Made by a program: the position numbers and the translations under genes
The notes under the pieces: generated by a model
What the model saw: the letters and a program-made list of their open reading frames with translations, nothing else
Database searches by the model: none
What the model was told of the DNA's origin: nothing
In this document: positions 1-64,000 of the stretch, in pieces
How positions within the stretch are numbered: the stretch's first letter is position 1
How the letters are laid out: the number at the start of each line of letters is the position of its first letter
Origin: Tellurirhabdus bombi
GTDB taxonomy: Bacteria; Bacteroidota; Bacteroidia; Cytophagales; Spirosomataceae
DNA length: 64,000 bases
Assembly: GCF_021484805.1 (NCBI RefSeq)
Contig: NZ_CP090557.1
Location: forward strand, 1,562,001 to 1,626,000
Reading direction: 5' to 3'

Positions 1-103
1 TGTACTAGGAGTTTTCTTTCGCTGCTCAGGAAACTAGGTAGGTTGGGAAACGAAATCGTTGCTTTTCATCGTTATAGATGTACTTAAACGAATCAAAGGA
101 TTT

Positions 104-550
104 ATGCAAAGTACCCGTTGGATGCCCCTTTTGCTGTTGCTGTTAGTGGGGTTAGTATGGAATGCTGGTGCCGAAGAGGGACCAAAACATAAGGAGGGAG
201 CTGATGCCGGAATCGTGTTCACGGATGCGAAATGGGCAGCTATCCTGAAAAAAGCCAAAGCCGAGAATAAAATAATTTTTCTCGATGCCTACGCAAGCTG
301 GTGCGGCCCTTGCAAGCTCTTGCAGAAGCACGTCTTTACGAAAAAGGAAGTTGGGGATTATTTCAACAAGCGGTTTATCAACGTGAAGATGGACATGGAG
401 CAGGGGGAAGGCCCCGCCCTGGCACGCCAGTATCCACTAGAGGCCTACCCGACACTGTTCTTTATCGATGGCAATGGCCGGGTAGTCAAAAAAGTGATTG
501 GTGCTCAATCTGCCGATGCGCTGATCGCTATTGGGAAGAGCGTTAAATAA
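104..550 (+). CDS. Secreted thioredoxin-fold protein
   Basis: A 148-residue thioredoxin-family protein, probably a periplasmic thiol-disulfide oxidoreductase. The ATG at 104 was chosen because it gives a clean Sec signal peptide (MQSTRWMP, a run of six Leu, cleavage near AGA/EEG at residue 23). An in-frame TTG at 59 would put 15 extra residues in front of it. The active site is WCGPC at residues 66-70, followed by the cis-proline region EAYPTLFFIDGNG. There is only one domain, without the AhpC/TSA insertion of ResA/TlpA proteins, so it resembles the short thioredoxin_7-like secreted proteins. It stands alone before a strong terminator, and nothing shows its partner. It may reduce or repair periplasmic thiols; this is inferred from the fold. 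Confidence 0.85.
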   Translation: MQSTRWMPLLLLLLVGLVWNAGAEEGPKHKEGADAGIVFTDAKWAAILKKAKAENKIIFLDAYASWCGPCKLLQKHVFTKKEVGDYFNKRFINVKMDMEQGEGPALARQYPLEAYPTLFFIDGNGRVVKKVIGAQSADALIAIGKSVK

Positions 551-565
551 TAACTTACATACGTG

Positions 566-603
566 AAAAATGCCCGGACAGTAATTGTCCGGGCATTTTT
601 TTT
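566..603. terminator. Intrinsic terminator after the thioredoxin gene
   Basis: Perfect 10-bp arms (571-580 and 586-595, TGCCCGGACA) enclose a 5-nt loop. Five A precede the stem and eight T follow it, so it could work in both directions. It separates the thioredoxin gene from the polysaccharide locus. Confidence 0.9.
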
Positions 604-759
604 ATTTTAGTGTCGAAAACGCGGTATAATTCTTGTCATTTCTTGAACGAAATGGATATAAATTGACCGCTCAATGTCTGAATATTTGATAAAAAAGTAT
701 TACATTTCAGACTCTAAATTGCTCAAATTCTTTTAATCTCATAGTAATGTTCAGTAAGT

Positions 760-2040
760 ATGCCTCTTTTTATAGCCTCTGAGAGTCTGAGAATCGGAGT
801 AATCGGTTTAGGGTATGTGGGGCTTCCTTTGGCACTTGAGTTTGGCAAAATCTATCCAACCGTTGGTTTTGATGTTGATAAAAGCCGAGTTGAAGAGTTA
901 ATAAGCGGATATGACCGTACCCGTGAAGTTTCGCAAGAAGAATTAGTCAACAACCCACAGCTTGTTTATGCTCATGAGTCAGATGCACTGGCGGGCTGTA
1001 ATGTATTTATTGTTACTGTACCGACTCCAATTGATCGTTATAAGTGCCCTGATCTGAGTTTTCTCTTAAAAGCCTCACAAAATATTGCCCAGTATTTAAC
1101 GAAAGGAAGCGTTGTTGTCTATGAGTCAACCGTTTATCCTGGTTGTACGGAAGAAGAATGTGTACCGGTACTGGAAAAATACAGTGGACTTACTTACAAT
1201 ACTGATTTTTTCTGTGGGTATTCGCCGGAGCGCATCAATCCGGGCGACAAAGAGCGCACACTTACGAAAATTTTGAAAATTACGTCGGGTTCTACGCCCG
1301 AAGCAGCCGATTTTGTAGACCAGCTCTACCGCTCTATTATACAGGCGGGTACTTACCGGGCGGCATCACTCAAAGTTGCTGAAGCAGCTAAAGCCATCGA
1401 AAACGCGCAGCGCGACGTAAATATATCATTCGTAAATGAGCTGGCTTTGATTTTCGATCGGATGGGGATCGATACGCTGGATGTACTTGAGGCAGCAGGA
1501 ACCAAATGGAATTTTCTCAATTTTAAGCCAGGACTGGTAGGTGGGCATTGCATCAGCGTAGATCCTTACTACCTCGCGTATAAGGCTCAGAGTTTAGGCT
1601 ATCATCCGCAGGTAATTTTATCAGGAAGGCGTGTCAACGACGATATGCCCTACTTCGTTGCCAATAAACTAGTAAAAGGAATGATTCATCACGCAATACC
1701 TATTGCGGGGAGCAACGTCCTAATACTAGGCTTTACATTCAAAGAGAATTGCCCAGACATTCGAAATACGAAAGTTGCAGATATTTACTTCGAATTAAAG
1801 GACTTTGGCATTAATGTAGATGTGTATGATCCGTGGGCCGTTAAGGACGAGGTCATGCATGAATACGGCATTTCGCTCTGTGACCAGCTAAGCAAAAATT
1901 CATATGACGCGATACTAGTAACTGTTTCGCATCAGGAATTTAAGCAGATGAATATTTTAGAATTAAAAAAAGACAGTCATTCTGTTGTGTATGACCTAAA
2001 AGCTGTCTTGGATCGAAGCATCGTGACTTTACGAGTTTAA
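760..2040 (+). CDS. Nucleotide-sugar 6-dehydrogenase (TviB/WbpA type)
   Basis: A 426-residue UDP-sugar dehydrogenase that oxidises C6 of a UDP-hexose (usually UDP-GlcNAc or UDP-GalNAc in this subgroup) to the uronic acid with two NAD+. It has an N-terminal Rossmann fold with GLGYVG at 16-21, the central helix [15 protein letters not shown] (about 205-219), and the catalytic cysteine C264 in [11 protein letters not shown]. The C-terminal UDP-binding domain contains [14 protein letters not shown]. The motif set matches TviB/WbpA-type enzymes better than UDP-glucose dehydrogenase, but the substrate cannot be read from the sequence alone. It is the first gene of the locus, 11 nt ahead of the export gene. 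It supplies the uronic acid that AsnB and the heparinase-like gene downstream may act on (inference). Confidence 0.9.
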
Positions 2041-2051
2041 TAAAATACCCA

Positions 2052-2861
2052 ATGAAGTCTATTTATACGAACTTTTGGAAGACTCTATTTTTAGCTCTAT
2101 TTTTTAGTCACTTCATCTATAGTTTAAGTTTCGCGCAGGATAAGAAAGGCAAAAAAAGTAAAGATTTAGTAACTTACTTTCAGATACTTGAGGCGAGAGA
2201 CAGTGTACAGTCGTCCGTCAACGTTCCGGTCTTCCGGCTCCAGCCAGGAACGGAGATTAGCATTACGGTATCAAGCTTAAACAAAGAAGCCGATCTAGTT
2301 TTCAATCCTGTATTGGCGGTAAGAAGTAGCCGCGAAGAAGTAACCCAGATTCCGGGCTACGTACTGGATACAGAAGGGCAAATTGATTTTCCGATGTTGG
2401 GAAAAGTAAAGCTGATGAATATGACCACGCAGGAGGCTTCCGAATTGATTAAAGAACCCTTAAGAAAGCACTTGAGTGATCCTTTTGTGACTGTACGAGT
2501 ATTAAACTTTCAGGTTTCTGTTTTGGGCGAAGTAAATAAGCCAACTGTATTAAATATTCATCGAAGCCGTTTGACGGTGCCCGAAGCCATCAGCATGGCT
2601 GGCGATTTAACAATCTATGGCAAGCGCGAATCGGTATTGGTTATCCGTGAAGCTGACGGGAAGCGGGAATTTGGACGTATAGACCTGCACGATCGCAGTT
2701 TGTTTAGCTCGCCATATTATTATTTAAAGCCCAATGACGTGATTTATGTCGAGCCGCAGAAATCCAAGAAGTTACTGGCTGGAAAACTATTTCCTTGGCT
2801 ACCAACTATTTTGAGTGGTCTCTCGCTGATTGGTATTGTAACAGCCAATGTTTTGCGATAA
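2052..2861 (+). CDS. Wza-like polysaccharide export protein
   Basis: A 269-residue periplasmic or outer-membrane polysaccharide export protein. It has an N-terminal signal sequence (cleavage near SFA/QDKK, residue 28) with no lipobox cysteine. A Poly_export domain (about 55-150, including PGTEISITVSS and LDTEGQIDFPMLGKVKL) is followed by one SLBB domain (about 152-205, VSVLGEVNKP). A hydrophobic helix ends the protein (FPWLPTILSGLSLIGIVTANVL). It is shorter than E. coli Wza (about 380 residues) and has one SLBB domain instead of two; the C-terminal helix is typical of Bacteroidota homologues. It lies directly upstream of the Wzc-like gene, its expected partner in the trans-envelope channel. 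Confidence 0.88.
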   Translation: MKSIYTNFWKTLFLALFFSHFIYSLSFAQDKKGKKSKDLVTYFQILEARDSVQSSVNVPVFRLQPGTEISITVSSLNKEADLVFNPVLAVRSSREEVTQIPGYVLDTEGQIDFPMLGKVKLMNMTTQEASELIKEPLRKHLSDPFVTVRVLNFQVSVLGEVNKPTVLNIHRSRLTVPEAISMAGDLTIYGKRESVLVIREADGKREFGRIDLHDRSLFSSPYYYLKPNDVIYVEPQKSKKLLAGKLFPWLPTILSGLSLIGIVTANVLR

Positions 2862-2893
2862 TATACTTCACCAATTTATAATAAGTTGAACTA

Positions 2894-5266
2894 ATGAGTT
2901 CTGCCAATTCAAAGACATCTGATTTTGGAAACGAAGCGGTTAAGGAATACTATAAATTTCTATTAATCCGCTATTATAAGAATTGGTATTGGTTTGCTAT
3001 ATCATTAGCAGTCTGTACTGCAGTTGCCTACCTATATCTACGCTATACCCAGCCTACATATAGTGTTCAGTCTAGCGTTTTAATAAAAGACGAACAGGCA
3101 GGTTCAGCAAAAGAAAATATACTACAGGAGTTGGATATGTTTTCTCCAAAAAAGGTGGTAGAAAACGAAATGGAAATTTTAAAGTCTCGGGCACTAACAG
3201 AAAAGGTGGTTGATGAATTAGGATTCGACGTAAGCTATATGGTTGAAGGACGCCTGCGGGATCAAGAGATTTTTATTGATAATGCCTTGCGGATTTACGT
3301 AGTAAAAGCTAATGACATAGCTTTTCAAAAGCCTTTCGAGATTTTGATCAATAAAAACCAGGTCGTACTTGAAGGTGTCAGCTACCCATATGGTAAAGTA
3401 GTAAAAACTCCCTATGGCTTATTACAATTCCAAAAGCGGTCTGCAAATATTGCCCATCCAAATATTACGGTTAAAATTAATCATAAAGATGATGTTGTTA
3501 ATGATTTAGTAACCAGTCTGAAAATTTCGCAGCCGCGTCGTTTCTCATCTATTCTAGTCTTAACTCAGGAAACAACTTTGCCCGAAAAGGGGGTTGCCTA
3601 TCTTAATCGGCTCGTTCATTTTTATGATTTAGCATCCTTAGAAGATAAGAATAAAGTAGCTTCAAATACATTGCGATTTGTTGATGATCGCTTGAAAATT
3701 ATTGCTAAAGAATTAACCAATGTTGAGCAAAACATAGAAACTTACAAAACTTCATCGGGTATTGTAGATCTAAGTGCGGAATCAACAGTATTTCTTGAAA
3801 AGGTAAAAGATAGCGACACTCAATTAAATCAGGTTGCAATTCAGCTTGGTGCTCTACAGGAATTAGAGAAGTATGTGCAAAGTAAGCCTACCAAAGGAAG
3901 TATAGTTCCTGCTACGATTGGGTTAGAAGATCCTACTTTATTAGGCCTGATTAAACAAGCCGTTGAATTAGAGTTACAAAGGGAAAAGATAATTAAAACT
4001 TTGCCTGAGACAAGTTCGGCTGTTGAAACAATTGATAACCAATTACGAATTACTAAAGCAAATATCTCAGACAATGCAACTTCGTTAAAAAAGGCATTAT
4101 TAAATGCGCAGCGTAAGTTTCAATCGTCGAATGCGAAATTAGAAGCTTTTATTAGATCTGTTCCGACAAAAGAAAGAAAATTGCTTGATATTTCACGTCA
4201 ACAAAGCATAAAGGGCGGGTTATATACATATTTATTGCAAAAACGGGAAGAGACTGCTTTGTCTTATGCTTCAACAGTGTCAGATTTAAGAGTAGTTGAT
4301 CCACCAAAAGCTAATTCAACACCAGTTAGACCAATTCGTCGACTTGTATTTTTTATTACGCTTACTTTAGGCCTTCTAATTCCTACGTTTTTCATCTGGT
4401 TAACTGATTTCTTTAATAGTAAAATCGCCCGGAAAGGACAGATAGAAGAGATTACTAAGGTTCCAATTATTGGGGAAGTAGTGCAAGCTAATGTAAGCTC
4501 ACCGCTCGAAGTAAGTGCAACGAGTCGTTCTGTACTTTCAGAACAAATTCGTGCTCTACGAACTAACATTCAATTTCTTAATACTGATAATGAAAGTAGT
4601 CAAACTATATTAGTAACATCTAGTATTAGTGGTGAAGGGAAATCGTTTATTTCTCTTAATCTAGCAGCTAGTTTAGCTATTACTGATCGAAAAGTAATTT
4701 TGTTAGAGTTAGACTTGCGAAAACCAAAATTGCATAAGTATTTGAATATTTCTACGGCTAAAGGCGTTTCTAATTATCTAGCAAACCAAGCGACGTTAGA
4801 CGAAATTGTACTTCCTGTTGAAGGATATCCCAATTTATATTTTATTCCTTGTGGACCTACGCCGCCTAACCCCTCTGAATTATTCAGTACAGAAAGGATG
4901 AAACGATTGTTCAATGACTTGAAAGAAAGTTTTGACTTTATTATAGCTGATACTCCTCCTATAGGTTTAGTAAGTGATGCTTTAATACTAGCTAAATACT
5001 CTAATATGACGTTGTATATCATACGACATATGTATACGCAAAAGGCTTATCTTAAAAACATTGCTACTCATTATTCGGAAAAGCGTTTTAATAATATGGG
5101 ATTATTAATAAATGGAATTATTCCGAAAAAAGATTACGAATATAATTATGGCTATGGTGGAGACTATGGCTACGGGTATTCTTATACGAGTGAATATGGA
5201 TATTCAGAGGATAAAGTAACCAAGAGTAAAAAACCTTGGTATACTAAAATAACAAATTTATGGTGA
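2894..5266 (+). CDS. Wzc-like chain-length regulator and tyrosine autokinase
   Basis: A 790-residue polysaccharide co-polymerase fused to a BY-kinase. The first transmembrane helix (about 31-51) is followed by a Wzz domain, a coiled-coil periplasmic region (about 230-440), the second helix (LVFFITLTLGLLIPTFFIW, about 480-500) and a cytoplasmic kinase domain. Walker A is ISGEGKS with the lysine at 583, Walker A' is LLELDLRKPK (603-612), and Walker B is FIIADTPP (682-689). The C-terminal tail has ten tyrosines in about 23 residues, the expected autophosphorylation cluster. It controls chain length and export of the Wzx/Wzy-made polymer. No Wzb-type phosphatase gene lies next to it, unlike in many Proteobacterial loci. 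Base composition becomes AT-rich within this gene. Confidence 0.92.
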   Translation: MSSANSKTSDFGNEAVKEYYKFLLIRYYKNWYWFAISLAVCTAVAYLYLRYTQPTYSVQSSVLIKDEQAGSAKENILQELDMFSPKKVVENEMEILKSRALTEKVVDELGFDVSYMVEGRLRDQEIFIDNALRIYVVKANDIAFQKPFEILINKNQVVLEGVSYPYGKVVKTPYGLLQFQKRSANIAHPNITVKINHKDDVVNDLVTSLKISQPRRFSSILVLTQETTLPEKGVAYLNRLVHFYDLASLEDKNKVASNTLRFVDDRLKIIAKELTNVEQNIETYKTSSGIVDLSAESTVFLEKVKDSDTQLNQVAIQLGALQELEKYVQSKPTKGSIVPATIGLEDPTLLGLIKQAVELELQREKIIKTLPETSSAVETIDNQLRITKANISDNATSLKKALLNAQRKFQSSNAKLEAFIRSVPTKERKLLDISRQQSIKGGLYTYLLQKREETALSYASTVSDLRVVDPPKANSTPVRPIRRLVFFITLTLGLLIPTFFIWLTDFFNSKIARKGQIEEITKVPIIGEVVQANVSSPLEVSATSRSVLSEQIRALRTNIQFLNTDNESSQTILVTSSISGEGKSFISLNLAASLAITDRKVILLELDLRKPKLHKYLNISTAKGVSNYLANQATLDEIVLPVEGYPNLYFIPCGPTPPNPSELFSTERMKRLFNDLKESFDFIIADTPPIGLVSDALILAKYSNMTLYIIRHMYTQKAYLKNIATHYSEKRFNNMGLLINGIIPKKDYEYNYGYGGDYGYGYSYTSEYGYSEDKVTKSKKPWYTKITNLW

Positions 5267-5305
5267 GGAAATAGAATAAGGAGGAATAACTTATTTTACT
5301 ATATT

Positions 5306-6499
5306 ATGAAGGAACCTGCGCCTATCAATGTTATTATTATTAATAGTCATCCAATTCAATACTTTGCCCCTTTATATCAGTATATAGCAAAAGATAGCTT
5401 TATTAAATTAAACGTTTATTACTGCTCTAATTATGGTTTGAATGCTGAGCTGGATAAATTATTTGGAGTAAATGTAAAATGGGACTTATCGCTATTAGAT
5501 GGATATTCTTATAAAATTTTAAAAAATAATTCTACCAATCCATCAATATATTCCTTCTGGGGCTTATTGAATTTAGAAATTATCTATCAGTTATGGAAAG
5601 CGCCAAAAAGTGTTATATGGATTCACGGATGGGCACATGCAACAAATTGGTTAGCTATTTTTTTTTCGAAAGTATTTGGCCATACGGTATGTTTACGAGG
5701 CGAAAGTCCATTATGCCATGAATGGTCTAAAAGTAAACTCTCAAGATTAAGAAGAAAATTGATATTTAAGAGTGTTCTTTTTCCACTAGTTGATCGTTTT
5801 TTTTATATTGGTAAGCAAAATAAGGCCTTCTACGAATATTTTGGAGTCAAAGATCAAAAGCTTATTTGGATGCCTTATGCAGTAAATAATGATTTTTTTA
5901 GAGAGCAGTACCTAATCAATTATCCTAAAAGAGACGAAATTCGTAGAAGGCTTGGTATTAATCTAAATGATCGAGTTATCCTTTATTCAGGAAAATATAC
6001 TAATAAAAAACGGCCAATAGATTTATTAAAAGCCTATCATTTGATAAAGCCTTCCAATGTTAGCTTGATATTTATGGGGGAAGGAGATATGCGAAAAGAG
6101 TTAGAAAGCTATATTAAAGAAAACCAATTGCAAAATGTTTATCTAACAGGTTTTATTAATCAGTCGGAAATTGCAAATTTTTATTCTATTGCAAATGTTT
6201 ATGTAATGTGCTCAGGAGTTGGAGAAACTTGGGGTCTGTCTACTAATGAGGCAATGAATTTTAAACTTCCTATTGTATTATCTGATCAAGTTGGCTGCGC
6301 AGAAGATCTTTTAGAAGAAGGTCATAATGGTTTTTTATACCAAGCAGGAGATGTCGTTCAATTGAGCTTAATCTTGGAAAAATTATTATCAAAAAATACA
6401 GAAGAAATATCTGAAATGGGAGATAAATCTTCTAAAAAAGTAGGTATATATAGTTATGGGACTATCCTCTCTGTAATTAAAGATACCTTCTTAAAATAA
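5306..6499 (+). CDS. GT4-family glycosyltransferase
   Basis: A 397-residue GT-B glycosyltransferase with a group 1 C-terminal domain. The N-terminal acceptor domain begins PINVIIINSHPIQYFAPLY, and the second domain starts near RVILYSGKYTNKKRP. The nucleotide-sugar site is the E-x7-E-like stretch GVGETWGLSTNEAM followed by LPIVLSDQVGCAEDLL. It would transfer one sugar of the repeat unit from a nucleotide donor on the cytoplasmic face; donor and linkage are unknown. The gene is very AT-rich. A GGAGG sits about 20 nt before the ATG, too far for a normal Shine-Dalgarno site and probably not used in this phylum. The gene follows the Wzc-like gene in the same operon. Confidence 0.85.
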   Translation: MKEPAPINVIIINSHPIQYFAPLYQYIAKDSFIKLNVYYCSNYGLNAELDKLFGVNVKWDLSLLDGYSYKILKNNSTNPSIYSFWGLLNLEIIYQLWKAPKSVIWIHGWAHATNWLAIFFSKVFGHTVCLRGESPLCHEWSKSKLSRLRRKLIFKSVLFPLVDRFFYIGKQNKAFYEYFGVKDQKLIWMPYAVNNDFFREQYLINYPKRDEIRRRLGINLNDRVILYSGKYTNKKRPIDLLKAYHLIKPSNVSLIFMGEGDMRKELESYIKENQLQNVYLTGFINQSEIANFYSIANVYVMCSGVGETWGLSTNEAMNFKLPIVLSDQVGCAEDLLEEGHNGFLYQAGDVVQLSLILEKLLSKNTEEISEMGDKSSKKVGIYSYGTILSVIKDTFLK

Positions 6500-6504
6500 G
6501 AGTT

Positions 6505-7512
6505 ATGAAAGTATTATTAGTAGGTTATAGCGCTAATTACTCACTTGAGGCCTCGTATTATAGAGCTTTCACAAAGATTGGTGTAATAACAGAATATTTT
6601 AATATTTATAATCATTTACAACCTTACATAAAATTTGGAAAAGTAGGTTCATTATTTAATCAATTTATACCTGTAGATATTTGGCAACGAAAAGTTAACC
6701 GTGAGTTAGCCCTTTATATTAAAGAGACAAAACCAGATTTAGTTTTAGTTTTCTGCAATGCACCTGTTTTATATAGTACACTTGCATTTGTCAAATCAGT
6801 ATGTCAAACTAAGTTTATTTTAATATGGCCGGATCCATTGACTAACTTACAAGCCCATGTTCATCAGTCAGCACAACTTTACGATGGAGTTGCAACATAT
6901 AGTAAAAATTCAGTGCCTATTTTTGAAAAATTAGGTTTTTTGAATGTGAACTGGCTACCACTTGCTGCGGACCCAGAGCTACATAATATATCATCTATAC
7001 CTCAAAAAAAAGTAAACGATTTAATATTTATTGGTGCATTAAGGCCTGAGCGAGAAGAAACGTTAGCTTATATTGGGAATAACTTCCCCAATATAAAGAT
7101 GATAATATTGGGAAGCGACTGGCACAGAAATAAGAGCGATGTATTAAAAAAAAGTATTCAAAAAAGGCAAGTTGTAGGTAAAGAATACTCGCTAATGCTT
7201 AATCAAAGCAAAATAAATCTAAACATTATTGATAATACTTGCTTTCCAGCTGCTAATATGCGGTTTTTTGAAATACCAATTTCGAGTGGATTGCAACTAG
7301 CAAGCGTTTGTCCTGAATTTGATGATGAGTTTCAAGACGAACTGTCGGTTTTATACTACAACAATAAAGAAAATCTGTTGAGTCGAATTGAATGGATTCT
7401 AACAAATTCTTCTACAGCCAATAATATTATTAGGGAAAGTTATCAGTTAGTAAAAAATAAGCATACCTATCTTGAAAGAGTAAATAAATTGGTGTCAATT
7501 TGGGCATCTTAA
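6505..7512 (+). CDS. CgeB-like glycosyltransferase
   Basis: A 335-residue protein of the CgeB/Glyco_trans_1_2 type. The N-terminal half (MKVLLVGYSANYSLEASYYRAF, then KPDLVLVFCNAP) resembles the DUF3880-like acceptor domain. The C-terminal half contains VNDLIFIGALRPERE, INLNIIDNTCFPAANMRFFEIPISSG and a glycogen-phosphorylase-like donor region. The pattern N-x-R-x-F-E near the end is characteristic of this family. It starts 5 nt after the previous stop, so the two are translated from one message. The sugar donor is unknown. Confidence 0.78.
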   Translation: MKVLLVGYSANYSLEASYYRAFTKIGVITEYFNIYNHLQPYIKFGKVGSLFNQFIPVDIWQRKVNRELALYIKETKPDLVLVFCNAPVLYSTLAFVKSVCQTKFILIWPDPLTNLQAHVHQSAQLYDGVATYSKNSVPIFEKLGFLNVNWLPLAADPELHNISSIPQKKVNDLIFIGALRPEREETLAYIGNNFPNIKMIILGSDWHRNKSDVLKKSIQKRQVVGKEYSLMLNQSKINLNIIDNTCFPAANMRFFEIPISSGLQLASVCPEFDDEFQDELSVLYYNNKENLLSRIEWILTNSSTANNIIRESYQLVKNKHTYLERVNKLVSIWAS

Positions 7513-7545
7513 TGCAAAAAAATTACTAAGTAGACTCAACATATA

Positions 7546-8703
7546 ATGGTTATAGTTTCTTGTTCAGGTAAGTTCCACGCCTTTAATCTAGCCGAACAGT
7601 TAGAAAGGAGAGCTATTTTAACAAAACTATATACCTTATATGCACATCAGAAGAATACTCTGATGAAACGTTTTGTCTCTCGTATTGATAAAGAAATAAT
7701 TTGCCCTAAAAATATATCAACAAATATTCATTTAGCTATTATAGCACGATTAAACTTAAAATCTCATTATGAGCTTAATGAAGAATTTGACAAATGGGCT
7801 GCAAAAAGTATAAAGCAGAATCCTGACTTATATAAAATAATTATTGGTTGGAGTGGAATGTCGCTAAATACAATACGTCAAGCAAAACTAGATAATAAAA
7901 TAACAATAATAGAACGAGGATCTAGTCACATAAGATATCAAAATGAAATACTAATTGACGAATATAAACGCTATGGACTCAATTTCAGTATTGATGCAAA
8001 AACAATAGATAAAGAGGAAGCAGAGTATTCTGAAGCAGATTTTATTACTATTCCCTCGCAATTTGTAAAGCAAACATTTTTAGAGAATTCAATACCAGAA
8101 GCAAAGTTAATTCATATTCCATATGGGGTTAGTTTGTATTTTAACAAAGAAAATTTGGATATCAAAAATAATAAAAGATTCAAAATACTTTATTTGGGCA
8201 CTCTTAGTATAAGAAAAGGATTAGTATATCTATTTGAAGCTATTAAACTTTTAACGCTAAAAGAAACAGAATATGAAGTTTGGTTTATTGGAAATGTTTC
8301 CAAAGAAATTGAGCCTTTCTTAGAAAAAAATATTAAAAACAATTGGAAAATATTTGGTCATGTTAATCACTATAAATTAGCTGACTATATAGTGCAATGT
8401 GATATAGGTATACAGCCGTCAATAGAAGAAGGCTTATCTATGGTTATTCCGCAAATGCTTGGCTGTGGAGTTCCAGTTATTGCGACCTATAATACGGGTG
8501 CTGGAGATTTTATTAAAAATGGTGTTAATGGATATATTATTCCAATTAGATCTTCAAGAGCAATATCCGATCATATTACTTTGCTATACGAAAATAAAAT
8601 ACTTTTAAATGAATTAAAGCAACATGCTTCACTTTTACAAAAAGAATATAGTTGGGATGACTATGGAACAAGTTATGGCTCAATATTAAACAGTCTACTC
8701 TAA
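7546..8703 (+). CDS. GT4-family glycosyltransferase
   Basis: A 385-residue retaining GT-B enzyme. The N-terminal domain starts MVIVSCSGKFHAFNLAEQLERR and includes IIERGSSHIRYQ. The donor domain begins near FKILYLGTLSIRKGL and carries the catalytic region PSIEEGLSMVIPQMLGCGVPVIAT. Similar GT4 proteins occur in many Bacteroidota capsule and exopolysaccharide loci. It is AT-rich, 33 nt after the previous gene and 73 nt before the flippase gene. The transferred sugar cannot be determined from the sequence. Confidence 0.83.
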   Translation: MVIVSCSGKFHAFNLAEQLERRAILTKLYTLYAHQKNTLMKRFVSRIDKEIICPKNISTNIHLAIIARLNLKSHYELNEEFDKWAAKSIKQNPDLYKIIIGWSGMSLNTIRQAKLDNKITIIERGSSHIRYQNEILIDEYKRYGLNFSIDAKTIDKEEAEYSEADFITIPSQFVKQTFLENSIPEAKLIHIPYGVSLYFNKENLDIKNNKRFKILYLGTLSIRKGLVYLFEAIKLLTLKETEYEVWFIGNVSKEIEPFLEKNIKNNWKIFGHVNHYKLADYIVQCDIGIQPSIEEGLSMVIPQMLGCGVPVIATYNTGAGDFIKNGVNGYIIPIRSSRAISDHITLLYENKILLNELKQHASLLQKEYSWDDYGTSYGSILNSLL

Positions 8704-8776
8704 TATATTAAATATTCATAAACTTTTTTGTGTAAAATTATGGTGAAGTTTAATATTATAATGTATTACGTTCAAA

Positions 8777-10054
8777 ATGGGTTTTAAAAATAAAGTTATT
8801 AGTAAGTTAAATTTATTAAGTGACTGGAAGAATATAAGTTTTTTAGGTAGTGGACATATCTTAAGTGCACTTTTAACATTACTGTATGGAAAACTCATTT
8901 CTATATATATATTACCAAATGATCTAGGTGTATATAATCTTGAATTAACTGGTATGTTACTCTTTTATAGCGTCGTTATAAATCCAATTATACAAAGCTA
9001 TATGAAGGAGTTGCAAGTTGCCAATCAGGACAAAGTAGTACATTATTATAGTACATTCTTGCTAAAAATATATTTGTTTATTTTAATAGCATCTCTAATA
9101 TACTCTTTTTGTTTTAATCATAGGCTTTATGTGGTATTGATTGTTCTTAGTGGTATAAGCCAAAGCTCTTTTATGTTCTTAAACTCATATCTAAATTTGT
9201 CTTTTAAATATAAAAGTATTGCTTTTATTCAAGCCATAAATCCCTTTATCAATTTAGTTATATTAAATGTTTTAATTGTTTTTTTTGCTGCAAACTCAGT
9301 TTTACTGTGGACTAATTATATATTTCTTTATTTTATTTTAACATTATTAGTTCTATTTCGTTTATATAAATTAAAATTACTTGGCGATATTAATTTAGGT
9401 AAAGTAAGTAAGATAGATAAAATAATTATGTTTAAAAGCCTTTACAAGTATGTAAGGCCATTACTGGTTTACACAATTTTTGGATGGATAGTTAACTATG
9501 CGGATAGATATATAATTGACTATTATTTAAATAAGACAGAAGTAGGATACTATGCTACTGGTTATGGGCTAGGGGCTAAAATAGCCATTGTTGCTGCGCC
9601 TTTTAATCAATATTTGATGCCTATCGTTTATAAATATAGAAAAGATAAAGTATTATCCAGTAAGGTAAACGTAATTATATATAAGTACATGTTATTGTTT
9701 TTTGTTCTTTCATTACCATTATGTATATTTCTATTTATATTCTATAACCAAATTGGTATTTTACTACTATCTCAACTGTATAATAAATCTTTTTATATTA
9801 TTCCTGTAATTGCTTTAGCCTATGTCTTTTCACATACATGTCAATTTATGGAAGTTAAGTTTTATTCTTATGGTGCTACTAAATATATTTTTTATGGAAT
9901 GCTTTTTAACTTTTTAATAAACTTACCATTTAATATAATGTTAGTACCATCCTTTGGTATGATAGGAGCTGCTTATGCTACCTTAGCAGGTTATTTTGTT
10001 CAATTTTGCGTGATTTTATATCTGTTTAATTTTAAATATATTGAAATTAGATAA
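8777..10054 (+). CDS. Wzx-type oligosaccharide flippase
   Basis: A 425-residue, very hydrophobic protein with about 12 predicted transmembrane helices, in the polysaccharide-specific branch of the MOP superfamily. It starts FLGSGHILSALLTLLYGKLISIYILP, the usual first helix with a glycine-rich turn. Further on, GWIVNYADRYIIDYYLNKTEVGYYATGYGLG matches the conserved seventh-helix region (usually N-x-x-D-R) of Wzx proteins. It would flip undecaprenyl-PP-linked repeat units to the periplasmic face. The gene sits between glycosyltransferase genes and the polymerase gene, which supports the role. The 73-nt gap before it is AT-rich without a clear promoter. Confidence 0.87.
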   Translation: MGFKNKVISKLNLLSDWKNISFLGSGHILSALLTLLYGKLISIYILPNDLGVYNLELTGMLLFYSVVINPIIQSYMKELQVANQDKVVHYYSTFLLKIYLFILIASLIYSFCFNHRLYVVLIVLSGISQSSFMFLNSYLNLSFKYKSIAFIQAINPFINLVILNVLIVFFAANSVLLWTNYIFLYFILTLLVLFRLYKLKLLGDINLGKVSKIDKIIMFKSLYKYVRPLLVYTIFGWIVNYADRYIIDYYLNKTEVGYYATGYGLGAKIAIVAAPFNQYLMPIVYKYRKDKVLSSKVNVIIYKYMLLFFVLSLPLCIFLFIFYNQIGILLLSQLYNKSFYIIPVIALAYVFSHTCQFMEVKFYSYGATKYIFYGMLFNFLINLPFNIMLVPSFGMIGAAYATLAGYFVQFCVILYLFNFKYIEIR

Positions 10055-10106
10055 TTTAAATTCTATAACCGACAATTAATCGTCTTAATGTCTGGATATA
10101 TTGTAT

Positions 10107-11468
10107 ATGATAAATTATAAAATTATAGCCTTATTACTGGTTAATGTAATATTATTTCTTATCGGTTTTAATTTATTTGAGTCATTTTCAATTATAATCT
10201 TTATTTATTTGATAAGTGACTTTATTAATAAATTTAGTCGTGAAATTGTGATTCTTGAATTAATTGCTATATATGCATTTTTATGTTGGCTAATATCTCC
10301 AATATTGTGTTATTATTTTTTTGATGAGAATTCTTATCATGGATCCTTATGGGGTACTTATATGCCTATAGATTCTGTAAGTTACCTTTCATATTCCTTG
10401 CCTGCAGTTGTAGCTTTTGTTTTCGGTTTAAGACTTAATGCTTTTAACTCATTACCAATATCTTTTCAAGAAATAAAATCTGATTTACGCTCTTACCTAA
10501 AAGATAAAGGCTTTATTAGTACTTATTTATGTATTATAGGTATAAGCTGTCATATCATAGCACTTTATGTTCCATCATCTATTAAAAGTATATTAGAGAT
10601 AATTGCCTTCTCTTACTACGCTGCTATATTTTATGCGTATTATTCTAATTATACTTATAAAAAAGCAATAATCTTGATATGTGTTGCCTTTATACTATAT
10701 GATATAGTTCGGTCTGGAATGTTTGGTAATCCACTCTTCGTTTTTGTGATAGGTATTATTATTATTTGTTATGGAGCAGATCTTAACTACAAAATTAAAT
10801 ATTTTATATTTGGTATTGGTATAATTTTTATAGCCTTAATACAGTCATTAAAAGCTGATTATAGAGCAAAGTCTTGGTCAGGCTCTGAAAAAATAGCAGA
10901 TACTGCTTATATGTATCAGTTAGTAACAGAACGTATAGCAAATCCTAAAATACTTGTAGAACCAGATCATATATATGGGTTAGTAAACCGTTTTAATAAT
11001 GGATTATACGTTGCAAGAGCTATACAATATGTGCCCATTAATGAGCCATATGCATACGGCGAAACCATTCTAATTAGTATTTTATCAACATTTGTTCCTA
11101 GGTTTGCTTGGGTTGATAAGCCAAAAACAGGGGGTGAATATATGACTTGCCGATTCTTAGGAGATTGTCTTCATGAAGAGCATAGCTACAATATTGGAAT
11201 TTTAGGAGAGGCTTATGTGAACTTTTCAAGTATTGGCGGTTGTGTTTTTATGTTTTTCTATGGATTACTACTTAACTATTTATTTTCATTTAGTTTGCGA
11301 TTGTATTCGGTAAGGCCAACTATCATTTTATGGTTACCAATACTCTGGGTGACTGCCGTAGGAATAGAAACTGATTTCTTGACTGTTTTTAATAGCTTTA
11401 TGAAGTCGGCTTTGATTGTATTTATTTTATACAAATCAATAGAGTTACTAAGGTCTATAAAAATATGA
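10107..11468 (+). CDS. Wzy-like O-antigen/exopolysaccharide polymerase
   Basis: A 453-residue integral membrane protein with roughly 12 hydrophobic helices and a large loop between the later helices (about 255-360, containing ADYRAKSWSGSEKI and FVPRFAWVDKPKTGGEYMTCRFLGDC). This layout is typical of Wzy polymerases, which join repeat units in the periplasm. Wzy proteins share little sequence, so the call rests on topology, the R/W-rich loop and the neighbouring flippase gene. The ATG at 10107 was chosen over an in-frame TTG at 10101. The stop overlaps the next start by 4 nt (ATGA), so translation is coupled. Confidence 0.75.
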   Translation: MINYKIIALLLVNVILFLIGFNLFESFSIIIFIYLISDFINKFSREIVILELIAIYAFLCWLISPILCYYFFDENSYHGSLWGTYMPIDSVSYLSYSLPAVVAFVFGLRLNAFNSLPISFQEIKSDLRSYLKDKGFISTYLCIIGISCHIIALYVPSSIKSILEIIAFSYYAAIFYAYYSNYTYKKAIILICVAFILYDIVRSGMFGNPLFVFVIGIIIICYGADLNYKIKYFIFGIGIIFIALIQSLKADYRAKSWSGSEKIADTAYMYQLVTERIANPKILVEPDHIYGLVNRFNNGLYVARAIQYVPINEPYAYGETILISILSTFVPRFAWVDKPKTGGEYMTCRFLGDCLHEEHSYNIGILGEAYVNFSSIGGCVFMFFYGLLLNYLFSFSLRLYSVRPTIILWLPILWVTAVGIETDFLTVFNSFMKSALIVFILYKSIELLRSIKI

Positions 11469-12445
11469 AAAAGACGGTATTAATATATAGAAAAGATAGA
11501 GCTAATTTTAAGAGCATTGAAAAGGTTTTTGACGCAATAACCCAAGAGTTATTATTAGATAAAGTGAAATTGCCTCAGCATTCAACAAGCATACTTAATG
11601 TTCTAAAGAATATTTTTTTTCTAAGAAACGTTGAAAGTGATATCATTCATATAACAGGTGATGCTCATTATTCAATTTTGTGCCTGCCTAAGTATAAAAA
11701 GGTAGTATTAACAATACATGATTGCGTTCTCTTGCACAGGTTATCAAAATATACGCTAAAATATTGGGTGTATTATTTCTTTTGGTACAAGCTACCGATG
11801 ATTAGAGCTGATGTTATAACTACTATATCTGAGAAAACAAAACAGGACCTTTTGAAGATAAGTGAAAAAATAACCGATAAAATTAAAATAATATACAATC
11901 CTATAGATAACGAATTTGATAAAATAGAAAAAGGATTCAATACAGCTTATCCGATATTACTTCAAGTTGGTACAGGATTTAATAAAAACTTAGAAAATAT
12001 TATTCACGCTATTGCTAGTATTAAATGTAAACTTATTATTGTCGGCAAATTATGCCGATCTCAAGAGCAATTATTAAATCAATTTCATATAGACTATGAT
12101 AATTTTTTTGATATAGACAAATCTATTTTAATAGAAAAATATATAGAATCAGATATTGTTTTATTTGCCTCAACCTATGAAGGATTTGGGTTGCCGATTT
12201 TAGAGGCTCAGTCTATTGGTAGGGTATTAATAACTAGCAAAATAAGCCCAATGATAGAAATTGCTGGTGAAGGTGCTTATTTTGTTGATCCATTTGATCC
12301 TAATTCTATTCGAAAGGCTATACTAGAACTTTTGAATAATGATTCTTTAAGAGAAAAATTAATAACACATGGGTACAGTAATCTTATTAGGTTTGAATTA
12401 AGTTCGATTGCTCAACAATATGCAGCTATTTATAACTATATTTAG
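11465..12445 (+). CDS. GT4-family glycosyltransferase
   Basis: A 326-residue GT-B enzyme, short for the family. The N-terminal acceptor domain contains SDIIHITGDAHYSILCLP and VVLTIHDCVLLHR, typical of mannosyl- or rhamnosyl-like transferases of the WbaZ/MtfB kind. The donor domain has ILLQVGTGFNKNLENII, then the catalytic motif STYEGFGLPILEAQSIG and ISPMIEIAGEGAYFVDPFDP. It overlaps the polymerase gene by 4 nt. The donor is probably a GDP- or dTDP-sugar by family resemblance, but this is only an inference. Confidence 0.85.
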   Translation: MKKTVLIYRKDRANFKSIEKVFDAITQELLLDKVKLPQHSTSILNVLKNIFFLRNVESDIIHITGDAHYSILCLPKYKKVVLTIHDCVLLHRLSKYTLKYWVYYFFWYKLPMIRADVITTISEKTKQDLLKISEKITDKIKIIYNPIDNEFDKIEKGFNTAYPILLQVGTGFNKNLENIIHAIASIKCKLIIVGKLCRSQEQLLNQFHIDYDNFFDIDKSILIEKYIESDIVLFASTYEGFGLPILEAQSIGRVLITSKISPMIEIAGEGAYFVDPFDPNSIRKAILELLNNDSLREKLITHGYSNLIRFELSSIAQQYAAIYNYI

Positions 12446-12455
12446 TTAGATCGTT

Positions 12456-13583
12456 ATGGAAAACGTTAAAAAAAAAATATTGATCTTTATAGAGCGGTTT
12501 ACACCTTCATACAAATCGGGAGGACCTGTTAGATCAATAGAAAGCCTTATTCCAATTCTTAATAAATATTATAATGTTTTTATTGTTACAAGAGATAGAG
12601 ATGCTGGAGACAAAGAAGCATTTAAAGATATTAAGATTGATGAATGGATAAAAAAAGACAACTATACCATACTTTATCTAAGTCCATCTTCAGTAACAAT
12701 ATCAAGATTTTACAAAATTCTTTGTTCGATTAAATATGATTTTATTTATACAAATAGTTTAATGTCTGAGTTTACAAGATACTTATTTTTAAATAATTTT
12801 CTTTTAAGAAATAAAATCATAGTAGCTCCTAGAGGTGAACTGCATTCTGGAGCTCTTTCTATTAAAAAAGATAAGAAAAAACCTTATATATGGTTTGTTA
12901 AAAAGTTTATTTTAGAAAAAATCATATGGCACGCTACTGATTATGTTGAAAAGGTTTCTATAAGCCAACTTTTTGGTAACCGCGATATTAGATTAGCTCC
13001 AGATACTACTAGCCTTTTGGCACCCAGAAAGTACTATCAGAAAAGAAGTGATCAAGTAAGCTTTGTTTATATATCCCGTATAACGCAGAAGAAAGGATTG
13101 ATTTATTTTTTAGAGCTACTAAAAAATGATTTTAATGGAGTTATAACTTTTGATATTTTTGGACCTATTGATGAAGCATATTGGAAAGAGTGTCAGGCAA
13201 TAATATCAAAGAAAGCCTCTAAATGTATAATCACTTATAAAGGTACCATAGCTCACGAGCTAATTAATGAAGTTTTACATAAATATGATTTTTTTGTCTT
13301 GCCGACATTTGGTGAAAATTTTGGACATGCTATTATTGAGGCTATGTCAGCAGGTGTTCCTGTCTTAATTAGTGATCAAACCCAGTGGAAAAACCTCGCT
13401 CCGATCAATGCTGGTTGGGATATTTCTCTGGGTCAAAAAGAGAAATGGATTGATATTGTCCAGTTTTGCATTACAGTGTCTAATGAGGAATATCAGAAAA
13501 TTTCAAAGAATGCAGTTGGTGTAGCAGAAAATTACATAAAAAGTGTAAATTTTGAGAAAGAATATCTAGAGCTCTTTAATTGA
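12456..13583 (+). CDS. GT4-family glycosyltransferase
   Basis: A 375-residue GT-B enzyme. The glycine-rich N-terminal acceptor loop PSYKSGGPVRSIESLIP is typical of one GT4 subgroup of exopolysaccharide loci. VAPRGELHSGALSIKKDKKKPYI is a conserved central motif, and the donor site is LPTFGENFGHAIIEAMSAGVPVLIS. It starts 10 nt after the preceding glycosyltransferase gene. It is the fifth predicted transferase in the AT-rich core, so the repeat unit is likely at least a pentasaccharide if each adds one sugar (inference). Confidence 0.85.
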   Translation: MENVKKKILIFIERFTPSYKSGGPVRSIESLIPILNKYYNVFIVTRDRDAGDKEAFKDIKIDEWIKKDNYTILYLSPSSVTISRFYKILCSIKYDFIYTNSLMSEFTRYLFLNNFLLRNKIIVAPRGELHSGALSIKKDKKKPYIWFVKKFILEKIIWHATDYVEKVSISQLFGNRDIRLAPDTTSLLAPRKYYQKRSDQVSFVYISRITQKKGLIYFLELLKNDFNGVITFDIFGPIDEAYWKECQAIISKKASKCIITYKGTIAHELINEVLHKYDFFVLPTFGENFGHAIIEAMSAGVPVLISDQTQWKNLAPINAGWDISLGQKEKWIDIVQFCITVSNEEYQKISKNAVGVAENYIKSVNFEKEYLELFN

Positions 13584-13590
13584 TACTTTG

Positions 13591-15480
13591 ATGTGTGGTA
13601 TAGTCGGGGCAGTTTCTTCTAACAATGATCTTATTGAGACATATCATGCTATTTCACATAGAGGACCAGATGATGAGGGAATTTTTACAGACAAATACCT
13701 TCAGCTAGGCCATCGTCGGTTGTCTATCCTTGACCTTTCATCCAATGGACATCAACCTATGCTTTCAGAGGATGAGCGATATGTTATTATTTTCAACGGA
13801 GAAATATATAACCATTTAAGCATAAGGGAGGAGCTTACTGATAAATATTCATTTCGGTCTACTAGCGATACTGAGACAATACTATATGGATACATTGAGT
13901 TTGGTAAAGCTTTATTTAATCGCCTGAATGGCATTTTTGCTTTGGCAATTTATGACAAGCAGACGCAGGATCTTATTATTGTCCGTGATCAATTTGGTAT
14001 AAAACCGCTTTATTATTATTTTAATAAGGAAGTACTTTTCTTTTCTTCCGAAGTTAAGGCTTTATCAAAGCTTTCTGATTTTGATAAGTCTATCGATCAC
14101 GAAGCAATTCTTAACTATATTCAATTTTTATGGTCTCCAGGTGAAAAGACACCCTTTAAGCATGTAAAAAAACTATTGCCTGGCCATTACATTGAAGTTA
14201 ATGTCCGAAATCTGTCAACTTTTTCTATTACAAAATATTATGAATTAACCTTTGATGGCTCTTATAGTACTAAATCTGAAGAAGAGTTAATAGATGAACT
14301 TGATGAGAAATTACTGAAAGCCGTCGAGCGTCAATTGTTATCCGATGTCCCCGTTGGTTTTTTTCTCTCAGGAGGCCTAGACTCTAGTGCTATTGTAGCC
14401 ATGGCGCGCCGCTTATATCCAGAGCGTAAGCTGCAATGTTACACGGTTGACACAGGCAGTGGAGGGAAAAACTTCGAAGGCTTTGCGGACGATTTACCTT
14501 ATGCCGTTAAGGTAGCCAGATTCTTAAATGCAGATTTGCAAATTGTAAATGCTAAACTGGATATCGTCAAAGATTTTGATAAAATGATTTATCATCTTGA
14601 TGAGCCACAAGCAGATGCTGCCCCCCTAAATGTATTAAATATTTGCCGTAAAGCGCGTGAGGATGGGTATGTTGTTTTGCTAGGAGGCACTGCTGGAGAT
14701 GATATATTTTCGGGATATCGACGTCATCAGGCTTTGTACTATGAAAACTATTTTCACTTATTGCCGCAAGTAGTGAAGCTCTCCCTTGCTCGTTTAGTTA
14801 CCCCGCTTAATACAAAAAGGCCCCTTACCCGACGAATTCGCAAGTTGATTCAGGATATTGCCCAGCCAGAGTTAGTTCGCTATTCTAATTTCTTTTCCTG
14901 GCTACCAACTCACATACTGCATAATTTAGTAGCGGATAAACATAAACAATATCTTAGTAATTATTCTCCTATAAATCAGTTAATTGAATCACTGAAAAAT
15001 ATACCGCTTGAAACAAATAATCTCAATAAAATGCTTTATTGGGATCTTAAATACTTTCTTGCCGACCATAATCTAAACTACACAGATAAGATGAGTATGG
15101 CAGTAGGTGTAGAGGTCAGGGTTCCTTTCCTAGATAAGGAATTAGTGGAATTTAGTACAAAAATTCCGCCGGCTCTGAAATTGAAAGGAACAACAACGAA
15201 ATATTTGCTTCGGAAGGTAATGGAACGGTATCTACCAAAAGAAATAATTTACCGTCCTAAAGCTGGTTTTGGGGCGCCCGTACGACAGTGGATAGTTAAT
15301 GATTTAGGCGAGCTTATTGATGATTATTTGTCTTATGAATCTATCGAAAAGCGCGGATTATTTGATTACGAGGCGGTCCAGCAACTTCTTGTTGATAACA
15401 AAAAGGGATATATTGACGCTTCTTATCCTATTTGGGCGCTCTTAGCAATTGAAAGTTGGATGAGGCAGTTCGTTGACTAA
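13591..15480 (+). CDS. asnB: AsnB-type glutamine-dependent amidotransferase
   Basis: A 629-residue class II glutamine amidotransferase with an asparagine-synthetase domain. The ATG at 13591 is the right start: it gives Met-Cys, so that Cys becomes the N-terminal nucleophile after Met removal (MCGIVGAVSS). The in-frame TTG at 13588 would block this. The glutaminase domain also has HRGPDDEG and FNGEIYN. The synthetase domain carries the PP-loop SGGLDSS at 260-266 and VPFLDKELVEF. It makes an amide from a carboxylate using ATP and glutamine. Free asparagine is the textbook product, but within polysaccharide loci such enzymes (WbpS, WbtH) amidate uronic acids. The dehydrogenase gene at 760 provides a possible carboxylate. 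It lies 7 nt after the previous gene. Confidence 0.9.
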   Translation: MCGIVGAVSSNNDLIETYHAISHRGPDDEGIFTDKYLQLGHRRLSILDLSSNGHQPMLSEDERYVIIFNGEIYNHLSIREELTDKYSFRSTSDTETILYGYIEFGKALFNRLNGIFALAIYDKQTQDLIIVRDQFGIKPLYYYFNKEVLFFSSEVKALSKLSDFDKSIDHEAILNYIQFLWSPGEKTPFKHVKKLLPGHYIEVNVRNLSTFSITKYYELTFDGSYSTKSEEELIDELDEKLLKAVERQLLSDVPVGFFLSGGLDSSAIVAMARRLYPERKLQCYTVDTGSGGKNFEGFADDLPYAVKVARFLNADLQIVNAKLDIVKDFDKMIYHLDEPQADAAPLNVLNICRKAREDGYVVLLGGTAGDDIFSGYRRHQALYYENYFHLLPQVVKLSLARLVTPLNTKRPLTRRIRKLIQDIAQPELVRYSNFFSWLPTHILHNLVADKHKQYLSNYSPINQLIESLKNIPLETNNLNKMLYWDLKYFLADHNLNYTDKMSMAVGVEVRVPFLDKELVEFSTKIPPALKLKGTTTKYLLRKVMERYLPKEIIYRPKAGFGAPVRQWIVNDLGELIDDYLSYESIEKRGLFDYEAVQQLLVDNKKGYIDASYPIWALLAIESWMRQFVD

Positions 15481-15510
15481 GTAGTTATTTAACTATAATC
15501 CTTAATTGCT

Positions 15511-16257
15511 ATGTATCTCTTTATTAAAAAGCTATTCCATAAATTATATTATAAAGTATATGAAGGCAAAGTAACTACTTTTTCAGGGCTTGAAAAACTT
15601 TCAGGATATAAGTGGATACTAGGATCCTCAATTGGAAGAGCTTACCACAAAGGCTATTATGAGCCTAACGTGACTAAATTGTTTCTGAAATACCTGAAAC
15701 AAGATACTGTTTTTATAGATATCGGTGCACATGTAGGATATTATAGCTTATTATCTGCGGCTAGTGCCCCTTTAGGCCATGTATATAGCTTCGAACCCTT
15801 TTATGAAAACTATATTTATTGTAATCGGATAAAAGAACTAAATACAGTTTCAAATTGGACTATTGAGCAGAAAGCGGTTGGCGATAGAAATGGAATACTC
15901 TATTTTAATGAAGGCCCTACTTCCACCACAGGCAAAGTTTCATATACGGAAGGCAACAGAGTAGAAGCTATATCAATAGATAATTATCTAAAGGAGAAAT
16001 CGATTAAAAAGATTGATTTAATTAAGATTGATGTAGAAGGATTTGGGGGGAATGTATTGCGCGGTGCAATTAATACAATTAAGATTTATAAGCCAATTAT
16101 TATTATGGAGTTTCATAGCAATAGTGATGAGAAAGAGGTATTTGGAGAGTTGCTATCTGATGATTATAATATATACAATCTTGATAAAGATGCTCCAATC
16201 AAATTGGATGAAGATAATACTCTTTTTGTATATGCAGTTCCTAAAGAAAACGCATGA
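15511..16257 (+). CDS. FkbM-family SAM methyltransferase
   Basis: A 248-residue methyltransferase of the FkbM family. SAM motif I is FIDIGAHVGYYSLLSAA (residues 68-84), followed by the acidic strand HVYSFEPFYENY and the family motif IDLIKIDVEGFGGNVLRGA. Family members O-methylate sugars or polyketides; in this locus the acceptor is probably a hydroxyl of the repeat unit (inference). No signal peptide is present, so it acts in the cytoplasm. Its stop overlaps the start of the next gene by 4 nt (ATGA). It is the last clearly AT-rich gene of the locus; composition changes sharply after it. Confidence 0.87.
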   Translation: MYLFIKKLFHKLYYKVYEGKVTTFSGLEKLSGYKWILGSSIGRAYHKGYYEPNVTKLFLKYLKQDTVFIDIGAHVGYYSLLSAASAPLGHVYSFEPFYENYIYCNRIKELNTVSNWTIEQKAVGDRNGILYFNEGPTSTTGKVSYTEGNRVEAISIDNYLKEKSIKKIDLIKIDVEGFGGNVLRGAINTIKIYKPIIIMEFHSNSDEKEVFGELLSDDYNIYNLDKDAPIKLDEDNTLFVYAVPKENA

Positions 16258-18422
16258 AACAAATTATACAAAATCTTAAAAACGGCGAAACCTTATTAGA
16301 GGAAGTACCCGCCCCGATTGTCAGAAGAGGCTGCGTTCTGATTCGGACAACGCGTAGTTTGGTTTCACTCGGCACAGAGCGTATGCTGGTTGAATTTGGG
16401 AAAGCAAACTTGATTGAAAAAGCTCGGCAGCAACCAGATAAGGTAAAACAGGTACTAGATAAAATCAAAACGGATGGGTTGATGCCAACCCTCGAGGCTG
16501 TTTTCAATAAACTGGAACAACCTCTACCACTAGGATATTGCAATGTTGGTCGGGTCATGGCCGTCGGGGAAGGAGTAACCGAGTTTCAGGTGGGGGACCG
16601 CGTGGCTTCGAACGGCCAACATGCCGAGTTTGTGTGCGTTCCTAAAAACCTGGTCGCTTCGATTCCAGACCAGGTAACCGATGAAGCAGCCGCATTTACC
16701 GTCATTGGATCTATTGGTTTACAGGGAATTAGATTGTTGTCGCCTACGTTTGGTGAAACGGTTGTGGTGATAGGCTTGGGGCTGATTGGGCTATTAACCG
16801 CCGAACTACTTCGGGCCAACGGATGCCGGGTAGTAGGTTTTGATTTTGATGCTGAAAAAGTAAGTATTGCGCAGAAAAAAGGCATTTTGGCCGTTAATCT
16901 CTCCGATGGTACAAACCCCGTCAAGTACATTGAAAACCTGACCAATGGTGTAGGAGCTGACGGTGTTATTATTACGGCCTCCAATAAAAGCAATGACATC
17001 ATTGCCCAGGCGGCGCACATGAGCCGGAAGCGGGGTAAAATCATTCTGGTGGGCGTAATCGGTCTGGATGTGAAACGAGCCGACTTTTACGAGAAAGAAC
17101 TCACCTTTCAGGTTTCCTGTTCGTATGGACCTGGCCGTTATGACGACGATTACGAACAAAAAGGGGTGGATTATCCATTATCCTTTGTTCGGTGGACTGA
17201 AAAACGAAACTTTGAAGCCATACTGCAAGCGCTGGCAGCGGGCCAATTAGATGTTAAGCCATTGATAAGCGAGGTTATTCCGTTGGCGTCATTTCGGGAT
17301 ATATACGGGGGAATTGGCACTTCACGGTCTATTGCTACTATTTTTACCTATCCAGAGAAAGCAACGTATAACACCACCGAAAGTCTGCCATCAGCTACGT
17401 TTAAGGGTGGTAAAGGAGTTATTGGGATTATTGGAGCGGGGAATTTCACCAAGATGACCATTCTGCCAAATATGAAAGACTCGTCGGCAACCATCAAATA
17501 CATTGCTAGTTCGGGCGGAGTGAATGGGACCGCATTAGCGAAAAAATATGGGATTAGTAACAGCACAACCGATTATAAGTCGATACTGGACGACAAAGAA
17601 ACCGATCTGGTGATGATCACGACGCGGCATAACCAACACGCGTCGATGACCATTGAAGCACTGAATGCGGGAAAACACGTCTTTGTGGAAAAGCCACTTG
17701 CGCTAAATACCGACGAGCTTGAAAAAATCATCCAGGCTTACCAAGTGGCTGACCGTACCTTGACCGTTGGCTTTAACCGCCGTTTTTCGCCGCACGTCCA
17801 GAAGATGAAAACGCTGCTGGGAAGCGGCCCCATGAATGTCATTGCTACGATGAATGCCGGTGCTATTCCTGCCAGTTCTTGGGTGCATGATCTTAAAATC
17901 GGTGGTGGACGAATCCTTGGTGAGGCTTGTCATTTTATCGACTTGATGACTTTTCTGACGGGCAGCCTCGTCGAACAGGTTTGTATGAATGCGATGGGTG
18001 AAAACCCAACTGGAGCGACAGACAATGCTTCGATTCTGCTCAAATTTGCTAATGGATCAACGGGAGTAGTAAACTACTTTTCGAACGGCCATAAAGCCTA
18101 TTCCAAAGAGCGGGTTGAGGTTTACTCGCAAGAACGAACCTTTGTTCTGGATAATTTCCGGACATTGGACGGCTTCGGATTTAAGGGCTTTTCGAGTCTG
18201 AAAACCAAACTAGATAAAGGGCACCGCAAGCAATTTGAGCTACTGGTCCAGCAAATTCAGCAGGGTGGAGACGCCCTTATTCCATTTGAGGAGTTAATTA
18301 ATACCTCGCGCGCTACGTTAGCTGCTATTGAGAGCCTGAAACAAGGCCGATGGATTGCCATTTCGGAAATGTTAGCTCCTAAAGAGTCTACTGGAAACGT
18401 ATTTGCAAATGCTGAAGCCTGA
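16254..18422 (+). CDS. Two-domain dehydrogenase / Gfo-Idh-MocA oxidoreductase
   Basis: A 722-residue natural fusion. Residues about 1-365 form a medium-chain alcohol-dehydrogenase-like domain with its own NAD(P) site (GLGLIG at 174-179). Residues about 385-705 form a Gfo/Idh/MocA oxidoreductase with a second Rossmann motif GAGNFT (394-399) and the family signature EKPLAL (479-484). The first domain lacks an obvious catalytic zinc cysteine set, so its chemistry may differ from classical alcohol dehydrogenases. Such proteins recur in surface-polysaccharide loci directly before a heparinase-like gene, as here (2 nt gap). They probably modify a nucleotide-linked or lipid-linked sugar; the exact reaction is unknown to me. 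The base composition is clearly richer in GC than the preceding genes. Confidence 0.85.
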   Translation: MKQIIQNLKNGETLLEEVPAPIVRRGCVLIRTTRSLVSLGTERMLVEFGKANLIEKARQQPDKVKQVLDKIKTDGLMPTLEAVFNKLEQPLPLGYCNVGRVMAVGEGVTEFQVGDRVASNGQHAEFVCVPKNLVASIPDQVTDEAAAFTVIGSIGLQGIRLLSPTFGETVVVIGLGLIGLLTAELLRANGCRVVGFDFDAEKVSIAQKKGILAVNLSDGTNPVKYIENLTNGVGADGVIITASNKSNDIIAQAAHMSRKRGKIILVGVIGLDVKRADFYEKELTFQVSCSYGPGRYDDDYEQKGVDYPLSFVRWTEKRNFEAILQALAAGQLDVKPLISEVIPLASFRDIYGGIGTSRSIATIFTYPEKATYNTTESLPSATFKGGKGVIGIIGAGNFTKMTILPNMKDSSATIKYIASSGGVNGTALAKKYGISNSTTDYKSILDDKETDLVMITTRHNQHASMTIEALNAGKHVFVEKPLALNTDELEKIIQAYQVADRTLTVGFNRRFSPHVQKMKTLLGSGPMNVIATMNAGAIPASSWVHDLKIGGGRILGEACHFIDLMTFLTGSLVEQVCMNAMGENPTGATDNASILLKFANGSTGVVNYFSNGHKAYSKERVEVYSQERTFVLDNFRTLDGFGFKGFSSLKTKLDKGHRKQFELLVQQIQQGGDALIPFEELINTSRATLAAIESLKQGRWIAISEMLAPKESTGNVFANAEA

Positions 18423-18424
18423 AC

Positions 18425-20326
18425 ATGCGGCAAAAGGTTAAATTACTGCGTCAGCTATGGCAAAATATGGGATGGCGCTATGTCCGGTATCGGCTGGGCC
18501 ATGAAGTAAAACGGCGGACTGGTTTACTGAAGAAAAATTTTCCAACCACGTTTACGCCAAAGACATTCATTACACAGGCCAATTGGAAACAATCGGCTAA
18601 ACCTTTCTTTTTTGTCAGCCGCGAGAAAGTAGCGTTTCCAAAGCAGAAAACTCCTTCCTTACAGCGGGCGGCGCAGGAAATTCTGGCTGGTAATATTCTG
18701 TTCTTTAACGCTGACTATAAACCGCTTGGCCTGAATTACGATTGGGTTACCAATCCGGATAATAGTTATACGTATCCGCTCAAGCACTGGACCGAAATTC
18801 CTGACTTTTCCCCTGTTTCAGGTGATATCAAAGCGGTTTGGGAAAAGTCGCGGTTTGCTTACATCCTGACGCTGATTCGCTACGATTACCATTTTGAACA
18901 CGATTGTTCGGATTTTGTCGTGGCAGAAATTCTGTCGTGGATAGCGGCTAACCCATTAAACCAGGGGCCTAATTACCGATGCAGTCAGGAAATTTCGTTG
19001 CGGGTTTTAAACTGGATTTTTGCCTTATATTATTACCGTGATTCCCCCGCTCTGACAGAAGAAGCCTTCTCGACAATATTAAATAGCATTCACTGGCAGA
19101 TTCAGCACGTTTACAAGCATATCAATTTTTCGCGCATTGCCGTTCGGAACAACCACGCCATTACGGAGACATTGGCTTTGTATTTGGTTGGTCTGTTGAT
19201 GCCTTTTTTTCCAGAATCCAACCAGTGGCACAAAGACGGCAAACGCTGGTTTGAAGAAGAAATTGCATACCAGATTTACGAAGATGGAAGCTTTCTTCAG
19301 TTTTCGATGAACTATCATCGGGTTGTTGTTCAGTTACTTACCTGGGCGTTACAACTGTCGAAGATTAATAAGGAAACCTTGAGTCCGGTCGTGCAGCAAC
19401 GCGCAGAAGCATCTATTCATTTTCTCCGGGCTTGTCAGGATCAGTCGGGTTGGTTGCCCAACTACGGCGCTAATGATGGCGCTTTGTTTTTTCCGCTAAA
19501 CAATTGTGGTTATCGTGATTATCGGCCACAACTTCAGGCATTAGCTAGTTGCGTCGCCGCTGATTTAGGGTATGGTCCGGGAGAATGGCAGGAAGATGCA
19601 TATTGGTACGGCCTGCATCAACCAACTAACCATGTCTGGCAAAAGCCACCCGAGGAGGCGTTAAATAGGTTTGATCTTGGTGGATATTACACGATTCGGG
19701 ATGGAGAGACGCTGACTTTTGTACGTTGCGGGCGGCACAAAGACCGTCCGTCGCAGGCCGACAATCTGCATCTGGATATTTGGGTGAAGGGCAGGAATAT
19801 TTTACGGGATGCTGGCTCGTATAAATACAATACTGAAGAGGCATTCCGGCGTTTTTTTAATGGAACAGCTTCCCACAATACAGTAATGCTAGGTCATTAC
19901 GACCAAATGGAAAAAGGGCCTCGTTTCATCTGGTTCGATTGGTCGCAGGCCGTAGAAGCAAGTCTTTCGGAAACGGCAGAAGCCTATATCTTTGAAGGAA
20001 CCATTCAAGCTTTTGCGCATGTTAGTCCAGGCATCACGCATACACGCAAGGTTCTTAAATATAAAAATAGTTTTGTCTGGGAAATAACTGATATATTTAG
20101 CCATACCGCTGGCCTTCCGCTACAACAGATCTGGAATCCGTCGGATGACTTTTCTGAAAATTGCCAAATCTCGGCTAGCGATGCGGGCGGGAAAAAACTA
20201 GTTGCTGAAATGCGGGATGGCTGGTATTCCGGGCTATACGGTGTTAAGGTAGCAACTCAGCAACTGGTCTTCTCAACGCAGGAGAATCAGCTAACCACCC
20301 GAATTGAATACACCATTACTGATTAA
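18425..20326 (+). CDS. Heparinase II/III-family protein
   Basis: A 633-residue protein of the heparinase II/III polysaccharide-lyase superfamily. The N-terminal alpha-barrel half includes NNHAITETLALYLVG and YEDGSFLQFSMNYHRVVV, the latter holding the Asn, Tyr and His expected near the active site. The C-terminal beta-sandwich half includes SQADNLHLDIWVKG, LRDAGSYKYNT and HNTVMLGHYDQME. Lyases of this fold cleave uronic-acid linkages by beta-elimination. No signal peptide is visible, which is odd for an enzyme acting on finished polymer and leaves room for a cytoplasmic or biosynthetic role. It follows the two-domain oxidoreductase gene by 2 nt, and the next gene's ATG is 3 nt after its stop. 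Confidence 0.83.
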   Translation: MRQKVKLLRQLWQNMGWRYVRYRLGHEVKRRTGLLKKNFPTTFTPKTFITQANWKQSAKPFFFVSREKVAFPKQKTPSLQRAAQEILAGNILFFNADYKPLGLNYDWVTNPDNSYTYPLKHWTEIPDFSPVSGDIKAVWEKSRFAYILTLIRYDYHFEHDCSDFVVAEILSWIAANPLNQGPNYRCSQEISLRVLNWIFALYYYRDSPALTEEAFSTILNSIHWQIQHVYKHINFSRIAVRNNHAITETLALYLVGLLMPFFPESNQWHKDGKRWFEEEIAYQIYEDGSFLQFSMNYHRVVVQLLTWALQLSKINKETLSPVVQQRAEASIHFLRACQDQSGWLPNYGANDGALFFPLNNCGYRDYRPQLQALASCVAADLGYGPGEWQEDAYWYGLHQPTNHVWQKPPEEALNRFDLGGYYTIRDGETLTFVRCGRHKDRPSQADNLHLDIWVKGRNILRDAGSYKYNTEEAFRRFFNGTASHNTVMLGHYDQMEKGPRFIWFDWSQAVEASLSETAEAYIFEGTIQAFAHVSPGITHTRKVLKYKNSFVWEITDIFSHTAGLPLQQIWNPSDDFSENCQISASDAGGKKLVAEMRDGWYSGLYGVKVATQQLVFSTQENQLTTRIEYTITD

Positions 20327-20329
20327 TTG

Positions 20330-21583
20330 ATGCGCATTTTATTGATACACCAATATTTTCTGGACAGCCAGGAAGGCGGTGGTTCCCGCTGGAATGAAAT
20401 GAGTCGTCTTTGGGCCGAAAAAGGACATAAGGTAACTGTACTGGCTGGAATGGTGAGTTATACGAAAGGCGTTAAATCGGATAAATACAAGGGTAAGTAT
20501 TTCTACCAGGAGGACTACGTGCCCGGTGTAAATATCGTTCGTTGCCATGTTTCGGAAGCTTATAACGTAAATTTTTTAGGCCGCTTGTGGGCTTATTTTT
20601 CGTTTGTTTTTTCGAGTATCTGGGCCGGTATGTTCAAAATAAAAGGCCAGTATGATGTAATTGTAGTGACTTCACCGCCGCTTTTTGTGGGCATTACGGC
20701 TTATGTGTTATCCAGTATTAAGCGGGTGCCCTTTGTTTTTGAAGTTCGGGATTTATGGCCCGAATCGGCTATTGATACGGGCGTACTGACCAATAAACTG
20801 ATCATTCGGTTTGCGTACTGGTTTGAACAATTTGTTTACCGAAAGGCCAGATTGATAAACGTATTGACACCAGCGTTCCGAGACACATTGATTCAAAAGA
20901 AAGGTGTACCTGCCGAGAAAATCTGTTTCATTCCCAACGCAGCTGATTTTTCGCTTTCAGAGGAGCTCCTGCATACCTTTGACGCCAAACTATTCCGCCG
21001 TGAGCTAGGCATCGACGATAAACTAGTTATCACTTATGTTGGTGCGCATGGCGTGGCCAATCACCTGGTGCAGGTTCTGGACACGGCTGAACGACTACGA
21101 GATACCAAGGCTTATTTCATGTTGATTGGCGATGGCATGCAGAAAAAAGAATTGATGAGAGATGCCCAGCAGCGCGGCTTGGCAAATGTCCGGTTCATTG
21201 ATTCAGTAGCCAAGCGAGAGGTTTTTAAGTTTATCCTGGCGTCGGATTTAGGGACCTCGGTGCTGAAAAAAGCCGATACCTTTAAGACGGTTTATTCGAA
21301 TAAAACATTCGACTATATGGCCTGCAAAAAACCGATCCTAATGGTGATTGATGGTATTTCGCGCCAGTTGGTAGAGGAAGCGCAAGCCGGTGTTTTTGTC
21401 GAGCCTGAAGCCCCGGACAAGTATACCGCCGAAGTTCAAAACTACCTGCAAAATCCAGACCTGATCGCAAAGCAGGGAACCAATGGTTACCTGTATGCGA
21501 AGAAGCATTTTGATCGAACGGTACTAGCCGATAACTACATAACTATACTGGAAAAATGTATCGGACAGGGTTCAAGCCATTGA
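20330..21583 (+). CDS. WbuB-like GT4 glycosyltransferase
   Basis: A 417-residue GT4 enzyme closely resembling WbuB-type transferases, whose known members transfer L-FucNAc. It begins MRILLIHQYFLDSQEGGGSR, then has VIVVTSPPLFVGI and FEVRDLWPESAIDTG, a hallmark of the group. The donor domain includes ITYVGAHGVANHL and the C-terminal YMACKKPILMV. The ATG at 20330 was preferred over an in-frame TTG at 20327. The end overlaps the phosphoglycosyl transferase gene by 28 nt, suggesting coupled expression. It may add the second sugar onto the lipid-linked first sugar (inference from gene order). Confidence 0.86.
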   Translation: MRILLIHQYFLDSQEGGGSRWNEMSRLWAEKGHKVTVLAGMVSYTKGVKSDKYKGKYFYQEDYVPGVNIVRCHVSEAYNVNFLGRLWAYFSFVFSSIWAGMFKIKGQYDVIVVTSPPLFVGITAYVLSSIKRVPFVFEVRDLWPESAIDTGVLTNKLIIRFAYWFEQFVYRKARLINVLTPAFRDTLIQKKGVPAEKICFIPNAADFSLSEELLHTFDAKLFRRELGIDDKLVITYVGAHGVANHLVQVLDTAERLRDTKAYFMLIGDGMQKKELMRDAQQRGLANVRFIDSVAKREVFKFILASDLGTSVLKKADTFKTVYSNKTFDYMACKKPILMVIDGISRQLVEEAQAGVFVEPEAPDKYTAEVQNYLQNPDLIAKQGTNGYLYAKKHFDRTVLADNYITILEKCIGQGSSH

Positions 21584-22161
21584 TCGATTACACGCTTGCT
21601 TTACTGGGGCTGTTGCTTAGCTGGCCAATTTTACTGATCACCGCCATAGTTTTAAGCGTAGCCAACGAGGGGAAAGCGTTTTTTTTACAGCCACGTCCGG
21701 GTAAACATGGCCGCGTATTTCGCATTATCAAATTCAAAACGATGAATGATAAGCGCGATGCGGTAGGTAATTTGTTGCCAGACAAGGAACGCCTGACCTG
21801 GGTCGGCCAGCTAGTACGCAAAACGTCAATTGATGAACTGCCACAGTTACTAAATGTGCTAAAAGGAGATATGAGCCTTATCGGCCCCCGGCCTTTGCTG
21901 GTCGACTATCTTCCCTTGTACAATAGCCAGCAGCGGCGAAGGCACGATGTAAAGCCTGGAATAACGGGTTGGGCGCAGGTTAATGGCCGAAATGCAATTT
22001 CCTGGCAGGAAAAATTTGCTTATGATGTCTGGTATGTAGATAATGTATCGTTTTATCTGGACGTAAAAATTATAGCCTTGACACTCAAGAAATTTATTCG
22101 TCCCGAAGGAATTTCATCCGCAACCTCGGTAACGATGGAGCGATTTACCGGTAATCATTAA
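21556..22161 (+). CDS. PglC-like phosphoglycosyl transferase
   Basis: A 201-residue monotopic bacterial sugar transferase that starts glycan synthesis by moving a sugar-phosphate onto undecaprenyl phosphate. It has one N-terminal membrane-inserted helix (about 10-36), then FRIIKFKTM and the catalytic Asp-Glu pair at D93-E94 (SIDELPQL). LKGDMSLIGPRPLL and KPGITGWAQVNGRN follow. The length and the D93/E94 numbering equal those of Campylobacter PglC, so it is the minimal form without the extra N-terminal helices of WcaJ or WbaP. With PglD- and PglE-like genes next to it, UDP-diacetylbacillosamine is the likely donor. It overlaps the previous gene by 28 nt. Confidence 0.9.
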   Translation: MYRTGFKPLIDYTLALLGLLLSWPILLITAIVLSVANEGKAFFLQPRPGKHGRVFRIIKFKTMNDKRDAVGNLLPDKERLTWVGQLVRKTSIDELPQLLNVLKGDMSLIGPRPLLVDYLPLYNSQQRRRHDVKPGITGWAQVNGRNAISWQEKFAYDVWYVDNVSFYLDVKIIALTLKKFIRPEGISSATSVTMERFTGNH

Positions 22162-22163
22162 CT

Positions 22164-22772
22164 ATGCTGCTATTCGGAGCCAGTGGACACGCCAAAGTAA
22201 TTATTAGCTGTTTAGAAGCTTACTCCATTCCCGTTGAAGGAATTTTTGATGATGATGTGAGCAAAAAAAGCCTGTGGAATATTCCGGTTATAGGGAAATA
22301 TAACCCTCAGTTTTTACCCGAAAGTAACCTGATTATTTCGGTTGGATACAATGCTATTCGGTACCAACTGGCGGCAAACAGTAAGCATGCCTTTGGGCAA
22401 ATCGTTCATCCGACAGTCATAATCGATAAAAATGCGTCGGTTGGCGCAGGGAGTGTCATTCTACAACGTGCAGTGATTCAGACAGAAGTGAAAATTGGAC
22501 GGCACGTGATCATCAACACAAGTGCTTCGGTCGATCATGAATGCGTTATTGGTGATTTTGTGCATGTCGCTCCGAACGCTACCCTTTGCGGTAACGTAAA
22601 AGTAGGTGAAGGAACCCTGATTGGGGCAGGCGCTGTAGTTGTCCCTAACTTGCACATTGGCCGTTGGGCTACGATCGGAGCCGGGGCAGTGATAACGCGC
22701 GACATTCCTGACTATGCCGTTGTTTATGGAAATCCCGGTCGAATCATTAAATACCAAGAGCCTGTGCTATGA
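22164..22772 (+). CDS. PglD-like sugar O/N-acetyltransferase
   Basis: A 202-residue acetyltransferase of the NeuD/PglD family. The N-terminal Rossmann-like domain (MLLFGASGHAKVI) binds the UDP-sugar. The C-terminal left-handed beta-helix has hexapeptide repeats (IDKNASVGAGSVIL to RWATIGAGAVITRD). The catalytic-base histidine lies in ASVDHECVIG at H125, the same number as in Campylobacter PglD. It would acetylate the 4-amino group made by the aminotransferase encoded just downstream. It is placed between the PglC-like and PglE-like genes and overlaps the latter by 4 nt. Confidence 0.88.
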   Translation: MLLFGASGHAKVIISCLEAYSIPVEGIFDDDVSKKSLWNIPVIGKYNPQFLPESNLIISVGYNAIRYQLAANSKHAFGQIVHPTVIIDKNASVGAGSVILQRAVIQTEVKIGRHVIINTSASVDHECVIGDFVHVAPNATLCGNVKVGEGTLIGAGAVVVPNLHIGRWATIGAGAVITRDIPDYAVVYGNPGRIIKYQEPVL

Positions 22773-23890
22773 AACCAAAAATCTGGCTATCGTCACCGCA
22801 TATGGGCGGTAATGAGACAAAATACATTCAGGAAGCATTCGATACCAATTGGATTGCGCCGCTAGGACCACATGTTGACGCCTTTGAAAAAGCACTTTGT
22901 ACCTATACGGGTGTCAAACACGCGGCGGCTTTGTCTTCTGGAACAGCGGCTTTACATCTTGCTTTAATCTTAGTAGGCGTTGGCTATGGCGATGAAGTTT
23001 TGTGCCAGTCATTCACGTTTTCTGCGAGTGCCAACCCCATTGCTTACCAGGGCGCTACACCAATTTTCATTGATAGCGAACGAGAAACCTGGAACATGTG
23101 CCCAGTCGCTTTAGAAGAAGCGATCAAAGACCGCCTGAAAAAGAACAAGAAGCCTAAGGCCGTTATTGTAGTGCATTTATACGGCATGCCCGCCCAGATG
23201 ACTGCTATCCAGGCTATTTGTGAGCAATACGGAATACCGCTCATTGAAGACGCTGCCGAAGCATTGGGGTCAACCTACAAGGGCCAGGCAATGGGCAGTT
23301 TTGGGAAGCTAGGAATTTTGTCATTTAACGGAAATAAGATCATCACTACTTCCGGCGGGGGAGCTTTGTTAGGTAATGAGGAGGCGTTGATTACCAAATC
23401 GCGTTTTCTGGCTACGCAGGCGAGAGACCCAGCACCACACTACCAGCATTCGCACATTGGGTATAACTACCGCTTGAGCAACGTTTGCGCGGCCATTGGA
23501 CTTGGACAGATGGAGGTGTTACCCACGCGGATTGAACGGCGGCGGGCTAATTTCCACTTTTATCAGGAGGAGCTTAAAGCGTATCCATTTATTGAGTTTC
23601 AGCCGGAGCTTGCAGATAGTTTTTCCAATCGTTGGTTATCTGCACTGGTCGTTAACGAATCTGCTGAAATTTCCCGGGAAGACTTGCGGCTAGCGCTGGA
23701 AGCAGAAAACATTGAGGCCCGTCCGCTTTGGAAGCCTCTGCACCTACAGCCTGTCTTTGAGGAAGCACCTTACTACGGAGGCGGCGTTTGTGAAGATTTA
23801 TTCAATCGGGGTTTGTGTTTGCCTTCGGGATCTAATCTAAGCCAGGAAGACTTAACGCGCATAGTAGATACGATCAAGACTTTATTTTGA
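22769..23890 (+). CDS. PglE-like DegT/DnrJ/EryC1 aminotransferase
   Basis: A 373-residue PLP-dependent sugar aminotransferase. The PLP lysine is K190 in SFNGNKIITTSGGGALL, the motif typical of PglE/PseC-like 4-aminotransferases. AALSSGTAALHLAL and EDAAEALGS are further family signatures. It would transfer an amino group to C4 of a UDP-4-keto-6-deoxy-GlcNAc. The 4,6-dehydratase (PglF) that makes this substrate is not in the window. It is the last gene of the polysaccharide locus, followed by a long palindromic terminator. Confidence 0.9.
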   Translation: MKPKIWLSSPHMGGNETKYIQEAFDTNWIAPLGPHVDAFEKALCTYTGVKHAAALSSGTAALHLALILVGVGYGDEVLCQSFTFSASANPIAYQGATPIFIDSERETWNMCPVALEEAIKDRLKKNKKPKAVIVVHLYGMPAQMTAIQAICEQYGIPLIEDAAEALGSTYKGQAMGSFGKLGILSFNGNKIITTSGGGALLGNEEALITKSRFLATQARDPAPHYQHSHIGYNYRLSNVCAAIGLGQMEVLPTRIERRRANFHFYQEELKAYPFIEFQPELADSFSNRWLSALVVNESAEISREDLRLALEAENIEARPLWKPLHLQPVFEEAPYYGGGVCEDLFNRGLCLPSGSNLSQEDLTRIVDTIKTLF

Positions 23891-23924
23891 AAGTACACTC
23901 GTTAAGGCAAGCATTAATATCTAT

Positions 23925-23970
23925 ATAAAAGAAAACCCCGCTCGCGATCGCGAGCGGGGTTTTCTTTTAT
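23925..23970. terminator. 46-bp perfect palindrome, two-way terminator
   Basis: The two halves (23925-23947 and 23948-23970) are perfect inverted copies with no spacer. The centre is GCTCGCGATCGCGAGC, flanked by CCCC/GGGG and then A-rich and T-rich ends. It lies between the stops of the converging aminotransferase gene (+) and OmpA gene (-), so it can end transcription from both sides. Confidence 0.92.
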
Positions 23971-23984
23971 TGTTACTGGTTTGA

Positions 23985-25445
23985 TTACGGTACTAACCGC
24001 AATTCAACCCGACGGTTTTTCTGCAGACCATTGCGCGAAGTGTCGCCAATTGGTTTGAATGAACCGAATGCATCGATAACGATACGGTTTGCGTCGTTCA
24101 GACCTGCTTTAACTAGGTAGTTTCTAACAGCTTCAACACGGCGGCGTGACAGAGCGATGTTGTAACGGTCAGATGCCCGGCGGTCAGCGTGACCTGATAG
24201 TTGCAGACGGCACTGAGTTTTGTTCAGTAACTCTACTACCTTGTTCAGCATTTCGTAATACTGCGGCTTGATGATGTTCTTATCAGTATCAAACTGAACG
24301 TTTGCGAAGATTTCAGCACAAGCAATTCCTGGCAGAGCAGCACTTACGTACTTGTCAAAGTCGATGGCTTCACCAGCTCCCGATACGATGCTACCTGCTG
24401 GCGTGTTTGGCTGACGGTCGAAGTAGTCAGAAACACCATCGTTATCAGAGTCAAGCAGCAAGCGAGGATCGATGTCTTTAGGACGGTTTGCCTTCGCTAC
24501 TGAGTCGATTTGCTCCAGAGTCAGGATGACTGGTGGTTTGATCAGGTTACGAGGATCGGTCCAACGCAGGTGATAAGTACCTTTGGTTGTATCGTATTCG
24601 TATTTTCCGTTTTCTTTCTTAACCCGAATGGCGTTCTTACCTAATTTGTAAGTAACCATAAAGGAACCGTAACCGTATTTATCCAGTGAAGAAGACCCTT
24701 TGCGAGCAAGTGTGTTATCGAAAGACCCACGGCTACCTACTTGGTCGTAAACGCTTGAGTTGTCGCCACCAATGGTTGCATCCAGGCGTTCGGTGTTAAC
24801 GTGGTTGATCCGGAAATCAAGACCGATGTCAAAACGAGGGCTGATTTCATAATGAATAGCCGCTCCGATTGGAATCACCCAGTCCGCTTCGTAACCCGCT
24901 GGTGTCACAGTACCATCGCCAGCGTTGTGTTTTGTAAAGCGCTGAACACGGCCTGAACCTAATTGATAGGCGGTAGATTTAAAGCGCAGAACGCCTATAC
25001 CCGTATAGCCATCAATTTTCCAGTGCTTCATTTTGTTAGGACCGAACAGTAGGCTTTTCAGGTTGACAGAACCGGTCAGGTCTACTTGTTGGTAGTTGGA
25101 GCGGAAATACGAGAAATACTGCCGGCGCTTCATACCTGCCAGATTTCCGAGGTTGGCGCCCAGCTGGAGTCCAAATAGGTGCGATAATTGTTTTCCTACG
25201 GCTGCTCCGACGAACCATGTTCCCCGTTCGCTGTAACTATCGGAATTGGTATTACCTACCGGATAGAAATCATATTCCCTCAGGTCTCCGAAAAATTGGG
25301 TAGGGCCACCGTGAATGGATACAGACCAGGTGTTCATTTTCGCAGGCCCCTCATACGAGGCTTTCGGGTTATATTGGGCGAAAGCACTGGCCGATGCCAA
25401 CAAGCCCAACCCCATTGCCTTCACAAACAGGGATACTTTTTTCAT
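23985..25445 (-). CDS. OmpA-family outer-membrane protein
   Basis: A 486-residue OmpA-like protein anchoring the outer membrane to peptidoglycan. The start at 25445 gives a signal peptide MKKVSLFVKAMG..SAFA/QYNPK; the open frame extends 18 residues further upstream. Residues about 20-300 look like an outer-membrane beta-barrel. A calcium-binding thrombospondin-3-like segment DSDNDGVSDYFD follows. The C-terminal OmpA domain includes NVQFDTDKNIIKP, LQLSGHADRRAS and IDAFGSFKPIGD..NRRVELRL. A Bacteroidota-type promoter lies about 90 nt upstream. It is probably an abundant structural protein. It does not belong to the polysaccharide operon, which runs the other way. Confidence 0.92.
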   Translation of the reverse strand: MKKVSLFVKAMGLGLLASASAFAQYNPKASYEGPAKMNTWSVSIHGGPTQFFGDLREYDFYPVGNTNSDSYSERGTWFVGAAVGKQLSHLFGLQLGANLGNLAGMKRRQYFSYFRSNYQQVDLTGSVNLKSLLFGPNKMKHWKIDGYTGIGVLRFKSTAYQLGSGRVQRFTKHNAGDGTVTPAGYEADWVIPIGAAIHYEISPRFDIGLDFRINHVNTERLDATIGGDNSSVYDQVGSRGSFDNTLARKGSSSLDKYGYGSFMVTYKLGKNAIRVKKENGKYEYDTTKGTYHLRWTDPRNLIKPPVILTLEQIDSVAKANRPKDIDPRLLLDSDNDGVSDYFDRQPNTPAGSIVSGAGEAIDFDKYVSAALPGIACAEIFANVQFDTDKNIIKPQYYEMLNKVVELLNKTQCRLQLSGHADRRASDRYNIALSRRRVEAVRNYLVKAGLNDANRIVIDAFGSFKPIGDTSRNGLQKNRRVELRLVP

Positions 25446-25534
25446 ACTTATCAGGTTATTGTTTGGTAGTTGAATCTGAATAGTGTGGTTAGTGGACATA
25501 TGTCAAGGTTGACGTAAGTTCCGAACATTAGCCG

Positions 25535-25565
25535 CAAAGCTAAATCTTTTCGTTTAGTTTACAAA
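25535..25565 (-). promoter_or_regulatory. Bacteroidota-type promoter of the OmpA gene
   Basis: On the minus strand, TTTG (25562-25565) is followed after 19 nt by TAGCTTTG (25535-25542). This matches the TTTG-N19-TAnnTTTG promoter of Bacteroidota. Transcription would start near 25528, giving a leader of about 80 nt before the ATG at 25445. Confidence 0.75.
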
Positions 25566-25636
25566 CAAGATACTTCTAGCTTTGTTTGTGCCAATATATC
25601 TAAAATTATTATTTTAAAATCTCTTTAGTCCTACAA

Positions 25637-26767
25637 TCAGAGGCGTTGCATTACTTTTCTGACTATACGGCTCTTCCATTCCACAAATGTGCCGGTTTGA
25701 ATATGCGCTCTGGCCTGGCGAACCAGCCAAAGATAAAAAGTCAGGTTATGCAGACTGGCAATTTGCGCAGCCAGCAACTCTTCCGCTTTTATCAGGTGTC
25801 TAAGGTACGCTTTCGAATAATATGTACTAGCATAGCCACCCAATTCTTCGTCGATCGAGCTAAAATCATCTTTCCATTTTTCATTCTTGATGTTAATGAT
25901 TCCCTGAGTTGTGAATAAAATGCCGTGGCGGGCATTTCGGGTAGGCATTACACAGTCAAACATATCAACACCAAGCGCAATTGCCTCCAGAATGTTTTCA
26001 GGTGTCCCGACTCCCATTAGGTAACGGGGCTTATCAGCGGGCAAAATTCCATTCACGATCTCAAGCATCTCGTACATTTCTTCGGCGGGTTCGCCAACGG
26101 CCAAACCACCAATGGCATTTCCCTCGCGCTGGTGAGAAGCAATCGCTTCTGCCGATTGAATGCGCAGATTTTTGTACGTACTGCCCTGCACAATCGGAAA
26201 CAACGTTTGCTGATAGCCATAGTGGCTTTCCGTACTGTCAAAACGGGTAACGCAACGTTGCAGCCAGCGGTGGGTCATTTCCATCGACTTCCGAGCGTAT
26301 TCATAATCACAGGGATAAGGCGTACATTCGTCAAAAGCCATAACAATATCCGCGCCAATCTTGCGCTGAATATCCATAACTCCTTCCGGCGTAAAGATAT
26401 GCGGTGAACCGTCGATGTGGGATTTGAAGGTAACTCCGTCTTCCTTGATCTTGCGGGTATTGGACAGCGAATAAACCTGATAACCGCCACTATCGGTCAA
26501 AATGGGGCGTTTCCAGCCATTGAACGCATGCAAACCACCGGCTTTTTCCAGCACGTTTAGACCGGGACGCAGGTAGAGGTGGTAGGTATTTCCAAGAATA
26601 ATATCGGCATTAATATCTTGTTCCAGTTCGCGCTGATGAACCGCTTTAACTGTTCCTGCCGTTCCAACAGGCATGAAGATGGGCGTCTGGATGGGACCGT
26701 GATCAGTGGTAACAACGCCCGCCCGGGCTTTTGACCCTGGGTCGGTCGCTTCAATCGTAAAAGTCAT
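25637..26767 (-). CDS. tgt: Queuine/preQ1 tRNA-guanine transglycosylase
   Basis: A 376-residue Tgt, which swaps G34 for preQ1 in tRNAs with GUN anticodons. The conserved catalytic Asp is D92 (TDSGGYQVYS), the nucleophile Asp is D271 (MFDCVMPTRNARHG), and QGSTYKNLR and GGLAVGE are present. Relative to Zymomonas Tgt, the numbering shift is 9 residues. The three zinc cysteines (C318, C320, C323 there) are replaced by Leu309, Gly311 and Ser314, while the fourth ligand, a histidine, is kept at H340. The rest of the fold is well conserved, so the enzyme is probably active without zinc, as I recall for other Bacteroidota Tgts. It faces a glycosyltransferase gene across a 107-nt divergent gap. Confidence 0.93.
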   Translation of the reverse strand: MTFTIEATDPGSKARAGVVTTDHGPIQTPIFMPVGTAGTVKAVHQRELEQDINADIILGNTYHLYLRPGLNVLEKAGGLHAFNGWKRPILTDSGGYQVYSLSNTRKIKEDGVTFKSHIDGSPHIFTPEGVMDIQRKIGADIVMAFDECTPYPCDYEYARKSMEMTHRWLQRCVTRFDSTESHYGYQQTLFPIVQGSTYKNLRIQSAEAIASHQREGNAIGGLAVGEPAEEMYEMLEIVNGILPADKPRYLMGVGTPENILEAIALGVDMFDCVMPTRNARHGILFTTQGIINIKNEKWKDDFSSIDEELGGYASTYYSKAYLRHLIKAEELLAAQIASLHNLTFYLWLVRQARAHIQTGTFVEWKSRIVRKVMQRL

Positions 26768-26820
26768 AAAGTCCTAATCGAAAGTCGAAGGTTAACTACT
26801 AAATGTATAGTGGTAACCTA

Positions 26821-26836
26821 TAAATTTGCAAAACTA
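26821..26836. promoter_or_regulatory. Back-to-back -7 boxes between tgt and the GT2 gene
   Basis: TAAATTTG (26821-26828, plus strand) directly abuts TAGTTTTG on the minus strand (26829-26836). Both fit the Bacteroidota -7 consensus TAnnTTTG and would serve the GT2 gene and tgt respectively. Neither has a clear TTG 19-20 nt upstream, so the call is tentative. Confidence 0.35.
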
Positions 26837-26874
26837 TTCATTTGTACGTGATTTAGTTAACTCGTAACGTTTCT

Positions 26875-28074
26875 GTGCTCTATTTCTTCTTGTCCTTTTT
26901 TGCGGCTGCCGTTTTGGTTCAGCTTTTTTATATCGTCGCTATTTTCTCCCGAACTGCTTTTTACAAAAGCCGGGTATTGCCGGCTGGTGAACTTATAAGT
27001 AATGTTGTCTCGGCTCAACCGCAGGCAGGTGTCTCCATTGTTGTTTGCGCCTGGAACGAGCTGCAAAATCTGCGTGAGTTACTGCCGATTCTCGACCGGC
27101 AAAACTACTCAACATTTGAAGTGATTGTGATGAACGATCGCTCTACGGATGGAACGCGTACTTTTCTGGAAGAAGCCGCACAGGAATTTGAGCACTTACG
27201 CTTTTATCATATTGATCACGACTATGATCATGTTACTCCCAAAAAGTATGCATTAACTACTGGGATTCGTAAAGCAACATACGATATAATATTAGTAACC
27301 GATGCTGATTGTCGTCCGGCAAGCGCTGAATGGCTGGCTGGTATGGTGGCCCATCTAGCCAATCCGGCAAAAGAAATTGTATTGGGTTTCTCGCCGTACG
27401 AAAAACGGCCCGGCTGGCTTAACCGACTGATTCGCTACGAAACCTTATATACGGCGGTTCAATATTTCTCGCTGGCGCTGGCCGGTCAGCCCTACATGGG
27501 TGTTGGCCGAAATCTGATGTATCGCCGCGATTTATTTCTGGCTAACAAAGGTTTTTACTCACACATGCGCGTAATGGGGGGTGATGATGATTTGTTTATG
27601 AACGAAGTGGCGACGGGTAAAAATGTGGCTGTTTGTTTGCACCCGGCTACCTTTGTGGAGTCGATTCCGAAAGAGACCGTGGCGGCGTGGCGGTACCAGA
27701 AGCGCCGGCATTTATCCGTAGGGAAATACTACAGGCTGAAAAATAAACTTTGGCTGGGTATTTTGTCTTTTTCGCACATTATGAGCTGGCTAACGAGCAT
27801 TCCCGTATTGATCATGGCTGGACTTGCCTGGGTAAAGTGGGAAGAAGCAATAGTGCATGAACCAACGGGTCAGTTGATAATTGGCGCTGTCGGCTTATTT
27901 CTCCTCCGATTCATTTTATTTTGGGTGGTAGTTGGACGAATTAGCTACCGACTCGGTAAAACGGTTCATTGGCTGGCCATACCAGCGATGGATTTAGTGT
28001 TGAGTATTTATTATGCGGTGATGGGTGTAACAACGCTATGGCCCCGGCGCAATCGAAAAATCATGTGGCGATGA
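26875..28074 (+). CDS. Membrane GT2-family glycosyltransferase
   Basis: A 399-residue GT2 enzyme with a GTG start: the preceding in-frame stop at 26854 leaves no ATG before it. A hydrophobic N-terminal helix (MLYFFLSFFAAAVLVQLFYIVAIFS) is followed by a GT-A domain with SIVVCAWNE, VMNDRSTDGT, the metal-binding TDADCRP (DxD-like), GGDDDLFMNEV and the acceptor motif WRYQKRRHLS. Two or three C-terminal membrane helices follow. The layout resembles processive or lipid-glycosylating GT2 enzymes. Its product is unknown and the neighbours give no hint, since rsmG follows with a 4-nt overlap. Confidence 0.82.
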   Translation: MLYFFLSFFAAAVLVQLFYIVAIFSRTAFYKSRVLPAGELISNVVSAQPQAGVSIVVCAWNELQNLRELLPILDRQNYSTFEVIVMNDRSTDGTRTFLEEAAQEFEHLRFYHIDHDYDHVTPKKYALTTGIRKATYDIILVTDADCRPASAEWLAGMVAHLANPAKEIVLGFSPYEKRPGWLNRLIRYETLYTAVQYFSLALAGQPYMGVGRNLMYRRDLFLANKGFYSHMRVMGGDDDLFMNEVATGKNVAVCLHPATFVESIPKETVAAWRYQKRRHLSVGKYYRLKNKLWLGILSFSHIMSWLTSIPVLIMAGLAWVKWEEAIVHEPTGQLIIGAVGLFLLRFILFWVVVGRISYRLGKTVHWLAIPAMDLVLSIYYAVMGVTTLWPRRNRKIMWR

Positions 28075-28709
28075 ACGAAGAATTAAAACGAATACTAACT
28101 TATTTTCCCCAGCTGACTAGCCGGCAGCAGGAGCAGTTTGCGGCGCTGGACGAATTGTATCGGCATTGGAACGCGCAGATTAATGTCGTATCCCGGCAAG
28201 ACATTGATGCGCTGTATGAAAAGCACGTGCTGCATTCACTGGGAATTGCTAAAGTGATCCAGTTTAAGCCGGGCACTGAAATATTGGACGTGGGTACGGG
28301 GGGAGGCTTTCCGGGCATTCCGCTAGCCATTCTTTTTCCGCTCGCCGATTTTCATCTGGTGGACAGTATTGGGAAAAAGATCAAGGTTGTTAACGAAGTG
28401 GTGCAGGCGCTGGGCTTAACCAACGTGAAGGCAGAGCAAGCCCGGGTTGAGCGACTGGATACGACCTATGACTTTGTGGTCAGCCGGGCTGTGACGCGTT
28501 TACATCCTTTTATTGGCTGGGTTCGGTATAAAATTCACAAAGCGGGAAACAATGCGTTACCCAATGGCGTCTTATACCTGAAAGGCGGCGATTTAGCAGA
28601 AGAATTAGCGGAAATCAAGGAGAGATACCGGATTTATGAATTATCTGACTACTTTGAGGAGCCTTTTTTTGAGACAAAAAAAATCATTTATATACCGAAG
28701 CAGTCGTAG
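28071..28709 (+). CDS. rsmG: 16S rRNA (guanine-N7) methyltransferase RsmG
   Basis: A 212-residue RsmG (GidB), which methylates N7 of G527 in 16S rRNA with SAM. The ATG at 28071 overlaps the previous stop (ATGA) and gives the normal family length; the open frame extends 34 residues upstream inside the GT2 gene. The N-terminal WNAQINVVSRQDIDALYEKHVLHSL is the RsmG signature, followed by SAM motif I ILDVGTGGGFPGIPLAI (71-87). Loss of RsmG usually gives low-level streptomycin resistance (family knowledge). Confidence 0.93.
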   Translation: MNEELKRILTYFPQLTSRQQEQFAALDELYRHWNAQINVVSRQDIDALYEKHVLHSLGIAKVIQFKPGTEILDVGTGGGFPGIPLAILFPLADFHLVDSIGKKIKVVNEVVQALGLTNVKAEQARVERLDTTYDFVVSRAVTRLHPFIGWVRYKIHKAGNNALPNGVLYLKGGDLAEELAEIKERYRIYELSDYFEEPFFETKKIIYIPKQS

Positions 28710-28771
28710 AATCCCGAAGTCGTCGGTTTATTGGGGCCTTCGAGATTTTACCACCTATAACAAATTTTTCT

Positions 28772-29065
28772 ATGGCAGACATATTTCGTTCCAGCAGTTT
28801 TAAAGACCCTATTAATCGCGATGAAGTCGTTCTGGACGACAAAGGTGTTACGTTCCGCACGCGCAAGCTGATTGGCGGCAACGAGAATTTTGTTTTCTAT
28901 GCCGACATATCCGGCGTTGAAATTGACAGTGGCTTGTTTTTTTCAACGATTCGGGTTTTACCCCGGGCGCGGCCTGAAATTATCATCAAGAATTTCACCA
29001 AAGGGGATGCTCGTCGGATCAAGGAGATTATTCTGGAGCGTGTTCCGGGCGGAAACCGGTATTAA
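28772..29065 (+). CDS. Small PH-domain-like protein of unknown function
   Basis: A 97-residue soluble protein without signal peptide or membrane helix. The pattern of short beta strands followed by one C-terminal helix (KGDARRIKEIILERV) resembles bacterial pleckstrin-homology-like small proteins. LDDKGVTFRTRKLIGGNENFVFYADISGVEI and IRVLPRARPEIIIKNF are the strand region. I do not recognise it with certainty. It lies 62 nt after rsmG and ahead of tRNA-Asn, in the same orientation. Confidence 0.65.
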   Translation: MADIFRSSSFKDPINRDEVVLDDKGVTFRTRKLIGGNENFVFYADISGVEIDSGLFFSTIRVLPRARPEIIIKNFTKGDARRIKEIILERVPGGNRY

Positions 29066-29143
29066 TTGGCAAAAGTAGAGTAGTAGAGAATCAGAGACTT
29101 ATCAAAAATAGCGGTGATTTGACAATTTTTTTATGGGAATCAC

Positions 29144-29174
29144 TTGCAAAATAGATATAGCTGCTCTACTTTTG
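29144..29174 (+). promoter_or_regulatory. Bacteroidota-type promoter of tRNA-Asn
   Basis: TTG (29144-29146) is followed after 20 nt by TACTTTTG (29167-29174). Transcription would start around 29181, just before the mature tRNA at 29189. Both elements and the spacing fit the phylum consensus. Confidence 0.75.
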
Positions 29175-29188
29175 CACCACAATAACAC

Positions 29189-29262
29189 TCCCGAATAGCT
29201 CAGTCGGTTAGAGCATCTGACTGTTAATCAGAGGGTCGCTGGTTCGAGCCCAGCTTCGGGAG
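29189..29262 (+). tRNA. tRNA-Asn (GTT)
   Basis: A 74-nt cloverleaf. Acceptor arms TCCCGAA (29189-29195) and TTCGGGA (29255-29261) pair perfectly, with discriminator G. The anticodon loop is CTGTTAA with GTT, and the T arm contains GGTTCGAGCC. CCA is not encoded. As a GUN-anticodon tRNA, it is a substrate class for the Tgt encoded 2.4 kb upstream. Confidence 0.96.
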
Positions 29263-29268
29263 CATTGT

Positions 29269-29303
29269 AAAGAGGTTACGACGAAAGTGGTAACCTCTTT
29301 TTT
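29269..29303 (+). terminator. Terminator after tRNA-Asn
   Basis: Perfect 11-bp arms AAAGAGGTTAC (29269-29279) and GTAACCTCTTT (29290-29300) enclose a 10-nt loop, and the T-run extends to 29303. Confidence 0.85.
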
Positions 29304-29362
29304 ATTTGGATCAATCATACGTCGTTTGAAATTGACCGCGAATGATGCGATGCTGGCATCAA

Positions 29363-29396
29363 AAAAGCCGTACCTGATCGATCAGGTACGGCTTTT
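29363..29396. terminator. 34-bp perfect palindrome, probable terminator
   Basis: Two 17-nt halves (29363-29379 and 29380-29396) are perfect inverted copies with no spacer, with AAAA and TTTT at the ends. It lies downstream of the leftward phosphodiesterase gene and can also stop rightward read-through from tRNA-Asn. Confidence 0.88.
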
Positions 29397-29424
29397 GTAT
29401 AAAAATGTAGGACTAAACTAGCCG

Positions 29425-30288
29425 TTAAAATAAGTTTGGATAATCAGAGATAATCCCGTCTACACCTAATTTAACCATCTCGTCTATTTCAGCTTTGGTA
29501 TTAACCGTCCACGGAACAATCCGCATTTGCTGGTTGTGACAAGCCTTAACCAAGTCACCCGTAACCGTCTTGTAATAAGGACTATAAACGGGTGGAACAA
29601 AGCCTAATACAGCAAGGTTCTCTGCCAAGGTTTTCGGATTAGCCGTTAAGTAAGAGAGCGTTACGTCCGGAAATTGGTTATGGATTAATTGCAAAGGCCG
29701 AACATCAAACGACTGAATCGTTAACCGCTTTCCCAGTTTCTTCTGCTGGCATATCTTCATAACCAGATCCACAAATTCCTTTGGCTCAGGATGGTATTTG
29801 TTGTCCGACGCGGGTGTGGATTTGATCTCGATGTTATACTGCGGCTGCGGCAATCCTTTGGCTTTTGCGTAGGTCTCCACCGAATCAATCAGAACAGCCA
29901 GCAGCGGTTTGTACGTCGTAAACTTCTGCTGCTGCGGAAACTGCGGATGAGGCTTACTGCCTACGTCGAACTTCTTAATTTCAGCGTAAGTCAGTTGGTA
30001 CAGATTGATATCCTTTTGCTCGCTTGCCAGAATAGGCGTTCCGTCCGGTTTTAGAATAAAATCCGAAGCCATGTAGGTATCATGAGAGACAACCACTTGC
30101 TTGTCCTTCGAGATAACCACATCCAGTTCCAGCGTTTGAACACCCAGATCCAGCGCTTTTTTCATCGCGGGAATTGTGTTTTCCGGCATTAGCCCCCGAG
30201 CGCCCCGGTGCCCCTGTCGATCCAAGGAATGCTGGGCTACCAGCATGTGCGAACAAAGTAGTAGCCCCAGAAGTCCTAACTTATGCAT
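29425..30288 (-). CDS. Secreted glycerophosphodiester phosphodiesterase
   Basis: A 287-residue GDPD that hydrolyses glycerophosphodiesters to glycerol-3-phosphate and an alcohol. The N-terminal signal peptide (MHKLGLLGLLLCSHMLVAQ) sends it to the periplasm. Catalytic motifs are QGHRGARGLMPENT (His, Arg and Glu) and LELDVVISKD..VVVSHD. The C-terminal VPWTVNTKAEIDEMVKLGVDGIISDYP is the usual TIM-barrel end. A clear paralogue is encoded at 55831-56721. It lies 21 nt downstream of the TonB receptor gene on the same strand and may share its transcript. Confidence 0.9.
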   Translation of the reverse strand: MHKLGLLGLLLCSHMLVAQHSLDRQGHRGARGLMPENTIPAMKKALDLGVQTLELDVVISKDKQVVVSHDTYMASDFILKPDGTPILASEQKDINLYQLTYAEIKKFDVGSKPHPQFPQQQKFTTYKPLLAVLIDSVETYAKAKGLPQPQYNIEIKSTPASDNKYHPEPKEFVDLVMKICQQKKLGKRLTIQSFDVRPLQLIHNQFPDVTLSYLTANPKTLAENLAVLGFVPPVYSPYYKTVTGDLVKACHNQQMRIVPWTVNTKAEIDEMVKLGVDGIISDYPNLF

Positions 30289-30309
30289 AGCGTGATTGAA
30301 TTTTTAAGC

Positions 30310-33300
30310 TTAGAAATTATAGCGGGCACCAATCTGAACCTGGAAAGGATTTCCCGACGGTGAAACTACACCCGCCGTATTGACTCGGTAATTGAACTGC
30401 TGTGTTGCCTGGCTGAAAAAAGGTACTTGTTCTGTAGTAGCTGTTCTCGGAATACCCAATGCATACAGCGCCTGCGTTCCCAGCGATTTGTTAACGCCCC
30501 AAGTCCGTTTGAGCATGTTGGCAAAGTTGAATACATCGACCGATACTTCCAGATTATGGTTGCGGAACAACCGCACTTTTTTGCTAGCCCGCACGTCGAA
30601 TACACCATAGAATCCGTTGATTCCACCGTTACGCTCAGCAATTTGACCAGAGTATTGATTGATATAATCCTTGATGCTCTGGCTGGCATCAGGGTTGTCC
30701 AGAACAGCCTGTAAGCCTGTTTTAACATTGGCGGGTACATTTTCGCTGAATCGGTCGAAAATGAATGCCAAGTCATTGGTTCCCGATACGAAATCACCGT
30801 TGGTGTTACCTCCTGAAAGCAATGAGTAACGCGTTCCACCGAGGCCTGAATACCGTACGCCAACCGTAACGCCCCAGAACGAAGGCAGGGTACCGTAGAA
30901 TACTACTTTATGGCGGAAGTGGTTGTCAGAATACGTCATCTTGCTCAAATCACGCGGATCGTCTTTAACAGGTAACGATAGAGTAGCAGTATTGGCCACG
31001 TTTCCGTTGAAAGAAGTATTGTCTTTCGTATCATTCCAGGTATAGCTCATCGAAATTTCGCCATCGCGGAAATACTGGTATGTGGCATCGGCTACCACGG
31101 CAAACTGGTTTACTTTTCCTTCGCTGTTTAGCTCCAGCACGCGGCCTAGCCGTTGGCTAATCCGCCCTTGCAACCAGTCGGCAGCGCCATTATTTTCTGG
31201 AATTGTGTTGGCGGGAACGTATACACCCCGATTGCCCTCATTAGCCAGTCGGAAGAAAGGTTCGGCCACCATGTTGCGATCCACGTACATGTAGTTATTA
31301 CGCCCTAAGGTCATATAACCGGCAATACCCACTTTGAGCTTATCCGTCAGGAACCGGCTGTAAGAAAGGTTCGCTTTGTACATAATCGGTACACGCGCAT
31401 CGGGACCTGTCATGTTAATGGTAGGCAGTTGGAATGCATTCAAGGAAGGAATACTGGCGTAATTATTCCGGTACGCCGCAAAGTCAGGGGCTGGAATATT
31501 CGGAGAGCGAACATCCACCGTCGCCAGATGCTTACCATCAAAGGTAAGGTTGTTGATAATTACGTAGTTATTGATATCAGACGCAAAAATCCCCGCTCCG
31601 AACCGAATGTAATCCGTATGCCGCTCGTTTACGTCCCAGTTTAATTGCAAGCGCGGCTGTACCACAAAAGACCGAAGCTTATTGTCTGTCCGGAGGTTGA
31701 GGTCAGCCAAAACCACTTCATTCAGTGAGGTCGATGGATAGTGAGCATAATCCAGGCGTAAACCAGCCGTCATGACCAGACCAGCGCCCAAGCGGGTGCT
31801 CATTTGTCCGTAGGCACCGGCATTCAGAATGCTTCCCCGCACGGTAGGATCATCTACCAGCGGCACTTCCCGGTAATAACGGTACGGTTTTAACTGCTCG
31901 AAATTGTCTAATCCAATATAGTGAAAACGACCGTTTACCTCGCTTCCGTATAGCGAGCGCGAGTGCGTATACATCAGGTCAACTCCGAATGTATATTGAA
32001 TTTTGTCGGTATTATAATACACATTATCAACCAGTTGAAGCACATTGTTGGTGAAGCCCTCCTGCGCAAAGCGGTGGCCCCCCATCTGGATGCTGGTCGA
32101 GCGGTTCGCTCCGTTAATAGTCGAAACTACGTTCTCCACAATAGCGCGGGGGATGTTTGATTCAGGGAGTTGATCGCCCGGGCGGCTGTCCTGATACGTA
32201 TAAAGATGCTGAAGCTTCAGCTCGTTGGTAAGCCGTGGGTTCAGCGAAGTCCGTAAGGTAGCCAGCAAGCTGTTATCCTTGTTATAATCATCTCCGTACG
32301 ACTCATAAATGTTGATGGCCGTGTTGTCCGCTAAACCGAGTTTGTTGCGGTCGCTGGTAAAGTTGTTCCGGATGGTTAACAGATTCTTGCGATTGATCTG
32401 CCAGTCGAGACGGGCAAAGGCAGCATCGGAACCCCGACCTTTGTCGAAGGTGCCATACTGCTGCGTGTTGGCCACTCCGTATTTACTACGGGCAATACTT
32501 ACGTACCGATCCAGGGTTTCACGCGTTACATTAAACCGGTTTTCGTCTACAGGTGACTGAACATCAGCAATGATCAACGGGCGAGAATCCTGCTGGTGAT
32601 CCCAGACAGCAAAGAAGTGTAATTTATCCTTTATGATCGGACCACCCAAAGAGAAACCGTACTGATTGGTAGAAAAATCATTCGTTGGTACGTTGCCCCG
32701 AATATCGTACCGACTGGACAACCAGCCCGCCCGTGTATAATTAAAAGCACTACCGGTCCATTGGTTCGTACCGGCTTTGGTTACCGCGCTGACGGTTCCA
32801 CCTCCGCTACGGCCGAAAGTCACGTCGTACTGGTTCGTAACTACCTTGAATTCCCGAACGGCTTCGATGGAAATTGAATAAGGTGCCCCACTGCGGCTGG
32901 TAGTTGCTCCTGCCGATGTCGGGTTTTTGGCGTTCATCCCGTCGATGGTGTAGTTGGTAGATGAGCCCAATTGACCCGATAGGTTACCGCCCCGGCTCAG
33001 CGGCGAAAGATCCATCAGCGAGGTGAAATTCCGGCCATTGACGGGCAGCGTAGCGATTGATCGGGCCGAAATAGCCGTAGCGGCACCCAGGTATTCCGTC
33101 TTATTTTTCAGACCAGAAGCCACAACCTGAACCACCTCCAGCGACTGCGCATCTTCCTGCATAACCAAGTTTAGCCGGACGGCATCGCCCTGGTTGAGCG
33201 CATAACCGGTTCTTTTTTGTTCGCCATAACCGATAAAAGTGGCTTTGATGGTGTAAGGACCTCCCAGTGGCAATTCCTTAAAGGAGTATTCACCCTGAGC

Positions 33301-33492
33301 ATTGGTTACAGTACCGGTAGAAAAACCAGTCGATTCATTGCGTACCTGAACTGTAGCGCCGGGCAGGGGAGCCTGCTGTTTATCCGAAATAATCCCGGCA
33401 ATGGAAGCCTGGGTGGTTTGGGCCATTGTTTCGGATATCCCGAAACAAGCCAAAAGAAGCAATAAAAGCGTCGAAAATAGATTTTTTTTCAT
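30310..33492 (-). CDS. Oar-like TonB-dependent outer-membrane receptor
   Basis: A 1060-residue outer-membrane protein. The start at 33492 gives a signal peptide (MKKNLFSTLLLLLLACFGISETMAQ), 10 residues inside the open frame. A carboxypeptidase-regulatory-like domain (about 28-115, SIAGIISDKQQAPLPGATV) is followed by a TonB plug (LPVNGRNFTSLMDLSPLSRGG, TNYTIDGMNAKN). The long beta-barrel ends with an aromatic C-terminal strand VQIGARYNF. The order CarbD-plug-barrel and the GRNF motif match the Oar-like group. No SusD gene is adjacent, so it is not a typical SusC pair. The ligand is unknown. The phosphodiesterase gene follows with a 21-nt gap. Confidence 0.9.
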   Translation of the reverse strand: MKKNLFSTLLLLLLACFGISETMAQTTQASIAGIISDKQQAPLPGATVQVRNESTGFSTGTVTNAQGEYSFKELPLGGPYTIKATFIGYGEQKRTGYALNQGDAVRLNLVMQEDAQSLEVVQVVASGLKNKTEYLGAATAISARSIATLPVNGRNFTSLMDLSPLSRGGNLSGQLGSSTNYTIDGMNAKNPTSAGATTSRSGAPYSISIEAVREFKVVTNQYDVTFGRSGGGTVSAVTKAGTNQWTGSAFNYTRAGWLSSRYDIRGNVPTNDFSTNQYGFSLGGPIIKDKLHFFAVWDHQQDSRPLIIADVQSPVDENRFNVTRETLDRYVSIARSKYGVANTQQYGTFDKGRGSDAAFARLDWQINRKNLLTIRNNFTSDRNKLGLADNTAINIYESYGDDYNKDNSLLATLRTSLNPRLTNELKLQHLYTYQDSRPGDQLPESNIPRAIVENVVSTINGANRSTSIQMGGHRFAQEGFTNNVLQLVDNVYYNTDKIQYTFGVDLMYTHSRSLYGSEVNGRFHYIGLDNFEQLKPYRYYREVPLVDDPTVRGSILNAGAYGQMSTRLGAGLVMTAGLRLDYAHYPSTSLNEVVLADLNLRTDNKLRSFVVQPRLQLNWDVNERHTDYIRFGAGIFASDINNYVIINNLTFDGKHLATVDVRSPNIPAPDFAAYRNNYASIPSLNAFQLPTINMTGPDARVPIMYKANLSYSRFLTDKLKVGIAGYMTLGRNNYMYVDRNMVAEPFFRLANEGNRGVYVPANTIPENNGAADWLQGRISQRLGRVLELNSEGKVNQFAVVADATYQYFRDGEISMSYTWNDTKDNTSFNGNVANTATLSLPVKDDPRDLSKMTYSDNHFRHKVVFYGTLPSFWGVTVGVRYSGLGGTRYSLLSGGNTNGDFVSGTNDLAFIFDRFSENVPANVKTGLQAVLDNPDASQSIKDYINQYSGQIAERNGGINGFYGVFDVRASKKVRLFRNHNLEVSVDVFNFANMLKRTWGVNKSLGTQALYALGIPRTATTEQVPFFSQATQQFNYRVNTAGVVSPSGNPFQVQIGARYNF

Positions 33493-33727
33493 GAAACGGG
33501 GGTGATGAATTTCCCGCTGCAAAGAGAGCGTCGCTGCATTAATTAGATGTTACCGATCTGTTATTTATGTATCATTATTCAGGCGTAGAAAAGCCGGACA
33601 GCAGCGATTTAATAACATCTCCGTGCTTGGTAAAGTCGCTTTTTATTTGTTGGCCCCAAGTAGGTTTTATCTGGTTATGGTCGCTCTTTAATCTCTATGG
33701 AATGCTTTTTATGACTAAAATCTAAAA

Positions 33728-33778
33728 ACTGTTCACCTATATATTTTTACAGTTCACTACCTTAAACCTGTTGTTCAC
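33728..33778 (+). repeat. Three direct repeats NNNGTTCAC with exact 21-bp period
   Basis: ACTGTTCAC (33728-33736), ACAGTTCAC (33749-33757) and GTTGTTCAC (33770-33778) start exactly 21 bp apart, so each 9-bp element is separated by 12 bp. The outer copies continue as CTATAT. Two-helical-turn spacing of 9-bp repeats is the known layout of LytTR-type regulator sites; the assignment is an inference. Confidence 0.65.
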
Positions 33779-33882
33779 CTATATCTTCTGCATGGATCGT
33801 TGACGTTTTTGGAATTAAGCCGTCTTAGTAGAACTCAAAATTCTGCTCCTGGCAGACTTGTTCTATTCCAAATTCCATACAG

Positions 33883-34077
33883 ATGAAATTTATCGTTATT
33901 TATTTGCTGCGGGGGAAATACAAAATGTTACCGTGTTCTTCCAGAAATGAGGGGTTGGCTATTTTATCTGATTTGGCAACGCATGACTCAATCAACCCCC
34001 TTGCCGTATATGAACCTAGAACGGAACTAATTGACTGGTATGCTTATAGTCCGTGTCGTTTTCGCGCTGAAAGCTAA
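33883..34077 (+). CDS. Possible small ORF of unknown function
   Basis: A 64-codon open frame starting MKFIVIYLLRGKYKML, with a second ATG at codon 15. There is no signal peptide of usual form and I recognise no family. Support is indirect: it lies about 110 nt after the 21-bp repeat array and 67 nt before a hairpin-T-run that otherwise has no gene to terminate. The coding look (VYEPRTELIDWYAYSPCRFRA) is plausible but not decisive. It may equally be noncoding sequence or a gene remnant. Confidence 0.3.
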   Translation: MKFIVIYLLRGKYKMLPCSSRNEGLAILSDLATHDSINPLAVYEPRTELIDWYAYSPCRFRAES

Positions 34078-34144
34078 TTTACTCTCTCACGAGCTTCCCT
34101 TAATAAGGCCCTACTGGCGGATGCCAAATTGGTCAATACACCGT

Positions 34145-34180
34145 AAAGCAGAGCAGAATTAGTATTCTGTCTCTGCTTTT
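34145..34180 (+). terminator. Hairpin with T-run, orphan terminator candidate
   Basis: Arms AAAGCAGAGCAGAAT (34145-34159) and ATTCTGTCTCTGCTTT (34164-34179) pair with one bulged T and a 4-nt loop, followed by a T-rich tail. No recognised rightward gene precedes it. Confidence 0.6.
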
Positions 34181-34389
34181 ATTTTCTTAAAGCCTACCGT
34201 TCTGCAACTAAACATCAGCGGAATTTTCTCTTTTTACTCGCGCAACTCTTGTCCGCTTTCTTGCATCTCTCAGGCATGAGCGTTTGAATAAACCGTTATA
34301 CTCACTTGTTAAAGTGTGTTAAGACAGCGTCAGCGCTTCTTTCTGTGGTATACTTTTACCCAGAAATCCTAAACCACCAACAAATACGA

Positions 34390-36819
34390 ATGAAACAATT
34401 CTTCCTTTTACTCATGCTGGCCCTCTGGTCAGGTGGACTTCTCGCCCAATCTGACCAAGCCGGACAAATCACCGGCGTCCTTACGGACTCTACAACGTCC
34501 AAAACAATCCCTTTTGCTACCGTAGCACTCAAAGCCGATGCAAAACTCATCACAGGTACCACAACGGATGGGACCGGAGCTTTTGGGTTAACAAATCTAC
34601 CGTTAGGAAAATATCAACTGGAAATATCTTTCGTAGGCTATCGAACGAAAACAATACCGGTGGTGCTGACCAACTCAAACCCTACCCTGCGTTTAGAAAA
34701 AAATCAATTGACCCCGGAAGATAGAACGCTGGGTGAGGTAACCGTTGTGAGCCAGAAAGCATTGGTGGAGGACAAAGGCGATCGGCTGATCTACAACGCC
34801 GAAAAAGACATTTCCAACGCGGGTGGCACTGCTGCTGACGTACTACGAAAAGTGCCGACCCTGAGCGTTGATTTAAACGGAAATGTTCAAATGCGGGGAA
34901 ACAGTAACCTCAAAGTGCTGATCAATGGGAAACCGTCCGCCATGATGGCCCGTAACCTGGCCGATGCCCTGAAGCAGATGCCCGCCAATACGATCAAATC
35001 GATTGAAGTCATTACTAGTCCGGGTGCCAAGTACGACGCAGAAGGCTCGGCTGGGGTTATTAACATCATTACCAAAAAAGCCTTGCAGGGATTCAATGGT
35101 TCCGTCAATGCCACCGCCGGTAACTTTAACCGCGGCTTAGGGACTAATCTGGCGTTAAAGAAAAAGAAATGGGGGCTGTCGCTGGCTGCCAACGGCTACC
35201 AATACCGGAATATTCGGGATATACAGACAAACCGGACAACGTTGCTGGATGGAAAGCCAGTTAATATATTGTCCCAAATCAGTACGGGAGACAATACCGG
35301 GACCGGTGGCTATGGCGAGATGAGTATTGATTATGACCCCGATTCAACCAGCCGTATCAACTTTGCGGCCAATGTTTGGGGAGGGAATTTCCCAAACGAT
35401 AGCCGAGTGTTTAATAACCTGACCGATCCGGCGGGAGTTAGCTTGCAGGCGTTTCGGAATGACATTCGCTTTCGTAATCCCTATGGAAACGGACAGCTTG
35501 ATTTGGGGTATACCAAGACATTTAAGAAGCCAGAGCAGGAGTTCTCGTTCTTGACCCAATTCAGCCTGATGCCTGATAATTACTTCTACGATACAGACCG
35601 GTATTCCTTATCCGAGCAACTTTTGTTACGGCAGCATAGCACCAATTATAGCCGTAACAAGGAATATACGCTGCAAACTGATTATACCCACCCATTTACA
35701 CGGAAAGGAGCGAAAGATACCACAAGCTTTAAACTGGAAGTCGGCGCGAAGGCCATTCTGCGTGACATCGGCAGCGAATACCGGGTTGAAGAATTAAGAG
35801 ACGCTGAGAAGGGCTGGATTGTAGACCCCACTCAGGCAAATGATTTTGATTATACACAGAACGTTTACTCCGGTTACACAGCGCTACGGATGGAGACTAA
35901 AAGAAAATGGAGCCTTAACGCCGGTGCACGCTTTGAGCATACGGATATTCGAGGCAATTTTTTAACGACGAAAACGGCTCTAGCCAGTCAGTATAACAAT
36001 CTTATTCCTAGCGTAACTCTGTCCAAGGGCCTCAAAACACATACGCTGAAAGTTAGCTATACGCAACGCATTCAGCGGCCTCAAATCTGGTATCTGAATC
36101 CTTGGCTCAACGCCAGCGATCCTAAAAACCTACAGACGGGTAATCCTTACCTGGATCCGGAAGTGAGCCACGCCACAGAACTGTCTCATAGTGTAACCAC
36201 AAAAAAAGGCGTATCGATCAATTCGGCACTTTACTGGCGGCAGACGGATAATGCGATTGAGTTTCTGTCAACGGTTGATTCTACGGGTGTATCGCTTGTG
36301 AAGCCCCAAAATATAGCCCAGCGGAAAGCGTACGGACTGAACATAAATTTATCCGGGCAAATCAATAAAAACTGGACTATGAACGGCGGTAGCGATCTAC
36401 GCTATATCGATTTGTATAGTCCGGCCCTCAAACAGGGCAACAGCGGTATGATTTGGAATGTTAATTTCAATAGCACGTATAAATTGCCTAATAATTACAC
36501 CTTGCAGGCAAACGGGAGCTATGGTTCGGGCTGGATCAGCTTACAAGGGACCAATTCAGGATTTTACTGGTACGGATTCTCGGCGAAACGCGAGTTCTGG
36601 GACAAAAAAGCTAGCTTAACGTTAGGAGTAAACAATCCCTTCAGCCGGGGGATACGGCAAACGGCAACTGAATCGGCACCATCTTTTAGGAGCGAGGGCC
36701 GTTACTTCTTTGTTAACCGCTCGGCTCGCCTTACGTTCGAATGGCGATTTGGTCAGATGAATGCCGGGGGTAGCAAGCAAAGCAAGAAAATAAGCAACGA
36801 CGATAGGGGAGGCCGGTAA
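34390..36819 (+). CDS. Outer-membrane beta-barrel protein with CarbD and plug domains
   Basis: An 809-residue protein of the outer membrane beta-barrel family (OMP_b-brl_3 type). The ATG at 34390 gives a signal peptide MKQFFLLLMLALWSGGLLAQ; the open frame runs 28 residues further upstream. A carboxypeptidase-regulatory-like domain (about 27-115, ITGVLTDSTTSKTIPFATVAL) leads into a TonB plug-like segment with VLRKVPTLSVDLNGNVQMRGNSNLKVLINGKP and GSAGVINIITKK. A barrel follows with THTLKVSYTQRIQRPQIWYLNPW. Such proteins are TonB-receptor relatives of unknown ligand. The gene converges with the serine hydrolase gene, with one base between the stop codons. Confidence 0.88.
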   Translation: MKQFFLLLMLALWSGGLLAQSDQAGQITGVLTDSTTSKTIPFATVALKADAKLITGTTTDGTGAFGLTNLPLGKYQLEISFVGYRTKTIPVVLTNSNPTLRLEKNQLTPEDRTLGEVTVVSQKALVEDKGDRLIYNAEKDISNAGGTAADVLRKVPTLSVDLNGNVQMRGNSNLKVLINGKPSAMMARNLADALKQMPANTIKSIEVITSPGAKYDAEGSAGVINIITKKALQGFNGSVNATAGNFNRGLGTNLALKKKKWGLSLAANGYQYRNIRDIQTNRTTLLDGKPVNILSQISTGDNTGTGGYGEMSIDYDPDSTSRINFAANVWGGNFPNDSRVFNNLTDPAGVSLQAFRNDIRFRNPYGNGQLDLGYTKTFKKPEQEFSFLTQFSLMPDNYFYDTDRYSLSEQLLLRQHSTNYSRNKEYTLQTDYTHPFTRKGAKDTTSFKLEVGAKAILRDIGSEYRVEELRDAEKGWIVDPTQANDFDYTQNVYSGYTALRMETKRKWSLNAGARFEHTDIRGNFLTTKTALASQYNNLIPSVTLSKGLKTHTLKVSYTQRIQRPQIWYLNPWLNASDPKNLQTGNPYLDPEVSHATELSHSVTTKKGVSINSALYWRQTDNAIEFLSTVDSTGVSLVKPQNIAQRKAYGLNINLSGQINKNWTMNGGSDLRYIDLYSPALKQGNSGMIWNVNFNSTYKLPNNYTLQANGSYGSGWISLQGTNSGFYWYGFSAKREFWDKKASLTLGVNNPFSRGIRQTATESAPSFRSEGRYFFVNRSARLTFEWRFGQMNAGGSKQSKKISNDDRGGR

Positions 36820-36820
36820 T

Positions 36821-37933
36821 CTACTGCGTTAAATCATGCAGTGCCCATACGTCAATCAGCGGCGCTGTTTCTGAGGCAACGCGAATGGTGGTTAGTACTT
36901 CCTCGAAAGGAGCAGTGTTATCGGCCAGGTTAGAAAACAGCACAATGGTTGTCTTCTTCGCCGGAACTCGCACCACAAACGTGCTAAACCCAGATGTGCT
37001 CCCCGAATGAAAATACTCAGCCGTGTTTTCGTCGGGATGGTACTGAAACCAACCCAGTCCGTAAGAGGCTTGTTCTGTATTTTCAATAGGATAACTAATA
37101 CGCTCAAAAGCGGCGGTAAGATCAAGAAGCGTATTGTCTTCTAAGGCCTTGCACCACTTTTGGTAATCGATTAAGGACGTATAGATACAGCCATCGCCTT
37201 TGGTTCCACTGGTGACGCTCTGATCGGCTGGCACGACTTCATCTTCTTTCTCGCCCGGTGCATACCCCATTGCCCTATTTGGAATAATGCCTTTGGGAGG
37301 ATCATAAAGGGTCGTTTGCTTCATGCCTAGAGGGTCAAAAATGGTCTGACGAATAAAGGATAAATAAGGCTGGCCAGAAACTTTTTCGACCACCTGCTCC
37401 AACACACAGAACGCAGAATTGCTATACCGAAAAGAGGTGCCCGGTTCAAAGTAAGTGCTGTCCAGCGGCTTGAGCAATTGAACCACTTCAGCATCAAAAA
37501 TCTGGTTTTTTCGCTTGGGTGGGAGCAGGGTTTCGTAATCAACCAGACCAGACCTATGCGTTAGCAGGTGCCGAAGCGTTACTTTCTGACCTACCTTGGA
37601 ATTAAAATCCGGGAAAAATCGGAGCAGGTTATCCTCAACAGACAGCTTTTTTTGTTTCTCTAACAGCAAAATGCACATGGCCGTAAACTGCTTGGAAACC
37701 GACGCCATCCGGAAATTCGTCGCCGGAGTAACGCCCGTTGCTTTAGCTAAATTAGCGGAGCCGTACCCTTTCTGGTAGATTATTTTCCCGTCAATCTGGA
37801 CAAACAAAGCCCCTCCCGGTGATTTGGCCGGGAAGTGGCGACTCATTACGGAATCTAATTCAGTCTTCAACGATTGAGCGTAGGCAGATAAAGTAGCACA
37901 AAGCAGGCTTATGGCTAATACAACGGATTTCAT
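36821..37933 (-). CDS. Secreted serine hydrolase (beta-lactamase class C fold)
   Basis: A 370-residue protein of the serine beta-lactamase/esterase/D-aminopeptidase superfamily. The start at 37933 gives the signal peptide MKSVVLAISLLCATLSAYAQ and an 8-nt gap to the symporter gene; the longer open frame starts at 37948 and would overlap it. The nucleophile motif S-x-x-K is S78-VSK81, the Y-x-N motif is Y170-SN172, and the third box is HSGSTSGF. The family includes penicillin-binding esterases and peptidases, so beta-lactam resistance should not be assumed. It is probably co-transcribed with the symporter and GH43 genes upstream. Confidence 0.88.
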   Translation of the reverse strand: MKSVVLAISLLCATLSAYAQSLKTELDSVMSRHFPAKSPGGALFVQIDGKIIYQKGYGSANLAKATGVTPATNFRMASVSKQFTAMCILLLEKQKKLSVEDNLLRFFPDFNSKVGQKVTLRHLLTHRSGLVDYETLLPPKRKNQIFDAEVVQLLKPLDSTYFEPGTSFRYSNSAFCVLEQVVEKVSGQPYLSFIRQTIFDPLGMKQTTLYDPPKGIIPNRAMGYAPGEKEDEVVPADQSVTSGTKGDGCIYTSLIDYQKWCKALEDNTLLDLTAAFERISYPIENTEQASYGLGWFQYHPDENTAEYFHSGSTSGFSTFVVRVPAKKTTIVLFSNLADNTAPFEEVLTTIRVASETAPLIDVWALHDLTQ

Positions 37934-37941
37934 GCTGCAAT

Positions 37942-39579
37942 CTACCAAAACACGCTATACAATACGGCCAGGATGCTTAAAATCAGCGCTGAGGTTATTA
38001 TGAAGGAAGGCGAAACCCGAAATAATCGCTTGTCAATCGTTAACCCCTTTTCGTTATTGACGCTAGCGGGATCAGTAAGTGTCACGCCGATCATGAGCAG
38101 TACATCCAGGCAGAAAACCCACATAGTTCGGTGGAGGAATGGAATTTCGTCTGCCTGAACGCCAACCAGATTCATTACTTCTGGCCAGAATTTAAGTAGA
38201 ACCGAAAGCGGAATACTCAAAATAGCTGCCGTCAAAGCGGCCCGTGTGGTGGTGCGCTTCCAGAAGAATCCCAACAGGAAAATGGCAAAAACACCCGGCG
38301 AAACGAAATTCGTATATTCCTGAATGTATTGGTAAACCTGGTCAAAGGAACGCAGCATCGGCGCGATAAAAATGGCGATCACAAAGGCTACCACCACCGC
38401 GTAACGCCCTACTCGCACCAGCTTTTTTTCGGAGGCATCTTTATCGATAAATTTCTTGTAGATGTCGAGCGTGAAGATAGTCGAGATACTGTTGCATTTA
38501 CCAGCCAGCGAGGCAACAACAGCTGCTGTCAGCGCAGCGAAAGCCAGCCCTTTCATGCCTTCTGGCAACAAATTCATCAAAACGGGATAAGCATTGTCTG
38601 GACGAACCAGCCCGTTCGCACCCGTCATGGCCTCCTGAAAAATACCGTTTTTGAAAAGGACGTACGCCGAGATGCCGGGAATAACCACAATCAGGGGAAT
38701 CAGTAACTTCAGGAAGGCGGCGAAAAGAATTCCGCTTCGGGCCGTTTTCAAATCGGCACCCAAAGCGCGTTGCACGATGTATTGATTACATCCCCAATAG
38801 GAAAAATTATTGATCCACATGCCTCCCGTGACCAAAGCCATACCCGGTAATTCGTTGTAATGCGGGTGGCCCTTGGGCAAATACATGTGAAAATGCGTAT
38901 CTGCTTCCTTCCGTAGCGAGAGGATTCCATTCCAAACGCCAGAAACACCTACTTTATCCGCGACAAGGTCCAAGGCCAAGTAGGTCACTACTAAACCGCC
39001 AACAATTAACACAACTACTTGAACCACATCGGTATAGCCAATTACTTTCATGCCGCCCAGCGTAATGAAAATTGCAAAAAGTGCAAGCCCAATGGTACAG
39101 GTTGTAAACGAAATGCCCGCCAGCGACTCGATAGCTACGGCACCCAAATACAGAATAGACGTTAAATTGACTAGCACGTAAACTACCAGCCAGAAGATGG
39201 CTAGAATGGTACTCACCGTATCGTTATACCGCTGCGCTAAAAATTGCGGCATGGTATAGATGCGGTTGCTTAAGTAAATCGGAATGAAATAAACCGCAAC
39301 CACAATGAGCGTTGCGGCGGCAAACCATTCGTAGGAGGAAATGGCCAGTCCCATGGCAAAGCCCGATCCGGCCATGCCAATAAAGTGTTCGGCAGAAATG
39401 TTGGAGGCAATGAGGGAAGCACCGATTGCCCACCAGGTTAGTGAACCTTCAGCCAGAAAGAAGTCTTTTGTATCAGTTTCTTTGTTTTTCCGACGGCGAT
39501 AAACCCAATAGCCGTAGCCGGATACGAGAATGAAATAAAGTAGAAACACCGCGTAGTCAGCGGGTTGTAAATGATTCAT
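37942..39579 (-). CDS. Sodium/solute symporter (SGLT-like)
   Basis: A 545-residue SSS-family transporter with about 14 membrane helices. It begins ADYAVFLLYFILVSGYGYW and has the family signature regions FFLAEGSLTWWAIGASLIASNISAEHFIGMAGSG and GMWINNFSYWGCNQYIVQRAL. These match vSGLT-like sugar carriers of Bacteroidota, so Na+-driven uptake of a monosaccharide is likely. It lies 90 nt downstream of the GH43 gene on the same strand, suggesting import of sugars the hydrolase releases (inference). Confidence 0.9.
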   Translation of the reverse strand: MNHLQPADYAVFLLYFILVSGYGYWVYRRRKNKETDTKDFFLAEGSLTWWAIGASLIASNISAEHFIGMAGSGFAMGLAISSYEWFAAATLIVVAVYFIPIYLSNRIYTMPQFLAQRYNDTVSTILAIFWLVVYVLVNLTSILYLGAVAIESLAGISFTTCTIGLALFAIFITLGGMKVIGYTDVVQVVVLIVGGLVVTYLALDLVADKVGVSGVWNGILSLRKEADTHFHMYLPKGHPHYNELPGMALVTGGMWINNFSYWGCNQYIVQRALGADLKTARSGILFAAFLKLLIPLIVVIPGISAYVLFKNGIFQEAMTGANGLVRPDNAYPVLMNLLPEGMKGLAFAALTAAVVASLAGKCNSISTIFTLDIYKKFIDKDASEKKLVRVGRYAVVVAFVIAIFIAPMLRSFDQVYQYIQEYTNFVSPGVFAIFLLGFFWKRTTTRAALTAAILSIPLSVLLKFWPEVMNLVGVQADEIPFLHRTMWVFCLDVLLMIGVTLTDPASVNNEKGLTIDKRLFRVSPSFIITSALILSILAVLYSVFW

Positions 39580-39669
39580 CAGAAGGAAGGATTTAGGCTA
39601 AAACAATGCAAAATAGACTAATTTTTATTCAAAACTTTATACGTGATGCCGAACCGAAGAGTAAATAAA

Positions 39670-41403
39670 CTATTTGTAGACTTCATCCGACCCGGTGTAA
39701 TCGAACCAGTCGAAGTGAGCCTTATTGGTTGACGTTTTGCCCAGTGAGGTAGCATACAAGGCGTAGAGGCAGCCGACGAAGCCGCCCGCCTCCTTCGTGC
39801 TCAAAAATTTGGCCTCTACTTTGTCCTTCAACAGTGTCCAGCTTGTGGGCTGAAGCGCGTAAAAGAACGAATACGTATCGCCCTTCGCTTCAATTTTCAA
39901 GAATAATGGACTTGGTGCCGCGCTTTCTTTTGGGAGGTTCTGCGTAGCCAATAACTCCATTTGATTGGGTGGCATACCATTCGCTGATCGGTAAAGCTGC
40001 ACAACTGGCTGACCAGCTTCAATGGATTTGCACAGAAAATAGAAATGCTCCTCGTTTTGAAAAATCAGCATACCAACCTTTTCGTTGGCTGAAGTGGGCG
40101 AGAACTGAAACGACGTACTGGCTGAGCCGAAAAGGTGCTGCTGGCGACGTCCGATAAAGCTCGGGTTGATTTTCTGAGAGCAATCTTCGGGACGAACCTC
40201 AACGGTTAGGTGACCCGCTTTTTCAGCTAAGCTATACCAGCTTGTCCGCGGATTTCTAAGAAAAAGCCAGTCCCAATCTAGCTTGGGTTTATCAAAATTA
40301 TCCCTGATCTGAAAATTACCGTTAGTGGGCTTGGCTGGTTTTAGCGCCGCAGCCAACTTGGGAGCAGGGTAGCGGTATTGAACTACTTCGTGATCTGGGT
40401 TAATGATGGGCCAGCCATCTTTCCACCGTATCGGAGCCAGAAAGGTTTCGCGGCCCGTATTGTAATAATCTTGGTCGAAAGGCTTGTATGGGCGACAACC
40501 CAAAAAGACAGCCCACCAGTCGCCATTGGGAAGCTGCACCAAGTCGGCATGGCCCGTTGAGGTAATTGGCCAATTGCGATTTTGGTCTAGTTTTCTCTGC
40601 GTCAGAATGGGATTGTGCTCGTAAGGAACGTAGGGGCCAGTAACCTGCCGACTGCGAAATGCAACCTGCGAATGATCGTAACCTGTACCGCCCTGGGCGG
40701 CAATCAGGTAATAGAAACCGTCTTTTTTGAAAATATGAGGTCCCTCAATCCAGCTTGGTTTTTTGCTGATGTCGGTGCCTCCATTAACCAAAATTGTTTC
40801 CTCACCCGTTACGGCTAGCTGCTGTACGTCAAAAGCATACATTCGAATGGTGCGGTGACCGTCGTAAAGCGGCTTATTATCGGGTGGAATGCTGTTGTAG
40901 ATCAAGTAAGCTTTGCCATTGTCGTCAAAAAATAGAGACGGATCAATGCCATTTACCTGCGGTAACCAAATTGGATCGGACCAGGGACCCGCCGGATTTC
41001 GGGAAGTGACAATGAAATTACCCTTGCCATCGACCAGGGTGCAGGTAACGTAAAAAGTCCCTTTATGATACCGGATGGTAGGCGCAAAAATACCTCTTGA
41101 TACGCCCAAACCGTCAAAGTTAAACTGATCCAAGCGGCTTTGAACATTGCTAATTTGCTTCCAATTGACTAAATCAGTACTCTGAAAAATAGGCAGGGCG
41201 GGGTAATAAGCAAAGGTGGAATTAACCAGGTAATAATTGTTCCCAACCCGGCAAATACTAGGATCGGGATAAAAACCGGCCAGAATTGGATTTTGATATT
41301 GTTTAACTACCTGAGGCAAAGCCTGCTGGTTTAGCGCAAAATAGAAACAAAGGAAGAAAGCAAAGACGGCTTTTTTAGGCGAAAAAAAAGGGGCTACTTT
41401 CAT
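39670..41403 (-). CDS. Secreted GH43 glycoside hydrolase
   Basis: A 577-residue GH43 enzyme, probably a beta-xylosidase or alpha-L-arabinofuranosidase. The N-terminal signal region (KKAVFAFFLCFYFALNQQALPQ) is followed by the five-bladed propeller. The base Asp is D47 (FYPDPSICR), the modulating Asp is in NGIDPSLFFDDNGKAYL, and the acid Glu is in WIEGPHIFKKDGFYYL. A C-terminal beta-sandwich (about 355-570, with LDWDWLFLRNPRTSWYSL) fits the GH43 C2 domain common in beta-xylosidases. Without its own lipobox it is likely periplasmic. It precedes the symporter gene. Confidence 0.9.
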   Translation of the reverse strand: MKVAPFFSPKKAVFAFFLCFYFALNQQALPQVVKQYQNPILAGFYPDPSICRVGNNYYLVNSTFAYYPALPIFQSTDLVNWKQISNVQSRLDQFNFDGLGVSRGIFAPTIRYHKGTFYVTCTLVDGKGNFIVTSRNPAGPWSDPIWLPQVNGIDPSLFFDDNGKAYLIYNSIPPDNKPLYDGHRTIRMYAFDVQQLAVTGEETILVNGGTDISKKPSWIEGPHIFKKDGFYYLIAAQGGTGYDHSQVAFRSRQVTGPYVPYEHNPILTQRKLDQNRNWPITSTGHADLVQLPNGDWWAVFLGCRPYKPFDQDYYNTGRETFLAPIRWKDGWPIINPDHEVVQYRYPAPKLAAALKPAKPTNGNFQIRDNFDKPKLDWDWLFLRNPRTSWYSLAEKAGHLTVEVRPEDCSQKINPSFIGRRQQHLFGSASTSFQFSPTSANEKVGMLIFQNEEHFYFLCKSIEAGQPVVQLYRSANGMPPNQMELLATQNLPKESAAPSPLFLKIEAKGDTYSFFYALQPTSWTLLKDKVEAKFLSTKEAGGFVGCLYALYATSLGKTSTNKAHFDWFDYTGSDEVYK

Positions 41404-41451
41404 GAAGACTTATTTTACTGGACTCATTGCATTTAGGTGGGCTGAAATTAT

Positions 41452-41485
41452 AAAAAAAGAGCCGGAAAGCTTCGCTTCCGGCTCT
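41452..41485 (-). terminator. Terminator of the accB-accC operon
   Basis: Arms AGAGCCGGAA (41458-41467) and TTCCGGCTCT (41476-41485) enclose 8 nt. On the minus strand the stem is followed by a T-run (seven A at 41452-41458 on the plus strand). It ends the leftward accC message. Confidence 0.85.
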
Positions 41486-41513
41486 TCTCATCCAATAGCT
41501 TGGACTAAATAAA

Positions 41514-42857
41514 TTACAAAGTGCTAAAGTCAAATCCTTCCAAAAAGGCGGTTGTAAACTCACCCGACTGGAATTTTGGATCGTCCATCAATTTGATATG
41601 GAAAGGAATCGTTGTTTTGATACCTTCGATCACGAACTCCTGTAAAGCCCGCTTCATCCGCGTAATAACTTCCTCTCGCGACTGACCAGAAACAATTAGT
41701 TTGGCAATCATGGAGTCATAATTAGGGGGGATCGTGTAGCCGCTGTAAACGTGGCTATCAATGCGAACCCCGTGGCCGCCGGGGAAGTGAAGGTTCGTGA
41801 TTTTGCCGGGTGATGGGCGGAAACCGTTTGCGGGGTCTTCGGCGTTGATTCGGCACTCCATCGAATAGAGCTTTGGCGTATAGCTCCGACCCGAAATAGG
41901 TACGCCGGCTGCTACCTTAATTTGTTCCTTAATCAGGTCGAAATCCGTTACTTCTTCCGTAATCGGGTGCTCTACCTGAATCCGGGTATTCATCTCCATA
42001 AAAAAGAACTCCCCGTGCTTATCGACCAGGAATTCAATGGTTCCGGCTCCTTCGTAACCGATCGCGGAAGCGCCTTTGATGGCGGCTTCTCCCATTCTTT
42101 CGCGAAGTTCTGGCGAGATGATCGGCGAAGGCGTTTCTTCTACTAATTTCTGGTGACGACGCTGAATCGAACAATCGCGTTCGGACAAGTGACAAACCTT
42201 ACCGTACTGATCACCCACAATCTGAATCTCGATGTGGCGGGGTTCTTCAACGAACTTTTCCAGATAAAGACCATCGTTGCCAAAAGCGGCTCCGGCTTCC
42301 ATGCGGGCGTCGAACCACGCTTTTTCGAAGTCAGCTTCGCCCTTGATGATCCGCATACCACGGCCACCACCACCGGCTGTTGCCTTAACAATAACCGGAT
42401 AGCCCATACCAGCCGCCAATTGCTTTCCTTCCTCAAGCGATTCGAGAAGGCCTTCGGAGCCAGGAATGACCGGTACGCCCGCCATTTTCATGGTTGCTTT
42501 AGCCGTGGCCTTGTCGCCCATGGAGTTGATTTGCTCAGCCGTAGCACCAATAAACTTGATGCCGTAATCCGCGCAAATTTGCGAAAACTCAGCGTTTTCT
42601 GACAGAAAACCGTAGCCTGGATGGATGGCATCGGCACCGGTTACTTCAGCGGCTGAAATGATATTTGGAATATTGAGGTAAGACTGACGACTAATTGGCG
42701 GACCGATACAAACGGCCTCATCGGCAAACCGAACATGCAAGCTGTCGCGATCGGCTGTCGAATAAACCGCAACCGTTTTGATGCCCATTTCGCGGCATGT
42801 CCGGATGATGCGTAGAGCAATCTCTCCCCGATTGGCGATTAATATTTTCTTGAACAT
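41514..42857 (-). CDS. accC: Acetyl-CoA carboxylase, biotin carboxylase subunit
   Basis: A 447-residue AccC, which carboxylates biotin on AccB with ATP and bicarbonate, the first half-reaction of malonyl-CoA synthesis. The start at 42857 gives the standard [17 protein letters not shown]; the open frame extends 23 residues upstream into a repeat-rich gap and is rejected. The ATP-grasp domain has the glycine-rich loop [26 protein letters not shown] and [17 protein letters not shown] with catalytic residues. Length equals the family norm. It follows accB after an 80-nt gap with a hairpin, and ends at an intrinsic terminator. Confidence 0.96.
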
Positions 42858-42876
42858 AATGAGTGAAAGAGCAAAA

Positions 42877-42927
42877 GGTGAAAGAGCGAAAGAGTAAGTT
42901 GTTTTCTCACTCTTTCGCTCTTTCACC
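42877..42927. repeat. GAAAGAG heptad repeats forming a 19-bp perfect hairpin
   Basis: Arms GGTGAAAGAGCGAAAGAGT (42877-42895) and its exact inverse (42909-42927) flank a 13-nt loop. The arm is itself built from a 7-nt unit (GNGAAAG), and another unit copy stands at 42861-42872. It fills the accB-accC gap and may act as an attenuator, a processing site or a dispersed repeat. Confidence 0.75.
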
Positions 42928-42937
42928 CTCTCATTCT

Positions 42938-43420
42938 TTAAATAGGTTCGACAAGGAACAATGGCTGATCGTATTCTACCGGGGTAGCATTTTCAACGAG
43001 CACTTTAACGATACGGCCAGAAACTTCCGACTCGATTTCGTTGAAGAGTTTCATCGCTTCGATGATACAAACTACTTTGCCCGTTTTTACTTCGTCGCCA
43101 ATTTCTACAAAAGAAGGCGTCTCCGGATTGGCCGAGCGGTAGAAAGTACCAATCATAGGCGACTTGATTGTTACGTATTTTGACTCATCAGCTTTAGCAG
43201 GAGCAGCGGGGGGTAAAGCAGGAGCTGAAGCTGGGGCAGGGCTTGACGCTGCAACGGGTTGAGCGGCTGGCAATAGCGCTGGTGCTGGAGTAGAAGTTGA
43301 TACGGTAGCCTGGCCAGAACGTTTAACGCTGATCTTGAGGTCGTTAGTTTCAACATGCACTTCGTCCAGACCGGATTGTGCAATAAAGTCGATGAGTTTT
43401 TGAATATCTCTGATTTCCAT
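42938..43420 (-). CDS. accB: Biotin carboxyl carrier protein of acetyl-CoA carboxylase
   Basis: A 160-residue AccB. The N-terminal region ([25 protein letters not shown]) is followed by an Ala/Pro-rich flexible linker (about 41-76) and the biotinyl domain (about 82-160). The biotinylated lysine is K124 in the [10 protein letters not shown] motif, with Leu in place of the usual Met after Lys. It carries CO2 from AccC to the carboxyltransferase. It lies between efp and accC on the same strand, in the usual accB-accC order. Confidence 0.96.
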
Positions 43421-43488
43421 AGGAATTGGTCAAGAGTAAGTTTTTAGCCAGGCATTTAAGGTAATACACAGCCGAAAATTTACTGCTA

Positions 43489-44052
43489 TTATTTTACTCG
43501 TTCTACGTAATCGTATGTACGTGTATCAACGCGAATTTTGTCACCTTGTTCAATGAACAAAGGAACCATGATGGTTGCTCCCGTGGCTACTTCCACTTTT
43601 TTCTTTGGGCTGTTGGCTGTATCGCCCCGAATACCTGGTTCGGAGTACGTTACTTCCAATTCCACAAAAGCGGGAAGTTCACAGGAAAGCGGCGTCTCTG
43701 TCTCGGCATTAATCAGAATCTCAACTTCCTGGCCTTCTTTCATCAGATCGGCAGCACTAACCAGTTTTTCACTCAGGTTGATCTGGTCAAAGGTTTCGTT
43801 GTCCATGAAGTTGAAACCAGCTTCATCTTTGTACAGAAACTGAAACTTCCGGCGTTCTACGCGAACAGGAAGAATAGTAACCCCTGAGTTAAAGGTATTA
43901 TCAAGAACTTTGCCTGACGTGAGGCTTTTCAGTTTCGTACGGACGAAAGCAGCGCCTTTGCCCGGCTTGACATGCTGAAATTCAACTATCTGGAACAAGT
44001 CATGGTTGAAGTTAATGACTAATCCATTTCGAATGTCTGCGGTCGTTGCCAT
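43489..44052 (-). CDS. efp: Translation elongation factor P
   Basis: A 187-residue EF-P, which binds between the P and E sites and relieves stalling at proline runs. The N-terminal KOW-like domain ends in the tip loop HVKPGKGAAF, with K32 at the position modified in other bacteria. Two OB-fold domains follow (VERRKFQFLYKDEAGFNFMDNETFDQI; LELEVTYSEPGIRGDTANSPKKKVEVATGA resembles VELEVTYSEPG here). No epmA-like gene is visible nearby, so modification state is open. The gap to fabH is 56 nt. Confidence 0.95.
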   Translation of the reverse strand: MATTADIRNGLVINFNHDLFQIVEFQHVKPGKGAAFVRTKLKSLTSGKVLDNTFNSGVTILPVRVERRKFQFLYKDEAGFNFMDNETFDQINLSEKLVSAADLMKEGQEVEILINAETETPLSCELPAFVELEVTYSEPGIRGDTANSPKKKVEVATGATIMVPLFIEQGDKIRVDTRTYDYVERVK

Positions 44053-44108
44053 AAATTTTTGAACTATGATTATTCAGTTTAGATAGATTAACTTCGATTA
44101 CGAGCTCA

Positions 44109-45098
44109 CTAATAAGCCCATTTTACGTAAACAGCACCCCAGGTAAAGCCGCCCCCAAAGGCTGCTAAAATCAGGTTATCTCCTTTATTGAGTTGAGACT
44201 CGTAATCAAACAAACACAGCGGGATGGTTGCCGCCGTGGTATTTCCGTATTTATGAATATTGAGCATTACCTTGTCCATGCTAACACCCATGCGGTTGGC
44301 AGTGGCTTCAATAATGCGCTTGTTTGCCTGATGAGGAACTAGCCACGCTACATCATTGCCTTGTAAGCCATTACGTTGCATGATTTCCGCCGAAACGTCT
44401 GCCATGTTTTTAACGGCAAATTTAAAGACCGATGGACCGTCCTGGTACACGTAATGCAATCGCTTATCGATTGTTTCGTGCGTGGGTGGGTAGCGGCTTC
44501 CGCCTGCTTTCTGAAACAAGTGGTGCTGTCCGATGCCGTCGGAACGAATAATTGAATCCAGTACTCCGGTATCTTCTTCAGTGGGTTCCAGCAGGACTGC
44601 ACCAGCTCCATCGCCAAAGAGTACGCAGGTAGTCCGGTCTGTATAATCGATAATAGCCGACATTTTATCGGCACCGACTACAATTATTTTTTTGTATTTG
44701 CCAGTTTCAATGAACTGCGTACCAATGGTTAATGCGTACAAAAAGCCAGAGCAAGCTGCTTGGATGTCGAAACTCCCGATGGATCGAATGCCCGACATAT
44801 CACAAATTAAATTGGCTGTCGAGGGAAACACATAGTCCGGCGTGGTCGTGGCGCAAATCAACAGCTCTACCTCTTCTGGACGCGTATTCGTTTTCGCGAG
44901 TAACCCCTTCACAGCTTCCGCACCCATGTGCGACGTACCTAGCCCCTCGCCCTTCAAAATATGGCGTTCTTTGATACCAGTACGAGAAGTAATCCACTCG
45001 TCGGTTGTATCCACCATTTTTTCCAACTCTGCGTTGGTCAGGATGTAATCCGGTAAATAACCGTGAACTCCGGTAATTGCCGCTCTCAACTTAGTCAT
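44109..45098 (-). CDS. fabH: 3-oxoacyl-ACP synthase III
   Basis: A 329-residue KAS III that condenses acetyl-CoA (or branched acyl-CoA) with malonyl-ACP to start fatty-acid synthesis. The catalytic triad is C116 ([10 protein letters not shown]), His in VPHQANKRI and Asn in [11 protein letters not shown]. The N-terminal [17 protein letters not shown] and [14 protein letters not shown] are family signatures. It lies downstream of plsX with a 108-nt gap that holds a perfect 20-bp palindrome, and upstream of efp. Confidence 0.96.
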
Positions 45099-45122
45099 AC
45101 TGCGGGGTACTTGCTGGTTTTA

Positions 45123-45200
45123 TCGAATTTGTCGTTGCGGGAAAAATTCCGGAAACGGCTTCGTAAGCTCCTTCATGAAGGAGCTAGAAAACAAATTCGA
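45123..45200 (-). promoter_or_regulatory. Nested inverted repeats between plsX and fabH
   Basis: An outer 10-bp pair TCGAATTTGT / ACAAATTCGA (45123-45132 and 45191-45200) encloses a perfect spacer-less 20-bp palindrome AGCTCCTTCATGAAGGAGCT (45166-45185). There is no T-run, so a simple terminator is unlikely. A DNA operator or an RNA leader element is possible. Confidence 0.55.
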
Positions 45201-45206
45201 AAATTC

Positions 45207-46145
45207 TTAACTCAATGCCTGAGCTATTTTCAGATATGCGTTTGACTCTACCTGTTTTTTGGCTAAGAATAGCATATTCTTAATGGCCAACGGAGACGAA
45301 ATGCCATGTGCGATAATCACATTGCCATTTACGCCAACAATTGGGCTGCCGCCAACAGATTCATAATTTGTTTTGTCGATGAAGTCGTGGCTGATTCCCA
45401 GTGCTTTGGTCATATCGTAAAGCGATTCTCCCATTTTAAACAGGATGTTACCCGTAAAACCATCCGTAACAATCACGTCGGCCTTATTGAGAAACATATC
45501 TTTCCCTTCGATATTTCCGACAAAGTTAATCCGCCGGTTATTTTTTAACAGTTGATAGGTCGCCTGAGCCACCAATGAGCCTTTGCCTTCTTCTTCGCCA
45601 ATGTTCATAAGGGCAACGCGGGGCTTGTCGATGCCAAACGTGTATTGAGCATAGATAGACCCGATCAGGCCAAACTGGTCCAGCATTTCGGGTTTGCAAT
45701 CGGCGTTAGCGCCAATATCCAGCATTACCGCGTAATCACCAGCAATCTGGGGAACAAAACCAGCAATACAAGGCCGTTGTACGCCTTCAATAGCCCGAAC
45801 GCTAAACAGCGCTCCGACGTGCATCGCTCCCGTATTTCCGGCACCACAAAACGCGTCGATCTGCTTATCGCGTAAAAGTTTAAACCCAACTCCAATGCTG
45901 GAATTGGGTTTCTGAGAAAGCGCCTTCGTGGGGTGCTCACCCATTTCTACAACATCTTCGGCATGAACAACTTCGATGTTGGAGGCTTTATAACTGGTTT
46001 TGTTTAGCAGGTCTTCAATTACTGGCTGTTTACCCACCAAAACGATGGTTACTTCATCCGATAATTCCTTGGCGGCCATCACAACTCCTTCAACAATTGC
46101 TTCCGGAGCGAAATCACCACCCATTGCGTCAACTGCAATTTTCAT
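45207..46145 (-). CDS. plsX: Phosphate acyltransferase PlsX
   Basis: A 312-residue PlsX that converts acyl-ACP to acyl-phosphate for phospholipid synthesis. The N terminus MKIAVDAMGGDFAPEAIVEG is the family signature, and GAGNTGAMHVGALF, LLDIGAN-like (MLDIGANADCKPE) and VTDGFTGNILFKMGE are conserved blocks. It lies after rpmF and before fabH, the common bacterial order. A long hairpin in the 196-nt gap upstream may partly separate it from rpmF. Confidence 0.95.
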   Translation of the reverse strand: MKIAVDAMGGDFAPEAIVEGVVMAAKELSDEVTIVLVGKQPVIEDLLNKTSYKASNIEVVHAEDVVEMGEHPTKALSQKPNSSIGVGFKLLRDKQIDAFCGAGNTGAMHVGALFSVRAIEGVQRPCIAGFVPQIAGDYAVMLDIGANADCKPEMLDQFGLIGSIYAQYTFGIDKPRVALMNIGEEEGKGSLVAQATYQLLKNNRRINFVGNIEGKDMFLNKADVIVTDGFTGNILFKMGESLYDMTKALGISHDFIDKTNYESVGGSPIVGVNGNVIIAHGISSPLAIKNMLFLAKKQVESNAYLKIAQALS

Positions 46146-46201
46146 TGATATTTATTTGGGTACGATGAACGAAGGCGTAAAATTAGTAGATGACAGGCAA
46201 A

Positions 46202-46268
46202 AAAAAAGTATTTCCCACTTGGCAACGGTCAGTTAATACGTTCCGTGTGTAGCGGGAAATACTTTTTT
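46202..46268. terminator. 15-bp hairpin between rpmF and plsX, possible attenuator
   Basis: Perfect arms AAAAAAGTATTTCCC (46202-46216) and GGGAAATACTTTTTT (46254-46268) surround a 37-nt loop. On the minus strand the stem ends in a T-run, as in an intrinsic terminator, though the loop is unusually long. It could limit read-through from rpmF into plsX. Confidence 0.55.
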
Positions 46269-46341
46269 GCACTCTAAATCCCTGTAAAGAGACTAAGAAA
46301 TTTTGCCTGAAAAGTACCCTTAATTTAACTAATAGGCTACT

Positions 46342-46536
46342 TTAAGCGGTCGGAGCGTAGTTTTCAATGACTACTTTGCCTTTGTAATACAAATTGCCTT
46401 CGTAAACGTGGGCGTGGTGACGAACATGAATTTCGCCAGTTGTTGCATCAATTGACAAAGCTTTTGAAGTCAATCTATCGTGCGATCTGCGCTTATCACG
46501 TCGTGTGCTTGAGTGTCTGCGTTTGGGATGTGCCAT
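46342..46536 (-). CDS. rpmF: 50S ribosomal protein L32
   Basis: A 64-residue L32. The N terminus MAHPKRRHSSTRRDKRRSHD is the L32 signature. It lacks the C-x2-C zinc motif of the zinc-binding form (VRHHAHVYEGNLYYKGKVV has none), which is the C-minus variant that I recall in many Bacteroidota. It follows the yceD gene, the usual pairing, and precedes plsX. Confidence 0.95.
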   Translation of the reverse strand: MAHPKRRHSSTRRDKRRSHDRLTSKALSIDATTGEIHVRHHAHVYEGNLYYKGKVVIENYAPTA

Positions 46537-46641
46537 ATCTCGGTTGTCAGTTAATTATAATCGTAAAATTTCAGCGAAGGTGCAAAATGTCAAATCTGTT
46601 TTCTTTATCACATTGCGGCGCTGAAGCTTTACTGGTTAGTT

Positions 46642-47193
46642 CTAGTTATCTCTTAATTTTCGTAATGCTTCCCAGCGAGGATCGACAGGCGGCTCTTGCG
46701 TATCATCATCGCTTGAGTCTTCTGGCGAGGAACTGTAGATCAGTTTACCCTCTTCCTCATTGTCTTCGTCGTCCACTTCATCGGGACGAAATCTAGGGTG
46801 TAGTTTCTTAACGGGGAGCGATAAGCCAATAAAATCGAAAATGTATCTGGCTACATTGATTTCCTGCGTATTCCAGGTAATCAGTTCAATTTCGTCGGTA
46901 AGCTCTTCGTTACGATCGCCAAACTTCAAAAAGAGCCGCTGCTGGACGTCAATCGGCTCGTAAAAAGGATCAAGGCTGCGATCACAAATCAATTCAACTT
47001 CGCCCTGCATGTGGAAATCCAGCCGAATCATAGTTGAAGACTTGTCTAAAACCACATGCGTTTTGAAATGTCCACGGCGAATCAAATTCTGCTCCAACTC
47101 CTCAAAGAAAGCATCACCTGATTCCATGTCGTATTCATACGCCTGGTTTTCCAGCCCAACGATTTGAATCGTATATTTTTTCAGTTCTTTCAA
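46642..47193 (-). CDS. YceD/DUF177 family protein
   Basis: A DUF177 (YceD) protein, the partner gene of rpmF in most bacteria; E. coli YceD affects 23S rRNA accumulation. There is no ATG near the N terminus. The TTG at 47193 gives LKELKKYTIQIVGLENQAYEYDM, which fits the family's beginning; other in-frame TTG codons at 47205 and 47217 would add 4 or 8 residues. The core has VELICDRSLDPFYEPI and FGDRNEELTDEIELI, and the C-terminal tail is acidic (DEVDDEDNEEEGKL). The gap to rpmF is 105 nt. Confidence 0.85.
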   Translation of the reverse strand: MKELKKYTIQIVGLENQAYEYDMESGDAFFEELEQNLIRRGHFKTHVVLDKSSTMIRLDFHMQGEVELICDRSLDPFYEPIDVQQRLFLKFGDRNEELTDEIELITWNTQEINVARYIFDFIGLSLPVKKLHPRFRPDEVDDEDNEEEGKLIYSSSPEDSSDDDTQEPPVDPRWEALRKLRDN

Positions 47194-47399
47194 GTCGCTT
47201 CTCAAAATAGTCCGCAAAGTTACGAAGTATTTCTAAATCAGAAAATAACAAGCCAAAAATTATAAAAAGGTTGGGACAATATTATTTCCTTTTTTTAAAC
47301 GAATAATTCGAAATAAAGAGAAATAATTACTCGATTCAGCCAAATGTAGTATGGCATGTTTTATATTAGCCGTTATTTTCGTTGGAATTTATCTGCATT

Positions 47400-48686
47400 A
47401 TGGCAATTCTAAACTCTGTCTTGGCTGAGCCAACTTCAACGGTTCTTGGCCGGGCAATTCAGCATATTGGTATCGGTAAAAACGGAAGCAAACCTTTACC
47501 GGCTGATTTACTGGCTGAATGTCGGCGCGTTTTGCTGGCTAATGAGGTGGATTCATTACAAAAAGGAGCTTTTATTGGCGCGCTGCTGGCCAAAGGCCCA
47601 ACCGACGAAGAACGCACACTCGAGGACATTTGGGGAAAAGGAGCTTTTTCGCATCCTATGTTTCTGATCAATAAAGTTTGTCCTGGTTTACCAAGCAACC
47701 TCTTTCCGATTGCTACCAAATTGCTTCGGGGTCATAATTTAGGTCTTAGCGAAGCCTATCAGTTAGGCAAATTTCTTTTCGCGGAAGAGGAAAGCGAGGA
47801 GGCAAGTTGTGAAGCCTTCAGGGCCATGGCCGTTAGTATTTTGCGTGTCCGGCACGAAACCAACGATGAATATAAAGGTCTATACATGGCGACAATGGAA
47901 ACATTATCGCCGGGTTTTCAGCAGGTAAGTTGCGTAACGAAGCCGCTTATTCAACTGGCTGAGCCATTCGATGGGGTAAATCATTCGTACATGATAACGC
48001 CATTGCTGGCCCAGTTTTTCAGCCAGCGTGACTACGGGGTGGTTTCGATGGTAAGCCGCACGCCTGGGCCTAAATACACCCTTAATGCGTACGATCTATT
48101 TCTTCATCTGGGCTGTCATCTTTTACAGAGTAATCATGAATTAGCCATACCTGCTGAGCCTTATGGCTGGGTGCTTGACCAGAAGGCACTTTCTCCCGCC
48201 CTGGATCGCTGGATTGATCGGCGTCGAGTTTTGATAAAGCGTCCGTTTTTATCCACGCTGGAAAAACTGCTTAATCCCTGCGGAGCCCGGATACTAGTAA
48301 CGTCTGTTTTTCACATTACTTACCAGATGAAAATGGCTGAACTGGCGCTCATGGCTGGTTTTGACGCGGCCATTGTTCTAAAACGTGGACTGGAAGGAAG
48401 TCTGGCTCCCTCAACAAATCGTGCCAGTGGAATTCTTTGTGCCGTTCGGACACCGCAGGGGCATTTGTTTTTTCAGCATTTTGACGCCGATTTACCTGCT
48501 TTTGCCGAATACCGGAATGATAGTGATGAAGAAGTTATTAGTCCTTATGCCCACGATAATGCCCGACTGATACGTGAGTTTCTTGCCGACGGGAAATCGG
48601 CAAATGCGGATTTCGACAACCGAGTTCGATTTGCGAAAGCGCTATTTGGAAGAGGACTGGACTGGATCGAAGGACAGTTGCAATAA
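47400..48686 (+). CDS. TrpD2/YbiB-like protein (anthranilate phosphoribosyltransferase fold)
   Basis: A 428-residue protein of the glycosyl transferase family 3 fold, closest to the TrpD2/YbiB group. The ATG at 47400 was chosen over an in-frame TTG at 47382. The N-terminal helical domain (LGRAIQHIGIGKNGSKPLPADLL) resembles the TrpD N-domain. EPFDGVNHSYMITPLLAQFF and PAEPYGW are typical of TrpD2. The PRPP-binding GTGGD motif of true TrpD is not visible, so phosphoribosyl transfer is doubtful; E. coli YbiB binds nucleic acids instead. No trp genes are nearby. Its stop is 5 nt from that of the converging hpt gene. Confidence 0.75.
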   Translation: MAILNSVLAEPTSTVLGRAIQHIGIGKNGSKPLPADLLAECRRVLLANEVDSLQKGAFIGALLAKGPTDEERTLEDIWGKGAFSHPMFLINKVCPGLPSNLFPIATKLLRGHNLGLSEAYQLGKFLFAEEESEEASCEAFRAMAVSILRVRHETNDEYKGLYMATMETLSPGFQQVSCVTKPLIQLAEPFDGVNHSYMITPLLAQFFSQRDYGVVSMVSRTPGPKYTLNAYDLFLHLGCHLLQSNHELAIPAEPYGWVLDQKALSPALDRWIDRRRVLIKRPFLSTLEKLLNPCGARILVTSVFHITYQMKMAELALMAGFDAAIVLKRGLEGSLAPSTNRASGILCAVRTPQGHLFFQHFDADLPAFAEYRNDSDEEVISPYAHDNARLIREFLADGKSANADFDNRVRFAKALFGRGLDWIEGQLQ

Positions 48687-48691
48687 AAGAT

Positions 48692-49240
48692 TTATACTGC
48701 TTCTTTGTGGTTTTCTTCCAGGACTAAAATCTCCTTTGTATTACGGCCAAAGCCATCATAATCCAAGCCAAAGCCGAGCACAAACTGGTCTTCAATCTCA
48801 AAGCCAACATAACTTAGGTCTACCTCGGTTTTGAGCGCAGTAGGCTTAAACAAGAGCGTAGCAATTGCCAACGAGGCTGGATTATGCGTTTCTATTTGTT
48901 GGCGGACCTGCTGGATTGTCAGACCTGTATCGACAATATCTTCAAGAAGAATCACATCTTCGCCGGTAAGACTTTCAGTTAATCCCAGAATTTCGCGGAC
49001 GACGCCCGTTGATTCGGTCTTCTGGTAGGAACCAACGCGAATGAACGTCACACGGCAGGCGATCGTCAGGTTTTTCATCAACTCGGCGCCAAACATAAAA
49101 GCACCATTCAGTACGATGACCAAGAAGGGCTCTTTGCCGCTGTAGTCCTGATTGATCTGGTTTGCTAATTCAGCAATACGGCTTTCAATGGTTGTCTGAT
49201 TGATAAAAGGAACGAACGTTTTGTCTTTGACAGTAAGCAT
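48692..49240 (-). CDS. hpt: Hypoxanthine phosphoribosyltransferase
   Basis: A 182-residue purine-salvage enzyme joining hypoxanthine (and guanine) to PRPP. The start at 49240 gives MLTVKDKTFVPFI; the open frame runs 9 residues further. The PRPP loop is EDIVDTGLT (100-108), with LNGAFMFGAELMKNL and the C-terminal FVLGFGLDYDGFGRN. A -7-like TACCTTTG is present upstream on the minus strand (49265-49272) without a clear -33 box. It converges with the TrpD2-like gene. Confidence 0.94.
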   Translation of the reverse strand: MLTVKDKTFVPFINQTTIESRIAELANQINQDYSGKEPFLVIVLNGAFMFGAELMKNLTIACRVTFIRVGSYQKTESTGVVREILGLTESLTGEDVILLEDIVDTGLTIQQVRQQIETHNPASLAIATLLFKPTALKTEVDLSYVGFEIEDQFVLGFGLDYDGFGRNTKEILVLEENHKEAV

Positions 49241-49363
49241 AATACAGAGCCGAATTGTAAGAAACAAAGGTAATGCATGACTAGATGGGTTAAAAATTTT
49301 TAATGGATAAACTCGAAAGTCAAAATATACGTTGATAGGAGGAAGTTGACCTAAAAGTTGAAA

Positions 49364-50578
49364 ATGAAAGGATTAGTTTTTTTTATTACAGGTTTGCTAT
49401 TGGCTATCTCCACACAGGCGCAGATATATGACCCACGGGAGCTGGATAAAAAATACGATATGCTTCTAAAGCATCCGGGGATGCAGATTGAATCGGCGGA
49501 AGCAATCAATAACCTGTATAATTATAAATTTTACGAAGCGGACAAAGAGTTTCGCTGGATGCGCGTGCGTTTTCCCAACCACCCCATGCCTTATTTTCTG
49601 ATCGGCCTGGCCGAGTGGTGGAAGATTGTTCCCAATACGGACGTGACGGATTACGACGATAAATTTCTGGCCTATATGGACTCGACCATCGTAAAGGCAG
49701 AAAAGCTATATGATGAGAAAGAAGATAAAGTAGAGGCTGCGTTCTTTCTTTCGGCAGCGTATGGGTTTAAAGGCCGTCTTTACTCGGAGCGCAAAAAATG
49801 GACAAAAGCGACCTTTGCCGGGAAGAATGCGCTAAAGTATTTTGACAAGTGCAAAAACAATGGTGATCTAAGTCCTGAACTGCTGTTTGGTGATGGTTTG
49901 TTCAATTACTACGCGCAATGGATTCCACAAAATTATCCTTTGTTGAAACCTATTCTGATGCTTTTTCCCAAGGGAAACAAGAATCTTGGAATTCAGCAAC
50001 TGGAAAAAACGTCAAATAATGCATTCTATACCCGGGTCGAGGCGCGCTATTTCCTGCTTCAGATTTACAGCATGGAAAACCAGTATGACAAAGCCTACGA
50101 CCTGGCCAAGTACATGTGGAAGCAATATCCCGACAATCCGTTTTTCGAGCGGTATTACGCCCGGACTGCTTTTGTGCGTGGAAACATCAACGAAGCGGAT
50201 GCCGTGTCGAAAAGTATTCTGGCTAAAATTGAACAGGGGCAACCGGGCTATGAAGGGGTGAGCGGCCGAACGGCGGCTTATATCTTAGCTTATATCAATT
50301 ACAATTACATGCATAACCTGCCTACTGCGAAAGAGTATTTCCTGAAATCGATCGAGTATGCAAAACAGACGAACTCATTTGACGCAGGGTACTACTGGGC
50401 GTCGGTATTGAGCCTGGGCAAGATTGCAACGGCAGAGAAGAATTACGAGCAGGCGCAGCAGTATTACAAGGAAGTGCTCGATAAGGCTGATAAAAAGTCC
50501 AGCCAGTACAAAGAAGCCAAAGAAGCGCTAAAAGGCAATAAAAAATCCCGGCGTGATGAGCGACGGGGTCGGAAATAA
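49364..50578 (+). CDS. Secreted TPR-repeat protein
   Basis: A 404-residue periplasmic protein. The ATG at 49364 gives the signal peptide MKGLVFFITGLLLAISTQAQ; an in-frame TTG lies two codons before. The mature part is helical with several TPR-like units, clearest at about 215-270 (ARYFLLQIYSMENQYDKAYDLAKYMWKQYPDN) and near the end (ASVLSLGKIATAEKNYEQAQQYYKEVLDKA). The C terminus is very basic (KSRRDERRGRK). TPRs mediate protein contacts; no partner is evident. It ends before a hairpin shared with the lrp-like gene. Confidence 0.82.
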   Translation: MKGLVFFITGLLLAISTQAQIYDPRELDKKYDMLLKHPGMQIESAEAINNLYNYKFYEADKEFRWMRVRFPNHPMPYFLIGLAEWWKIVPNTDVTDYDDKFLAYMDSTIVKAEKLYDEKEDKVEAAFFLSAAYGFKGRLYSERKKWTKATFAGKNALKYFDKCKNNGDLSPELLFGDGLFNYYAQWIPQNYPLLKPILMLFPKGNKNLGIQQLEKTSNNAFYTRVEARYFLLQIYSMENQYDKAYDLAKYMWKQYPDNPFFERYYARTAFVRGNINEADAVSKSILAKIEQGQPGYEGVSGRTAAYILAYINYNYMHNLPTAKEYFLKSIEYAKQTNSFDAGYYWASVLSLGKIATAEKNYEQAQQYYKEVLDKADKKSSQYKEAKEALKGNKKSRRDERRGRK

Positions 50579-50606
50579 GCCATTTCTGGCGAAGTAAATA
50601 ATTAAA

Positions 50607-50653
50607 GATGCCCAATAGATAATAGCGTTTAAGTGCGTTATCTATTGGGCATC
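50607..50653. terminator. 16-bp hairpin between converging genes
   Basis: Perfect arms GATGCCCAATAGATAA (50607-50622) and TTATCTATTGGGCATC (50638-50653) enclose 15 nt. It lies between the converging TPR and Lrp genes. No T-run follows on either strand, so it may be a two-way terminator of weak type or an RNA-stabilising end. Confidence 0.6.
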
Positions 50654-50662
50654 AATGCTTTA

Positions 50663-51133
50663 TCAGGGAATTGGCAGAACTTTGCTTTCCTTGAACGTGG
50701 AAAGGATTACCATTGTCTGGGTACTGGCAACTTCCTCAATTTCGTTGATCTTTTCGAGCATCAGGTGCTGATAAGAAGCAATGTCTTTAGCAATAACTTT
50801 AAGCAAAAAGTCACCAGAACCGGTGATATGGTGGCATTCAACGATTTCTGGAATTTCCATCACACGGGCAACAAAGGATTCTGTTACCTGTTTTTTATGA
50901 CCAACTAAGGTAATTTGAACAAAGGTGGTTACTCCAAGACCTACTTTTTCGCGGTTGAGCTGAGCGTGGTAGCTCTGGATAATCCCGGAAGTTTCTAGTT
51001 TCTTGACCCGTTCGAGTGTAGGCGCTGGAGAAAGGCCAATTTCCTTAGAAAGTTGCGCGTTTGTGATCCGGCCGTTGCTTTGAAGAATTTCTAAGACTTT
51101 ACGATCAATCTGATCAAGTTTGGTGACTGACAT
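50663..51133 (-). CDS. Lrp/AsnC-family transcriptional regulator
   Basis: A 156-residue regulator with an N-terminal helix-turn-helix (LDQIDRKVLEILQSNGRITNAQLSKEIGLSPAPTLERVKKLE) and a C-terminal RAM ligand domain (GLGVTTFVQITLVGH..MEIPEIVECHHITGSGDFLLKVIAKDI). The start at 51133 gives the typical short lead before the HTH; the open frame extends 12 residues more. Such proteins sense amino acids and form octamers. It is transcribed away from the GHL10 gene, whose leader holds a 9-bp dyad that could be its site (inference). Confidence 0.93.
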   Translation of the reverse strand: MSVTKLDQIDRKVLEILQSNGRITNAQLSKEIGLSPAPTLERVKKLETSGIIQSYHAQLNREKVGLGVTTFVQITLVGHKKQVTESFVARVMEIPEIVECHHITGSGDFLLKVIAKDIASYQHLMLEKINEIEEVASTQTMVILSTFKESKVLPIP

Positions 51134-51307
51134 GTTGTTACTAACTTTATCCAACCATAAAGATGCCACAAAACTAAATCAAATCTTTATTTTTTCTAAA
51201 GATATATTGATATCCTACTAAATAGTAAAATATGGTTTGTTTTAAAGCATCTTTTTCTGCTCAAAATTACATGAAAAGCTAGATAGACCAAATGATATTT
51301 TAAGCAA

Positions 51308-51339
51308 TTGGTTTAGAATCACCGTAATTTATAGATTTG
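51308..51339 (+). promoter_or_regulatory. Candidate promoter of the GHL10 gene
   Basis: TTG (51308-51310) and TAGATTTG (51332-51339) are separated by 21 nt, slightly more than the usual 19-20. Transcription would start near 51346, leaving a leader of about 75 nt. Confidence 0.5.
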
Positions 51340-51356
51340 CAGAATGAATTTACAAC

Positions 51357-51378
51357 TATAACTAATAAGTTAGTTATA
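51357..51378 (+). promoter_or_regulatory. 9-bp dyad in the GHL10 leader, possible operator
   Basis: Perfect arms TATAACTAA (51357-51365) and TTAGTTATA (51370-51378) are separated by TAAG. It lies just after the predicted start of transcription, a good position for a repressor site. The AT-rich symmetry fits an Lrp/AsnC-type operator, but this is untested. Confidence 0.5.
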
Positions 51379-51420
51379 AAATTATATTCAAGAAAGGCTG
51401 ATTTGAGTCGTTAATAGAGT

Positions 51421-52980
51421 ATGAGTTTTCCTGCATCAATTTTCCCCTTGTTGTTTGTTTTTCTGTTTGGAAGCCGCCAGCAGCCAACCGCAGAAGCGGC
51501 TGAAGAGACGCCATCACCGCCGAAGAGAGAATTTCGCGCCGTTTGGATTGCTACCGTGGGTAATATGGACTGGCCCAGCAAAGGAGGCTTACTCGCGGAG
51601 GAGCAACAGGCTGAATTTATTAATATTCTGGATCAACACCAGCGGGCTGGGATCAATGCCGTCGTTGTGCAGGTACGAGCGGCGGCGGATGCCTTTTATG
51701 CCAAGAGCTTCGAGCCCTGGTCTTACTGGCTGACGGGAAAACAAGGCCAGCCACCGGAGCCTTTTTACGATCCACTGGAATTTATGATCCAGGAAACGCA
51801 CAGCCGGGGGATGGAATTTCACGCCTGGTTTAATCTCGATCGCGCCACCTTTAGCAAGAAAAGTGTTGTCGCGCCCGATCATATTAGCCTACGCCGCCCT
51901 GACTGGATGTTGCCTTATGGCGAACGAAAACTGTTCAACCTGGGATTGCCTGATGTAAGAACCTACGTGGCTAGCGTGGTGACCAACATTGTGCGAAATT
52001 ACGACGTGGACGGCATTCACTTCGATGATTATTTTTACCCATACGCTGTTCCAGGTCAGGTCTTTAAGGATGATTCAACGTATCGGGCCTTTTATAACGG
52101 ACAATCTAGAGACGACTGGCGGCGGACAAACGTCGATAAGCTCATTAAGCAATTGCACGATTCCATTCAGGTAGCTAAACCCTATGTGAAATTTGGAATT
52201 AGCCCGTTTGGCGTCTGGAAAAATCATAGCCAGGATCCCGAAGGTTCGCCAACATATGGCGGCATGACGGCTTATTATAACCTATACGCTGACGTGCGAA
52301 AATGGGTTAAAGAAGGCTGGATCGACTACGTGGCTCCTCAGGTATATTTCAGTGCCGGTTTTGACAAGGTGCCGTACCGGGCATTGGTTGAGTGGTGGAC
52401 ACGGAATAGTTTCAACCGGCATTTGTACATTGGACACGGTGTCTACCGGTTCGGCAATGTTCGGGACAAGGACAAAAACTGGATGAACCCAAAAGAACTG
52501 CCTAATCAGGTTCGGTATAATCGGCAATTCTCGGGTGTTCATGGTAGCATCTATTTCAGTTCTACGTCGCTAACCCGAAACTTAGGCAATTTTCGGGATT
52601 CTTTACTGACAGACTTAAACCGATATCCGGCGCTGGTGCCGCCCATGCCCTGGAAAGATGCGGAGCCGCCTTATCCGCCTCGTCAGGCAAAGGCCGTTCC
52701 GACGCCCATAGGCATGGAACTAACCTGGCAGCAGCCAGAAGATGCTGCCGACGGAGATAAGGTGCGTTATTACGTAGTTTATCGTTTCAACGAGGAGGAA
52801 AAAGTACGCACTGAAGATCCGCGTCATATTCTGTCGATCTGTGTTGGCGAAAAAACAACCCATTACCTCGACCGTACTGCCAAACCGGGTGAGCGCTACG
52901 TGTATGTGCTGACGGCAGTTGACCGGCTTCATAACGAGAGCGCCTTGATCCGGGTTAACGTACAACAATCACAGCAATAA
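51421..52980 (+). CDS. GHL10/DUF187-family glycoside hydrolase-like protein
   Basis: A 519-residue secreted protein of the GHL10 (YngK-like) family, TIM-barrel enzymes thought to cut surface or cell-wall glycans. The signal region MSFPASIFPLLFVFLFGS is followed by the barrel beginning REFRAVWIATVGNMDWPSKGG. GINAVVVQVRAAADAFY, FHAWFNLDRATF, VDGIHFDDYFYPY and DYVAPQVYFSAGF are conserved; the paired Asp in HFDDY are likely active-site residues. The C-terminal part (about 415-515) looks like a fibronectin III domain. The substrate is unknown. Its stop is 13 nt from that of the converging ispH. Confidence 0.88.
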   Translation: MSFPASIFPLLFVFLFGSRQQPTAEAAEETPSPPKREFRAVWIATVGNMDWPSKGGLLAEEQQAEFINILDQHQRAGINAVVVQVRAAADAFYAKSFEPWSYWLTGKQGQPPEPFYDPLEFMIQETHSRGMEFHAWFNLDRATFSKKSVVAPDHISLRRPDWMLPYGERKLFNLGLPDVRTYVASVVTNIVRNYDVDGIHFDDYFYPYAVPGQVFKDDSTYRAFYNGQSRDDWRRTNVDKLIKQLHDSIQVAKPYVKFGISPFGVWKNHSQDPEGSPTYGGMTAYYNLYADVRKWVKEGWIDYVAPQVYFSAGFDKVPYRALVEWWTRNSFNRHLYIGHGVYRFGNVRDKDKNWMNPKELPNQVRYNRQFSGVHGSIYFSSTSLTRNLGNFRDSLLTDLNRYPALVPPMPWKDAEPPYPPRQAKAVPTPIGMELTWQQPEDAADGDKVRYYVVYRFNEEEKVRTEDPRHILSICVGEKTTHYLDRTAKPGERYVYVLTAVDRLHNESALIRVNVQQSQQ

Positions 52981-52993
52981 GGCTGGTGTCTGA

Positions 52994-54223
52994 CTATTCT
53001 TGGTATGGCTGGATTACGTCTTCGAGCGATTGCGTATTCTCAAAATAAGACACAATTTTCAACAGAATTCCTTCAACAATAGCATCGGGGCAAGAAGCTC
53101 CGCAAGTCAGCAGAATAGTTACTGGTTCTTTGTCCGGGATAAAATTTTCGGCTACTTCTTCCTGCTTCGTGTGCAGATTGAAATGACGAATCAGGTTGCG
53201 GGACAAAATCTTTTGTTCTGATTCAATGAAATAGGTCGGCAATTTTTCTTCGCAAAGCTCAACGATATGCGACGTATTAGAGCTTTTATAACCTCCGGCC
53301 ACAATGGCAAAATCGGCGGGATTGGTTAGCAAAGCATACGTTGCATCCTGATTGTCATTCGTGGCATAACAAAGGGTATCCCGCGTATTGGCAAAACGCT
53401 CCTCAACCTGCTCGGGCAAAAGCGCGTATTTGCGAATCATAACCAATTTCAGGTAATCAGCAATGCTTTGGGTATCCGCCGCTAACATCGTCGTCTGATT
53501 CACGACACCAATGTGCTGAAGGTCCGTTTCGGGATTAAAGCCGTCGGAGTACTGGTCTGCAAACTCCTCATAAAACTGAGCGGTAGGTAACTCGCCGGTA
53601 ATGTATTTAGCTAGTCTCTTGGTCTGCTCCATGTCTTTCACCACAACAGTCGGGGCCGACTCTTTGCTGTGCGAGAAAGTAGCACGCGTTTCTTCGTGGC
53701 TGGGCTTTCCGTGCACGATAACCGTGTAATCTTTTTTCCCAATCTGGCTGGCTTTGTTCCAAACTTTCTCGACAAACGGGCAGGTCGTATCGAAGCTATA
53801 CGGATCCAGACCGGCAAGCTCTAGCTGTTGCTGAATTTCCAGGGTAGTGCCAAAGGCAGGGACAATAACAATATCGTCGGGAGTAAATTCACTCCAGGGA
53901 ATAAGCTGGTTGCCGGCCGTATCCATGATAAATCGCACGCCCCGTTCCTGCAAATCGCGGTTGACGTCCGGGTTATGAATCATTTCGCTCAGCAAAAAAA
54001 TGCGTTTGCCCGGATTTTCAGCAATGGCCCGGTAGGCAATTTCAATCGCGTTTTCTACGCCATAACAAAACCCGAAATGGCGAGCAATCAAGAAGCGGAC
54101 AGGTCCAAAATCCAGGACGCTCGGAGTAAAATCGCGTTTTAGCTTATCCCGTTTCCGGCGAAACTCTTTGATAGGGCTAATAATACGACTCCGGTAATGC
54201 GCTGGAATATTAAACGATTTCAT
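52994..54223 (-). CDS. ispH: 4-hydroxy-3-methylbut-2-enyl diphosphate reductase
   Basis: A 409-residue IspH (LytB), last enzyme of the MEP isoprenoid pathway, reducing HMBPP to IPP and DMAPP. The iron-sulfur cysteines are C53 (HFGFCYGVENAI), C148 (FDTTCPFVEKVW) and one near C374 (LTCGASCPD). VHGKPSHEETRAT contains the conserved His, and GVVNQTTMLA the Thr/Asn block. It belongs to the long form (about 400 residues) with an N-terminal extension, compared with about 316 in E. coli. It lies 32 nt downstream of the GH3-like gene on the same strand. Confidence 0.94.
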   Translation of the reverse strand: MKSFNIPAHYRSRIISPIKEFRRKRDKLKRDFTPSVLDFGPVRFLIARHFGFCYGVENAIEIAYRAIAENPGKRIFLLSEMIHNPDVNRDLQERGVRFIMDTAGNQLIPWSEFTPDDIVIVPAFGTTLEIQQQLELAGLDPYSFDTTCPFVEKVWNKASQIGKKDYTVIVHGKPSHEETRATFSHSKESAPTVVVKDMEQTKRLAKYITGELPTAQFYEEFADQYSDGFNPETDLQHIGVVNQTTMLAADTQSIADYLKLVMIRKYALLPEQVEERFANTRDTLCYATNDNQDATYALLTNPADFAIVAGGYKSSNTSHIVELCEEKLPTYFIESEQKILSRNLIRHFNLHTKQEEVAENFIPDKEPVTILLTCGASCPDAIVEGILLKIVSYFENTQSLEDVIQPYQE

Positions 54224-54255
54224 TAAGTATATAGTCAGTTACGAACAAAACGGAA

Positions 54256-55785
54256 TCAGCGTAATCCCAGTTCAAGCGTGGTTAAAATATCGTTGAGGTA
54301 CTCCCGGGTGTTGCTCAAACGGGGTACTTTGTGCTGTCCACCGACTTTGCCCCGGTTTTTCATCCAACTATAAAACGTACCGCGCGGTACTACGTGAATG
54401 ATTGGTTTTTGCAGAACCATGTCGTTGTAGCGTTTGGCGTCATAGTCGGAGTTGACTTCACGTAGCGTTTCGTCCAGCACCTGATTGAACCGATCCTGAC
54501 TAAGCGGATCTTGGCTAAATTCGATAATCCACTCGTGGCGGCCCTGGGTGCCGCTGCCAATGTAGATTGGACCGGCCGTGTAGTCTTTCACCGCGGCGCC
54601 GGTTGCTTCGCAGGCGCGTGTAATGGCTGTTTCAGCATTCTCGACAATGACCTCTTCACCAAAAGCGTTGATAAAATGCTTCGTACGGCCACTGACTTTC
54701 AGACGGAACGGATTCAACGATGTGAATCGCACGGTATCTCCCACGCGGTAGCGCCACAACCCCCCATTGGTGGAAATAACCAGCGCATAGTTTTTATCCA
54801 ACTCAACTTCTTCGATAGTCAGTGCTTTGGGGAACGGTTGCTCTGCCTGATCCATCGGTATGAATTCATAGAAAATACCGTAGTTCATCATGAGCAACAT
54901 TTCTCCTACTTTGCTCAAGTCGTCCTGAATGGCGAAAAAGCCTTCCGAAGCGTTGTAGGTTTCGAGATACGTAATGTCTTTAGACGGGAAAATAGACTGT
55001 GTGAACAGATCCCGGTAGGGTTGAAAAGCGACCGCTCCGTGAATAAAAACCTCAAAGTTTGGCCACACTTCCAGGATGTTCTTCTTCCCCGTTAAGGCCA
55101 GAATGCGTTCCAGCAAAACCAAAGTCCAGGTTGGAACGCCCAAGATACTGGTGACATTTTCTTTGGCAGTAACCTCGGCCATGCGCTCAATTTTCTCTTC
55201 CCACTTACTCATCAGCGCAACTTCTACTGACGGAGTGCGGATATATTGGGCCCAGGAAGGCAGGTTTTTGGTAATCACTGCCGATACATCCCCCGCAAAG
55301 CCGTGTTTGCTATAGGGGTTTTCGTGGAGGCTACCTCCAATGGATAAGCCTTTGCCTTCGAATACCTTTGTATCTGGCCGATTGGCAATATAAAGGGCCA
55401 TCAGGTCTTTGCCGCCCCGAAAATGGCAATCGTCCATCGATTCGGAAGAGACGGGAATAAATTTGCTACGGGCGTTGGTTGTACCTGAAGATTTGGAAAA
55501 CCAGTGAATAGGAGAGGGCCACAGAATGTTCTGTTCTCCTTTCATGGTGCGCTCAATATAAGGGAAAAGATCTTCGTAGGAAGAAACCGGTACCCGTTGC
55601 TGAAAATCTTTAACCGTATGAATAGAGCTATACTGGTGAAGTTTACCCCATTCTGTTCGGCGCCCTTTCTCGATTAATTGCCGAAATATACTTTGCTGCG
55701 CCACGTCTGGACGCTTCATCATTGCCTCGATGGTTGGCAGTCGCCGTTGCAGGAGCCATTTCAGGGTAGTGTTGAGCAAAGTCAT
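54256..55785 (-). CDS. GH3-family acyl-adenylate enzyme (plant GH3-like)
   Basis: A 509-residue member of the GH3 superfamily, whose plant members join amino acids to auxin or jasmonate through an acyl-adenylate. The three adenylation motifs are present: SSGTTNARSKFIPV (motif I), the YGIFYEFIPM region (motif II) and WRYRVGDTVRF (motif III). The N-terminal region has VKDFQQRVPVSSYEDLFPYIERT, a GH3 hallmark. Bacterial members are common in Bacteroidota, but their substrates are unknown to me. It sits between a phosphodiesterase gene (45 nt upstream) and ispH (32 nt downstream) on one strand, probably one operon. Confidence 0.88.
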   Translation of the reverse strand: MTLLNTTLKWLLQRRLPTIEAMMKRPDVAQQSIFRQLIEKGRRTEWGKLHQYSSIHTVKDFQQRVPVSSYEDLFPYIERTMKGEQNILWPSPIHWFSKSSGTTNARSKFIPVSSESMDDCHFRGGKDLMALYIANRPDTKVFEGKGLSIGGSLHENPYSKHGFAGDVSAVITKNLPSWAQYIRTPSVEVALMSKWEEKIERMAEVTAKENVTSILGVPTWTLVLLERILALTGKKNILEVWPNFEVFIHGAVAFQPYRDLFTQSIFPSKDITYLETYNASEGFFAIQDDLSKVGEMLLMMNYGIFYEFIPMDQAEQPFPKALTIEEVELDKNYALVISTNGGLWRYRVGDTVRFTSLNPFRLKVSGRTKHFINAFGEEVIVENAETAITRACEATGAAVKDYTAGPIYIGSGTQGRHEWIIEFSQDPLSQDRFNQVLDETLREVNSDYDAKRYNDMVLQKPIIHVVPRGTFYSWMKNRGKVGGQHKVPRLSNTREYLNDILTTLELGLR

Positions 55786-55830
55786 AAATCAAAAATTAAT
55801 TGCAACGAACCTATAAATAAATCCTCTCAA

Positions 55831-56721
55831 TCACAAGGCTTTCGCTCGGTCCGGATAATCAGTAATTAGTCCGTCGGCGCCCCATGCTTTCAATTTTTTC
55901 ATGCGTTTAGGGCTATTCACTGTCCAGGGGATCACTTTCATGCCTTTCCGATGAATTCGCAGAATTTTTCGTTTACCAACGAGCAAATGATAAGGACTAT
56001 AAATAGCGGGCGTAAATCCTAAGGCTTTAAGATGCGTGTTTACGTTTTTTAGAGTAGATATCAATGCTGCCAGCTGTACTTTCTGGTACCTTCCTGCCCT
56101 TATTTGTTCGTTCCAATAGGCCAAAATATTGAAATCGAAACTTTGCAGTATAACCCGCTCCGGCGGAAGTTGTTCAAGAATTATAGCATAGACCAAGTCC
56201 GAAAATTGAGCGGGTTGCGGCTGGGAAACGTCATATTCTTTCGGGGTGCTTTTAATTTCAATACTATAAGCAAAAAAAGGTAAATTTTTTTGTTTTCGGT
56301 AGCTTTCGGCGGCTTCAATCACTTCGCTGAGTAACGGCTTGGTTGCTTTAAGCAGTTGTTGTTGCGGAAAAGCCGAATTTCCTTGCGAGCCACAGTCGTA
56401 CTTTTTAATGGCGTCATACGTCATTAAGTACAAATTTAGCTCTTCCTGACTCTTTTTGTTAATAGGTTTTCCACTAGGATCGAGGCAAAAGCTGGAGTTT
56501 ATATAGGCGTCGTGGGAAACGACTACTTTTCGATCCTGGCTGATGACTACATCGAGCTCCAGGGTTGTCACGCCCAAATCAAGGGCTTTGAGAAAGGCTA
56601 GAATGGAGTTTTCCGGCATTAAACCTCGGCAGCCCCGGTGGCCCTGTATGTCAAAGGGAAGAGGCTGGGCCAAGGCGGAGGTTGTTAGAGAAAGAAGTGC
56701 AAAAACGAAGCGTAAAGGCAT
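55831..56721 (-). CDS. Secreted glycerophosphodiester phosphodiesterase (paralogue)
   Basis: A 296-residue GDPD with signal peptide MPLRFVFALLSLTTSALAQ. The motifs QGHRGCRGLMPENS, LELDVVISQD and VVVSHDAY are present, so the catalytic His, Arg, Glu and Asp are kept. It is clearly paralogous to the protein at 29425-30288, sharing long blocks such as the FPQQQ region, IEIKSTP and the VIPWTVN end. It precedes the GH3-like and ispH genes in the same orientation. A -7-like TATTTTTG lies just upstream on the minus strand (56738-56745). Confidence 0.9.
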   Translation of the reverse strand: MPLRFVFALLSLTTSALAQPLPFDIQGHRGCRGLMPENSILAFLKALDLGVTTLELDVVISQDRKVVVSHDAYINSSFCLDPSGKPINKKSQEELNLYLMTYDAIKKYDCGSQGNSAFPQQQLLKATKPLLSEVIEAAESYRKQKNLPFFAYSIEIKSTPKEYDVSQPQPAQFSDLVYAIILEQLPPERVILQSFDFNILAYWNEQIRAGRYQKVQLAALISTLKNVNTHLKALGFTPAIYSPYHLLVGKRKILRIHRKGMKVIPWTVNSPKRMKKLKAWGADGLITDYPDRAKAL

Positions 56722-56782
56722 GGCTAAAAATCGATCGCAAAAATACGCAGAATAGACACAGCAATCGTACGGTGTAAAATTG

Positions 56783-56790
56783 TAACTTTG
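56783..56790 (+). promoter_or_regulatory. Candidate -7 box of the OmpH-like gene
   Basis: TAACTTTG matches the -7 consensus TAnnTTTG about 35 nt before the GTG start. No clear -33 TTG is seen at the right distance. Confidence 0.35.
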
Positions 56791-56824
56791 TTACTTTCAA
56801 TTAACTAATTAATACCTAATTATT

Positions 56825-57421
56825 GTGAAACAAGCATCCTTGATTCTAAATGTGGTATTGGCTGTTGCCGTTGCCTACTTGTACTACCTGCAATTTTCAA
56901 ACAAATCCGAAGCTGAACCCGTAACTACTGAAACCAAAACTGCTCCTTCCCGGAAAGTAGTCTATGTAAATGTTGACTCTCTCCTGACAAATTACGAATA
57001 CTTCAAGGATACCCGGAAACTGCTGGAAAGTAAGCGGTTCCAGCTCGACAATGAGTTAAATGCAAGAGGGCGCTCTTTACAGAATGAAATTGCCTTTTTC
57101 CAGCAGAAAGCGCAAACCATGACGATGGAGCAAGGCCGGGCTACCGAAGCCGCTCTACAGAAAAAGCAGCAGGATTTTGTGGCTTACCGCGAGCAGGCAG
57201 CCCAGCGTTTGGCGGAAGAAGAGCAGAAGAAAAACGATGAATTGTATACACAAATTCAGGATTATCTGAAAAAAGTGAATAAACAAAACCAACATGATTT
57301 CGTGTTAGGCTATACCAAAGGGGGCGGTATTCTTTTTGCCGATCAGTCAATGGATGCTACGAAGCAAATCATTGCTGGTTTGAATAAAGAATACGACGAA
57401 AAACAAAAGGCTAAGAAATAA
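56825..57421 (+). CDS. OmpH/Skp-family periplasmic chaperone
   Basis: A 198-residue Skp-like protein that would hold unfolded outer-membrane proteins. It uses a GTG start. The N-terminal hydrophobic segment (LILNVVLAVAVAYLYYLQF) has no obvious cleavage site, so it may be a membrane anchor. VVYVNVDSLLTNYEYFKD is the OmpH core start, followed by a long coiled coil (about 65-155) and KTKGGGILFAD-like region (YTKGGGILFADQSMDATKQIIAGLN). The basic C terminus and coiled-coil tentacle fit Skp. It stands alone, ending in a strong terminator. Confidence 0.87.
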   Translation: MKQASLILNVVLAVAVAYLYYLQFSNKSEAEPVTTETKTAPSRKVVYVNVDSLLTNYEYFKDTRKLLESKRFQLDNELNARGRSLQNEIAFFQQKAQTMTMEQGRATEAALQKKQQDFVAYREQAAQRLAEEEQKKNDELYTQIQDYLKKVNKQNQHDFVLGYTKGGGILFADQSMDATKQIIAGLNKEYDEKQKAKK

Positions 57422-57445
57422 GCAGTATCAATTGGCTTAGTCTGC

Positions 57446-57473
57446 AACCCCGGAAGTGATTCCGGGGTTTTTT
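57446..57473 (+). terminator. Terminator after the OmpH-like gene
   Basis: Arms AACCCCGGAA (57446-57455) and TTCCGGGGTT (57460-57469) enclose GTGA, and a T-run extends to 57473. Confidence 0.92.
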
Positions 57474-57574
57474 GTTAACAAATTAATACATTTGACGCGT
57501 TATCAGGAAGAGTTTCTGGCACTTGTCAGCAGCAATCAAGGCTGTTGGAGTTTCCAGAGAGAAGATAAATTATT

Positions 57575-58042
57575 ATGGCCGATAAGACAAAAACAATAGC
57601 AAAGCATGTAGACATCCGTAACAGACGGGCGTCGTTTGAATACCAGTTTCTGGAAACGTATACCGCGGGAATTATGCTGACGGGAACAGAAATAAAATCG
57701 ATTCGGCAGGCTAAGGTCAATCTAGGCGATGCTTACTGTCTTTTCCTGAATGATGGACTGTACATCCGGCAGATGCACATCTCACCTTATACGGAAGGAA
57801 CGCATTATAACCACGAGCCGCTGCGCGACCGGAAGCTACTGCTTGAAAAAAAAGAGATTCGGAAGCTAGTCAACAAATTAACGGATCAAGGCTTAACGAT
57901 TATACCCGTTCGGCTTTTTATCAATGACCGGGGTTTCGCGAAAGTAGACATCGCACTGGCAAAAGGAAAGAAACTGTACGACAAGCGGGAGTCAATCAAA
58001 GAGCGGGATGTTAGCCGGGAAATGGACCGGGACCGTCATTGA
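57575..58042 (+). CDS. smpB: SsrA-binding protein SmpB
   Basis: A 155-residue SmpB that guides tmRNA to stalled ribosomes. It contains IAKHVDIRNRRASFEYQF, TGTEIKSIRQAKVNLGDAYC and KVDIALAKGKKLYDKRESIKERD, all conserved, with a basic C-terminal tail. A -7-like TACATTTG is found at 57487-57494, about 80 nt before the ATG. No ssrA gene is recognised in the window. Confidence 0.96.
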   Translation: MADKTKTIAKHVDIRNRRASFEYQFLETYTAGIMLTGTEIKSIRQAKVNLGDAYCLFLNDGLYIRQMHISPYTEGTHYNHEPLRDRKLLLEKKEIRKLVNKLTDQGLTIIPVRLFINDRGFAKVDIALAKGKKLYDKRESIKERDVSREMDRDRH

Positions 58043-58167
58043 CCTTCTTCACATATGATAATCAGGTACTTAATTTTAAATGATTAATATAAATTTTACC
58101 GTTTCGTTCGTTTCTATAATAAAGAATTTTGATAAATTGCTAAAAAAGAAAGGAGCCAGACGTCAAT

Positions 58168-58686
58168 ATGGGCAGGAAAGTACTGGTGCTAAATCAAGAC
58201 TACAGCGCGTTGAGCATTTGCTCAGTTCCGAAAGCATTTCTGCTTGTTTACCTCAATAAAGCAGAGTTGGTTGCTGAATCAGAGTCTTACGTTTTACGTA
58301 CGGTACGCAGTGAATACCCTTCTCCTACAGTTATTCGTTTACATCGATACGTGCACCTTCCGTACAAAGGGGTTATGTTGAATCGGCAAAACATCTTCAA
58401 GCGCGACGGCCATCGTTGCATGTATTGCGGAACAACGGAAGAACTTACCTTGGATCATGTGCTGCCAAAATCGCGGGGTGGAAAGACCAATTGGGATAAT
58501 CTAGTCTCAGCCTGCAAGCGCTGTAATTCCCGAAAAGGAGATTTAACCCCGGAGGAAGCTAACATGCGCATGCACCACAAGCCTTTCAAGCCTTCCTTCC
58601 TGGTATTTCTTCGTGATTTCTCTGGCTCCGTTGACGATAGTTGGATGCCTTATTTGAGCAAACGCGACAAAGGTATCTACAACTAA
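58168..58686 (+). CDS. HNH endonuclease-domain protein
   Basis: A 172-residue protein with an N-terminal region (MGRKVLVLNQDYSALSICSVPKAFLLVYL) typical of a widespread bacterial HNH family. The nuclease core has two zinc-binding CxxC pairs, C84-MYC87 and C116-KRC119, and the catalytic segment LDHVLPKSRGG with D96-H97, plus N120. It is chromosomal and has no methylase or phage genes nearby, so a restriction role is not supported. It may act in DNA repair or processing; the natural substrate is unknown. Confidence 0.88.
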   Translation: MGRKVLVLNQDYSALSICSVPKAFLLVYLNKAELVAESESYVLRTVRSEYPSPTVIRLHRYVHLPYKGVMLNRQNIFKRDGHRCMYCGTTEELTLDHVLPKSRGGKTNWDNLVSACKRCNSRKGDLTPEEANMRMHHKPFKPSFLVFLRDFSGSVDDSWMPYLSKRDKGIYN

Positions 58687-58800
58687 AAAACAAAACCTGC
58701 ATTTTTTTGACTATCAGTGAACTAAAATCGCTGAAAGGTGCTTATTTTTGCATTCCTTTTCAAAATCACCTATTTTTTTAGACCAAATTTCAGCCAGGAA

Positions 58801-58828
58801 GGCCCGGGGGCTGATGTATCAATGGGCC
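58801..58828 (+). promoter_or_regulatory. Hairpin just before the rpsA start, possible autoregulatory leader
   Basis: GGCCC (58801-58805) pairs with GGGCC (58824-58828). Inside, TGAT and ATCA form a second short stem around GT. The structure ends 14 nt before the rpsA ATG. Ribosomal protein S1 is known to control its own translation in other bacteria; a similar role here is a guess. Confidence 0.4.
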
Positions 58829-58842
58829 AAGACTAAATTTTT

Positions 58843-60636
58843 ATGGCTAAAACGCAAGAACTGCCTGCATTCGATTGGGACAGAGCAGACAACAAAGGTT
58901 TCGGTTACGGCTACTCGACAGAAGAGCGCAGCCGTCTGGAAGAGTTGTATGACAACACCCTCGCGCAGGTAAATGAAAAAGAAGTAGTGAAGGGTACCGT
59001 TGTTGGTATTACCGACCGGGAAGTAATTTTGAACATCGGCTTCAAATCCGATGGATTGGTACCAGCATCCGAATTTCGTGATTTGCCGGACCTGAAAATT
59101 GGAGACGAAGTAGAAGTTTACGTAGAAAATCAGGAAGACCCGAACGGCCAGCTTGTTCTTTCGCGCAAGAAAGCCAAAGTAATTACGGCATGGCAAAAAA
59201 TTCAGCAAGCACTGGATGAAGATCTAGTAATTGAAGGATTTGTGAAACGTCGGACGAAAGGTGGACTTATCGTTGATATTTATAGCATTGAAGCTTTCTT
59301 ACCAGGTTCTCAGATCGACGTGAAGCCAATTCGCGATTTCGATGTGTTTGTTGGTAAGAAAATGGAAGTGAAAGTAGTGAAGATCAATTACGCGAACGAT
59401 AACGTAGTTGTATCGCACAAAGTACTGATCGAAAAAGACCTCGAAGCACAACGTCAGCAAATCCTGACGAACCTCGAGAAAGGCCAGGTTCTGGAAGGGG
59501 TGATCAAAAACATGACCAACTTCGGTGTGTTCATCGACCTTGGTGGTGTAGATGGTCTGTTGCACATCACGGATATTTCGTGGGGTCGTATCAGCCACCC
59601 GTCCGAGCTACTAAGCCTGGATCAAAAAGTCAACGTTGTTGTTCTCGACTTCGACGAAGATAAAAAACGGATTTCACTGGGTATGAAGCAACTTCAGTCA
59701 CACCCATGGGATTCACTGTCTGAAGAAATTCAGGTTGGTTCTCACGTAAAAGGCCGCATCGTAAATGTAGCTGATTACGGTGCATTCCTGGAAATCATGC
59801 CGGGTGTAGAAGGCTTGATCCACGTATCAGAAATGTCGTGGTCACAGCACCTACGGAATCCGCAGGATTTCCTGAAAGTAAATGATGAAGTAGAAGCTGT
59901 TGTGTTGACGCTGGACCGCAATGACCGTAAAATGTCATTAGGTATCAAGCAACTCACTGCTGATCCTTGGTCACGTGCTGATCTGGTTGAAAAATATGCC
60001 GTTGGGACTCGTCACAAAGGCGTTGTTCGTAACCTAACTAATTTTGGCTTATTCCTGGAATTGGAAGAAGGCATCGATGGTCTGGTTCACGTGTCTGACT
60101 TGTCATGGACGAAGAAGATCAAGCACCCTTCTGACTTCATTAAAGTGAGCGAAGAGCTAGAAGTTATCGTTCTTGAACTTGACGTTGAGAATCGTCGTCT
60201 GGCACTGGGTCACAAGCAACTCGAAGAGAATCCTTGGGATACATTCGAGAGCGTTTTCACCCCAGGTTCAGTACACCGGTCTACAATCTTGTCTAAAAAC
60301 GATAAAGTCGCTACGCTTGAATTGCCTTACGGTATCGAGGGCTTCGCTTCGCTGAAAAACCTAGCGAAAGAAGATGGTTCGATGGCTGAGATAGGTGAAT
60401 CACTTGACTTTAAAGTTCAGGAGTTCTCGAAAGATGAGAAGCGCATTATGTTGTCGCACTCAAAGACTTGGCAGGAGAAAACAGAGGAGAAAAAGCCAGC
60501 TGAAAAGAAAGCTGCTGCCGCTCCAAAGCCTCAAGCTGCGCCAAAAGAGGCAGAACGGGGAGCTACGCTTGGTGACCTGGATGCACTAGCTGCTTTGAAA
60601 GAGCAGTTTGAAGGCCGTGGTCGGAAAGGCGAATAA
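58843..60636 (+). CDS. rpsA: 30S ribosomal protein S1
   Basis: A 597-residue S1 with six S1 RNA-binding domains. They start near VVKGTVVGITDREVIL, LVIEGFVKRRTKGGLI, VLEGVIKNMTNFGVFI, HVKGRIVNVADYGAFL, RHKGVVRNLTNFGLFL and VHRSTILSKNDKVATL. A Lys/Ala/Pro-rich tail (KPAEKKAAAAPKPQAAPK) and the conserved end TLGDLDALAALKEQFEGRG follow. It is longer than E. coli S1 (557) because of the tail. S1 binds mRNA during initiation, important in Bacteroidota, where Shine-Dalgarno use is weak. It stands alone and is followed by tRNA-Cys. Confidence 0.96.
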   Translation: MAKTQELPAFDWDRADNKGFGYGYSTEERSRLEELYDNTLAQVNEKEVVKGTVVGITDREVILNIGFKSDGLVPASEFRDLPDLKIGDEVEVYVENQEDPNGQLVLSRKKAKVITAWQKIQQALDEDLVIEGFVKRRTKGGLIVDIYSIEAFLPGSQIDVKPIRDFDVFVGKKMEVKVVKINYANDNVVVSHKVLIEKDLEAQRQQILTNLEKGQVLEGVIKNMTNFGVFIDLGGVDGLLHITDISWGRISHPSELLSLDQKVNVVVLDFDEDKKRISLGMKQLQSHPWDSLSEEIQVGSHVKGRIVNVADYGAFLEIMPGVEGLIHVSEMSWSQHLRNPQDFLKVNDEVEAVVLTLDRNDRKMSLGIKQLTADPWSRADLVEKYAVGTRHKGVVRNLTNFGLFLELEEGIDGLVHVSDLSWTKKIKHPSDFIKVSEELEVIVLELDVENRRLALGHKQLEENPWDTFESVFTPGSVHRSTILSKNDKVATLELPYGIEGFASLKNLAKEDGSMAEIGESLDFKVQEFSKDEKRIMLSHSKTWQEKTEEKKPAEKKAAAAPKPQAAPKEAERGATLGDLDALAALKEQFEGRGRKGE

Positions 60637-60711
60637 AAGTTAATAATTTTTGAGCGTGGCGTAGACTGAACCACTTTTTGTGTTAAGTTTGCGCCACGTT
60701 TCATATAAAAC

Positions 60712-60782
60712 GGTTCCGTGGCCGAGTGGCTAGGCAGAGGTCTGCAAAACCTTGTACAGCGGTTCGAATCCGCTCGGAACCT
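60712..60782 (+). tRNA. tRNA-Cys (GCA)
   Basis: A 71-nt cloverleaf. Acceptor arms GGTTCCG (60712-60718) and CGGAACC (60775-60781) pair perfectly, with discriminator T. The anticodon loop is CTGCAAA with GCA, and the T arm has GGTTCGAATCC. CCA is not encoded. A -7-like TAAGTTTG lies at 60684-60691. Confidence 0.95.
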
Positions 60783-60834
60783 CTTGAAAATAGGACTCTT
60801 CTAGCCTTCAATTGGCCTAGAAGAGTAGTAAAGT

Positions 60835-60881
60835 AATGCCATCAGATATGCGGTTTGTTTCCGGTAACTGATGGCATTTTT
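60835..60881 (+). terminator. Terminator after tRNA-Cys
   Basis: Arms AATGCCATCAG (60835-60845) and CTGATGGCATT (60868-60878) are followed by TTTTTC. Another imperfect hairpin (ACTCTTCTAG / CTAGAAGAGT) lies just before, so the tRNA transcript has two possible ends. Confidence 0.8.
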
Positions 60882-60995
60882 CTTTTAAAATTTAGGACTA
60901 AAAAATAATATAAAAAGGTACAAAACAGTCGTTTAGAATGCTTACTTAGAAGAAGTATAAATAAAGAATCCGGTCAAAATATCAAACCGTTTATG

Positions 60996-61026
60996 TTTGA
61001 TAAGAACCGTTCCTGACTTACTTTTG
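60996..61026 (+). promoter_or_regulatory. Bacteroidota-type promoter of the alternative complex III operon
   Basis: TTTG (60996-60999) is followed after exactly 19 nt by TACTTTTG (61019-61026), a full match to the phylum consensus. Transcription would start near 61033, about 20 nt before the actA ATG. Confidence 0.8.
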
Positions 61027-61054
61027 TGCGTTAATGGAAAATTAATAAGTACCT

Positions 61055-62338
61055 ATGCATAGTAATTTTCTTAGTTTCTTACTGATTCACAAGAGGTTTA
61101 AGCATTTCTGCAATTCGCTGGTAATAGCGTTGTCTTTGCTATTTGGAAGTTACTCGATAATGGCTCAAGACGCAGCCGCACCAGCTGGTGGTGGCGCTGA
61201 TGTAGAGAAAGGCAAGCAACTATTTACCAACCAGTGTCAGCAGTGCCATGCTGTGACAGATGAGAAGGTGATAGGCCCGGGGTTGAAAGACATCACCAAA
61301 CGCCGGGATGAAGCGTGGTTAATTAAGTGGATTCATAACCCACAAGCAGTTATTTCAAGCGGAGACGCATATGCTGTAGCGTTGTATAACCAATACCAAC
61401 CTACAATTATGCAAAGTTTTCCGGACCTTTCGGAAGACGATATCCGTGGTATCCTTGCTTACATTGAATCTGCTGGTCAACCTGCTGTCGAGGCTGCACC
61501 TACGGGTAGCGCAGCTGCAACTGCAGGCGCCGCTCCTGCTGCCAGCAACGAAAGCCCATCCGGTCTATTTACTTTTGTGCTTGTTGCTCTACTGGTAGTT
61601 ATGTTACTCGTTCTGGGTGTACTACTAGTTATTGTTACCATTTTGTCTAAAGCCGTTGGTGGACAACCGGCAGCTGGCCAAGAAGGTACTTCGTTCGTTA
61701 CAGGCCTCCGTAAAAATCTGGCGGCAGCTGCTGGGAACAGCACGCTTCGGTCAATTGTTATCTGGCTTTTTGTTTTTATCGTTGTAAAACAGACGGTGGA
61801 TGGTGCGTATAGTGTCGGCGTTCAGCAAGGCTATGCACCAAAGCAACCTATTGCTTTCTCGCACAAGTTACATGCTGGCCAATACCAGATCGACTGTAAC
61901 TATTGTCACGTTGGTGTGAACAAAGGAAAGTCAGCTACTATTCCTTCTGCTAACATCTGTATGAATTGCCACGGCGTGATTAAAAAAGAATCACCGGAAA
62001 TTCAGAAAATTTATCAGGCTATTGAGTCTGATACGCCCGTTGAGTGGATTCGTGTTCACAATTTGCCTGACTTGGCTTACTTCAATCACGCACAACACGT
62101 GAATGTTGGTGGTGTACAATGCCAGTCTTGTCACGGAGAAGTGGAAACAATGGAAGTAATGGAGCAGCGCTCTTCACTGACGATGGGGTGGTGTATTGAC
62201 TGCCACCGTAAAACAGAAGTGAACACAAAAGGCAATGCTTATTACGACAAGTTAGTAGCACTCCACAACAAAAGCTCGAAAGAACCTTTACGTGTTGCAA
62301 ACATCGGTGGTCTGGAGTGTTCAAAATGCCACTATTAA
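61055..62338 (+). CDS. actA: Alternative complex III cytochrome c subunit (mono-heme plus pentaheme)
   Basis: A 427-residue c-type cytochrome, first gene of an alternative complex III, the quinol-cytochrome c oxidoreductase of Bacteroidota. A signal peptide (cleavage near IMAQ/DAAA) is followed by a mono-heme domain with CQQCH (61-65). An Ala-rich linker, two transmembrane helices (about 170-198 and 231-250) and a pentaheme domain come next, with CXXCH at 281, 302, 356, 380 and 422. The two helices put both heme domains on the periplasmic side. Six hemes in one chain suggest that an ActE-like domain is joined to ActA. The actB gene follows by 48 nt. Confidence 0.88.
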   Translation: MHSNFLSFLLIHKRFKHFCNSLVIALSLLFGSYSIMAQDAAAPAGGGADVEKGKQLFTNQCQQCHAVTDEKVIGPGLKDITKRRDEAWLIKWIHNPQAVISSGDAYAVALYNQYQPTIMQSFPDLSEDDIRGILAYIESAGQPAVEAAPTGSAAATAGAAPAASNESPSGLFTFVLVALLVVMLLVLGVLLVIVTILSKAVGGQPAAGQEGTSFVTGLRKNLAAAAGNSTLRSIVIWLFVFIVVKQTVDGAYSVGVQQGYAPKQPIAFSHKLHAGQYQIDCNYCHVGVNKGKSATIPSANICMNCHGVIKKESPEIQKIYQAIESDTPVEWIRVHNLPDLAYFNHAQHVNVGGVQCQSCHGEVETMEVMEQRSSLTMGWCIDCHRKTEVNTKGNAYYDKLVALHNKSSKEPLRVANIGGLECSKCHY

Positions 62339-62386
62339 TCCAAGCTTGAACCATTCATAATTGATTGATCTGATTATCAGGCCTAT

Positions 62387-64000
62387 ATGGAAAATACTAC
62401 AAAACGGTATTGGAGAGGACTTGAAGAACTGCGGAACGAAGAATCGTTTGTAAAGAACGCACATAAAGAGTTTTCTGATACCAATCTTGATAAACCTGCC
62501 GAATCTGAAAGCATTGTCGACGGAATCGGTAGTGATCGTCGGGATTTCTTAAAAGTACTGGGTTTTGGTATGGCTGCTGTTTCTTTGGCTGCCTGCGATG
62601 CGCCCGTAAGAAAAGCAATACCTTATATTAATAAGCCGGAAACTATATTTCCGGGAATTGCTGATTACTATGCTTCTACTTATAGTGAAGGTGGTGATTA
62701 TGTGCCTGTTTTGGTGAAAACCCGTGAAGGACGACCCATCAAAATTGAAGGGAACACTTCATCAACAATTACTAAAGGAGGAACTTCAGCTCGGGTTCAG
62801 GCGTCTGTATTGTCATTGTACGATATTGATAAACTAAAAGGACCTAAACGCGGCGAAGCTGATATTGACTGGAATACGGCGGATAAAGACATTTTGGCAT
62901 TGCTTCAGCGGGGCGGCGCTATTCGAATCGTTTCTCCAACGATTTTGAGTCCTTCTACAAAAGCCGTTATTGCCTCATTTATTGCTAAATATCCAACAGC
63001 TACTCACATTCAGTACGATGCTAACTCAGTATCTGGGCTGATTCAGGCTAACCAGCTATCATTCAATCAGGCAGTTGTGCCTTCTTATGATTTTAGCAAA
63101 GCCAGAACGATTGTAAGCATTGGAGCTGATTTCTTAGGAACTTGGATTGCTCCTTTGGAGTATACAGATCAATACGTAGCAACTCGTAAAGTAGGTGCTA
63201 ATGCTGGTAACAGAACTGATATGTCAAGACATTATCAGTTTGAGACGGGCTTGTCCATGACGGGCTCGAACGCCGATTACCGGTCTGCTATCAAACCTTC
63301 ACAAGAAGGTTTAGTTGTGGCTAGCCTCTATAATAAAGTTGCTGCGAAGTTAGGTGGTGCTGCTATCAGCGCACCTGCTATTGACATTCCTTACTTAGAC
63401 AAAGCAGCCACTGATCTAGCGGCCTCTCGGGGTGCTTCATTGGTTGTATCAGGTTCAAATGATCCAAACGTCCAAGTACTTGTTAATGCACTGAATAGTC
63501 TGCTCAACAGCTATGGGTCTACCATTGACCTGAACCGTCCGGCTTATTATCGTCAAGGGAATGATGCTGCAATGAACCGGTTCGTTGACGAAGTTAAGGG
63601 TGGACAAGTTCAGGGGGTTATTTTCTACGGAGCTAATCCCGTATATGATCACCCACGGGGTACAGAATTAAAAGATGCCTTATCACGAGTAGCCTTATCT
63701 GTATCTTTTTCAGATCGGGCTGACGAGACTGCATCACTTTGTAAATATATTTGCCCTACACCGCATTATCTGGAGTCTTGGGATGATGCTTCGCCAAAAG
63801 CAGGTTTTTATAGCCTGACACAGCCAACCATTAATTTGATTTTCAAAACTCGTCAACCACAAGTTTCTTTGTTGAAATGGGCTGGTCTGAACACGAGTTA
63901 TGAAGCTCAAATTAAGAATTACTGGCGTTCAACGGTTTATCCGCAGGCAGGTAGCAGCCTTTCATTTGAACAATTTTGGGTTCAAGCACTGCATGAAGGT
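62387..64000 (+). CDS. actB: Alternative complex III molybdopterin-like/Fe-S subunit, partial
   Basis: The first 538 codons of a protein that runs past the window end without a stop. The N terminus carries a twin-arginine motif R51-R52 in DRRDFLKVLGFG, then a hydrophobic stretch and the lipobox LAAC with C70. After that comes a molybdopterin-oxidoreductase-like region (LVKTREGRPIKIEGN, IVSIGADFLGTWIAP, GVIFYGANPVYDHP). ActB of alternative complex III has this domain, without functional Mo cofactor, plus an Fe-S domain in the missing part. It is the expected partner of actA. The start at 62387 (ATG) was chosen since it leads directly into the Tat region. Confidence 0.85.
   Translation, partial: MENTTKRYWRGLEELRNEESFVKNAHKEFSDTNLDKPAESESIVDGIGSDRRDFLKVLGFGMAAVSLAACDAPVRKAIPYINKPETIFPGIADYYASTYSEGGDYVPVLVKTREGRPIKIEGNTSSTITKGGTSARVQASVLSLYDIDKLKGPKRGEADIDWNTADKDILALLQRGGAIRIVSPTILSPSTKAVIASFIAKYPTATHIQYDANSVSGLIQANQLSFNQAVVPSYDFSKARTIVSIGADFLGTWIAPLEYTDQYVATRKVGANAGNRTDMSRHYQFETGLSMTGSNADYRSAIKPSQEGLVVASLYNKVAAKLGGAAISAPAIDIPYLDKAATDLAASRGASLVVSGSNDPNVQVLVNALNSLLNSYGSTIDLNRPAYYRQGNDAAMNRFVDEVKGGQVQGVIFYGANPVYDHPRGTELKDALSRVALSVSFSDRADETASLCKYICPTPHYLESWDDASPKAGFYSLTQPTINLIFKTRQPQVSLLKWAGLNTSYEAQIKNYWRSTVYPQAGSSLSFEQFWVQALHEG

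Follow-up and report, generated by a model that had tools for sequence, protein, structure and literature searches.

A three-site TTCAC array in Tellurirhabdus bombi as a candidate LytTR operator, and its likeness to arrays beside related response regulators

An array of three direct repeats lies between two outer-membrane protein genes of Tellurirhabdus bombi, in a 64,000-nucleotide stretch (contig NZ_CP090557.1, positions 1,562,001 to 1,626,000; hereafter the window). We propose that it is a three-site LytTR operator, most likely one served in trans by a LytTR response regulator (RR) encoded at 3.274 Mb of the same genome, and put the probability of this reading at about 0.64. The case for an operator is well supported by layout and by likeness to LytTR-linked arrays of relatives; the RR is a moderately supported candidate for the regulator, and the predicted action of the array on a small open reading frame (ORF) at 33883 or on the outer-membrane protein gene at 34390 is weakly supported. 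Binding, the identity of the regulator and activation are what we infer from these comparisons of sequence.

The array and its spacing

The three elements are on the forward strand at 33728..33736 (ACTGTTCAC), 33749..33757 (ACAGTTCAC) and 33770..33778 (GTTGTTCAC), the second and third each starting exactly 21 bp after the one before; an earlier note on this DNA had described three 9-mers with 12-bp spacers and a 21-bp period, and that description is exact. Its proposal of GTT as the core was not borne out, the common core being TTCAC and not GTT alone (GTTCAC starts at 33731, 33752 and 33773). Copies 1 and 3 have a longer stretch in common (TGTTCACCTATATATT and TGTTCACCTATATCTT, 15 of 16 letters), and identity between the units is 9, 9 and 15 of 21. 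LytTR sites are described as pairs of 9–11-bp repeats with 11–13-bp spacers (PMC4847170, PMC2766830); the array has this layout (9 + 12 bp) in three copies.

The pair GTTCAC-N15-GTTCAC occurs in the 4.94-Mb genome only as the two overlapping pairs of the array itself. The window contains no LytTR gene, the nearest being 249 kb off. With up to 3 mismatches in the 18 letters of a GTTCAC triple there were ten places genome-wide versus one in the control; these ten include the array (exact) and one out-of-register overlap of it. By itself GTTCAC is no more frequent in the window than expected (18 copies versus 22.97), and TTCAC pairs at 21 bp are in no clear excess in the genome (15, versus 5 in the reversed control and about 10 expected).

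The array had also been called unlikely by chance. This is true of the particular core and spacing, for which 5.5e-5 GTTCAC triples and 0.01 TTCAC triples are expected per genome at 21 bp, but as a general statement it was too strong: a search for any 6-mer standing three times at an equal spacing of 9–60 bp gave one case in the window, and 4 of 20 simulated windows also had such triples (mean 0.2). The bare repeat pattern is therefore only mildly surprising, and evidence from outside the window was needed.

Surroundings and possible targets

The gene map agrees with the placement of the array between two outer-membrane protein genes and ahead of a small ORF. The gap is 897 bp long. On its upstream side is a divergent gene for an outer-membrane protein (30313..33492, reverse strand; domain matches to CarboxypepD_reg and OMP_b-brl_4); on the other side is the gene for an outer-membrane beta-barrel protein (34390..36819, forward strand; CarboxypepD_reg, Plug and OMP_b-brl_3), a possible further target. 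The small ORF (33883..34077, forward strand, 64 amino acids), a possible target, starts 105 bp past the array; it belongs to a family of proteins of about 85 amino acids that has no Pfam match, and it stops at an in-frame TAA about 20 codons before its relatives in the same genome (85–88 amino acids).

Matches to this small-ORF family were found in 78 of 222 genomes of the taxonomic family (T. bombi included), with five copies in T. bombi itself, and a Pfam search of two of the T. bombi relatives gave no match. The four paralogs lie at 3143498, 4478717, 4799801 and 3913325 of G000:C1 (the T. bombi genome), and the 7-kb loci of three of them also contain a receiver-domain gene. Among 20 loci of the family (L203–L222), triples with at most 2 core mismatches were present only in L203 and L219, that in L203 being upstream of a T. 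bombi paralog in opposite orientation; the link of the array to the small-ORF family is weak.

The array-bearing gap is not conserved across the 222 family genomes, no match covering the array: gap DNA matched in 7 of the 221 other genomes, always over a short length (six within 33508-33572, one at 33959-33979). Alignment across relatives had been set by the earlier note as a refuting test, and on this point the result went against it, since the locus is not kept and only the class of array recurs. The stretch 33508-33572 is the leader of the divergent gene; its short matches are in six genomes of four other genera, only that in G208 being strong (E 8e-11), and it is possibly a conserved promoter or RNA leader. 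A scan for sigma70-type promoters found no promoter, and a single sub-threshold Rfam match over 33400-34500 (18.3 bits versus 208) was dropped.

A response regulator whose relatives adjoin similar arrays

There are 33 LytTR domains in the T. bombi genome. One is part of a 260-amino-acid RR (receiver plus LytTR; G000:C1:3274235-3275014), encoded 1.68 Mb from the array and related to array-linked RRs of other genomes, so that a suitable regulator is present in the same genome: it is 62.6% identical to the RR of locus L284 (genome G212) and 51.7% to that of L286, the next T. bombi LytTR protein being at 30%, and its LytTR domain is 72–74% identical to those of L322–L324. Relatives at E<=1e-40 were found in 110 of the 222 family genomes (T. 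bombi included), named genera among them including Spirosoma and Fibrella.

We inspected 22 RR loci: 20 of the 29 other loci returned, plus L284 and L286, both of which had first come up through their arrays. A three-element array with at most 3 of 15 core mismatches lies within 900 bp 3' of the RR gene in 12 of them; the other 10 have no such array within that distance, L332–L334 among these having a weaker look-alike with 4–5 mismatches. These 10 include close RR relatives at L325, L326, L335 and L336 (77–79% identity), and no array was found beside the T. bombi RR gene. In keeping with a link between the two, G001, of the same genus, has no RR at 1e-40 and no TTCAC triple. In Spirosoma and Fibrella (L284, L329, L330, L337 and L338) the RR gene, a three-site array and curli-like genes stand in a row, the CsgA-type label resting on a reading of the repeats. 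Four proteins encoded after relatives' arrays, from loci whose downstream genes were covered (L331–L334 not among them), had no homologs found in the window.

The likeness of the window array to the RR-linked arrays extends beyond the 15 core letters. Over the 61-bp stretch used for comparison (33726..33786, forward strand) its best match among 514 candidate triples was the array of G210 (L323), with 27 of 46 non-core letters identical (all triples: mean 13.1, SD 3.3). This value was reached in none of 20,000 composition-keeping permutations, and the mean match to all 12 RR arrays was equalled in 65 of 20,000; true RR-linked arrays match each other at 20–37 of 46. Ranks 1, 3, 4 and 5 were taken by RR-linked arrays and rank 2 by a heptamer repeat (25 of 46, 3 core mismatches), although three of these four RR arrays are closely alike and come from a single genus, and so count for little more than one.

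On this reading the array offers three direct half-sites of 9–10 bp with the core TTCAC, which at 21-bp spacing would face the same side of the helix. By analogy with LytTR activators, phosphorylated RR would bind them cooperatively, adjacent to the −33 region, and bring in the housekeeping polymerase, with the small ORF at 33883, and perhaps also the gene at 34390 for the outer-membrane protein, as possible targets.

A −7 box at a fixed distance in relatives

The flavobacterial −7 consensus is TAnnTTTG (PMC9723704). A box TAnnTTTR, agreeing with TAnnTTTG in 5 or more of its 6 letters, stands exactly 33 bp past the last element in 12 of 12 RR-linked arrays, and at 41 other offsets together the same box was found at one locus; the box had not been used in choosing the 12 arrays, and the loci are related to each other. 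A scan of a second RR set (47 loci, array ties broken by −7 score) turned up 10 triples whose cores had no more than 3 mismatches; four of these were in the count above. Among the six new array loci the box is at +33 in L374 (Arsenicibacter rosenii) only, by reading is one base earlier in L377 and L382, and is absent in L355, L367 and L378; L388 (Agriterribacter humi), with 4 core mismatches, has the box at +33.

In the window the expected place 33 bp past the last element (33812..33819, forward strand) reads GAATTAAG, with 3 of 6 fixed letters. A weak −7-like site, CGTTTTTG (33804..33811, forward strand; 4 of 6), is one of several between the array and the small ORF, where nothing exceeds 4 of 6. 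Beside the window array no promoter was recognised at the distance seen in relatives. Operator status does not demand an adjacent promoter; activation as in the relatives would. With the −7 box missing, this copy may be a weak, a differently wired or a decaying target.

The last of these leads to the best-surviving alternative, in which the array is a decayed or relocated operator of a once working LytTR promoter and is now functionless; it has the same origin as our main reading and overlaps it, and we consider it rather unlikely. The empty +33 position, the 64-amino-acid ORF shortened by about 20 codons relative to its family and the unconserved locus are all in its favour, but decay sits poorly with three cores that are intact and exactly spaced, when most RR-linked arrays have 1–3 core mismatches.

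We put forward a broader proposal, tentatively and with less than even confidence: in the Spirosoma group a uniform three-site LytTR promoter (TTCAC three times at a 21-bp period and a −7 box exactly 33 bp further) may be a movable module through which one response regulator is shared among unrelated surface and secretion genes, with operators turning over fast between species. The genes so connected might, just as tentatively, be those for curli-like fibres, a secreted protein, a polyketide synthase and, in T. bombi, the family of about 85 amino acids and the outer-membrane protein.

Arrays of the same type and their neighbours in related genomes

TTCAC-N16-TTCAC-N16-TTCAC was found in 54 of the 222 family genomes, at 147 places versus 40 for the reversed pattern, and at order level 37 of 390 genomes had the KTTCAC triple, the raw excess there being small, with 77 places versus 55 (hand counts in both cases, and both inflated by heptamer repeats). 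Flanks were fetched for 64 loci with three TTCAC at 21 bp and checked for LytTR and Rep_3; a further two loci contained no triple. A LytTR gene lay within 3 kb in 17, a Rep_3-type initiator was present in 8 and a heptamer array in 1; 38 had none of these, and of the 38, 17 stood outside frames of 150 codons and 21 within them. With Rep_3 and heptamer loci removed, a LytTR gene was within 3 kb of 16 of 33 arrays outside such frames versus 1 of 22 inside (Fisher 7e-4), a count in which orthologous copies are not independent; when related copies were merged by hand, 5 of about 19 groups were LytTR-linked (P about 0.007). The density of LytTR genes, 569 in about 90 Mb from 14 array-bearing genomes, would put 4–7% of places within 3 kb by chance. 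These neighbours in several genera, together with the match of the window array to the RR-linked ones, support the LytTR reading of the earlier note.

The counting had the following conventions. An array is 'inside' when a stop-to-stop frame of 150 codons, whichever its strand, contains it, and some inside arrays are therefore antisense shadows; L136, the sole inside-frame array with a LytTR gene, is probably one. The LytTR count leaves out heptamer-type arrays (among others G040, G058, G066, G109, G145, G172 and G188), extra copies of counted arrays (G156, G158, G178, G187 contig 5 and G420) and G109 contig 34. Entered as unlinked were L257 and L259, longer unit runs that may be coding, and L261, L281 and L290, on contigs below 4.5 kb where 3 kb is not visible on both sides. 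LytTR was assigned by Pfam in L127, L132, L133, L136, L178, L185 and L253 and by a custom profile elsewhere; the labels curli, fasciclin, DJ-1, polyketide synthase and secreted protein come from reading the translations.

The LytTR-linked arrays are of several kinds. Group A, from the genus of G175, is a membrane LytTR cluster to which one in T. bombi (L178, 35.7% identity) is related; both have the motif GTCATTTCAC in common in 21-bp repeats, which in L178 are pairs. In group B (L127, L199) the array stands just 3' of a LytTR response regulator gene; group C has another such regulator, beyond which lie curli-like genes in L284 and a DJ-1-like gene in L286; and in group D (L133) a small LytTR gene follows the array on its 3' side after 55 bp. 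In group E the array precedes operons of a histidine kinase and a LytTR regulator (L135, L136 and L288, and L253/L254 from another family). Such operons with three TTCAC in front occur in two families; L135 and L288 are headed by a fasciclin-type lipoprotein gene, L253 by a lipoprotein-like ORF.

As the genome has 33 LytTR domains, the binder may be one other than the RR, for example a small stand-alone LytTR protein. Two arrays speak for this: that of the small LytTR gene in L133 (G183) resembles the RR operator set at 23 of 46 (5 of 1000 permutations), and at L185 in T. bombi a degenerate three-element array (2 core mismatches) lies 5' of a 106-amino-acid LytTR frame. We nevertheless think it unlikely, since the match of the window array to the RR set, 27, exceeds that of all 23 non-RR arrays compared, those other than L133 reaching 21 or less.

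Slightly less likely still is that no regulator is involved and that the array arose by chance or is left over from degenerate heptamer repeats (3 × 7 = 21 bp). TTCAC heptamer arrays are common in relatives, one being the second-ranking look-alike above, and the simulated windows show how readily some equal-spaced triple arises; by eye, however, the spacers in the window have no clear 7-bp period, the core with its spacing has the low expectation already given, and chance would not explain likeness to RR arrays beyond the cores. A remnant of plasmid iterons is highly improbable: Rep_3 plasmids of the family do have TTCAC-headed 21-bp units, and 8 of the 64 arrays adjoin a Rep_3-type initiator gene, but iteron units are near-identical over 21 bp and stand beside rep genes, whereas the window units agree at 9, 9 and 15 of 21 and do not qualify as Rep_3 iterons, the window has no Rep gene and the genome is one 4.94-Mb contig.

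Rep_3-type plasmids with such iterons were seen at L120, L121, L122, L128, L129, L130, L269 and L270. IS21/Tn7-type transposase end repeats were considered for the 21-bp TTCAC arrays and rejected, the neighbours being Rep_3 initiators or LytTR genes.

Comparison with known LytTR operators

Sites of AgrA and ComE are of the same repeat type as those of SilA, and all three differ from the window array in having two half-sites and in belonging to Firmicutes promoters. SilA-type sites share with it direct repeats of 9–10 bp and spacers of 11–12 bp (PMC2766830). Operators with three repeats are already known for RcoM1 of Paraburkholderia xenovorans and CoxC of Afipia carboxidovorans (PMC11347149), which makes the array one more of an existing type if our operator reading is right. 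There too a LytTR domain binds three directly repeated sites set about two helix turns apart; these operators differ in their repeats (TTCNNGCA / TTNNNGCN) and in that both proteins are CO-responsive and not receiver–LytTR proteins, while CoxC represses over a −35 box.

Literature searches combining LytTR with Spirosoma found nothing, and among the few papers from wider searches none concerned LytTR binding sites in this phylum, judged by titles and the opening lines of abstracts. These bacteria are very rich in LytTR domains, as the 33 in T. bombi and the 569 in 14 array-bearing relatives attest; the arrays, the fixed −7 distance and the curli-like neighbours together yield a binding rule that can be tested directly for one regulator and could serve as a model for the rest.

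The direct repeat of the E. coli YpdB site at PyhjX, GGCATTTCAT, is close to the motif of the L178 array in T. bombi; its half-site length is similar to that of the window array, but it has two half-sites and an E. coli promoter (PMC4847170). Autocorrelation of 36 kb of non-coding DNA beside the LytTR genes of T. bombi had its highest value at lag 21 (17, against a mean of about 7.7 over 53 lags), followed by lags 51, 30 and 42 (15, 14 and 13), a peak that is suggestive only.
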